The translations under genes were made by a program, and so were the position numbers. The notes beneath the pieces were generated by a model. It worked only from the letters and a program-made list of their open reading frames with translations, ran no database searches and was not told the DNA's origin. This document shows, in pieces, positions 1 through 33,996 of a DNA stretch of 33,996 bases (within the stretch, counting starts at the first letter, position 1; each line of letters opens with the position of its first letter). Origin of the DNA: Syntrophobacteraceae bacterium (lineage in GTDB: Bacteria; Desulfobacterota; Syntrophobacteria; Syntrophobacterales; Syntrophobacteraceae); NCBI GenBank assembly GCA_029974695.1, contig JARKQW010000341.1:1-33996 (forward strand), given 5' to 3'.

Positions 1-711
1 ATCACCTTCGACACCGGCGGCATCTCCCTGAAGCCCTCCGCCAACCTCGAAGCCATGAAACAGGACATGGCCGGGGCCGCCGCGGTCCTCGGAGCCATGG
101 ACGCCATCGGGGCGACCGGCCTCAACAGGCGCGTCGTGGCCATCCTCCCCTGCACGGAGAACATGCCGGGGGGGCGGGCCTACAAACCGGGGGACGTGCT
201 GCGGACCCTGGCGGGCTTGACCGTGGAGGTGATCAGCACGGACGCCGAAGGGCGCCTCGTCCTGTGCGACGCCCTGGCCTATGCCCGGCGATATTCCCCC
301 GCCTTGATCCTCGATATCGCAACCCTCACCGGAGCCTGCATCGTCGCCCTGGGCAAACAGGTCGCAGGAATCATGGGGAATCGGGAATCCCTGGTTCAAC
401 GAATTCAGCAAGTGGGGATGGACATCGGCGAGAGGCTCTGGCCCCTGCCCCTCTGGGACCTTTACTTCGACAGCATCAAGAGCGACGTGGCCGACATCAA
501 GAACTTGAGCGACCGAGCTGCTGCGGCCATCATCGGCGGTGTCTTTCTCAACCAGTTCGTCCCCCGGGAAATCCCCTGGATACACCTGGACATCGCAGGG
601 ACCGCCTGGTCGGACAAGGAAACGGGAGCGTTCCCCAAGGGACCCACGGGGTTTGGGGTCCGATTGTTCTTTGAGCTGCTTCGACGGTGGGAAGAACTGG
701 GTCTCGAATAG
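1..711 (+). CDS. pepA: Leucyl aminopeptidase (M17), 3' part only
   Basis: Cytosolic zinc/manganese aminopeptidase that removes N-terminal residues, Leu preferentially, from peptides. The reading frame is open from base 1, so the N-terminal domain and the start lie outside the window; about 236 residues of the catalytic domain remain. The family signatures are visible: ITFDTGG at residues 1-7 (metal-ligand Asp4), Lys11 in SLKPS, metal-ligand Asp22, NMPGGRAY, and the hallmark TDAEGRLVL with Asp81, Glu83 and Arg85. All expected catalytic residues in this part are present and the C-terminus has normal length, so the gene looks functional. It is followed by a GC-rich hairpin and then a convergent minus-strand gene. 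The family assignment is secure; only the 5' boundary is missing. Confidence 0.95.
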   Translation: MTFDTGGISLKPSANLEAMKQDMAGAAAVLGAMDAIGATGLNRRVVAILPCTENMPGGRAYKPGDVLRTLAGLTVEVISTDAEGRLVLCDALAYARRYSPALILDIATLTGACIVALGKQVAGIMGNRESLVQRIQQVGMDIGERLWPLPLWDLYFDSIKSDVADIKNLSDRAAAAIIGGVFLNQFVPREIPWIHLDIAGTAWSDKETGAFPKGPTGFGVRLFFELLRRWEELGLE

Positions 712-722
712 GGCGACGGGCC

Positions 723-752
723 GGGGAAACCCCGGCAGACCGGAGTTTCCCC
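723..752 (+). terminator. GC-rich hairpin after pepA
   Basis: GGGGAAA at 723-729 pairs with TTTCCCC at 746-752, and an inner CCGG/CCGG closes a four-base loop. It begins 12 bases after the pepA stop. No T-run follows, so it is either a weak or factor-assisted terminator or only an mRNA 3' end stabiliser. Confidence 0.4.
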
Positions 753-840
753 AATTCCCGGTTCAAATCCTTATGGGGAGGGAGGACCGGAACTGTGGGT
801 CGGGGAATCGATCTCCTGAGCCTCCCGGCCTCCCAGCCCC

Positions 841-2994
841 TTACTGGACTTCCTGTCCTGGACGAGGTTTTTGCTTCTTTTCTCCGGCCTGGCCCGGGGT
901 TTTGTTTTCCCGTTGGGCACTCGGTTCCCGGGGTTCTCTCGACTCACGCATCTGCTGCCGTTCTTCCCGGCGCTGCTGCCTCAGGTCTTCCCGGGGAGGC
1001 TGCTGCTCCCGCTGTCGTGGCTCCTGCACCTGGGGCCGATCCTCCCGACGCTGCGGTCTAGCCTCCGGTGCCGACGGACCCGAATCCTGCCGACGCCGCT
1101 CCTCCATCTGCTGCCGTTCTTCCCGGCGCTGCTGCCTCAGGTCTTCCCGGGGAGGCTGCTGCTCCCGCTGTCGTGGCTCCTGCACCTGGGGGCGTTCTTC
1201 CCGCTGTCGCCGACGATCCTGCTCGGGTTGGACCTTTTCTTTCTGCGGGGAGCGAAGTTCTTTGGGAGATTGGATTCCCTTTTCCTCCCGGGCTTTCTCG
1301 GGGCGATCCTCGGGCGGTCTTCGATCCGGCTTGACCACCTCCGGTTTTCGAGGCCGGTCCTCAGGACCACGGGCCCGCTCCTGCTGCATCTCCCGGGAGG
1401 CCCGTTCCTTCTTTTTGAGCTCCCGTTCGTTGAACTTCAGCTCCCCCTTGGGCTTGTTCACTTCGTTCTCGGAAACCAGCTTGTTCGTCACCTTCGGTCG
1501 AGCGATCTTGGCCTCCGGGGCGAGTTTTCCCTGCTTGAGGTTGACGGTGCTCTTCTGTAGAGAGGCCGCGTTCACCTTTCCTATCCGCCCGGCGAGATTC
1601 CGATTCTTCTCGATTCGATTCACCACGGTCTGGTGAGGCTTCTTCACCACTTTCACATTCGTGAAATGGTACCTCTGCCTGTCGACGTTGTAGTTCTTAA
1701 TCACGGTCTGGTTCACCACGGGGGCGGGGCGGTAGTGGTTGATGATCACGGTCTTATTGATGTTCTTGATGCGCACGTTGGTGTAGCTGCGCACGCCCCA
1801 GAAATTGGACTGGTTCACCACCACGGCGTGGTTCAGATAACGATACCCTCCCAAGTTGATATGGATGTTGGCGAGGCCCACGTTGGCCACCACCATGGAC
1901 CGGGGCCCCCACCAGCGATGGGAGTAGTAGGGTTCGAAGGGGGCCAGGGGGACCCACCCGACCTCCGCACCCGAGTGGATCCACGCCACCCGCCCCGGGT
2001 ACCAGCCATACCCGACGTTCAGGAGGGGCACGGCCGCCACCCTCACCACGGGGGGGGCCCAGTACCACCTGCGGGCGGTTTCCACGTATACCCAGTTGCC
2101 GTAATGGTGCGTCACGTACCCGAAGGGTTCGTCGGGCACCCAGCAGTTGTCTTCCTGCCACACGGTCCAGCGCCCCACCGTAAAGGGAGCCCAGTCGGCA
2201 TGCACGTGGACCGGTCGCCAGAAATAGCGGGCCTGTCCCTCGTACTCGACCCTTTCCCAGCTTCCGTTCTCCTCCAGGGCATACGCTTCCCGGTGGAGTC
2301 CCTCGGGGAGGTACCGGACCGATTCTCCCCGGGTTTGGAGCTTCCTGTCCCAGAAGCCCTCTCGGTCGAGGTTCCAGTCGTCCCAATCGGCGTCCACGTC
2401 CCCCTTTCCCGAGGTCACCTGCCTGCCGTCGGAGATGAGGGAGGAAGACCCTGCCAGGACTTCGAATCTGCTCCCGTCGGATTCGATGACAAAGTCCACC
2501 CGGCCTCTCAGCCCGATGACCTCCACCGACTCGTCGCCTACGTAGAGGTCAAAGGTCGTCTTTTCAGGGGCAAGGACATATCCGAAAGGAGTCGTGGCCT
2601 TGATCAGTCCCCGGGAGCTGTTGTTGTACAGGCGGGCCAGCCCCGAAGCCACATCCACCTCCGTAACGTCGTCCTCGAGAGCGATCATCTGGACCTGGGT
2701 ATCCCCGCCGATCCGCAGAAGGGTACCGTTGGGCATGAGGATCTCCCCCTTGGTCTCCGGGTCCGAATACAGGGCGTCGTCGATCCCGAAAGGTGCGTCT
2801 TTTACCGTCGCCACCCAGTCCTTCTCTTCGGGAACAAACCGGAGGATCTGCCCCCCGTCGATATGGGAGATGCGCCCCACCAGCACCCCTTCCCCCTCGG
2901 AAGGTTTGGGCTGGGCGGAAACCGGCGGCACAGCCCCCACCAGAAAGACCAGGCTCATCAAAATACTCGCGGTCAGCCGTCGATATTGCCTCAT
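841..2994 (-). CDS. Secreted FecR-domain / DUF6600-type protein with Arg/Gln/Glu-rich repeat tail
   Basis: About 717 residues. A signal peptide (MRQYRRLTASILMSLVFLVG, cleavage near VSAQ) is followed by a FecR-like beta domain at about residues 35-190 (resembling the periplasmic FecR fold, with pieces such as IGGDTQVQM and TPFGYVLAPE). Next comes a Trp/Tyr-rich segment at about 230-380 with repeated YxW/GxW spacing (YFWRPVHVH, RWYWAPP, GWYPGRVAW), typical of DUF6600 proteins. The last 200 residues are charged, low-complexity Arg/Gln/Glu/Pro and contain an exact repeat. The ATG at 2994 is preferred over 3015 because GAGGAG lies 7 bases upstream and the signal peptide then starts cleanly. It is probably exported and envelope-associated; the biochemical role is unknown. 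It is transcribed toward pepA with no partner gene. Confidence 0.75.
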   Translation of the reverse strand: MRQYRRLTASILMSLVFLVGAVPPVSAQPKPSEGEGVLVGRISHIDGGQILRFVPEEKDWVATVKDAPFGIDDALYSDPETKGEILMPNGTLLRIGGDTQVQMIALEDDVTEVDVASGLARLYNNSSRGLIKATTPFGYVLAPEKTTFDLYVGDESVEVIGLRGRVDFVIESDGSRFEVLAGSSSLISDGRQVTSGKGDVDADWDDWNLDREGFWDRKLQTRGESVRYLPEGLHREAYALEENGSWERVEYEGQARYFWRPVHVHADWAPFTVGRWTVWQEDNCWVPDEPFGYVTHHYGNWVYVETARRWYWAPPVVRVAAVPLLNVGYGWYPGRVAWIHSGAEVGWVPLAPFEPYYSHRWWGPRSMVVANVGLANIHINLGGYRYLNHAVVVNQSNFWGVRSYTNVRIKNINKTVIINHYRPAPVVNQTVIKNYNVDRQRYHFTNVKVVKKPHQTVVNRIEKNRNLAGRIGKVNAASLQKSTVNLKQGKLAPEAKIARPKVTNKLVSENEVNKPKGELKFNERELKKKERASREMQQERARGPEDRPRKPEVVKPDRRPPEDRPEKAREEKGIQSPKELRSPQKEKVQPEQDRRRQREERPQVQEPRQREQQPPREDLRQQRREERQQMEERRRQDSGPSAPEARPQRREDRPQVQEPRQREQQPPREDLRQQRREERQQMRESREPREPSAQRENKTPGQAGEKKQKPRPGQEVQ
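949..1035 (-). repeat. Exact 87-bp direct repeat, copy A
   Basis: Identical to 1105-1191; the offset of 156 bp keeps frame (52 codons). It lies inside the low-complexity tail of the FecR/DUF6600 gene and encodes Gln/Arg/Glu-rich sequence including QVQEPRQREQQPPRED. Confidence 0.9.
1105..1191 (-). repeat. Exact 87-bp direct repeat, copy B
   Basis: Second copy of the 949-1035 block, in the same orientation and frame. Flanking sequence diverges on both sides, so the identity points to recent duplication or gene conversion within the coding tail. Confidence 0.9.
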
Positions 2995-3015
2995 CGAGTC
3001 ACTCCTCTTCGTCAT

Positions 3016-3504
3016 TGCTCAAAACGTCCTCTGTGATCTTCGTTTCGTAAAGTTTTCCGCCGGGCGCTCCCGGGGGGGACGGAACCGGCGAAGCCGTTCT
3101 CTCTTCTCGACCTTCTCTCACATTCCTTGGCTCCTTTGCGCTCTGATCGGCGGTTGGGGAGAAGCTTCGGGTCCCACCGCTCCCATGATGCGGGGACTCC
3201 GAGGCCCTACCGGACGAGCAATAACCGTTCCACAGAAGAAAAACCGAAACATCAGGTACTTGGATTATTGTTGGACCCTGCCCCTTCTCCATCGAGTACC
3301 ATTTCTGCACATCGAGTTACCATTATGTGCACCGTTTGGGACCCCGGCTCATTTCGATCCCCTATGGATGGTGACGAGCCCGAAAAAGTCGACACGGGCC
3401 GGCGGTCCGTGCCGAGGATGCCTCAACCCCTTGGCGGGGTCGGGAAGCCCGCCGCTTGACTGCAGGTCGCGGTGCCGGTTTTCCATTTGAAGGTGGACAG
3501 ATTC
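3016..3504. other. Intergenic stretch with a short imperfect tandem repeat
   Basis: No convincing gene. The one structured element is at 3291-3332: ATCGAGTACCATT...TGCAC at 3291-3310 is followed directly by ATCGAGTTACCATT...TGCAC at 3311-3332. It lies about 300 bp upstream of the minus-strand FecR gene and could be a protein-binding site. No sigma-70 or sigma-54 promoter could be assigned with confidence. Confidence 0.4.
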
Positions 3505-3714
3505 ATGGGAAAGAAGGTAAAGATAGGCTTCGCGGGCTCCCGGGAGTGCCTGCGCGCCCTGCCGGCGGATCAGGTCCTCCGGGCCTTTCTTCCGGATTCC
3601 GACCCGCACCGTAATCCGCAACGGAGGCTTTGGGCGTGGGTCGTGACCTTGCCGGTGCGAGGCAGAGGGTCCAATTTTGTGGTGGAGGTGTATGGGATTG
3701 TCAACGAATTCTAG
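3505..3714 (+). CDS. Small hypothetical protein, 69 residues
   Basis: Unrecognised. The frame starts MGKKVKIGFAGSRE and ends NFVVEVYGIVNEF. AAGGTGG sits about 8 bases before the ATG, and a GTG at 3472 is an alternative start. Codon third positions are GC-rich like the neighbouring genes, and the stop lies just inside the Shine-Dalgarno region of the following lipoprotein gene, as expected for a two-gene unit. Against it: no signal peptide, no motif, and a chance open frame of this length is easy in GC-rich DNA. It may also be the remnant of a longer gene. Confidence 0.35.
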   Translation: MGKKVKIGFAGSRECLRALPADQVLRAFLPDSDPHRNPQRRLWAWVVTLPVRGRGSNFVVEVYGIVNEF

Positions 3715-3729
3715 AGAGGAGGAGTCTTG

Positions 3730-4179
3730 ATGAAGGTTTTTCGTTTATCCCCGGTTCTTTTGCTTTTGGTTTTTCTCGCGTCCTGTTCCTTGAAGCCCGC
3801 CTGGGATTTGACCGGCAAATGGGAAAAGGTCGATGGAAAGGAAACCCTTGAATTTGCCCAGAAGGGCGTGGTCGTTCTCTCGAGTGGAAGCACGACCCTG
3901 ACCAGCACGTACAAGATGGCCGATGCCAAGCACCTGCAGATCGAGGTGGGGAGCTTCGGGCCGCTGGTCTTCGAAATCCAGCTCGCGGGAAACGACCTGG
4001 TCCTGAAGGGAGCCTCCGGCCAGGAACTCAAGTTCAAGAAGGTTCTGCCTCAACCTCCAGCCAAAGCACAAGCTCAAGCACAGGCACAACCTCCGGCCAA
4101 AGCCCCGGCCCAACCCCCGGCTCAAGCTCAGCCCCAGGGCCAGGGTCATGCCCAGGCGTCCAAGCCGACCGCAAAGTGA
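3730..4179 (+). CDS. Small lipoprotein with Ala/Gln/Pro-rich tail
   Basis: 149 residues. A type II signal peptide ends in the lipobox LASC (FLASCSLKP), so the mature protein should be lipid-anchored. Residues about 25-105 look like a small beta-rich domain (LTGKWEKVDGKETLEF, TTLTSTYKM) resembling lipocalin-like proteins that begin with an LxGxW motif. The last 45 residues are alternating Ala/Gln/Pro/Lys, probably a flexible linker reaching into the periplasm or peptidoglycan. The ATG at 3730 is chosen because AGAGGAGGAG lies just upstream; a TTG at 3727 is in frame but less likely. Function unknown. It is convergent with the outer-membrane protein gene, with a strong hairpin between them. Confidence 0.75.
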   Translation: MKVFRLSPVLLLLVFLASCSLKPAWDLTGKWEKVDGKETLEFAQKGVVVLSSGSTTLTSTYKMADAKHLQIEVGSFGPLVFEIQLAGNDLVLKGASGQELKFKKVLPQPPAKAQAQAQAQPPAKAPAQPPAQAQPQGQGHAQASKPTAK

Positions 4180-4210
4180 TTCCAACCCGTTTGCCGAATC
4201 GATCCGGGCT

Positions 4211-4254
4211 GCATCCCCTCCCATTGGCACCATCGAGGTTCGAGGAGGGGATGC
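4211..4254. terminator. Bidirectional hairpin between convergent genes
   Basis: Perfect 11-bp inverted repeat GCATCCCCTCC (4211-4221) / GGAGGGGATGC (4244-4254) in the 90-bp gap between the convergent lipoprotein and outer-membrane protein genes. There is no T-run on either side, but position and stem strength suit a shared terminator or 3'-end stabiliser. Confidence 0.55.
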
Positions 4255-4269
4255 CGACCGGTCGGGACC

Positions 4270-5040
4270 TTAGAAGGCCGCACTGAGACGAATCCCGCCG
4301 AAGACATGAGTATCCTCTCCGTCCCAGGAGACCGTTTCGATCTCTCTGCGGGCACCGTCCGAAAGGGGGAAGGACACCCCAACCCGGGGAGACACGGTGA
4401 AGTACTTGCCCAGAGGGATGTTTAGGGCCCCAAAGACCTGGCCTGCGTGGAATTCCGAATAGTTCGAGTCTTCCAGGACCAGGTATCCCAGGCTGGCTCC
4501 CAGATCCAGGCTCAGGCCGTAACAGGGCAGGGGGAAGTTCTTCGAGAGGTCCATCTGCACCCACCATCCCGGGGAATGGGATACCTCCCGATAGCCGGTG
4601 ACCCCGACCGTGACCCAGGGAAAGGCGTAGGAAACCCCTCCAAAGACTTCGACGGAATCGTACCGCGAATTCACCAGGGAGTAATAGATCCCGCCCACGG
4701 TTGCATTGAATCCCTTGAACAGCTCCCGGGCGTACGAGAAGGTGAAGTCCGTTTCGTTCCAGCGCGCCCCCTTGTTGGGGAGGGCTTCATCCGTATCGAA
4801 GTTGCCCCACAGGTTTAGGGAAAATCCCTTGTAGGAAACCGTTGCCGACGGCTGAAGGACAGCACTGTCGCTGCTCAGGGCGTATCCGCGCCAGAGGTAC
4901 TGGCTGAGGACGTCCACGGAAAGGTTGACGGTGGGTTTGTCTTCTTTGGCCTCTTCCCCGGCATGAGCCGGGAGGACCGGTCCGGACAGGATGAACGTGA
5001 GGACGACAATGGCTGTGGCTTTTCCGTAAGTTTTCATCAT
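4270..5040 (-). CDS. Outer-membrane beta-barrel protein, TorF-like porin family
   Basis: 256 residues. A Sec signal peptide (MMKTYGKATAIVVLTFILSG, cleavage after AHA) is followed by amphipathic beta strands and a C-terminal Phe (GIRLSAAF), the recognition signal of the BAM complex. The early motif SQYLWRGYALSSDS, followed by QPSATVSYKGFSLNLWGNFD, is typical of a family of putative porins. It should insert into the outer membrane; substrate unknown. The start at 5040 (tandem ATG ATG) gives a clean signal peptide and has AAGGGGAAAGGG upstream; a longer open frame reaching 5205 has no signal peptide at its start and was not used. Confidence 0.8.
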   Translation of the reverse strand: MMKTYGKATAIVVLTFILSGPVLPAHAGEEAKEDKPTVNLSVDVLSQYLWRGYALSSDSAVLQPSATVSYKGFSLNLWGNFDTDEALPNKGARWNETDFTFSYARELFKGFNATVGGIYYSLVNSRYDSVEVFGGVSYAFPWVTVGVTGYREVSHSPGWWVQMDLSKNFPLPCYGLSLDLGASLGYLVLEDSNYSEFHAGQVFGALNIPLGKYFTVSPRVGVSFPLSDGARREIETVSWDGEDTHVFGGIRLSAAF

Positions 5041-5523
5041 CGATTTTCCCTTTCCCCTTCTTGAATGGATTCTTGCTCGGAGACGACCGTTCCCGGTACC
5101 TCCCGGTATCCCCCCTAGAGCACAAATTGGGCCAGGGGGCCTCATGAAGACGGAAACCGACCCGGTCCGGCAGGAGCGGTGTCCCTCTATTTGCGCATCG
5201 GGCAAGGGGTTACGTCCTTGATCGACGGAGGGAAAAAGGAGGATTGTCGGGGAGAAAATACCCAGCCTACCATGAGAAAAAACAACAGCTTTTGAAACAA
5301 TTTTGTCCCTTTTGCCTCTCTTATGGGACCCTAGTCACACATTTCCGGTCTCCGTATTCTCGGGTCGATCCCGGCCCGGGGTTCCCTTGGACATTTTCCC
5401 TGCCGGGTGTTATTTTCCCCGGGGTTGCCGGCAGGAGGACGGGCACGTCCCTCGGGTGGCGGGGAACGGCCCCACACCTTAGACCGGAGTACCCCTACCC
5501 CCCAGGGAGGAAGGATCGGGACC
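5041..5523. other. Divergent intergenic region with an AT-rich core
   Basis: No gene seen. 5270-5330 is clearly AT-richer than its surroundings (GAAAAAACAAC, CAATTTTGTCCC) and lies between the divergent barrel (minus) and DUF1828-like (plus) genes, so promoters probably sit here. A weak minus-strand candidate is TTGTTT with TATTTT 18 bases on. The Shine-Dalgarno of the plus gene (GGGAGGAAGGA) ends the region. Confidence 0.35.
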
Positions 5524-5940
5524 ATGCATGAAGAAACGTTGTTGGACAGGCTGGGCCGTGAGCTCATCGAGTCCTGGCAGGTCGTCGCCGCGGGGAACGG
5601 CTTTCTCGTCACCACGGATTGGCGTTTGCCCAATGACGAACTCATCGAGATTCACGTGAGGAACGTGGGAGACCGCAAGGACCTCTTCGTGGTTACGGAC
5701 GGGGGGGAGGTGGTCAACGTCCTGTTTTCCCACGGCTTCGACCTGACCGGGGATCGCGGCGCCATGAGGATGGCCGCTCGGTCGGCCGAACGATACGGAG
5801 TGAAGATCGTGGACGGTCAAATGGTGAAGGGAGCGGGGGAAGAGGACCTGCACCGGGCCGTCCGCAAGGTCTTGGAAGCGGTGAAGGAGGTCTCCTGCAT
5901 GCTGTGGCACCACCTCGACCCCCCGGACCAGGTCCATTGA
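5524..5940 (+). CDS. DUF1828-like protein
   Basis: 138 residues, soluble, without signal peptide or membrane segment. Residues about 10-85 fit the DUF1828 pattern: a conserved stretch around DWRLPNDELIEIHVRN, then LFVVTDGGEVVNVLFSHGFD, which matches the family's TDDG...L...G core. The C-terminal third is probably helical (HRAVRKVLEAVKEVSC). DUF1828 proteins have no established activity and are often associated with accessory or mobile DNA; none is seen here. ATG 5524 follows GGGAGGAAGG. It is transcribed alone and ends at a strong intrinsic terminator. Confidence 0.6.
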   Translation: MHEETLLDRLGRELIESWQVVAAGNGFLVTTDWRLPNDELIEIHVRNVGDRKDLFVVTDGGEVVNVLFSHGFDLTGDRGAMRMAARSAERYGVKIVDGQMVKGAGEEDLHRAVRKVLEAVKEVSCMLWHHLDPPDQVH

Positions 5941-5945
5941 ACGAA

Positions 5946-5995
5946 GGGGGGTCCCGGCCCCCCGAGAATTCCCGTCTCCCCGGGACCCTGTTTTT
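5946..5995 (+). terminator. Intrinsic terminator after the DUF1828-like gene
   Basis: GGGTCCCGG (5949-5957) pairs with CCGGGACCC (5980-5988), followed by TGTTTTT. The hairpin starts within 10 bases of the stop and insulates the flagellar block downstream. Confidence 0.75.
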
Positions 5996-6050
5996 CCTTC
6001 CGGTATCGCCCTCTTCCCTGAGCCCGCCTCATTCGAGATCCAAAAAACCT

Positions 6051-6078
6051 TAAAGCTTTCTCCCGAATTCGACGATGT
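6051..6078 (+). promoter_or_regulatory. Sigma-28 (FliA)-like promoter for fliD
   Basis: TAAAGCTTT, 11 bases, then GACGATGT closely resembles the FliA consensus TAAAGTTT-N11-GCCGATAA, with an overall spacing one base longer. It lies about 40 bp before the fliD start. Late filament genes are classic FliA targets in other bacteria; use here is inferred. Confidence 0.45.
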
Positions 6079-6118
6079 AGTCTGCGTAAGGCATCGACAA
6101 TCTTCGCAGGAGAAAGAG

Positions 6119-8779
6119 ATGGGAATCAGCGTCAGTGGACTTTCGAGCAGCTTCGATTGGCAAAACCTGGTCGATCAGTTGCGCCAGGTGGAGAACTCCC
6201 GGTTGCAGACGCTCTCCACCCAGCAGAGCGCCCTGAAGAAAAAGCTTTCGGCGTGGTCCGATTTCGAGTCCCTGCTTTCCAAGCTGAAATCCTCGGCGTT
6301 CGCTCTTCGGAACACGGATGCCCTCAATTACTTTTCGGCTTCGACCACCTCCTCCTCTTCCACCGTCACCGCCGATTCGCTCCTGAGCGTCACCGCATCG
6401 ACCAGTGCCGCCAAAGGCACCTATCAGGTGAAGGTGATCAACAAGGCCCAGGCGGAAAAGCTCAGCTCCGCGACCTTTTCGTCCAAGACGTCCGCCCTGG
6501 GCATGGAAGGCACCTTCTTGGTCAACGGCAAGGCGGTGAACGTCACGGCCGGCGACACCCTCGAGAACATTCGAACCAAGATCAACCAGGCGAACACCGG
6601 CGACGGGGCCTCCGGCGTGGTTGGGAGCATCATTCAGGAGTCTTCCAACGCGTACCGTCTCGTTCTCACCAGCGAGGTGGAGGGGGCTCGGGGAATCGGC
6701 CTGGTCAACGGATCCAGTGGAGACATTCTCTCGAGCCTGGGCTTCAACAGTGCGGGCACGACCCTCAAGAACCCGGTGGTGGGGGGTGCCTCCAGCGATC
6801 GGTTCTCGAGCTCTTCCTCCTCGGTGGAGGCTCTCCTGGGCATCGCATCCCACGATTTGTCCGGTACGGTTGTCATCAACGGGACGTCCGTAGCCGTCGA
6901 TCTTTCCGACTCTCTTTCCACCATCAAGGACAACCTCAACGCGGCCTTCAGCGCCGCTGGAAACCGCGCCACGGCCCGCCTGGTTTCGGAAACCGAAGGG
7001 GCGAATACGTATTACCGGTTGGAAATCGAGGGGATGACCGGGTGGACGGATGAGAACAACGTGTTGCAGGCCTTGGGATTTGTGGAAGGAAAGAGGGAAA
7101 ACGTCGTGGGGGTTACCGGCGGGGTCGCCAACACCACGGACGGCTCCACGGCCATTACGAGCAGCACTCGATTCGAGGACATCTACGGGTATCTGAACCC
7201 GGACCCCGCCAACGATTCCATCACCATCTCCGGCAAGAAACACGACGGGACCTCGGTCTCCACCACTTTCAACCTGTTCAACCCCGACACCAGTTCGAAG
7301 ACGGTGGGGGAGCTGCTCACGGAAATCCAGACTGCTTTCGGCAACGTGACGGCATCGGTCACGGCCGACGGCAAGATCCAGGTGGTGGACAACGAAGGCG
7401 GGTCCAGCCGGCTTTCGGTAGACCTGGCGGCGTCGCTTCACGGTACCAACCCGGGCAGCTTGAGCTTCGGCACCTTCACGGAAGTGGGGACCGTCCGCCA
7501 ATATGTGCTTCAGGAGGGTCGGGACGCATCCTTCACCATCGACGGTGTAGCCATGACCAGCTCGTCCAACACCGTCACCTCCGCCATCCCGGGCGTAACC
7601 CTGAAACTCGCCGGGGAGAGCGCCGACACCACCGTGACCCTGGACATCGACCTGGATTACGACAAGATCAAGGCACAGATCCAGTCCTTTGTGGATGCCT
7701 ACAATGAGGTGGTGAAGTTCATCAAGACCCAGACCAGCTACAACAGCGAAACCAAAACGACCGGGGGGGTTCTCTTCGGAGACAATCAGCTCAAGGCGAT
7801 GCGGACCAGCATTCAGTCGACGTTGATCGCAGAGGTGTTTGGGACCTCCAACCTGAAGGCCCTCAGCGACATCGGAATCACCACGGACAGATCCACCGCT
7901 CTCAGCCTGGACACCAAGGTGTTGCAGGAGAAGCTCGAGACCAATTTCGACGACGTGGTGAGACTCTTCGCCCGAAGCGGATCGAGCCAAAACACCAGTC
8001 TCGAGTACTTCTACAGCACCCGGGACACCCAGGCGGGCACCTACGCCGTCCACATCGACCAGGCGGCCACCAAGGCTTCCATCGAGGGCTCCGGGATCGA
8101 TTGGGGTGCAGGATACACGGGGAGCACCGGCGATACCCTTACCGTCAAGGACGCCGCCACGGGCAAGTCCATCACCAAGAGCTTCACCGCGGGCGAAAGC
8201 CTGGGCGACATCGTCAATACGTTGAATTCCCTGTTCGACAATGCAGGGATCGCCATCAGCGCCTCCGTCAATGCCTCGAACCAACTGCAGTTGAGCCAGG
8301 ACAACTACGGAAGCGGCAAGACCATTACCCTGACCTATGAAGGCGGAACAAAAGCCGCCCTGGGCCTCTCCATAGACAGCGCCGACGGCACCAACGTGGC
8401 GGGGACCATCGGGGGGGTTGCCGCCCAGGGTACCGGCCAGATCCTCAAGATTACGAACACAACCTCCGCGGCCTACGGTCTCCAGATCCGCTACACCGGG
8501 ACCTCTACGGGAGACGTGGGCGACTTCACCTTCACCAGCGGGGTGGCAAACCAGCTCGAGAAACAACTCTACCAGTGGATGGATTCCGTTTCGGGTTCCT
8601 TGACCATTCACAAGAACAGCATCCAGTCCAAGATCGACCGGTATGATGATCGCATCGCATCCACCGAAGAGCTCATCGACACCAAGATGGCGATGCTGAC
8701 CAAGCAGTTTCAGAATATGGAGTCGGCCATATCCAAGCTGCAGTCCGTTCAGAGCTACATCAGCAGCTTGCTGGGATAG
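6119..8779 (+). CDS. fliD: Flagellar filament cap protein FliD, long form
   Basis: 886 residues. FliD forms the cap that folds flagellin at the growing filament tip and leaves the cell through the flagellar export gate. The N-terminal FliD_N domain (MGISVSGLSSSFDWQNLVDQ, then a heptad-like helix to about residue 70) and the FliD_C domain from about residue 470 (DASFTIDGV, then FVDAYNEVVKF) are clear. The C-terminus is an amphipathic helix (SAISKLQSVQSYISSLLG), as in FliD and flagellins. Two hook-IN-like segments (GTYQVKVINKAQ near residue 100, GTYAVHIDQAATK near 640) and the length, nearly twice that of enteric FliD, indicate large surface-exposed insertions. AGGAG lies upstream of the ATG. 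It is followed by fliS and a fliT-like gene. Confidence 0.95.
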   Translation: MGISVSGLSSSFDWQNLVDQLRQVENSRLQTLSTQQSALKKKLSAWSDFESLLSKLKSSAFALRNTDALNYFSASTTSSSSTVTADSLLSVTASTSAAKGTYQVKVINKAQAEKLSSATFSSKTSALGMEGTFLVNGKAVNVTAGDTLENIRTKINQANTGDGASGVVGSIIQESSNAYRLVLTSEVEGARGIGLVNGSSGDILSSLGFNSAGTTLKNPVVGGASSDRFSSSSSSVEALLGIASHDLSGTVVINGTSVAVDLSDSLSTIKDNLNAAFSAAGNRATARLVSETEGANTYYRLEIEGMTGWTDENNVLQALGFVEGKRENVVGVTGGVANTTDGSTAITSSTRFEDIYGYLNPDPANDSITISGKKHDGTSVSTTFNLFNPDTSSKTVGELLTEIQTAFGNVTASVTADGKIQVVDNEGGSSRLSVDLAASLHGTNPGSLSFGTFTEVGTVRQYVLQEGRDASFTIDGVAMTSSSNTVTSAIPGVTLKLAGESADTTVTLDIDLDYDKIKAQIQSFVDAYNEVVKFIKTQTSYNSETKTTGGVLFGDNQLKAMRTSIQSTLIAEVFGTSNLKALSDIGITTDRSTALSLDTKVLQEKLETNFDDVVRLFARSGSSQNTSLEYFYSTRDTQAGTYAVHIDQAATKASIEGSGIDWGAGYTGSTGDTLTVKDAATGKSITKSFTAGESLGDIVNTLNSLFDNAGIAISASVNASNQLQLSQDNYGSGKTITLTYEGGTKAALGLSIDSADGTNVAGTIGGVAAQGTGQILKITNTTSAAYGLQIRYTGTSTGDVGDFTFTSGVANQLEKQLYQWMDSVSGSLTIHKNSIQSKIDRYDDRIASTEELIDTKMAMLTKQFQNMESAISKLQSVQSYISSLLG

Positions 8780-8841
8780 TCAGGGAGGGTGTAGCGACCC
8801 GGGCCGCGCAACGGCGGCCTTGACGAAGGAGGTAAGGAATC

Positions 8842-9273
8842 ATGTATTACAGCGATGCAGTGAACAGCTACCAGAAGACAAGAGTCGAAACCGTGGACGA
8901 CCTGAAGCTGGTGATCATGTGCTACGACGCCACCATCCGGGACCTGGAAGATGCCAAGAAGCTGCACCAGGGCCAGGCCATGGTGGCCACCTACGAGAAG
9001 ATTCGCCACGCCCAGGACATCATCACCGAACTGCTGGTCGGTCTCGACTACGACCGAGGGGGCGTCATTGCTCAGAACCTCAGCAAGCTCTACAACTTCC
9101 TCCTTCGACAACTCGTCGGCATCAACAGCCGCAAAGACACCGCCATGTATGACCATCTCATTCGAATTCTCTCGGAATTGAGGAGCGCTTGGGAGCAGGT
9201 GCGTCTCAATTCTCTGAGAGAGGTACCCGTACCGACCCCTGCCCCTGCAAGGGCCTGGGGGGTTTCCGCATGA
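8842..9273 (+). CDS. fliS: Flagellar export chaperone FliS
   Basis: 143 residues. FliS binds the C-terminal disordered part of flagellin in the cytoplasm, prevents polymerisation and hands it to the export gate. The N-terminus MYYSDAVNSYQKTRVETV and the helices around LVIMCYDATIRDLEDAK, YEKIRHAQDIITELLVGLDY and LSKLYNFLLRQLV match the FliS family, which is all-helical and usually 120-135 residues. A short Pro/Ala-rich tail is extra. AAGGAGG precedes the ATG. It lies 62 bp after fliD and is probably co-transcribed. Confidence 0.93.
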   Translation: MYYSDAVNSYQKTRVETVDDLKLVIMCYDATIRDLEDAKKLHQGQAMVATYEKIRHAQDIITELLVGLDYDRGGVIAQNLSKLYNFLLRQLVGINSRKDTAMYDHLIRILSELRSAWEQVRLNSLREVPVPTPAPARAWGVSA

Positions 9274-9401
9274 TCTTTGGGGCCCTGTCGCGTTTGAGGC
9301 CTGCAGAACCAGCAGAACCAATCGTCACCCATCCACGGAGAGAGAAAAGAAGGACCCTTTTTCAAACCGGCGGTCCCCAGGAAACCCTAGGGAGAAAGTA
9401 T

Positions 9402-9758
9402 ATGGCGGATGCCCGAGCCTCCTGCGTGCGTGCCCTTCTGATCCAGTTGATCAAGTACACGGAACAGCTTGCCCGATGCGAGGACGACCCCGGGGTGGAC
9501 GTCGGCGTGCTTGCCGACGCGTGCTACCAAAGACTGGCAATGCTTCAGGTCCTTACCCGGGAGGGGCTCCCGGCGGACTGCCGGGCAGAGGAACGCGCCG
9601 CGGAGGAGCACCCGACCATTCGGGAACTCATGCGCACCCTTCGGAACCGGACCCGCGGGTGCCTGGGCGCGATGGAGCGATCCCGGGACCGCATCGGGAA
9701 GGAGCTGGACTCGGACCGACAGGTTCGCCGAGCGATCCAGGCCTACCGGGGGAAGTAA
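9402..9758 (+). CDS. Small helical protein, FliT-like position
   Basis: 118 residues, predicted all-helical and charged (LIQLIKYTEQLARCEDD, IRELMRTLRNRTRGCLGAME). No diagnostic motif. Its place directly after fliD-fliS and its size suggest a FliT-type chaperone, which in other bacteria binds FliD, but the assignment rests on context. ATG 9402 follows AGGGAGAAAG; longer upstream open sequence is Pro/Arg-rich and not coding-like. It is the last plus-strand gene before the convergent fliW. Confidence 0.6.
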   Translation: MADARASCVRALLIQLIKYTEQLARCEDDPGVDVGVLADACYQRLAMLQVLTREGLPADCRAEERAAEEHPTIRELMRTLRNRTRGCLGAMERSRDRIGKELDSDRQVRRAIQAYRGK

Positions 9759-10002
9759 CTCCGGGGAGCTCTTCCGATTTCCAGGGGGGCAACGGCCCGT
9801 CGGGCATCCGCCGTGCTGGAACGCCGCGTTTCGGTGGGTACCTTCGAGTCGGCCTTTTCATCCTACCGGACCCGAAGGGGTTCGATCGCCTTTCCTGTTC
9901 CACCCCTTAAAAACCAAGACCCCGGACCCAACCGAGACCCGTAAACGACCGCCCTTCAGGACCCGGCCGTCGTGTTGCGTTGGAAATCTCTCCGGTCGGA
10001 CC

Positions 10003-10449
10003 TCACTCGGAAGAAGGCGGGGAAGGCCGGGCGGCGGGGTCGGCTCCGCTAATGTAGCGGGAAAGCTCCCGGGCGTCGATGGTCCATTGGTAACCGATCT
10101 TCAACAGGGAGTTGAACAACAGAGGGCCGCATTGGTGGGGTCGAATGACGGCATGATTCCGGTCGAAGGAAACCATGACCAGGACCACCAGGTCGTCCCA
10201 GTTGTCCAGTCGTATGGTTTCGCCCTTTTCCCGGGGAATCTTGTATTGGAATCCCAGGGCTTCGGGGGCACAGACCACGAAAGCCACGGCGGGTTCGTCC
10301 ACGGCCTGGAGCCACTGGAAAGGACCTTTTCCGTGTTCCAGGAGGACATATCTTTTTAGGGTCTCGAATCCCGGAATCCCCCACGGAAACCGGATGAGGG
10401 TCGACTCATCCAACTCGAGGGGTCCGAACCGGGTGGTTTCAATTCTCAT
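10003..10449 (-). CDS. fliW: Flagellar assembly factor FliW
   Basis: 148 residues. FliW binds flagellin and, when free, binds CsrA and relieves CsrA repression of flagellin translation. Family features: MRIETTRFGPLELDES, IRFPWGIPGFETLKRYVLLE and FQWLQAVDEPAVAFVV; the C-terminal TIDARELSRYI matches the usual end. The ATG at 10449 has GAGGCGG upstream; a TTG at 10476 that overlaps the csrA stop is less likely. It follows csrA by 23 bases on the same strand, the standard csrA-fliW pairing, and is convergent with the fliD-fliS unit. Confidence 0.93.
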   Translation of the reverse strand: MRIETTRFGPLELDESTLIRFPWGIPGFETLKRYVLLEHGKGPFQWLQAVDEPAVAFVVCAPEALGFQYKIPREKGETIRLDNWDDLVVLVMVSFDRNHAVIRPHQCGPLLFNSLLKIGYQWTIDARELSRYISGADPAARPSPPSSE

Positions 10450-10472
10450 AGAATCCGCCTCGAATGAGAGGG

Positions 10473-10733
10473 TCAAGATTCCCCCAGGGGGGTCTCCGGA
10501 TTTCCTTCTTTCTCCAGCATTGCCAGCATGTCGTCAAGGTCCCCGGTTTTCATGCGAGCGGCCCGCAGATTGTCTTCCTGTATCTTTTGATACAACTCTT
10601 CCCGGTAGACGGGAATATGACGAGGACTGCGGATACCGATCTTGACCTTGTTCTGGTCAATGGCCGTGACAACCACTTCGATGTCGTCACAGATCCGGAT
10701 GGACTCCCCCACTCTTCTTGTGAGCACCAGCAT
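10473..10733 (-). CDS. csrA: Carbon storage regulator CsrA
   Basis: 86 residues. CsrA is a dimeric RNA-binding protein that blocks translation by binding GGA motifs in mRNA leaders; with FliW it tunes flagellin synthesis. The core MLVLTRRVGESIRI, then VKIGIRSPRHIPVYREELY, is canonical, with the RNA-binding Leu4 and Arg44 present. At 86 residues it is longer than the 61-residue enteric form; the extra C-terminal helix (LDDMLAMLEKEG) is of a kind seen in FliW-regulated CsrA proteins, where the extension contributes to FliW binding. It lies between the HDOD gene and fliW on minus. Confidence 0.96.
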   Translation of the reverse strand: MLVLTRRVGESIRICDDIEVVVTAIDQNKVKIGIRSPRHIPVYREELYQKIQEDNLRAARMKTGDLDDMLAMLEKEGNPETPLGES

Positions 10734-10893
10734 AGACCCTCACCCGCATCGAGGCATCCCGTTCCTAGGACTGAGACCCGGCTAGAGGAGTCATGCTACC
10801 AAATCCGGAGCAACTGCGAAAGGGCTTTCCGACGAGGGTCGTCCCCGGGAGGCAGGAGGTCCGATTCCCGGACTCGCCGGTACGTCGAGGCTT

Positions 10894-10917
10894 CCTGAAG
10901 AAACCTCGTTCTTCAGG
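10894..10917 (-). terminator. Hairpin over the HDOD stop codon
   Basis: Perfect 9-bp inverted repeat CCTGAAGAA (10894-10902) / TTCTTCAGG (10909-10917), spanning the stop codon of the HDOD gene. No T-run follows on minus, so it may be an attenuator or stability element between the HDOD gene and csrA. Confidence 0.35.
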
Positions 10918-11773
10918 AGGACAGAAATCTCCTGGTCTCTCCCAGCCGATCCACGAGGTCGGCGCAAAAGCGCTCGATCATCCGCGGGGTGATTCCCATC
11001 TCGATGCATACGTCGTCTTCGTTGGGCTGCATGAGGCCGTCCACCCCGCATCCAATTCCCATGGCGGAAGCCATCCGGTCGCAAAGGTATACGAGGGACA
11101 CCAGCTGCTGGTGAACAAGGGCCTGTCGAGGCTGGTGGTGAAACCCAATGGCCGTGACAACGGGGGAAGGAAGTCTCCAACGCAGGGCAATCCGTTCTCC
11201 CAGTTGTTGGTGGTCGATTCCCAGAACCTCCCTTTCCGCATCCAGAAAGCCTTTCTTCTTTTCCCCGACCAGGGCCATGATGGATTCGAAATACGCGCCC
11301 ACAAAGTGATGGAGAATGGTCTTTCCAATGTCGTGAAGGATGGCTGCCGTAAAGGCCGTCGTTTTCTCCGGCCACCCCAGGTGTTCCGCCACGATTTCCG
11401 TCATGAGGGCCGTGGCGATGGAATGTTCCCAGAGCTCTCCTTCCCGCAGGTCGTACCCCGGCGCTTCCCCCATGAAATAAGTCGAGGAACAGGCGGCCGT
11501 CACGACCTGGACCAACCGTTGTTGTCCCAGGAGAACAATGGCGTCTCTCAGGGAGGTGATCTTTTGTCCCCGGCTGAAACTGGGACTCCTACTAAGGACC
11601 AGGACCTTGGCCGTAATAACGGGATCGAAGCGGATCACCGCTTCGATTTCGGCCACGGGAGCCATTCGTTCCACCAATGGCATGACCTTCCATACGACTT
11701 CCGGAAAGGGAGGCAATTTCTGCGCCGCGCCAACGGCATCCCGGAGAGGGCTGGACAGCTCGATCTTGCTCAT
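10913..11773 (-). CDS. HDOD-domain signalling protein
   Basis: 286 residues, cytoplasmic. HDOD proteins are relatives of HD phosphohydrolases that act in signalling and motility regulation, often without catalysis. Visible: LPPFPEVVWKVMPLVERMAP, typical of HDOD N-termini; FDPVITAKVLVLSRSPSF; SLRDAIVLLGQQRLVQVV; and an HD pair in AAILHDIGKTILHHF near residue 150, followed by LGIDHQQLGERIALRW. The retained HD dyad leaves open residual metal binding or hydrolase activity. GCAGGA lies upstream of the ATG. It is upstream of csrA-fliW on the same strand (179-bp gap), so a regulatory link with motility is plausible but not shown. Confidence 0.85.
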   Translation of the reverse strand: MSKIELSSPLRDAVGAAQKLPPFPEVVWKVMPLVERMAPVAEIEAVIRFDPVITAKVLVLSRSPSFSRGQKITSLRDAIVLLGQQRLVQVVTAACSSTYFMGEAPGYDLREGELWEHSIATALMTEIVAEHLGWPEKTTAFTAAILHDIGKTILHHFVGAYFESIMALVGEKKKGFLDAEREVLGIDHQQLGERIALRWRLPSPVVTAIGFHHQPRQALVHQQLVSLVYLCDRMASAMGIGCGVDGLMQPNEDDVCIEMGITPRMIERFCADLVDRLGETRRFLSS

Positions 11774-11847
11774 TGTTCAATCCTGCCTGAAGGACAAACC
11801 GCGTTCGCTTCCATACAGCAAGCCTATCGAAAAGCCGGCCGAATAAC

Positions 11848-11876
11848 TTGAATATTTTTTCCCCAGCCGCTATCCT
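11848..11876 (+). promoter_or_regulatory. Candidate sigma-70 promoter for the J-domain gene
   Basis: TTGAAT at 11848-11853, 17-base spacer, TATCCT at 11871-11876, about 70 bp before the start codon. Both boxes match consensus at four of six positions. A 14-bp palindrome CTTTCCCGGGAAAG follows at 11888-11901. Confidence 0.35.
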
Positions 11877-11944
11877 CGCCGAGGAGTCTTTCCCGGGAAA
11901 GTCCCGGTACGAAGTCGGCCACAAGGCCCGGAACGGTCGCGCCC

Positions 11945-13231
11945 ATGAACCCTCGATCCCCCAACGCTTCCGACGAGGATTTCGCCCTTTTGGGCTTGAA
12001 ACCCGGAGCTTCTCCCGCTCAAATCAAGCAAGCCTACCGGGAATTGGCCAAGAAATGGCACCCGGATTACTTTCAGCAAGAGCGCCCCGGGGATAGGCGA
12101 AGGGCCGAAGAACGATTCAAAGACATTACGGCTGCCTATCGGCGGCTTTCCCGGCAATGGAAAGCTTTCTCCGAGAAAACGGAGACGGACGTTTCGGGGG
12201 GGAGCGGGGCGAAGAGGCGGACCCGGGCGACTCCCGGCGGATCCGCCACCCGGGCGGGAATTTGGGGAAGTTGGCCGGCCCGGTTTCTCCGATCCACAGG
12301 CCCCTCCGGCCAAGAGCCGCCGGCAGTCAAAACCTCCCGGGCAATCCGGGTCGGCATCGGCTGCATCCTTTTGGCGGCTTGCGCCGCCTGGGTGATTTCC
12401 CGTTGGTGGCCCATGGAAAGCCGCGTCTTGCGCCTCACCGACCTGGGCCCGCCTCCCGTGGAAGCCCCTTCCCCTCCCCCGGCGCACCCGTTCCCGTCTC
12501 GAGGCCACGGTGCGGAACCCGTTCCCGTGCCTCCTTTCCTGCCCGAAGCCGTTCCGGACACGGCGGCCCCCGCTGCGGAATCCGGGCCTCTCCCCCCCGA
12601 GTCTTCCTCTTCCCGGGAAGAGCCCCCGCCGTTCTTCACCCTGGGATCTTCCCGGGAAGAGGTCCTCAGGGTCCAGGGACCGCCTACCAGAATTCACGGT
12701 CAGACCTGGGTGTACAACCTGTCGGAAGTGCATTTCAAGGAAGGTCATGTCTCTCGCTACGACAACTTCGACGGGTCCCTCAAAGTGCACCTGCCCCCTT
12801 CCGCCCACCCCCCGGGCCAACCTCCTCACTTCTTCTCTCTGGGGTCCTCGCGCAACGAGGTGCTCACCGTTCAGGGGACCCCGACTCGTGTCCACGGGAA
12901 TCGATGGTACTACGGCTTCAGTGAGGTGAGGTTCAGGAATGATCACGTGGAAGGATACGACAACTACTTCGGGAACCTCTACGTGCGTCTTCTGCCATCG
13001 GATCCCCTCCCGGAAGGACATCGCCGGGAATCGTTCACCGTCGGGGCCAGCGCCGACGAGGTCCTCGCCGTCCAGGGCACCCCCACCAGCATCCAGGGAA
13101 ACACCTGGTTCTACGAACTGTCCAGCGTGCTTTTCCGGGAGGGCAAGGTCCAATACGTCAACAACGTCGGCGGGAACCTCCGCTACGTCCCTCCTGCGGA
13201 AAATTCTTGGAAGGAAAAAGGATCGGGCTGA
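11945..13231 (+). CDS. Membrane-anchored J-domain protein with three C-terminal repeats
   Basis: 428 residues. Residues about 10-72 form a J domain with the intact HPD tripeptide at 39-41 (AKKWHPDYF), which in DnaJ proteins stimulates Hsp70/DnaK ATPase. A basic linker leads to one membrane helix at about 135-153 (GIGCILLAACAAWVISRWW), then a Pro-rich linker. Three repeats follow at about 229-284, 296-351 and 363-416, each with G(S/A)S..EVL.VQG.PT...G..W.Y..S.V.F..G.V....N; short repeats of this type recall OmlA/BamE-like domains. The predicted topology puts the J domain in the cytoplasm and the repeats in the periplasm. No zinc-finger or client-binding region of true DnaJ is present. Only a weak Shine-Dalgarno precedes the ATG, but no other start keeps the J domain. 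Confidence 0.85.
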   Translation: MNPRSPNASDEDFALLGLKPGASPAQIKQAYRELAKKWHPDYFQQERPGDRRRAEERFKDITAAYRRLSRQWKAFSEKTETDVSGGSGAKRRTRATPGGSATRAGIWGSWPARFLRSTGPSGQEPPAVKTSRAIRVGIGCILLAACAAWVISRWWPMESRVLRLTDLGPPPVEAPSPPPAHPFPSRGHGAEPVPVPPFLPEAVPDTAAPAAESGPLPPESSSSREEPPPFFTLGSSREEVLRVQGPPTRIHGQTWVYNLSEVHFKEGHVSRYDNFDGSLKVHLPPSAHPPGQPPHFFSLGSSRNEVLTVQGTPTRVHGNRWYYGFSEVRFRNDHVEGYDNYFGNLYVRLLPSDPLPEGHRRESFTVGASADEVLAVQGTPTSIQGNTWFYELSSVLFREGKVQYVNNVGGNLRYVPPAENSWKEKGSG

Positions 13232-13249
13232 CCGGTCGCCGAGCGGAGT

Positions 13250-13909
13250 TTAAGCGGCCAGGGGGATGACGTAGAAGAGAACCGCGAAGAAGTGCAGCAC
13301 GCTTCCGGCCAGTACAAAGACGTGCCAGACGGCGTGGTGGTAGGGCAAACGGTGCCACGTATAGAAGAGACTGCCCAAAGTGTACGCCAGGCCTCCCGCC
13401 AGGAGCAGGATCAGCCCTCCCAAGGCCACGGATTCCAGGAGGGGCTTGGCGGCAACGACGACGAGCCAGCCCATGGCCACATAGGGCACAACGGCGAACA
13501 CCGCCCGGCGACGAATCAGGACACCCTGCAGGGCGATGCCCAGGACGGCCAGCCCCCAAACAAGCCCGAAGAGGGACCAACCCCAGGGACCGCGCAGGTT
13601 CACCAGGGTGAAGGGGGTGTAGGTGCCCGCGATGAGCAAGAAGATGGCGCCGTGGTCCAGGACGCGCAGAACGGCTTTGGCCCGGGGCTGTGGGACACTG
13701 TGGTAGAGAGTGGACGCCGTGTAGAGGAGGATTTGGGTGGTGCCGTAAATGCTGCACCCGACCACGTGCCAAGCAGTTCCGAAAACGCTGGCGAAAGCCG
13801 TGAGCACGGCCAGACCCGCGATGGAAAATACGACCCCCACGCCATGGGTGATGCTGTTGGCGATTTCTTCCCCCGGACTGTAAGTGCGCAACGGGATTCT
13901 CGAGTTCAT
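13250..13909 (-). CDS. Hemolysin III / PAQR family membrane protein
   Basis: 219 residues with seven predicted membrane helices. The family zinc-site motifs are present: EEIANSITHGVGVVFS at the start, STLYHSVPQPRAKAVLRVLD in the middle, and HHAVWHVFVLAGSVLHF near the end, giving the Ser/His, Asp and His-x3-His ligands expected for PAQR-type proteins. Bacterial members are called hemolysin III, but the physiological role is uncertain; membrane homeostasis is proposed for relatives. ATG 13909 has GGAAGGCG just upstream; a longer frame to 13999 adds a non-hydrophobic, unlikely leader. It is convergent with the J-domain gene, with an 18-bp gap. Confidence 0.9.
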   Translation of the reverse strand: MNSRIPLRTYSPGEEIANSITHGVGVVFSIAGLAVLTAFASVFGTAWHVVGCSIYGTTQILLYTASTLYHSVPQPRAKAVLRVLDHGAIFLLIAGTYTPFTLVNLRGPWGWSLFGLVWGLAVLGIALQGVLIRRRAVFAVVPYVAMGWLVVVAAKPLLESVALGGLILLLAGGLAYTLGSLFYTWHRLPYHHAVWHVFVLAGSVLHFFAVLFYVIPLAA

Positions 13910-14910
13910 ACGCCTTCCAAACCGCACCGAAACGGCAAACCTGCAACGAATTGATCCGGATTCTCCCCATCTCCTGTTTGCCGGTGCGTGGACCTCCACC
14001 AGCCCCCCCGACCCCCGGCGATCCGGCCGAGATGTCGCTTCTTAGCCCACCATACAGGACTCCGTCAAGGAAACGAGCGTCCCCGGCGCACGGGACGCCG
14101 GGGGCAGGGATCGGGCGGTTCCCGTAAGTGGATAGACTTCTTGATCTTTTCTTCTCCGGGGATGGCCGCGGGGATGACGCCGAAGGCCTTGTCGAGATGG
14201 ATGGACAGGTCTACGACGAAATCAAAACGGTCTTGCCGTCGATCTTGTCGACCCTTTGGGTCCCTCAAATGCACGGAGACCTTCTTTGCCTTCCGGACCC
14301 CCAAAGGATCCGGTCGGAGAACGCTTCCTATAAGTTCCAACGAGTCTTGTGAAAAAAGGAAATATCATCTTTTCCCCCTCCGGTGGGTCCCCGACTGCCT
14401 TAAGGGTGGCGGGTACCAAGGAATGCCGTTCGGTCCAGAACACACTTGTCGTCCTCACGAGGTCCCTCTTATGGGACCGGCGCCTGGGGATTTCCCATGC
14501 TCCATGCCTGAGGCGGCCGACGTGGATCTCACGGTGGAGGAATACCGCCGAATGAAGGCCGCAAGCACCCCGGTTCGCTGAGGACGGGCCGGTCCGGGGA
14601 GGTGGGACCGGGTGTCGACTCCAAAGATCTTGTTGACCGTCGGGGGAGAAGTTGTTATTTGAAGACCGCCGAAACGGGAGCATCGTCCGCTCCCTTAACT
14701 ATTTCAAGAAGATGCAGGTCGCGTTTCGGTGAGTGCACGGAAGCCCTCATATCGGGCCTTCCCGCGGGGCCGCGCCGACCAACGGCCGGAAACACGTCGG
14801 GCTACGGCTCGAGGACGAGCAACCCGGGAAGCCGGTAACGGGGACGCCCGGCGCTTATCGGTCGGTCTTTTCTCCGTGAGCCATACCTTCAGGACACAAC
14901 AGATCCTCGA
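13910..14910. other. 1-kb gap without a convincing gene; possible decayed coding pieces
   Basis: Open frames exist but none is convincing. Two short pieces look codon-biased like real genes: minus 14340-14065 (TTG start), whose middle reads KKVSVHLRDPKGRQDRRQDR then FVVDLSIHLDKAFGVIP; and plus about 14510-14581, reading PEAADVDLTVEEYRRMKAAS. Neither has a clear start signal. A perfect inverted repeat GGTCCC-TCTTAT-GGGACC lies at 14461-14478, and a weaker hairpin GGGAGC/GCTCCC at 14676-14694. An AT-rich patch at 14341-14375 could hold a promoter for the divergent genes. No tRNA was found. Confidence 0.35.
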
Positions 14911-17637
14911 ATGAAACTGCTGCTGCAATGCATTCACGCATGGACGGCCTGGGCATTGTCCCGACCGCTTCTTGTTTTTGGACTTTCCGCCGTCTCGGCC
15001 ATCCTGTTCTTTGTCCTCTCCCTCACCCACCTCGACATGGAGACGGACCAGCTCGAGCTCATTTCCACCAACCATCCCCTAATCGCCCTCCAGGAAAAGC
15101 TGGATCCTTTCAACTTCGAAGACCAGACCACCTTCACGGTGGTGGTGGAGGCGCCTACGCCCCGGGAGGCCATCGACTACGTCAAGGCGATGGTCCCCCG
15201 CATCCGTGAGGACCGGAAGAATTTCCGGGATGTTTTTTACCGCATCGAACCTCGACAATTTCGGCAGTGGGCGTTTCTATATCTCGAAAAAGACGACCTG
15301 CTAAAGATTCGCGACGCCCTGGCGGAAAACGCCCCTCTCATCGACGGCCTGGCCCGGGACCCCGAGGTCCTGGCCTTCTTCCGGCTCATCAACCGGGAGA
15401 TGAGCACCCGCATGGTGGGCGAACTCTTCACGGGGTTTCTGGACAATCCTTCCCCCACGGAAGGCTCCGACGGAGGCGGCAAGCCCGTGGACCTGGCCTT
15501 TCTCATTCAGGCACTGGAAGGACTGTCGGGCTTCCTCAAGGGCGCCTCCCCCTACGTTTCCCCCTGGGGAAACTTTTTCCACAACGGATACCGGGACCTG
15601 GAACAGGAGGGCTATTTCTGGGAGGGCGACAAGCGTTACCTGGTATTCTTCGTGGTGCCCCAAAAGGAGGAAGAACGGTTCAACAACACCCAGACGGCCA
15701 TGGATCAGCTGCGTCGGATGATTCGAGAGGCCCGTTCGGAGTTTCCCGACGTTCAGGCGGGGGTCACGGGCCAGGAAGCCCTCAACAACGACGAGATGGA
15801 GACCGCCCTGGGGGACATGAACCGGGCGACCTGGTTTTCCCTGGCGGGCGTCTGGGCCCTGATGCTGGTGTTCCTGCGCAGCGTGCGCCGGTCCGTGGCG
15901 AAGATGGTCTCGGTGTGTATCGGACTTGCCTGGACCTTCGGGTTTGCGGCCCTTTCCATCGGGCACCTCAATATCTTGTCCCTGGTGTTTGCACCTCTCC
16001 TGATCGGGCTGGGGGACGACTTCGGCGTTCACTGGTACAGCCGCTACGAGGAGGAAGAAAGAAACGGGAGCGGAAACGTCGGGGAGAGCATCCAGCGGGT
16101 CATGGACCGGTCAGGCCCTGCGATCGTGGTGGCGGGATTGGGCATATCCCTGTCTTTCCTGCCTTTCGTCCTGACGGGCTTTCGAGGCCTGGTGGAACTG
16201 GGAATCATCGCCGGGGTGGGAATTCTGCTCATCCTTCTGGCGACCTTCGTGGTGCTTCCAACCCTGACCCCCATCCTGGGCGGGCGTTTGCGGCCCGGGA
16301 CGAATTCCGCCCCCCAAGAACCGGGTCCCAGGGACCTGATTCGGTTTTCTCCCACAACGGCCCGTTGGGTCCTGCTGGGGGTGGCGGCGGTCAGCGTCCT
16401 TGCCCTGGTGAGCGGCCGCCGGGTGGGTTTTGACCTCAATCCCCTGCGTCTCCAGTCCGTCCGTGCGGAATCCGTGATCTGGGAGAAGCGCCTCGTGGAA
16501 GGGGCCCAGAGATCCATTCTTTCGGCGGCCGTCTTTGCCCATTCTCCCCAGGAGGTACTGGAGAAGTCCCGGGCATTGGAGAAGCTTCCCTCGGTCTCCG
16601 AAGTCGAGAATGTTTTCAGTTTTCTCCCCCTGAACCAGGAAGAAAAGGTCCCCCTGGTCCGCTCCGTCCTGGCGGATTTTCCCGAAATTCAAACCGGGCA
16701 AGGGACGGACGATCCCGCAGACATCCCGGCCCTGGTGGAAGTCATGGAGCGAATTCGCTTCAAGATGCGGGACGAAAACGCGGCGGAATGGGGGGCCGAG
16801 GATGCGACTCTCCAGCAGTTGGCCCGGGCTCGGAGCCTCACGGGCCAAATCATCGCGGAGCTGCGAACCGGCAACCCGGAGGTCCTCGATCGACTGAAAG
16901 CCTATCGCGGCCTCTTCACCCGGGACCTGGCGGACCAGTGGCAACTGCTCAAGGAAACGGCTTCGGTTTCCCCTATGGAGGTCAAGGACCTTCCCCGGGA
17001 GCTGCGATCCAAGTTTCTCCGCGACGATCTTTACGTGATCCGCGTCTACCCCAGGGAATCCGTGTGGGACGAAGGAGCCTTGGGACGGTTTGTTCAGGAT
17101 TTGCAGAGCGTGGACCGGCAGGCGGTGGGCGATCCCGTCTCCCTGTACGTCTTTGCCCAGGCCTTCAAGAAGGCCTGCATCGATGCGTCCCTGTATGCCG
17201 TGCTGGCCATTTGCGCCCTGCTGTTGTTCCTTTTCCGACACGTGGGATATACGCTCCTGGCCTGGATTCCCCTCGCCGTCGGGATGCTTTGGACGGTGGG
17301 GATCATGGGCTGGTGGGGAACGGATTTCAACCTGGCCAACAGCATCTTCATGCCCCTGGTGGTGGGGGCCGGGGTCGAATACGGAATCATCATCCTGCAG
17401 CGATGGCGGGAAGGGAAAATTCTCCCGGGGCATCTGCCGTTGAGCACGGGAAAGGGGATCATCCTGGCCGCCCTGACCACCACCGTGGGCTTCGGGAGCC
17501 TCATGATCTCCGATCACCAGGGAATTTTCAGCCTGGGTTTTGTGGCGGCGGTGGGAAGCCTGTGCGTTCTGGTGGCCGCGGTCGTGGTGGTGCCCGCCGT
17601 GTTGGCTCTCATGCCCCGACCAGACCCTTCCTCCTGA
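14911..17637 (+). CDS. RND/MMPL-family exporter, HpnN-like
   Basis: 908 residues in the two-fold RND plan: TM1 at about 13-40, a periplasmic domain to about 305, five helices at about 306-455, a second TM1 near 490, another periplasmic domain to about 765, then a final helix cluster to the C-terminus. The intramembrane acidic motifs are visible in each half: LLIGLGDDFGVHWYSRYEEE in the first and LVVGAGVEYGIIILQRWREG in the second, which carry the residues expected for proton coupling. Size, layout and the DMETDQLELIS start fit hopanoid-associated HpnN-like or HAE3-type lipid exporters better than drug pumps. Probably moves a lipid or other hydrophobic substrate across the inner membrane; the substrate is unknown. 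No strong Shine-Dalgarno is visible. Convergent with fabD. Confidence 0.85.
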   Translation: MKLLLQCIHAWTAWALSRPLLVFGLSAVSAILFFVLSLTHLDMETDQLELISTNHPLIALQEKLDPFNFEDQTTFTVVVEAPTPREAIDYVKAMVPRIREDRKNFRDVFYRIEPRQFRQWAFLYLEKDDLLKIRDALAENAPLIDGLARDPEVLAFFRLINREMSTRMVGELFTGFLDNPSPTEGSDGGGKPVDLAFLIQALEGLSGFLKGASPYVSPWGNFFHNGYRDLEQEGYFWEGDKRYLVFFVVPQKEEERFNNTQTAMDQLRRMIREARSEFPDVQAGVTGQEALNNDEMETALGDMNRATWFSLAGVWALMLVFLRSVRRSVAKMVSVCIGLAWTFGFAALSIGHLNILSLVFAPLLIGLGDDFGVHWYSRYEEEERNGSGNVGESIQRVMDRSGPAIVVAGLGISLSFLPFVLTGFRGLVELGIIAGVGILLILLATFVVLPTLTPILGGRLRPGTNSAPQEPGPRDLIRFSPTTARWVLLGVAAVSVLALVSGRRVGFDLNPLRLQSVRAESVIWEKRLVEGAQRSILSAAVFAHSPQEVLEKSRALEKLPSVSEVENVFSFLPLNQEEKVPLVRSVLADFPEIQTGQGTDDPADIPALVEVMERIRFKMRDENAAEWGAEDATLQQLARARSLTGQIIAELRTGNPEVLDRLKAYRGLFTRDLADQWQLLKETASVSPMEVKDLPRELRSKFLRDDLYVIRVYPRESVWDEGALGRFVQDLQSVDRQAVGDPVSLYVFAQAFKKACIDASLYAVLAICALLLFLFRHVGYTLLAWIPLAVGMLWTVGIMGWWGTDFNLANSIFMPLVVGAGVEYGIIILQRWREGKILPGHLPLSTGKGIILAALTTTVGFGSLMISDHQGIFSLGFVAAVGSLCVLVAAVVVVPAVLALMPRPDPSS

Positions 17638-17646
17638 CGTTTCGAT

Positions 17647-18567
17647 TCATTGATTGGCCTGTAGAAAGCTTGCCAGGCTGGCGGAATCCTCCACGTTGAG
17701 GACCTTGACGGTTCGGTCGATCCGTCGCATCAGGCCCCTCAAGACCTTCTTGGGACCCACTTCCACGAAATTCCGACGACCGAAGCTCACCAGGCGCTCC
17801 ATGGACTGTTTCCACAATACGGGGCGGCAGATCTGCTCGATGAGCCGTTCCGGTGCGTCTTTGGCCGCCTGCAGGGGCAGGGAATCCACGTTGTGGAGGA
17901 TGGGAATCTGCGGCTCCCGAAACGTGCATTCCCGCACGACGGGCTCGAAGCGCTCCCGGGCGTAGGCCATGCACCGGCTGTGCCAGGGTCCGCTGACATT
18001 GAGCTTGATGCATTTCTGGGCCCCCACCTCGGTGCCCAGGGCGATGGCCCTTTCCACCAGCTCGTGGGGCCCGGTGATTACGATTTGGTCCGGGCAATTG
18101 ATGTTGGCCACTTCGACGTCACAGGCAACGCAGATCTCCCGGACCTTGTCCGGGGTCAGGTCGATGATGGCCGCCATGGACCCCGGTTCCTGAAGAGAAG
18201 CCTCATGCATGAGCTTTCCTCTCCACCGCACCAGTTTCAGAACATCCCGGAGGCCCAACACCCCCGCTGCGTACAAAGCGCTGTATTCCCCGAGACTGTG
18301 GCCCGCCGCCGCCGCCGGGTAGATTTCATGAAGGTGCAAAACGGTGAGGCAGGCCAGGTTGACCACCGTGATGGCGGGCTGAACGTTTTCCGTCAGGACC
18401 AGCATCTCTTCCGGTCCCTCGAAACACAGTTTGGCCACGTCCATCTCGAGAAGGTCCCCGGCGATGGAGAACAGCTCCCTCACCTCGGCATAGTTCTCGT
18501 AAAAATCCCTTCCCATTCCGACGTATTGGGATCCCTGACCGGGAAAGAGGAAAACCCACTCTCTCAT
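17647..18567 (-). CDS. fabD: Malonyl-CoA:ACP transacylase
   Basis: 306 residues. Transfers malonyl from CoA to acyl-carrier protein, feeding every elongation round of fatty acid synthesis in the cytoplasm. The active-site nucleophile Ser91 lies in GHSLGEYSAL, the oxyanion-hole motif GQGSQ is at 10-14, the conserved Arg116 binds the malonyl carboxylate, and the catalytic His is at 196 in SGPWHSRCM. Length is normal. ATG 18567 has AAGGAG 7 bases upstream; an in-frame TTG at 18573 is too close to it. Unlike the common plsX-fabH-fabD-fabG-acpP order, no other fatty-acid gene is adjacent; a small zinc-ribbon gene lies 60 bp upstream. Confidence 0.95.
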   Translation of the reverse strand: MREWVFLFPGQGSQYVGMGRDFYENYAEVRELFSIAGDLLEMDVAKLCFEGPEEMLVLTENVQPAITVVNLACLTVLHLHEIYPAAAAGHSLGEYSALYAAGVLGLRDVLKLVRWRGKLMHEASLQEPGSMAAIIDLTPDKVREICVACDVEVANINCPDQIVITGPHELVERAIALGTEVGAQKCIKLNVSGPWHSRCMAYARERFEPVVRECTFREPQIPILHNVDSLPLQAAKDAPERLIEQICRPVLWKQSMERLVSFGRRNFVEVGPKKVLRGLMRRIDRTVKVLNVEDSASLASFLQANQ

Positions 18568-18627
18568 GCGCAAGCTCCTTGCAGCTGGGGACGGGGTGAG
18601 ATCGTTTTCCGGGTCCGCAAATTTGGG

Positions 18628-18789
18628 CTAGCTTTTATCGGTCTCCCCCGGCCTTGTCAAGGCAATTGTCGCCGACCGGGCGTGGGCGGCAGGGTCCGCT
18701 TTCCGGCACTCTTCGCAGCGCGCCGTCCGATGGTAAGCATACTTGACGAAGGGTCTTCCGCACTGCTTGCACAGGACCTGCTTTTTCAT
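18628..18789 (-). CDS. Small zinc-ribbon protein, 53 residues
   Basis: Starts MKKQVLCKQCGRPFVKYAYH. Two CxxC pairs, CKQC at 7-10 and CEEC at 25-28, are 14 residues apart with basic and aromatic residues between, a compact zinc-ribbon layout. The C-terminal half is Ala/Arg/Thr-rich without further motif. An in-frame stop a few codons upstream fixes the ATG as the only start; GGGGG about 11 bases before it is a poor ribosome site. It lies 60 bp before fabD and about 210 bp after a riboswitch terminator on the same strand, so it is the first candidate gene under that switch. Molecular role unknown; such ribbons often bind nucleic acid or ribosomal partners. Confidence 0.6.
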   Translation of the reverse strand: MKKQVLCKQCGRPFVKYAYHRTARCEECRKADPAAHARSATIALTRPGETDKS

Positions 18790-18997
18790 CTGTCGGTACC
18801 CCCGTGTTTCGCCATTGGGTCAAAGTGCTCCGATGGGTCGAGCCCGCCTTTGTCGGGCTCCTTCCTTCGAGCTCTTCCTCAACCATCCCGAAAAGATCCG
18901 GCCGGACACCCGCCACGCGGGACCCGGTCCGTCCTTCCACAGACCATGAAATTCCTTTTTTTCCGGTTGATTCCCGGATGCAGGAAGAGACCCGGGC

Positions 18998-19031
18998 AAA
19001 AAAAATCCCCAAAGCTCGAAGCTTTGAGGAT
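18998..19031 (-). terminator. Intrinsic terminator of the cobalamin riboswitch
   Basis: On the minus transcript an 11-bp stem ATCCTCAAAGC / GCTTTGGGGAT with loop TTCGA is followed by eight T. It lies about 65 bases after the aptamer, where the expression platform of a transcriptional riboswitch is expected. Confidence 0.85.
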
Positions 19032-19097
19032 TGCACCCTGATTTCCTTGATCCGTCCGGAGGGGGTCGAACAGCTCCTCGTATCCATCCCCCGTGCG

Positions 19098-19262
19098 GCA
19101 GCAGGCAGGTGTTCTGACTCACGGATCGCCCTACTCTCCGAACCTTCCCACCCTGCAGCGCAGGGCAGTGGCTTCAGCGGATTTCGTCCCCGTTCACAGC
19201 GGCGGGACCGTTCCCGACTTTCACGGGATTCCCCTTTAAACTCTTCGGTACCTGGTGCCGAT
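19098..19262 (-). promoter_or_regulatory. Cobalamin (B12) riboswitch aptamer
   Basis: Read on minus, the element contains the conserved core blocks of cobalamin aptamers in order: GGCACCAGGT, AGGGGAATCCCGTGAAAGTC, GGGAACGGTCCCGCCGCTGT, GCCACTGCCC, GGGTGGGAAGG, and GAGTCAGAACACCTGCC. CAGGT at the 5' end can pair with ACCTG near the 3' end to close the outer helix. In known members, binding of a cobalamin forms a downstream terminator or hides a ribosome site; a good terminator follows here. The genes usually controlled are B12 transport or synthesis genes or B12-independent isozymes, none of which lies downstream here. Confidence 0.9.
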
Positions 19263-19279
19263 CCATAAAAGTACGGATA

Positions 19280-19308
19280 CCTCTATCGGACCGCCGCCGC
19301 CTCGTCAA
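19280..19308 (-). promoter_or_regulatory. Candidate promoter for the riboswitch transcript
   Basis: On minus: TTGACG (19308-19303), 17-base spacer, TAGAGG (19285-19280). The -35 matches consensus at five of six positions; the -10 is weak. Transcription would start near 19273, about 10 bases before the aptamer. Confidence 0.45.
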
Positions 19309-19375
19309 GGACTATTCCCAGGGGCAAGGATGGGAGGGACTGCGGGCAAAAAGTTCTCCCTTCGAGGGCGATTGG

Positions 19376-19384
19376 TGCTAGAAT
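19376..19384 (+). promoter_or_regulatory. Extended -10 promoter candidate for the MlaC-like gene
   Basis: TGCTAGAAT combines an extended-10 TGN with TAGAAT, five of six matches to TATAAT. It lies about 62 bp before the start codon and diverges from the riboswitch promoter. No good -35 is seen, as is usual for extended -10 promoters. Confidence 0.4.
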
Positions 19385-19446
19385 ACTGCATTCGAGACCC
19401 GTTTACCGGGCGTGTTTTGGGCTGTGATTCAACGGGAGTGAACGTG

Positions 19447-20079
19447 ATGATTGTCGGACGACTACCGTACATCCTTTTCATGGGATTCTTTCTCCTCTTC
19501 GCGGGGTTCTCCGCCACGGATCCAGGGCTCTGCGCCCCAGGACCGCTGGCCGTCATTCAGTCCGGGACGGACAAGGCCCTGGAGATTCTCCACAGCTCCC
19601 AGTCCGGACAGGCCCCCGCCTTGAGGGCAAGAAGAGGCGAGATCCTGAGAATCGTCGACGAGTACTTCAATTTCCACGAGATGGCCAAGCGCGCGCTGGG
19701 CAGGCCCTGGAAAGATCAGTCGCCGCAAAACCAGAAGGAATTTGTGGACCTGTTCAAACAGCTCCTCTTCAACTCCTACGTGGACAAGGTGGAAGCCTAT
19801 ACCGGCTCCAACGAAAGAGTCGTCTACGACGCCGAGAAGGTGGAAGGGGAGTATGCCCTGGTGAAAACCCGGGTCTTGGGATACAAGAACGCCGATGTCC
19901 AGGTGGACTATCGCCTGAGAGCCGAGGAAGGGATCTGGAAAGTGTACGACGTGGTCGTCGAAGGCATCAGCCTGGTCAACAACTACCGCGAGCAGTTTAG
20001 CTCCATCCTCGCCAACGAATCCTTCGACAGTCTTCTCAAGCGTATGCGCGGGAAGCTGGATGAGCAATCCATGGCCTAG
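19447..20079 (+). CDS. MlaC/Ttg2D (HpnM-like) periplasmic phospholipid-binding protein
   Basis: 210 residues with an N-terminal signal peptide (MIVGRLPYILFMGFFLLFAG). The MlaC family carries phospholipids between the outer- and inner-membrane parts of the Mla system; HpnM is the hopanoid-cluster relative. Family features: LRARRGEILRIVDEYFNFHE, MAKRALGRPWKDQSPQNQKE and FVDLFKQLLFNSYVDKVEAY, then beta strands with VKTRVLGYKNADVQVDYRL and WKVYDVVVEGISLVNNYR. GGGAG lies 9 bases before the ATG. No mlaD, E or F gene is adjacent, so its partner may be the RND exporter 1.8 kb away or genes outside the window. Confidence 0.88.
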   Translation: MIVGRLPYILFMGFFLLFAGFSATDPGLCAPGPLAVIQSGTDKALEILHSSQSGQAPALRARRGEILRIVDEYFNFHEMAKRALGRPWKDQSPQNQKEFVDLFKQLLFNSYVDKVEAYTGSNERVVYDAEKVEGEYALVKTRVLGYKNADVQVDYRLRAEEGIWKVYDVVVEGISLVNNYREQFSSILANESFDSLLKRMRGKLDEQSMA

Positions 20080-20355
20080 GGCCGCCCAGCGGCCTGCGGT
20101 TTGTCCCGGAGGACGAGACATGCACCTTCCGGGCAGGCATTCTGCCCCGGTCGGACGCCCCTCCCGGAGGACCGATCGCACCGTACGTAAGGGAGAAGCT
20201 CCGGGTGCCGCCCCGAGAAGGCACAGGGTTCGCCCTTCCCGCAAATCGACGATCCCCTTCGATAGGGGCAAGGTTTGTCCCGCCCCCCGGGAATCGTGCT
20301 TTTTCCCGCCTCATGGCTGAAATTGTTCCGTTTGGGCTATGGTCAGAGGCCAGGT

Positions 20356-21033
20356 ATGGATTCGGACAATCAAGGACACCGACGGCGACTGCGGGAAAGG
20401 TTTTTGGACAGCGGCCTGGACGGCTTCCATGACCACGAGGTCCTGGAATTCCTTCTATCCTTTGCCATCCCCCGGAAGGACCTGAAGCCCATCGCCAAAG
20501 GCCTGCTCGAGAAGTACAAAACCCTCTCGGCGGTGCTGGACGCTTCCTCCGAGCGCCTCGAGAAGGAGGACGGCATGGGACCGTACTCGGCCGTTTTCCT
20601 CTCCCTCATGCCCCGGCTCGTGGAACGCTACCAGCAGGACCGGTGGAAGGCCAAGCCTGTCCTTTGCTCCACCCGGGACGCGGTGGCCTACCTGACTTCC
20701 CTCCTGGGGACGGAACGCAATGAAGTGTTTTACGTCCTGGCCCTGGACAGCAAGAACTCGGTCCTTGCCGGAGAGGGCGTTCAGCGGGGCAGTGTGAACC
20801 GCACCGCCGTGTTTCCCCGGCAGGTGGTGGAGGTGGTGATCCGGCACCGGGCAACGGCGGTGATCCTGGCCCACAATCACCCGGGGGGAGACCCGACTCC
20901 CTCGGCTTCCGACCGCCAATTGACCCGGAAGCTAAAGAGAATCCTCAACGACTTGGATATCCACGTCCACGATCACATCATCATCGCGGGTCCCAAGTAT
21001 TTTTCCTTCGCCGAAAAAGGAGAGCTCGAATGA
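20356..21033 (+). CDS. radC: RadC-family JAB/MPN-domain protein
   Basis: 225 residues. An N-terminal helix-hairpin-helix-type region (about 1-95, HDHEVLEFLLSF) precedes the RadC JAB domain (about 100-225). The metal-binding JAMM motif is intact: Glu123 in RNEVFYVLALD, then LAHNHPGGDPTPSASD with His173, His175 and Asp186. RadC proteins were once linked to repair, but their cellular role is unsettled. ATG 20356 follows AGAGGCCAGG. The last codon overlaps the start of the quinone oxidoreductase gene by four bases (ATGA), which suggests translational coupling. Confidence 0.93.
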   Translation: MDSDNQGHRRRLRERFLDSGLDGFHDHEVLEFLLSFAIPRKDLKPIAKGLLEKYKTLSAVLDASSERLEKEDGMGPYSAVFLSLMPRLVERYQQDRWKAKPVLCSTRDAVAYLTSLLGTERNEVFYVLALDSKNSVLAGEGVQRGSVNRTAVFPRQVVEVVIRHRATAVILAHNHPGGDPTPSASDRQLTRKLKRILNDLDIHVHDHIIIAGPKYFSFAEKGELE

Positions 21034-22055
21034 CCGGGGAAATGGAAGCGGTCCTGGTAAAGGAAACGGGCGCCAAAGGAGACTGGAACGTCCTGGAGAT
21101 CGGCAGGATTGCCCTTCCCGCCCTCCGCTCGGAGGAGGTCCTGGTTCGAGTGGAAGCGTGCTCGGTCAACCGGGCGGACCTGCTCCAGCGCAGGGGTTTG
21201 TATCCTCCGCCTCCGGGCGCATCCTCCGTCCTGGGCCTGGATTTTGCCGGAATCGTCTGGGAAACGGGAACCAAGGCCACGGCGTGGAAGAGGGGCGACC
21301 GGGTCTTCGGGATCACGGCGGGGGGCGGATATGCCCGTTATGCGGCCGTGCACAGGGACCACCTGGTGCCCATCCCCGAAAACCTGGGCTTCGTGGAGGC
21401 GGCGGCGGCAGCCGAAGTCTTTTTCACGGCCCATCTCAATGTCTTCCTGGAAGCGGGACTGAAGCAGGGGGAGACCCTGCTCCTGCACGGAGGCGGGAGC
21501 GGCGTGGGCACGGCAGCCACCCAGCTCGCCTCCCTGGCCGCTGCCCGGGTCCTCGTCACTGCCGGAAGCCGGGATCGGGTTCAGCGCTGCCTGGACCTGG
21601 GAGCGTCTTTCGTCATCAACTACAAGGAAGAGGACTTTGCCGCCCGGGCCATGGAACTCACCCGGGGGGAGGGAGTGGACGTGATCCTGGATTGGATCGG
21701 GGCCCCCTACCTCCAGAAGCACGTGCGCATTTTGAAGCCCCGGGGACGACTGGTCCTCATCGGCCTCATGGGCGGGAATACCGGCGACATCCACCTGGCT
21801 CCGCTGCTGACCAAGCGCCTCCGGATTATCGGGTCCGTGCTCCGGAGTCAATCCGTCCGGGAGAAGGCGGCCCTGACGGCGTCTTTCAAAGAAAAGGTCC
21901 TGCCGCTCCTGGCCTCCGGTGCGGTGCGTCCCGTCCTCCACCGGGTCTACCCCATGGAAGCCGTGGAAGAGGCCCACCAGCTCATGAAATCGGGGGCACA
22001 CTTCGGGAAACTGGTCCTGTCCTGGGAAAAACCCGGGGAAGCACAAGGGCCGTGA
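21030..22055 (+). CDS. Zinc-less MDR quinone oxidoreductase / enoyl reductase-like
   Basis: 341 residues of the medium-chain dehydrogenase/reductase superfamily, NADPH:quinone reductase or PIG3-like branch. The N-terminal GroES-like domain (EVLVRVEACSVNRADLLQRR, then GLDFAGIVWETG) and the Rossmann fold with LLHGGGSGVGTAATQLA, LVTAGSRDRV and VDVILDWIGAPY are clear. The catalytic zinc Cys/His set of alcohol dehydrogenases is absent, as expected for quinone reductases that transfer hydride from NADPH. It overlaps radC by four bases. Its stop codon sits inside the first copy of a 29-bp direct repeat. The physiological substrate cannot be read from sequence. Confidence 0.92.
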   Translation: MTGEMEAVLVKETGAKGDWNVLEIGRIALPALRSEEVLVRVEACSVNRADLLQRRGLYPPPPGASSVLGLDFAGIVWETGTKATAWKRGDRVFGITAGGGYARYAAVHRDHLVPIPENLGFVEAAAAAEVFFTAHLNVFLEAGLKQGETLLLHGGGSGVGTAATQLASLAAARVLVTAGSRDRVQRCLDLGASFVINYKEEDFAARAMELTRGEGVDVILDWIGAPYLQKHVRILKPRGRLVLIGLMGGNTGDIHLAPLLTKRLRIIGSVLRSQSVREKAALTASFKEKVLPLLASGAVRPVLHRVYPMEAVEEAHQLMKSGAHFGKLVLSWEKPGEAQGP

Positions 22056-22079
22056 CTCCCGCGAAGGGGGGGCCGGGCG
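22051..22079. repeat. 29-bp direct repeat, copy 1, across a stop codon
   Basis: Starts CGTGACTCCCGCGAAGGGGG and is identical to 22112-22140. The copy contains the TGA stop of the quinone oxidoreductase gene at 22053-22055. Confidence 0.9.
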
Positions 22080-22111
22080 GACAACGGAGATTACGATGCC
22101 GCCCATGGGGA

Positions 22112-22140
22112 CGTGACTCCCGCGAAGGGGGGGCCGGGCG
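22112..22140. repeat. 29-bp direct repeat, copy 2
   Basis: Exact copy of 22051-22079 with period 61 bp, in the noncoding gap before the ABC ATPase gene. It contains a GC-rich run that could pair with C-rich flanks; no function is assigned. Confidence 0.9.
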
Positions 22141-22227
22141 AGGAAGCTTGGCCGTCCCAGGGACGGTTTTTATCCAGCCGAAGGTCGATGGAAGAATCCC
22201 CGGGAACGACAATTTGAGGAAATCCCC

Positions 22228-23106
22228 ATGGAGAACGAGTGGATATCGTTGGAGCAGGTCACCTTTGTTCGAAATCGGCGGACCATCTTGGACGGGATCG
22301 ACTGGAGGGTTCAACCGGGAGATCACTGGGTTGTGCTGGGGGCCAACGGTTCGGGGAAAACGACCCTTCTGCAGCTCCTGGCCGGATATCTCTGGCCCAC
22401 CCAGGGCAGCGTCGTCGTTTTGGGAGAACGTTTCGGCCACACGGACCTGAGGGAATTGCGCAAACGGATCGGATGGGTGGGTTCCTTTCTCGAAATGCAG
22501 GTCCCGTCCACCACAAAACCCCTAGACCTCATCGTCAGCGGGAAATACGCATCCATCGGCATCTTCGAGGTCCCCACCCAGGAAGATTATCGTGAGGCCC
22601 AAGACCTTGCGTCCCGGCTGGGGTGCGAACGAATCCTCGACTCCCCTTACGGAGTTCTCTCCCAGGGGGAAAAGCAGCGGCTCCTCATCGCCCGGGCCCT
22701 CATTCACCGCCCTCCCCTTCTCATCCTGGACGAGCCGTGCGCGGGCCTGGACCTGGCCGCCCGGGAGCAGCTCCTCCGGACCCTCGACGACATGGGACGC
22801 GGCAACCCCGGCCTCACCATGATCCTGGTGACCCATCACCTGGAGGAGATCACCCCGGTGTTCTCCGGCGTGCTGCTCCTCAAGGAAGGCCGCTGCACGG
22901 CCCAAGGGCAAAAGGAGGAGATCCTTTCCCCGGACCGGTTGAACCATGTGTTCGGCATCCCCATCGAGGTCCACCGAAAACAAGGCCGCTACTGGGCCGC
23001 CATGCGGTTCGAAGACGACGCCCAGGACCTGTTCGGGAACAAGACTCCCCCTTCCCCCACCAACCTCGGGGGAGGAAGGCGGACGGGCATTAGAAGTGAA
23101 CGATGA
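22228..23106 (+). CDS. Lone ABC transporter ATP-binding protein
   Basis: 292 residues. Complete nucleotide-binding subunit: Walker A GANGSGKTT at 38-46, signature LSQGEKQR at 144-151, Walker B LLILDEP at 164-170 with the catalytic Glu, D-loop GLDLA, and the switch His in VTHHLEEI near 203. Overall it resembles single-domain ATPases of the ModF/iron-complex type. No permease or binding-protein gene is adjacent, so its partner lies elsewhere or it has a non-transport role. GAGGAAAT precedes the ATG. The Arg-rich tail of about 30 residues is unusual, and the gene's 3' end overlaps the convergent barrel gene by 17 bp. Confidence 0.93.
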   Translation: MENEWISLEQVTFVRNRRTILDGIDWRVQPGDHWVVLGANGSGKTTLLQLLAGYLWPTQGSVVVLGERFGHTDLRELRKRIGWVGSFLEMQVPSTTKPLDLIVSGKYASIGIFEVPTQEDYREAQDLASRLGCERILDSPYGVLSQGEKQRLLIARALIHRPPLLILDEPCAGLDLAAREQLLRTLDDMGRGNPGLTMILVTHHLEEITPVFSGVLLLKEGRCTAQGQKEEILSPDRLNHVFGIPIEVHRKQGRYWAAMRFEDDAQDLFGNKTPPSPTNLGGGRRTGIRSER

Positions 23107-24427
23107 GGGAGGTGAAGAGGGTGTGCTCGCAGACGTCCTGGGAAAACCTCTGAGGTCGAACGATGGAGCTGCCCACATCCGTTCCCAGGCGAACCTGGTA
23201 GGCAATGTCCCAGACGGTCCTTCCCACGCCGATCCCCGAGCCCAGGCTAAAGCCGTAGTAAGGGTCGTGCCCCCCCTCGGCCGGGGCCGGGTCATAGAAT
23301 CCCCCTGCGCGAAGGGGCACCACGAAGCCGGGCCGGATGAAAAGACGCTCGAAGCCGGCTCGAACCTGGGTCGTGGCCTCGATCCTCGATTTTCCCAGAG
23401 GCAGGCCGCTCACCGGGGAAAACTCTCTGCCCCGGGCGCTTCGATAGACGAAGTCCTCCCACTGGGTCCGGGAAACATCCAGGGCCGCCGTCAGCTTGTC
23501 GGAAAAGCGATACCCCAGCCCCACCCCGTAGGACATGGGCATGTCCAGTTCTTCGTCCAGGAAATTGACCTGACGATAGGCCGGATACGGAAGATACCGG
23601 ATGACCGACGTGGTTCGATGAGCCAGTTCCGCGGTGAAGGGGCTCTTGAACACCAGGCCCAGGCTCAGGTGTTCGGTGAGGTTCCAAAGGGCGCCCACAT
23701 TCACATTCCAGCCGCTGAAATCGTAACGATTTCGAACGTAGTGATTCACCCTGTGGAGATCGCCCAGGATGTCCCTGACACGGTTGCGGGTTCGAATGAC
23801 CTGTTCCCACCCGTTGCGATACAGCAGATCTTCCCACAAATTCAGGGTACAGCCCACTGCAAGTCGAGGTGATACTTGAACCCCCAGGGCAATTCCCAAG
23901 GCGTACAGCCCTCCGCCCTGGTCCACTTTCCATGCCTGCTTCAACCCCTCCGAGTGGAGCCGGGTGTTCCATTCCCGGGTAAAATCGTAGAGGTGCTGAT
24001 AGTTGAGGGACGCCACCACGTTGGTGTCGGCCACCACAAGGGGGCAAGCGGCGCTCAGGTAGTTGAGTCCCCCCCGGGAGACGGTCTGTTTCTCCGAAGC
24101 CTCCGAGTGATCCGGAAAAAGGTTGTCCTCGGACCGGAGAACGGCGGTGCCCACGGCGGAAATTTCGGGGCACTCCAACTGGGTAAGCCCCCCCGGATTC
24201 CAGGAAGCCGCAGTGGCGTCGTCCGCAACCCCGATGAACGCGCCTCCCATCCCCAGGGCCCGCGCACCGGAGCCCACGGGATTGGGAGAAGAGGCAATTT
24301 CGGCGCTTTGCAGGCTCTGGGCCCACCCCGTTGCCCCCAGGACGAGAACGGTCGACAGAAAAAATACGGCTGCCGGAAAGAGGGTCCACAAGGGCCGGGG
24401 CTTTTTCTTGCCTGGAAAGAGAGACAT
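23090..24427 (-). CDS. FadL/OmpP1-like outer-membrane barrel protein
   Basis: 445 residues. After a signal peptide (FPAAVFFLSTVLVLGATGWA) the sequence reads GARALGMGGAFIGVADDATA and SWNPGGLTQLE, the N-terminal signature of FadL/OmpP1-type long-chain or hydrophobic-compound channels and related barrels. The rest is amphipathic beta strands ending in IVHF, the Phe expected at the end of BAM substrates. The ATG at 24427 is preferred to one at 24541 because the longer frame reads through the upstream gene. The Shine-Dalgarno is weak. It is the last gene of the four-gene minus cassette, 20 bases after the small gene before it, and overlaps the ABC ATPase gene by 17 bp at the 3' end. Confidence 0.85.
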   Translation of the reverse strand: MSLFPGKKKPRPLWTLFPAAVFFLSTVLVLGATGWAQSLQSAEIASSPNPVGSGARALGMGGAFIGVADDATAASWNPGGLTQLECPEISAVGTAVLRSEDNLFPDHSEASEKQTVSRGGLNYLSAACPLVVADTNVVASLNYQHLYDFTREWNTRLHSEGLKQAWKVDQGGGLYALGIALGVQVSPRLAVGCTLNLWEDLLYRNGWEQVIRTRNRVRDILGDLHRVNHYVRNRYDFSGWNVNVGALWNLTEHLSLGLVFKSPFTAELAHRTTSVIRYLPYPAYRQVNFLDEELDMPMSYGVGLGYRFSDKLTAALDVSRTQWEDFVYRSARGREFSPVSGLPLGKSRIEATTQVRAGFERLFIRPGFVVPLRAGGFYDPAPAEGGHDPYYGFSLGSGIGVGRTVWDIAYQVRLGTDVGSSIVRPQRFSQDVCEHTLFTSLIVHF

Positions 24428-24446
24428 GGGGTCTTGTCCGCGAAAC

Positions 24447-24704
24447 TCAGGCCGGGGCCATGGACACATTCCTGGTCTTGGTGACCCCGGAAAGGAGGGT
24501 GATCTTTCCCGCATAACGCTTGTAGCCGCTCTTTCTTGCAACCAGGGTATGGTTTCCGGCCGCCCCCGCCAGCAGGTACTGGCCCCGGGGGCCGCTCGAG
24601 ACCGAAACCGCCTCGTCGTCGATGGTGAGGGTCACTCCCTCGAGGGGAGCCCCGCTGAGGGCATCCGTCACAATCCCGGTGACAAAGCCCGTGGATGAAG
24701 GCAT
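24447..24704 (-). CDS. Small carboxypeptidase-regulatory-like (beta-sandwich) protein
   Basis: 85 residues forming a single CarboxypepD_reg/PEGA-like domain: GFVTGIVTDALSGAPLEGVT, then GQYLLAGAAGNHTLVARKSG and YAGKITLL. Such domains are extracytoplasmic beta sandwiches used for adhesion or as spacers in envelope proteins. Odd here: no signal peptide is visible although the fold and neighbours suggest an exported location, so it may be cytoplasmic, exported by another route, or mis-started. AAGGAGA is 8 bases before the ATG. It lies between the CsgG-like lipoprotein and barrel genes on the same strand, in the same cassette. Confidence 0.72.
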   Translation of the reverse strand: MPSSTGFVTGIVTDALSGAPLEGVTLTIDDEAVSVSSGPRGQYLLAGAAGNHTLVARKSGYKRYAGKITLLSGVTKTRNVSMAPA

Positions 24705-24799
24705 AAAAAGTCTCCTTTCCTTGCAGGTGCGTTCGCCCGTCCCTTTCCGGGGAAGGGGCGGGCCGTGGCGGGAAGCTCACTCGAATGCCGGATCCGGCT

Positions 24800-26827
24800 C
24801 TATTGGGTGAGGACCTTCTGGAGGGGCTCGAAGCTCCGGGGTCCGTTCCCCGCCGGGGCTTCCACCTCGGACATCTGCTCCCCGACGGCCCGGACGAGCC
24901 CCCACCCCAGCACTTCCATGTCGGCCCCCAGGAAGACGCCCGATAGCGGATGTCGGACGGGTTCCCCTTCCCGGAAAACGATGACTCTCATCCCTCGTTT
25001 CAGACGGCTCTCTTTGCCCAAATCCACCGTCAGTCGGTTGTCTTGGACCCGAACGACGGTTCCTTCCAGGAGGGGCACCTCGTCGCAGAGCTTCAAGACC
25101 AGGCCCCGGCTGAGCTCGTGCAGGGACGGCAGGTCCCGTTCCTCGCCATAAACATCCACGGCGGCGATCACCAGGGAGGTTTCCGTATCCACCAGGCGAA
25201 GGTAGATTTCGAGGGTCGGCCCCTTTTCCCGGACAGTTCCCATGAGCATGCCCCCCGCAGCCAGGATCTTTCCGATCCGGACCGCCGTATCCGCATCGGC
25301 CAGCCCCCCGGCTCCCAGTCTTTGTTCCCGAAGGATCTCCTCGAGACGGCGCCGCTCCACCAGGGCGAACCGCCCCTGCCGGACCAGGTCCCCCAGGATG
25401 AGCTCCTCCAGGGCATCCGCCGCGGATCCTCCGCCGTCCGGACGTCCATCGAGGGGAAGAAGCGCCACGGGCAAACGGGAACCGATGTCCCGGACCTTCT
25501 GGAGACGACGCTCGAAGCGCACGGTCTTTTCAGCCTTGTTCCCGTGCAGGTCCCGGGCCTCGATCACAAAATCGTTTGCCCCTTCCTCGAGGGAAGCCAG
25601 GTGAGCCAGGTGAACCCTCTTGCCTGCGCTGCGCGGCAAGGGGCGACCGTTGAGCCGGACCTCGGCCACCCCGCTTTCGTCTCGAACGCAGGCTTCCAGG
25701 TACACCTGGTCGAGAAACACCTGCTGCTGCGCCGACCAGTTGCGCAGTTCGATCAGGGGAGGAAAGACATCTCCGCCCCTTTGATCCCCTTCGTCCGGGG
25801 ACGGGGAAACCGGGGTCCGGGACGCCGTCAGGGTCCTTCTCTCCCGGGAAAGGCTCTCCAGGGGGATTTCCGCCCGAGTTGCGTTTCCCACCCGGTCCCG
25901 GGCTTCCACAAGGACCCGGTCCGACCCCGGAGCCGGGAAGACCGGCAAATCCAGGCGAAGTTCCTTTCCCGAAGGAATCGGAACGACCCGGCCGTTCACG
26001 ACGACCTCCTCGAGTCCGGCATCGTCGTGAACGATTCCCCGGATTCTGAACCCCGGGGATTTCCTTCCCGATTCCCGGAAAACCCCCTCGATGCCGATGG
26101 TGGGACCCTGGGAATCCAGGACGACCCATCGTTCCAGCCGGGAGATTCGTCCTTCCAGGTTGGCCGCTTCCACCACGACGGGATTGGACCCGCCCCGAAG
26201 CTTCACCTGCCGGTGGAACGGGACCTCCCGGGCCGCAAGGTCCAGGCGGACGGGCTCCCCGTTGACGGTGACCCGTTTGACGAAACCCGGGTCCCGAACG
26301 AGGCCCTCCACCCGGGCCACAGGGGTTCGCACCCAGGTGTCGGGATCGGGGGAAGACAGGAGGATCTCGGGAACGGACGCCGGGGTCTTTTCCTCTCGAA
26401 TCTTCTCTTTGCGGACCAGGTCCAGGTAATATTCCGCCTTGGCGGACTTCTCGGAACCCAGGGACTCCTCGATCTCCCGGGTCGCCTCCTCGAAACGTCC
26501 CCGCCGAAAATAGACGATCCCCAGTTCCCGGTGGGGAAAGTAATCCGTGAAGTGCATTCCGTAGGTCCGGGCTCGCCTTTGATCTTTCCCCCTGAGCTTC
26601 AGCGCATGCTTCAGGTCCGCCTCGGCCTCCTGCCAGGCCCCGGCTTCCGCGCGGGAAATTCCCCGGTGGTAGTAGTGCCACCAACGACCCCGAAAGGTCC
26701 CCTTCATGAGTCCCCCGGTCCTCTCCGGGGGAGCCCCTATCTTGATGAGGTCCCCGGTCTCGCAGGCCCAAAGACCCAGGAGAAGGAGCACGGAAAGAAC
26801 GGCCGAAAAGACCCCCGCCATCCTCAT
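24800..26827 (-). CDS. Lipoprotein: TPR, three Ig-like repeats, CsgG/FlgT-like C-terminus
   Basis: 675 residues. A signal peptide ends at a lipobox-like LWAC (Cys22). Residues about 45-140 hold TPR-like helices (ISRAEAGAWQEAEADLKHAL, ELGIVYFRRGRFEEATREIE). Three repeats follow at about 165-240, 262-320 and 375-435, each with VNG (or LNG) and then VEA.D..GN-type strand ends (VLVEARDRVGNAT, FVIEARDLHGNKA). Residues about 450-560 resemble CsgG/FlgO (VALLPLD, VERRRLEEIL, VRIGKILAAGG, LRLVDTET), and 585-630 a FlgT-C-like barrel. The start overlaps the previous stop (ATGA); ATG 26821, two codons later, has better spacing from GGGAGG. An outer- or inner-leaflet anchored partner of the preceding cyclase-CHAT protein is inferred. 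An open frame running further upstream, to 28237, lies antisense-free but in the wrong frame of that gene and was not used. Confidence 0.82.
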   Translation of the reverse strand: MRMAGVFSAVLSVLLLLGLWACETGDLIKIGAPPERTGGLMKGTFRGRWWHYYHRGISRAEAGAWQEAEADLKHALKLRGKDQRRARTYGMHFTDYFPHRELGIVYFRRGRFEEATREIEESLGSEKSAKAEYYLDLVRKEKIREEKTPASVPEILLSSPDPDTWVRTPVARVEGLVRDPGFVKRVTVNGEPVRLDLAAREVPFHRQVKLRGGSNPVVVEAANLEGRISRLERWVVLDSQGPTIGIEGVFRESGRKSPGFRIRGIVHDDAGLEEVVVNGRVVPIPSGKELRLDLPVFPAPGSDRVLVEARDRVGNATRAEIPLESLSRERRTLTASRTPVSPSPDEGDQRGGDVFPPLIELRNWSAQQQVFLDQVYLEACVRDESGVAEVRLNGRPLPRSAGKRVHLAHLASLEEGANDFVIEARDLHGNKAEKTVRFERRLQKVRDIGSRLPVALLPLDGRPDGGGSAADALEELILGDLVRQGRFALVERRRLEEILREQRLGAGGLADADTAVRIGKILAAGGMLMGTVREKGPTLEIYLRLVDTETSLVIAAVDVYGEERDLPSLHELSRGLVLKLCDEVPLLEGTVVRVQDNRLTVDLGKESRLKRGMRVIVFREGEPVRHPLSGVFLGADMEVLGWGLVRAVGEQMSEVEAPAGNGPRSFEPLQKVLTQ

Positions 26828-29800
26828 CCTCCCCGTGCCCCGGGAATTTCCTCGACCCGCCACCCCGGCTGCAGCCGAGCCTGGGGAGAGACGAGTACGG
26901 CCGTAGACGACCCGTCGGACACGTCCAGGACCACCAGTTCCGCTCCCTTCCCTTCGGGTTCCATGACCCGCAGGCGCATATCGGTTGCGATTCCGCAAAG
27001 GCTCCCGGCATTGAGAGTCAACTGGGAACCCAGGACTTCCCGGATGCGGCACCGGACGGGATAGGCCTCCGTGAGGCGTTCCCGGAACTGCCGGGAGGTT
27101 TTCCTCACGGCAGCCACGGGATCTTCCCCGCCGGGAACCAGGGCGCTCGAATGGGCCATCACCCGAGTGGTCTCCGTATCCACGGCCTTGAGGTTCAGTT
27201 GGACCCGGCCCTGATGGCGCAGAATCGAGCCCGTGCAGAGGACTCGGGCCGAAAGAATCTTCCCCAGGCGAAGAGCGGTCTGGGGCTCCGCCAGCTGGGA
27301 GCTGCTCAGTCGCAATTCCTCGAGGAGCCGATCCAGCAGTGCCCGTTCCACCACCTGAATACGAGGGCATTCCGCCAGTTCCCCCGCGATGAGCTGGGAG
27401 AAAAACGCGTCCTCCCCCTCCCGGGGAGACGGTGCCCCACGAGGCTCGAGATCGAGGAAGAACAGGGAAAGGGGCCGGGAAGTCCATGGGTCCGCCCCCG
27501 AGAGCGACCGGGGTCCCTCCCCGTAGGCCTGCACCAGTTGGGCCACCAGGTCGTCGATCCGCTTCTTTTGTTCTTCGTTCCTGCGTGCTTCCTTCTCCTG
27601 CCGACTTCGCCGGTACAATCCAAAATTGACCACATCGTCGCAGTTGACCGAGGCACCCTTCTCGTAGGAATCCACGGCACCCTCCAGCCGGCCCAGCCGT
27701 TCCAGGGTTAGGCCCCTGGCCGTGTAGACCGGGAGAAACGCGGGATCTGCCTGCAGCGCCCGGTCGAATTCTTCCAGGGCTTCGTTCAACGAGCCCCGCA
27801 TCAGCTCGATCCGCCCCAGGTCCAGGTGGATCTCCGCCCGCTGCCATGGCTGCAGTTTCTCCTCGTTTGCGATCTTGCGGAAGGAGAGCCGTGCCTCGTC
27901 CGTGTTGCCCGAGGCCAGGGCGAACCGTGCGGCCAGAACGTCCAGGTAGGGATCGTCCGGCTCTCGGGATCGAGCCGATTTCCACGCTTCTCGGGCTTCT
28001 TCCACGTTTCCCTTTGCCAGGGCCAGGGCCGAAAGTCCCTGGTAGTAGACGGCGTTCTTGTCCGTCATGGACTGAAGGAGGCCCTCGGCCCGGGAGATCT
28101 GACCCGTATGAAGGAGATGGAAGGCTTCCTCGCCGGGCCTCCGGAGGGCATTCGGCCCGGGGCTTTCCCTCCGGATGCCCAGGACAAAGAGGCCGAGGAT
28201 TAGGACCAGGGCCGAAACCAGGGAGAGAACAGGCCACCGCCGGACCTTATTCCTCCAGAACCGGGAGAGAAAAGAAAACGCCCCGGCGGGGGCGACGCCC
28301 CGGTCCGGAAACGTCTCCAAAGGATCCCCGTGGAGCACATAGGAGGCCCAGGTAAGGGTCTCCTTGCCGTAGTGTTCAATGGACCGCTGACGGGCATAGC
28401 GCAGGGCCTCCCCCACGGGACTCCCTTCCAGGAGGCGCGTATAGAATTCGCGGGCAAAGGCGGAGCTCGATCGGTCGAAAACATCGAGCCTCGACCCGAT
28501 GTAATGGCGAACCCCCGACTGGAGGAAACCGCCGGCCAGCCCGTGGAGCCGCTCCCCGGAAGATCCGCCCGGGTCGCGGACCGATCGGCACGCGTTGGCA
28601 AAAACCAGCCGGGGAAGCCTCTTCCTCCGGGCCAGCCCCAGGAGCCGTCCCGTTTCAAACTTGCCGTCGGACAGGAGGAATCCGCTGAGGGAGGGATCCG
28701 CCCCGTCGAAGTCCCAATGGCCCGCATAATGAAAGAGGTCGTACTGGGGCAGTTGATCCTCGAGGAAGGCGCAGGTGGCCTCCCGACTGCTGAGGTACAC
28801 CCGCAGACCGGGAATGTCTTTTCGGGTGAAAACCCTTCGCACGGAGATCCCTTCGGCCCGGGCGGCCGTCAGGTCTCCCCGGGGGTCCGCCACGATCAGC
28901 ACTCCCACCCCGGCCGGGCGGGACTTTCCTCGAGGAAGATCCGTCGACGGAGAGGAAAGGACCATCCTTCCCATGCTGTACTTGAGACAGAAGAAGCTTT
29001 CCCCGTCGTGCAGCAATTCCCAGGGAATGTGCACCAGGGCCGGGTCGATCCCGCACAGGACGGAGTCGGGTCGCCGGTCGAGGACCTCCTTGGCCAGGTC
29101 TCGAGGGACCAGGATCTCGTAGAGGTTTGTGCCGAGGTTTTCCAGTCGTCGGACCTGTTCCTTGGAAACCCTTCCCCTAGAATCCGTTCCCAAGAGACAC
29201 TCGTCGATTTCTTCCACCAACTCCCGGACCTCCCGTTCTTGAAACGGAACCCTGAGGGACCTCGGTACTCCGTCCTCTCTTTTCCCCCAGGAGGCGTCGA
29301 TTCGCAGGATGTCGTCTTCCATTTGGAAGGTCAGCCGGCAGGAGGCCCCGCCCGATTCCGGCCCCTCCCGCCCCGGGGGGAGCGTCCGCTTGAGGTCCGC
29401 CTCCTGGAAGGGGTCCCACAGGATCCGATAGACGTCCACGGGCAGGGTTTTCCCTTTGAGGGTTTTGGCCCCTACGTATTCGTGGGCGATTTCCGGAGCA
29501 TCCCGGACGGCATCCACCAGGGACCGGGAAACAAGGATGTCCCCTTTCTTGGCCAGGGAACACAGTCGAGCCGCCGTGTTGGGGACGTCTCCGTGGATGT
29601 CCGTTTCTTCGACGATCGCCAGCCCCCAGTGCATGCCGATCCTCACCCGGATCTGTTCGAGGGGCTCCCGGCCCTTATTCTCGGAGGCCAGTCTGCGCTG
29701 GATTTCCGCCGCAGCGAGGGCCGCCCGGACGGGGTCCCGGAAGGAGACCATCAAACCGTCCCCCAGGGTCTTGGTGACGGTGCCGCCATGAGCCTCGATG

Positions 29801-30030
29801 ACGGGCCGCAGGAGGTCATGGTGCCGCTGAAGCATGAGCCTGCCCTCCAGGTCCCCCAGCTTTTCGAAGTAGTCCGTGGACGCCACGATGTCGGTAAAGG
29901 CAACGGCAACGGGGCGCTGAAACCGATCCCGTATGCTCCGGTCAAGGTCCTCTCTCCTGCGCAGGAATTCTTCGATGGAGGAGACGGGGCTTCCGGGGTC
30001 ATCGTCCTTGGGGAGATCATGGAGAGTCAT
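26824..30030 (-). CDS. Nucleotide cyclase - CHAT protease - TM - TPR - CsgG-like fusion
   Basis: 1068 residues. Class III adenylate/guanylate cyclase at about 38-205: metal ligands Asp47 (AFTDIVAST) and Asp91 (KTLGDGLMVSF), Lys88, and Asn151/Arg155 (DVPNTAARL). CHAT caspase-like domain at about 300-575: His438 in FHYAGHWDF and Cys481 in VFANACRSV form the expected catalytic dyad. One membrane helix at 600-618 follows a basic stretch (RFWRNKVRRW), so both enzymes should face the cytoplasm. TPR repeats occupy about 632-795, then a coil, then a CsgG/FlgO-like domain at about 855-960 (VVERALLDRLLEEL, LRLGKILSARVL) and a FlgT-C-like end at 990-1062, all predicted periplasmic. AGAGGAA precedes ATG 30030. 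First gene of the cassette; its stop overlaps the next start. Domain identities are strong; the signal and substrate are unknown. Confidence 0.9.
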   Translation of the reverse strand: MTLHDLPKDDDPGSPVSSIEEFLRRREDLDRSIRDRFQRPVAVAFTDIVASTDYFEKLGDLEGRLMLQRHHDLLRPVIEAHGGTVTKTLGDGLMVSFRDPVRAALAAAEIQRRLASENKGREPLEQIRVRIGMHWGLAIVEETDIHGDVPNTAARLCSLAKKGDILVSRSLVDAVRDAPEIAHEYVGAKTLKGKTLPVDVYRILWDPFQEADLKRTLPPGREGPESGGASCRLTFQMEDDILRIDASWGKREDGVPRSLRVPFQEREVRELVEEIDECLLGTDSRGRVSKEQVRRLENLGTNLYEILVPRDLAKEVLDRRPDSVLCGIDPALVHIPWELLHDGESFFCLKYSMGRMVLSSPSTDLPRGKSRPAGVGVLIVADPRGDLTAARAEGISVRRVFTRKDIPGLRVYLSSREATCAFLEDQLPQYDLFHYAGHWDFDGADPSLSGFLLSDGKFETGRLLGLARRKRLPRLVFANACRSVRDPGGSSGERLHGLAGGFLQSGVRHYIGSRLDVFDRSSSAFAREFYTRLLEGSPVGEALRYARQRSIEHYGKETLTWASYVLHGDPLETFPDRGVAPAGAFSFLSRFWRNKVRRWPVLSLVSALVLILGLFVLGIRRESPGPNALRRPGEEAFHLLHTGQISRAEGLLQSMTDKNAVYYQGLSALALAKGNVEEAREAWKSARSREPDDPYLDVLAARFALASGNTDEARLSFRKIANEEKLQPWQRAEIHLDLGRIELMRGSLNEALEEFDRALQADPAFLPVYTARGLTLERLGRLEGAVDSYEKGASVNCDDVVNFGLYRRSRQEKEARRNEEQKKRIDDLVAQLVQAYGEGPRSLSGADPWTSRPLSLFFLDLEPRGAPSPREGEDAFFSQLIAGELAECPRIQVVERALLDRLLEELRLSSSQLAEPQTALRLGKILSARVLCTGSILRHQGRVQLNLKAVDTETTRVMAHSSALVPGGEDPVAAVRKTSRQFRERLTEAYPVRCRIREVLGSQLTLNAGSLCGIATDMRLRVMEPEGKGAELVVLDVSDGSSTAVLVSPQARLQPGWRVEEIPGARGG

Positions 30031-30572
30031 GGGAATTCCTCTTCATCACCCTTTCCCGAAGGGGCAACGGTTTTGGCTCGAGTGCAGCTTCATCCCGGCG
30101 AGTTCCCACATGCAGCTCCCTCGAGACGGTCGAAACCCCGGTCCTCGTCGGGGTGACGCCCGGCCAACGGGATTGTCCGAAAGGGGAACCCGCCCTGCAT
30201 CGACCTTTTCCCCCGGGGAACGGATGCGGTCATCCTTCAGCCCCTGGATGGATTCGATGGGCCCCTCCTCGAAAACAGGGACGACAAGCATTGGATTTGT
30301 GGGGTATGAATGTGCCGCCCGTTTCCGGACGCATGGGAGAACGGGCGAAATGCCCCGGCCTTTCCCCTTGTTACCCGGTTTTGCGAATTCGGGAGCCTGC
30401 AATTTCCCGAGGAATCAAGTCGTTACGATGAATAGAGCTATTAACGGAACGATACACTTGAATTGGGACGATTATTAGCAGAGTCAGCGGCCGCAATCAA
30501 GGACCGAAATGACGGGGAAGGACCCGGGGGGCGTTGGGTGGAAGGAAAGGCCGCCGAAGGCCGGGCGAACGA
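30031..30572. other. Intergenic region with AT-rich promoter-like island
   Basis: No gene seen in about 540 bp; the longest open frames are Arg/Pro/Gly-rich and not coding-like. 30418-30480 is markedly AT-richer than the surroundings and probably contains the regulatory region of the cyclase-CHAT cassette. A minus promoter candidate is listed separately. Confidence 0.45.
30471..30500 (-). promoter_or_regulatory. Candidate promoter for the cyclase-CHAT cassette
   Basis: On minus: TTGATT (30500-30495), 18-base spacer, AATAAT (30476-30471). The -10 matches five of six positions with TATAAT, the -35 four of six. It lies at the edge of the AT-rich island, about 440 bp before the start codon, so a long leader or another promoter is possible. 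Confidence 0.3.
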
Positions 30573-31442
30573 CTAACACCTCCCGGAATCGCCGCTCTTG
30601 CGGCGAGCGTACTGTTCCTGGACAAAGCGGAGGGATTCCGGAGTGTCCACACCGCAGACCTCCTCTTCGGGGGCCGTCACCCACCCGACGGAAAGGCCGT
30701 CCCGGCTCATCCATTCCACCAGGTCCGTGAGAAAGAACTCTTCGATGGTGACCCATTCCGTCCCCCGCTGCTTTTGAACCCGGTGGGGGCGCGTGGCCAG
30801 GATGCTCATGTAGTCCAGAAGCACCGGGCGACGGACCGCGTAGACCCCGGCATTGCAGTATCGAAGGGCCGCCTGTCGATCTGGGGGGAAGGCATGCCAG
30901 TATTTCCATTCGACGATGCCCGTCACCCGATCCTCTTCCATCTCGAGCATGCCGTATTGGGCCCTGTCCCGGGGCTCGAAGGCCAAAATCATCATCTCGT
31001 GCCGGTCCAGTCGGGTCAGAAGCTCCCCGTAGGTCCGGGACCGAATCAACGGCACATCTCCCATGGTGATGAGCACCGAGTCCTCCCGGACCTTCTCGAG
31101 AAAGGGGCGGGCCGAAAGCAGGGCACCTCCCGTGCCGTTGGTGCTGGGCTGGAACAGGTATACGGCCCCCTGTCCCGCCGTTGCCTCCTTCACCTGCCGG
31201 GCGCAGTGGTGGACCACGATTCCCTTGGGACCGGGCGGCAGGTTGGAGAGGACTTCGAGGAGCAGGGGACGCTCGCCGTTGTAGGGAGAGCCTCCGGGAA
31301 TCAGCGGCAGCAGGGTCTTGTTTCCCTGGTACCCCACCATGCGGGTTCCTTTGCCTGCGGCAAAGACCACGGCGGCGGCGGCGGAATCGCCGGAAAACCG
31401 CCGGGCGGGACGGGGGGACTGAGGGGATCGAGTGGGATTCAT
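30573..31442 (-). CDS. GT-A nucleotidyltransferase, GlmU-N-like
   Basis: 289 residues. The NTP-transferase signature VVFAAGKGTRM lies at about 25-35 and a conserved Lys follows in NKTLLPL. Further family elements are FQPSTNGTGGALLSA (compare the GTG/GTA block of GlmU), ITMGDVPLIRS with the metal-binding Asp, and GIVEWKYW and YCNAGVYAVRR. It lacks the left-handed beta-helix acetyltransferase half of GlmU, so it is a stand-alone uridylyl- or nucleotidyl-transferase, probably making a UDP- or NDP-sugar. Its start overlaps the mltG stop (ATGA), suggesting coupled translation with a peptidoglycan enzyme. Confidence 0.82.
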   Translation of the reverse strand: MNPTRSPQSPRPARRFSGDSAAAAVVFAAGKGTRMVGYQGNKTLLPLIPGGSPYNGERPLLLEVLSNLPPGPKGIVVHHCARQVKEATAGQGAVYLFQPSTNGTGGALLSARPFLEKVREDSVLITMGDVPLIRSRTYGELLTRLDRHEMMILAFEPRDRAQYGMLEMEEDRVTGIVEWKYWHAFPPDRQAALRYCNAGVYAVRRPVLLDYMSILATRPHRVQKQRGTEWVTIEEFFLTDLVEWMSRDGLSVGWVTAPEEEVCGVDTPESLRFVQEQYARRKSGDSGRC

Positions 31443-32593
31443 GGGCTTCGTTTCTTCCGGTCAGGTTCCTTGTTGGGTCCGGTGGCGGGTTTGGAGTCCC
31501 CCGGCACGCTTTCTTGTTCCGAAGGCGTCTTTGCCCGAGACTCCGGGCCGTCTTGTTTCCGGGATTCCTTCAACTTCCTCAGGTAGCGGGAGACGGCTTC
31601 GTTGTGTTCCCCCAGGGTGGTGGAAAAATGGTGGGTGCCGTCCTGGTTGCTCACAAAATAGAGGTGATCGACCTTTTCGGGGTACAGCACCGCCTTGATG
31701 GACTTGGAGCCCGGGCTGCAAATGGGCCCCGGGGGAAGACCGACGTTCACATAGGTGTTGTACGGGCTGGCCCGTTTAAGGTGGGCCGACGTGATGGGAC
31801 CCGTGAAGCCGTCCAGGTCGTACACGGCCGTGGGATCGCTCTGGAGCGGCATGCCCAGCTTGAGACGGTTGAAGAACACCGCAGCAATCACGGGTCGTTC
31901 CGCATCCACCACGGCCTCCTTTTCCACCATGGAAGCCAGGATGACCACCTCACGGACGCTCAGCCCCGACTGGGAAACCCGGTCTTTCCATTCCTCGGGA
32001 AAGCGGGTCCGGAACTGCTGGACCATGGCTTTGAGGATGGAAGAAGCCGTCGAGGACCGGGGCAAAAGGTAGGTATCCGGATAGAGATAGCCCTCGAGGC
32101 TGGGGGAATCGAGGCCCAGGCTGCGCACGAAATCCGGGTCCGCAGAAAGCCGCAAGACCTCGTCGGGGGAAGCCAGGTGCTTCTCTCCGATGATCCTGGC
32201 CGTATCTCGGAGGGTGGATCCCTCGGGAATGGTGAGGCGGTGCAGGAAGACCCGGCCGTGGACCAGGTGATCCAGGACCTGCTCGGGCGTGAGAAGAGTT
32301 GAAAAGGCATATTCCCCGGCCTTGAGCTTCTGGTCGCCTTTTCGAATCCAACACAGGACCCTGAACTGTACGGCGTCCGCAACCACGCCGTTTTCCCGCA
32401 GAAGACGGGCGATCCCCATGGCTCCCATGCCCGGCCGGACCTCCACCCACCGGACGCCGGGCTGCACGCTGGGGGGAAGCCTCAGGAAAAGCCAGAACCG
32501 GAAGCAGACCAACCCGGCGGCAACGGCGGAGAGTCCGATCAAGGAAACCAGGCAAAAACAGCCCCACAGAACGTAGCGACGACCTCGACCCAT
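31439..32593 (-). CDS. mltG: Endolytic murein transglycosylase MltG
   Basis: 384 residues. MltG cleaves nascent glycan strands in the inner-membrane-proximal periplasm and sets their length. One N-terminal membrane helix (LWGCFCLVSLIGLSAVAAGL), a LysM-like region with VRPGMGAMGIARLLRENGVV and TIPEGSTLRDTARII, and the YceG catalytic domain with LEGYLYPDTY, the catalytic Glu224 in ILASMVEKEA, and SPYNTYVNVGLPPGPICSPG. The C-terminal 50 residues are a Lys/Glu/Pro-rich extension. ATG 32593 is chosen because AGGAGG lies 5 bases upstream; an ATG at 32611 is weaker. It is upstream of the coupled nucleotidyltransferase and divergent from purM. Confidence 0.94.
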   Translation of the reverse strand: MGRGRRYVLWGCFCLVSLIGLSAVAAGLVCFRFWLFLRLPPSVQPGVRWVEVRPGMGAMGIARLLRENGVVADAVQFRVLCWIRKGDQKLKAGEYAFSTLLTPEQVLDHLVHGRVFLHRLTIPEGSTLRDTARIIGEKHLASPDEVLRLSADPDFVRSLGLDSPSLEGYLYPDTYLLPRSSTASSILKAMVQQFRTRFPEEWKDRVSQSGLSVREVVILASMVEKEAVVDAERPVIAAVFFNRLKLGMPLQSDPTAVYDLDGFTGPITSAHLKRASPYNTYVNVGLPPGPICSPGSKSIKAVLYPEKVDHLYFVSNQDGTHHFSTTLGEHNEAVSRYLRKLKESRKQDGPESRAKTPSEQESVPGDSKPATGPNKEPDRKKRSP

Positions 32594-32725
32594 TCCCACC
32601 TCCTGCCGCATGGATTTGTACCACGAAAGAACTTCGGGGACAACGAAGGCCTTTCCTCCACTCTCGTCCTCGGAGAAATGGAAGCGAGGGATTCAAAAAG
32701 CCGACCCGGGATCCTTCAAGAATGT

Positions 32726-32753
32726 TTGGCAGACGTTCGATCCATGTTATAGT
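32726..32753 (+). promoter_or_regulatory. Sigma-70-type promoter for purM
   Basis: TTGGCA (32726-32731), 16-base spacer, TATAGT (32748-32753). Four of six and five of six consensus positions match. A start near 32760 gives a leader of about 40 bases. No purine riboswitch or PurR box was recognised. Confidence 0.6.
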
Positions 32754-32802
32754 TTACGTGCTTGACGACAAAAGACCGAGCGCAAGGAGGGGAACGCGCC
32801 TT

Positions 32803-33846
32803 ATGGGAGCAAAGTTTTATCGGGAATCCGGGGTGGACCTGGATAAGGCCAATGAATTGGTCAAGCGAATTCAGCCTTTGGTGCGAACCACCTTTCACGG
32901 AGGGGTCATCAAGGACATCGGCGGCTTCGGCGCAATGTACTCCCTGAACTGTTCCGAACTGAAGAACCCCGTACTGGTGTCTTCCACGGACGGGGTGGGC
33001 ACCAAGCTCCGGGTGGCCGCCTGGGCCGACCGTCACAACACCGTGGGGATCGACCTGGTGGCCATGAGCGTGAACGACATCATCGTGCAGGGGGCTCGTC
33101 CTCTCTTCTTCCTGGACTACCTGGCCATGGGCAGATTGAACCTGGACGTGGTGGAACAGATCGTCGGCGGGGTGGTGGCGGGCTGCAAGGAAGCCAACTG
33201 CCCGCTCATCGGGGGCGAAACCGCGGAGATGCCCGGCTTCTACGGAGAAAAGGAATACGACCTGGCGGGATTCGCCGTGGGACTGGTGGAAAACAGCGAC
33301 ATCATCGACGGATCGAGCATTCACGTGGGAGAGGTCATCATCGGCCTTGCGTCCACGGGCCTTCATTCCAACGGCTACAGCCTGGTTCGGCGCATCCTCC
33401 TGGACCGAATGGGACTCAAACCGGACAGCTTTCTCGAGGAATGCAACCGCAGCGCGGCCGAGGAGCTCCTGGCGCCCACTCGCATCTATGTAGAACCCGT
33501 TCTAAAGGTTTTGAAGCAGTTTCGGATCTCCGGAATGGCCCACATCACGGGAGGGGGATTCTACGACAACATCCCCCGCATTCTTCCCCGAGCCTGCCGG
33601 GCCCTCATTCGGAAGGGTTCCTGGGAGGTCCCCCCCATTTTCCGCATCCTGCAGGAAAAGGGGGAAATTCCCGAGGAGGAAATGTATCACGTCTTCAACA
33701 ACGGGATCGGGTACATCCTGGTGGCGGAACCCGAGGAAACCGACGACCTCCTGGGGCTCTTCAGAGCCATGGGAGAGAAGGCCTACACCATCGGAGAGAT
33801 CGTGCCCCGGGAGGACGACGGGCCCCCGGTACAGATCGTGTCCTGA
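32803..33846 (+). CDS. purM: Phosphoribosylformylglycinamidine cyclo-ligase
   Basis: 347 residues. Converts FGAM to AIR with ATP in de novo purine synthesis, in the cytoplasm. The PurM signatures are present: LVSSTDGVGTKLRVA (nucleotide and substrate binding), GIDLVAMSVNDIIVQGARPL, LIGGETAEMPGFY, GLASTGLHSNGYSLVRR and AHITGGGFYDNIPR. Length is typical of the family. ATG 32803 is preceded by AAGGAGGGG. It is transcribed from its own promoter and no other pur gene is visible in the remaining 150 bases. Confidence 0.97.
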   Translation: MGAKFYRESGVDLDKANELVKRIQPLVRTTFHGGVIKDIGGFGAMYSLNCSELKNPVLVSSTDGVGTKLRVAAWADRHNTVGIDLVAMSVNDIIVQGARPLFFLDYLAMGRLNLDVVEQIVGGVVAGCKEANCPLIGGETAEMPGFYGEKEYDLAGFAVGLVENSDIIDGSSIHVGEVIIGLASTGLHSNGYSLVRRILLDRMGLKPDSFLEECNRSAAEELLAPTRIYVEPVLKVLKQFRISGMAHITGGGFYDNIPRILPRACRALIRKGSWEVPPIFRILQEKGEIPEEEMYHVFNNGIGYILVAEPEETDDLLGLFRAMGEKAYTIGEIVPREDDGPPVQIVS

Positions 33847-33851
33847 CCCGG

Positions 33852-33909
33852 TCAACACCCCGCAAAGAAGACGGGTCTTCCCGGAACCCCGGGCCTCCCG
33901 GGGTGTTGA
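33852..33909 (+). terminator. Inverted repeat after purM
   Basis: Perfect 11-bp arms TCAACACCCCG (33852-33862) / CGGGGTGTTGA (33899-33909), with a further CCGGG/CCCGG inside. It begins 6 bases after the purM stop; no T-run follows. Probable factor-assisted terminator or 3'-end stabiliser. Confidence 0.45.
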
Positions 33910-33996
33910 ACGCCCGCGACCCCGTGGGGCAACCCACGAAAAACAACCACTTTCCTTGTAAGGCCGGCCCGGATGGAACCCTTCTCCGCCGAATCC

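Follow-up and report, generated by a model that had tools for sequence, protein, structure and literature searches.

In the FecA-FecR-FecI system, an envelope signal reaches an ECF sigma factor via an anti-sigma factor, and an outer-membrane protein is part of the pathway. The route from the envelope via an anti-sigma factor is likewise that of DegS-RseA-RpoE (PMC10028731 for DegS-RseA). Csx30 holds an ECF sigma factor in check and is a cleavage substrate of Csx29, a protease of the TPR-CHAT type (PMC10028731). In separases, two acidic residues hold the P1 arginine, a Glu that follows strand 1 and an Asp located at helix 4, and Trp916-Glu917 is their W-E pair after strand 1 (PMC4626109). HetF, a cyanobacterial putative protease with roles in cell division and heterocyst development, combines CHAT, one transmembrane segment and TPR (PMC8406250).

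The window analysed here, the whole stretch of 33,996 nucleotides, encodes a protein of 1068 amino acids at 26824-30030 on the minus strand, where all features given below are also located. It combines a class III cyclase, a CHAT protease region, a membrane helix, TPRs and a CsgG/FlgT-like tail. It is proposed, with a probability of about 0.6, that this protein spans the inner membrane once and serves as an envelope receptor which feeds two outputs in the cytoplasm, a second messenger and regulated proteolysis. The preliminary description of this DNA recognised no described system with this arrangement, and a search of open-access PMC papers likewise found neither a cyclase-CHAT fusion nor a cluster of CHAT, ECF and zf-HC2 genes described. 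The main ECF classification lay outside this search and may already list an ECF group with a CHAT context.

Domains and active sites

The gene starts with ATG, its frame is open for 1068 amino acids, and its GC3 is the coding signature of the genome. Pfam and AlphaFold2 agree that one polypeptide contains all five parts, as the preliminary description had stated. The profile searches and structure prediction suggested there as checks returned Guanylate_cyc, CHAT, TPR and partial CsgG matches (Pfam) and a CHAT fold in the predicted model. The mean pLDDT is 86.9 and each domain is backed by the model; the pTM of 0.51 means that the model speaks to the domains, not to their mutual arrangement.

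The cyclase domain covers residues 35–206 (29413-29928). Guanylate_cyc (PF00211) matches residues 40–195 at 2.9e-14, and the domain aligns with the Ma1120 adenylyl cyclase (4wp9) with Z of 26.3 and rmsd of 1.5 (VIA-align). By direct reading and comparison with relatives, the metal residues are D47 (29890-29892) and D91 (29758-29760), and the transition-state residues are N151 and R155 (29566-29580). These four had been named correctly before. The adenine-specifying lysine is K87 (29770-29772), not "Lys88" as given earlier, since position 88 is a threonine. The second substrate-specifying residue, D144 (29599-29601), was absent from the earlier list. The pair K87/D144 is of the adenylate type and, judged from these residues, predicts ATP as the substrate and cAMP as the product.

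Residues 206–580 (28291-29415) form a separase/Csx29-like region with a pseudo- and an active caspase-like part. CHAT (PF12770) matches residues 299–569 at 4.4e-35, with a score of 121.9 against the cut-off of 24 bits. VIA-align superimposes the region on separase 5fc2 (Z 23.6 over 300 amino acids) and on Csx29 7y9x (Z 23.4 over 301 amino acids). The catalytic residues are H438 (28717-28719) and C481 (28588-28590). The earlier reading of this dyad was right, but its lone CHAT domain is in fact a tandem region of the separase/Csx29 type. E338 of the PWE motif (29017-29019) occupies the position of the separase P1-Arg anchor, as W-E after strand 1; this assignment is based on the motif and the order of elements, rather than on a solved complex. 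Glu is seen at position 338 in 45 of 46 members of set A5 and in all 24 of set A7, and D519 is likewise conserved. The acidic S1 residues E338 and D519 suggest Arg at P1.

A single transmembrane helix is located at residues 599–620 (28171-28236) by AlphaFold2 and hydropathy, the maximum of which is at 601–619. RFWRNKVRR lies before the helix and only IRR behind it, so the N-terminus is placed inside. The helix and its flanking charges bear out the topology suggested earlier, with cytoplasmic enzymes and a periplasmic TPR/CsgG region. Both the TPR repeats (residues 632–838, 27517-28137; AlphaFold2, and Pfam at about 660–800) and the CsgG/FlgT-like tail (residues 850–1064, 26839-27483) are predicted to be periplasmic. 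The tail resembles FlgT (3w1e, E 4e-9, Foldseek) and part of CsgG (residues 881–937, 2e-7, Pfam), as had been claimed. The CsgG matches cover only 38–99, or 44–99, of the 210 profile positions, and the whole CsgG domain with pore-forming strands was not seen; a CsgG pore is thus not indicated.

Sigma factors and cyclic nucleotides in relatives

The locus search with the single sequence yielded nothing, and the alignment-based query yielded 80 loci. Both cyclase and CHAT are carried by 47 relatives. CHAT-CsgG without the cyclase is seen in nine loci, and cyclase-CsgG without CHAT in two (L150 and L151). The two enzymes are evolutionarily separable.

A pair of an ECF sigma factor and a zf-HC2 anti-sigma factor is encoded directly upstream in all 31 evaluable CHAT loci without the cyclase and in 18 of the 35 evaluable cyclase-CHAT loci. 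The sigma factors of relatives exceed the cut-off of sigma70-ECF (NCBIfam). In locus L059, the pair matches sigma70 r4 (2.7e-9), sigma70 r2 (8e-5) and zf-HC2 (1.6e-6) in Pfam and shows a HxxxCxxC zinc finger. The preliminary description did not contain this pair, which accompanies most CHAT relatives.

The zf-HC2 anti-sigma factors look soluble. An Arg in their linker is present in 44 of 45, and in the last one it is shifted by one residue. It lies at the edge of the sole internal stretch with pLDDT below 50 (residues 124–133), which in the anti-sigma model separates the helical sigma-binding part from a beta domain. An essentially invariant Arg in a disordered linker is fitting for a separase-like protease with Arg at P1, and the pair provides a plausible target of the protease in relatives. 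The anti-sigma factor is not a Csx30 relative by sequence, and Csx30 is absent among the fold matches listed for its model; the fold search of the beta domain gave weak Ig/FN3-like matches only. The CHAT dyad is lost in two Rokubacteria and one short paralogue, all of them in sigma-less loci; with three cases, this association is weak.

The window's genome (88.7% complete) contains no match to either of the two families, sigma or anti-sigma (thresholds 0.01 for set A4 and 1e-8 for set A3). No recognisable anti-sigma factor of this family is seen in this genome or in that of the same-genus relative (88.7% and 93% complete). Because the anti-sigma family is not recognised there, the target for which the evidence is best in relatives cannot be carried over to the window protein. 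With the sigma/anti-sigma pair missing, cAMP is the likelier main output in the window's clade. In the window's genome, six domains that bind cNMP score above the cut-off. Proteins that bind cNMP are encoded beside the module in four relatives, and two of these proteins are protein kinases; the difference in such neighbours (4/47 versus 0/37, p = 0.13) is suggestive, though not significant.

Envelope partners and alternative readings

Two envelope proteins are encoded downstream of the cyclase-CHAT gene. The first is a lipoprotein of 675 amino acids (24800-26827) with the lipobox Cys22, TPR, a Glucodextran_B/Ig-like domain and a CsgG-like domain (Pfam, direct reading). The two genes share 4 nt (ATGA) where that of the lipoprotein begins and that of cyclase-CHAT ends, and Cys22 is invariant across six relatives. 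The second is an outer-membrane beta-barrel, probably of FadL/PorV/BamG-like type (23090-24427), with the probable start MSLFPG and a signal peptide. It matches Toluene_X at 6e-9, with 35.3 against the cut-off of 29.7 (Pfam), as well as BamG (1.5e-17) and PorV (2e-8), both far under their curated cut-offs (NCBIfam). The preliminary description had missed both partners.

Among the 12 loci with at least 4.5 kb of flank on both sides, the lipoprotein is present in 12 and the barrel in 10, across phyla. Relatives with the same envelope genes beside them come from about five bacterial phyla. In the same-genus genome (L040), the gene, the lipoprotein and the barrel are in the identical order. A frameshift in this copy was considered and rejected, as a run of N, an assembly gap, interrupts the contig there.

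These partners invite the reading that the tail, the lipoprotein and the barrel are an outer-membrane assembly or export device of a CsgG/PorV/BamG-like kind, and that cyclase-CHAT only reports on or times the assembly. CsgG-like domains occur in both the tail protein and the lipoprotein, the models nearest to the barrel are BamG and PorV, and the tail is similar to FlgT. Moreover, barrels of relatives carry extra exported domains, Sortilin/BNR in L094 and CarboxypepD_reg in L104. The short CsgG match and the sub-threshold BamG and PorV scores speak against such a device, however, and the regular presence of sigma and anti-sigma genes in relatives points to signalling. This alternative is considered unlikely, with a real share of probability.

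The cyclase could also be mainly a dimerising or nucleotide-sensing domain whose catalysis is of secondary importance or has disappeared in many lineages, CHAT being the working output. On the CHAT tree the cyclase state changes at least nine times, while CHAT, and the sigma pair outside the window's clade, mostly stay. In about one third of the 47 cyclase-CHAT relatives the substrate pair is not K/D, and in one of the 47 Glu replaces both metal Asp residues. On the other hand, the six residues D-K-D-D-N-R are all kept in 30 of the 47, the window protein included. Both metal Asp residues are present in 46 of 47, Asn in 44 and Arg in all 47. The survey of homologues, which had been suggested as another check, also found the CHAT His/Cys in 43 of 47, with one more masked by an assembly gap. 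L150 and L151 keep the cyclase and drop CHAT, and the cyclase is retained throughout the sigma-less group of nine to which the window belongs. A cyclase of minor catalytic importance is rated as rather improbable.

A phage-defence or cell-death effector of the CBASS SAVED-CHAT or Pycsar-like kind, in which one protein would unite a cyclase with a suicide protease, is very unlikely. PADLOC reports SAVED_CHAT (8e-7) and PycC (2e-5), but these matches reflect shared folds and fall on the cyclase and CHAT only. Pfam detects no CBASS SAVED domain in the window protein, and in the operon neither SAVED nor a Pycsar effector, CRISPR or any further defence gene was seen. The envelope partners are the same across phyla, and the other neighbours in the window (YceG, MobA-like, ABC transporter and RadC) are housekeeping genes.

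That the gene is a chance fusion, a pseudogene or an assembly artefact has practically no probability: the same-genus copy is interrupted within its contig, but by the run of N, and full-length colinear relatives with conserved active sites at 31–47% identity, from several independent genomes of other families, orders and phyla, rule out a chance fusion or an assembly chimera.

Proposed pathway and comparison with known systems

The receptor with two cytoplasmic outputs can be pictured as follows. The periplasmic TPR and CsgG/FlgT-like tail, together with the lipoprotein and the barrel, would read the state of the envelope. The signal would pass through the membrane helix and rearrange the cytoplasmic part. 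The class III cyclase would then make cAMP, and the CHAT cysteine protease would cut after arginine, as its S1 residues suggest. In most relatives, CHAT probably cuts the soluble zf-HC2 anti-sigma factor encoded upstream at the linker Arg, by which the ECF sigma factor would be freed. In the window's clade, cAMP might be read by cyclic-nucleotide-binding proteins, and CHAT would act on a different target. The computation establishes the domain content with its fold and topology, the intactness of both active sites, the operon, the conservation and, in relatives, the sigma linkage; catalysis, its product, the sensing role, the cleavage site and the coupling of both outputs are inferred.

It can be speculated further, at somewhat less than even odds, that this is a widespread and so far undescribed envelope-to-transcription pathway of Gram-negatives. 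Here the receptor CHAT would cut the soluble zf-HC2 anti-sigma factor after the invariant Arg and free the ECF sigma factor, with the cyclase in parallel. Craspase/CASP-sigma could be considered a borrowed version of this CHAT-sigma circuit, which would be the older of the two, and the window's branch would have lost the sigma arm and run on cAMP. If these proposals are correct, a second messenger and regulated proteolysis are joined to an envelope sensor in one polypeptide, and CHAT proteases have a general non-immune role in sigma factor control. The occurrence of CHAT beside a pair of ECF sigma and soluble anti-sigma genes in several phyla yields a single-residue prediction, the linker Arg. 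The CHAT-sigma association hints at a possible origin of the type III-E CRISPR protease-sigma switch.

The class III adenylate cyclases Ma1120, Rv1900c and CyaB share the catalytic fold and all six catalytic residues with the window domain, whereas none of them is joined to a CHAT protease. With separase (C50) and CHAT proteases the window protein has in common the fold, the His/Cys dyad, the PWE motif and, at S1, the acidic positions associated with arginine at P1; it differs from separase in being a bacterial membrane receptor fused to a cyclase. HetF has neither a cyclase nor a CsgG/FlgT-like tail, and the passages on it in PMC8406250 mention no sigma/anti-sigma partner.

In Craspase/CASP of type III-E, about 300 residues of Csx29 align with the CHAT region (the Z of 23.4 above), with a CHAT sequence identity of 11%. 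The company of Csx29 with Csx30 and CASP-sigma resembles that of the relatives' CHAT gene with an ECF sigma factor and its inhibitor (PMC10028731). Here, however, there is no CRISPR effector or RNA guide, and the protease is part of a membrane receptor instead of a soluble TPR-CHAT protein. The inhibitor in relatives is a zf-HC2 anti-sigma factor, not Csx30-like by sequence, and the window has no sigma pair. Cas7-11, Csx30 and CASP-sigma were not found in the window locus, where the neighbours are the genes described above. Compared with DegS-RseA-RpoE and FecA-FecR-FecI, the anti-sigma factor here seems to be soluble, the protease would be a cytoplasmic CHAT inside the receptor, and a cyclase is added.

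Architecture and active sites of the cyclase-CHAT protein

The open frame at 26824–30030 on the reverse strand encodes 1068 amino acids, and its GC3 matches the coding pattern of the genome. Guanylate_cyc (residues 40–195), CHAT (residues 299–569), TPRs and a partial CsgG (881–937) all score over the Pfam cut-offs. Direct reading of the residues confirms the cyclase D47, D91, N151 and R155 and the CHAT H438 and C481 named in the preliminary description; its Lys88 is a threonine, and the lysine is K87. The second substrate-specifying position is D144, seven residues N-terminal of N151. In class III cyclases a residue pair sets the substrate, and K/D is the adenylate type. The pair of K87 and D144 thus predicts an adenylate-type cyclase in the window.

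The structure prediction proposed earlier as a check, an AlphaFold2 model built on 46 aligned relatives (mean pLDDT 86.9), contains both enzyme folds. By VIA-align, residues 35–206 fit Ma1120, an adenylyl cyclase, with Z 26.3 and rmsd 1.5 over 165 aligned residues. Residues 206–580 fit separase 5fc2 (Z 23.6, 300 aligned) and Csx29 7y9x (Z 23.4, 301 aligned). FlgT 3w1e is among the Foldseek matches (E 4e-9). The pTM is 0.51, so the relative placement of the domains is not given by the model. There is a single hydrophobic helix (599–620), flanked on its N side by the basic stretch RFWRNKVRR. This basic side predicts that the N-terminus is in the cytoplasm and the tail in the periplasm.

Colinear full-length relatives are seen in the same family and in other orders. 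Scanning named genomes yielded 80 related loci in Desulfobacterota, Nitrospirota, Nitrospinota, Rokubacteria and Omnitrophota, the nearest being from Syntrophobacteraceae; cyclase-CHAT proteins of this kind are present in about 15 of 395 sampled Desulfobacterota genomes. Among 47 distinct cyclase-CHAT proteins, both metal Asp are kept in 46, the cyclase Arg in all 47, and the complete D-K-D-D-N-R set in 30. The CHAT His/Cys are kept in 43, masked by an assembly gap in one and absent from three. The relatives therefore do not usually lack either set of residues, and they do not refute the earlier reading of the protein as a dual enzyme.

Two Rokubacteria proteins (L065 7222–10389 and L073 3134–6181) have lost the CHAT dyad, carry Q/N rather than K/D as the substrate pair of the cyclase, and have no sigma/anti-sigma pair. 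The window's genome encodes a second cyclase-CHAT-TM paralogue (L003 735–3704) with a proline-rich tail and without the TPR/CsgG tail. Its counterpart in the sister genome (L041 4403–7393) has lost the CHAT Cys. Both adjoin a DegT-like aminotransferase.

Envelope partners and module variants

The next gene (24800–26827, reverse strand) overlaps the stop of the cyclase-CHAT gene by 4 nt (ATGA). Its product is a lipoprotein that combines TPR, Glucodextran_B and CsgG-like domains and whose lipobox Cys22 is invariant across six relatives. An outer-membrane barrel gene follows (23090–24427, reverse strand), which is Toluene_X/FadL by Pfam; its closest NCBIfam models, BamG and PorV, score below their cut-offs. 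Twelve cyclase-CHAT-CsgG loci have 4.5 kb or more on each side; all 12 encode the lipoprotein, and 10 of them the barrel.

The module also occurs as CHAT-CsgG without the cyclase and as cyclase-CsgG without CHAT (L150, L151). At L045 (6971–10564), a Ser/Thr kinase is fused ahead of cyclase-CHAT-CsgG, and both cyclase metal Asp are Glu. These variants indicate that the cyclase and CHAT are swappable outputs on a single predicted envelope input.

At two loci the module's FadL-like barrel carries a fused exported domain: a Sortilin/BNR propeller at L094 (1884–6527) and CarboxypepD_reg at L104 (10619–12826). The same TPR-CsgG-FlgT_C tail is found at L152 (880–2892), on an AhpC/TSA (thioredoxin-like) protein adjoined by a short second CsgG-like protein, and in its relatives L153–L160. 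The window also encodes a DUF6600 protein of 724 aa (844–3015, reverse strand).

The sigma/anti-sigma pair as a candidate target

In many relatives, ECF sigma and zf-HC2 anti-sigma genes lie directly upstream of the CHAT gene. Where at least 1.7 kb upstream is available, this pair is present at 31 of 31 CHAT loci without the cyclase versus 18 of 35 with it. The anti-sigmas look soluble. Only one residue is conserved in their variable linker, an arginine seen in 44 of 45 and displaced by one position in the remaining one. It lies at the edge of 124–133, the only internal stretch predicted to be disordered, between the helical part and a beta domain.

Separases cleave after arginine, which in a homology model is held by a Glu after strand 1, preceded by Trp, and by an Asp at helix 4 (PMC4626109). 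The receptor family of the window's protein conserves both a PWE motif (E338) and D519, which would fit as the counterparts of these Glu and Asp; the equivalence of D519 is set by motif position and may be one residue off. The CASP system offers a precedent: Csx29, a CHAT protease, cuts Csx30, which inhibits an ECF sigma (PMC10028731); the pair-bearing relatives share with it a CHAT protease plus an ECF sigma and its inhibitor. From this precedent, the arginine specificity of separases, PWE/D519 and the conserved linker arginine, we infer that in pair-bearing receptors the CHAT region would cut the zf-HC2 anti-sigma at that arginine.

The pair is found upstream of L097 (7884–10934), in which CHAT is followed by DUF4384 and a trypsin-like domain, and of L100 (4111–7152), a protein of similar length.

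Probable cAMP output in the window's clade, and known systems

Both genes of the pair are absent from the window's genome and the same-genus genome (88.7% and 93% complete); the latter has a weak general sigma match. The CHAT tree, whose root is arbitrary, places the window in a group of nine sequences (support 94, unstarred). All nine keep the cyclase, and the pair is absent or not judgeable. In one member, L053, the gene directly upstream encodes a cyclic-nucleotide-binding protein, and a gene for a cNMP-binding protein kinase lies downstream. Such neighbours are seen at L053 and three other cyclase loci and at none of 37 loci without the cyclase, but the two groups do not differ significantly. 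In the window's genome, six cNMP-binding domains score over the cut-off. Based on the absent pair and these domains and neighbours, cAMP is taken as the likelier main output of the window's receptor.

At L053 (2501–3217, 8681–10117) and L060 (4514–6159), the module is flanked by a cNMP-binding protein and cNMP-binding Ser/Thr kinases, one with PilZ, resembling a bacterial PKA/PKG-like arm. Upstream of the L053 operon (1–2445) lie proteins in which a caspase-like YDACxSGSF motif recurs; the one scanned matched no Pfam family.

The earlier judgement that no such system is described holds for the open-access papers searched: none on a cyclase-CHAT receptor was found there, nor any on a CHAT/ECF/zf-HC2 cluster, which the main ECF classification may contain. 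The parts are known, and the receptor with its partners is a new arrangement of them, which would work in a manner like that of known envelope-to-sigma and receptor-cyclase pathways.
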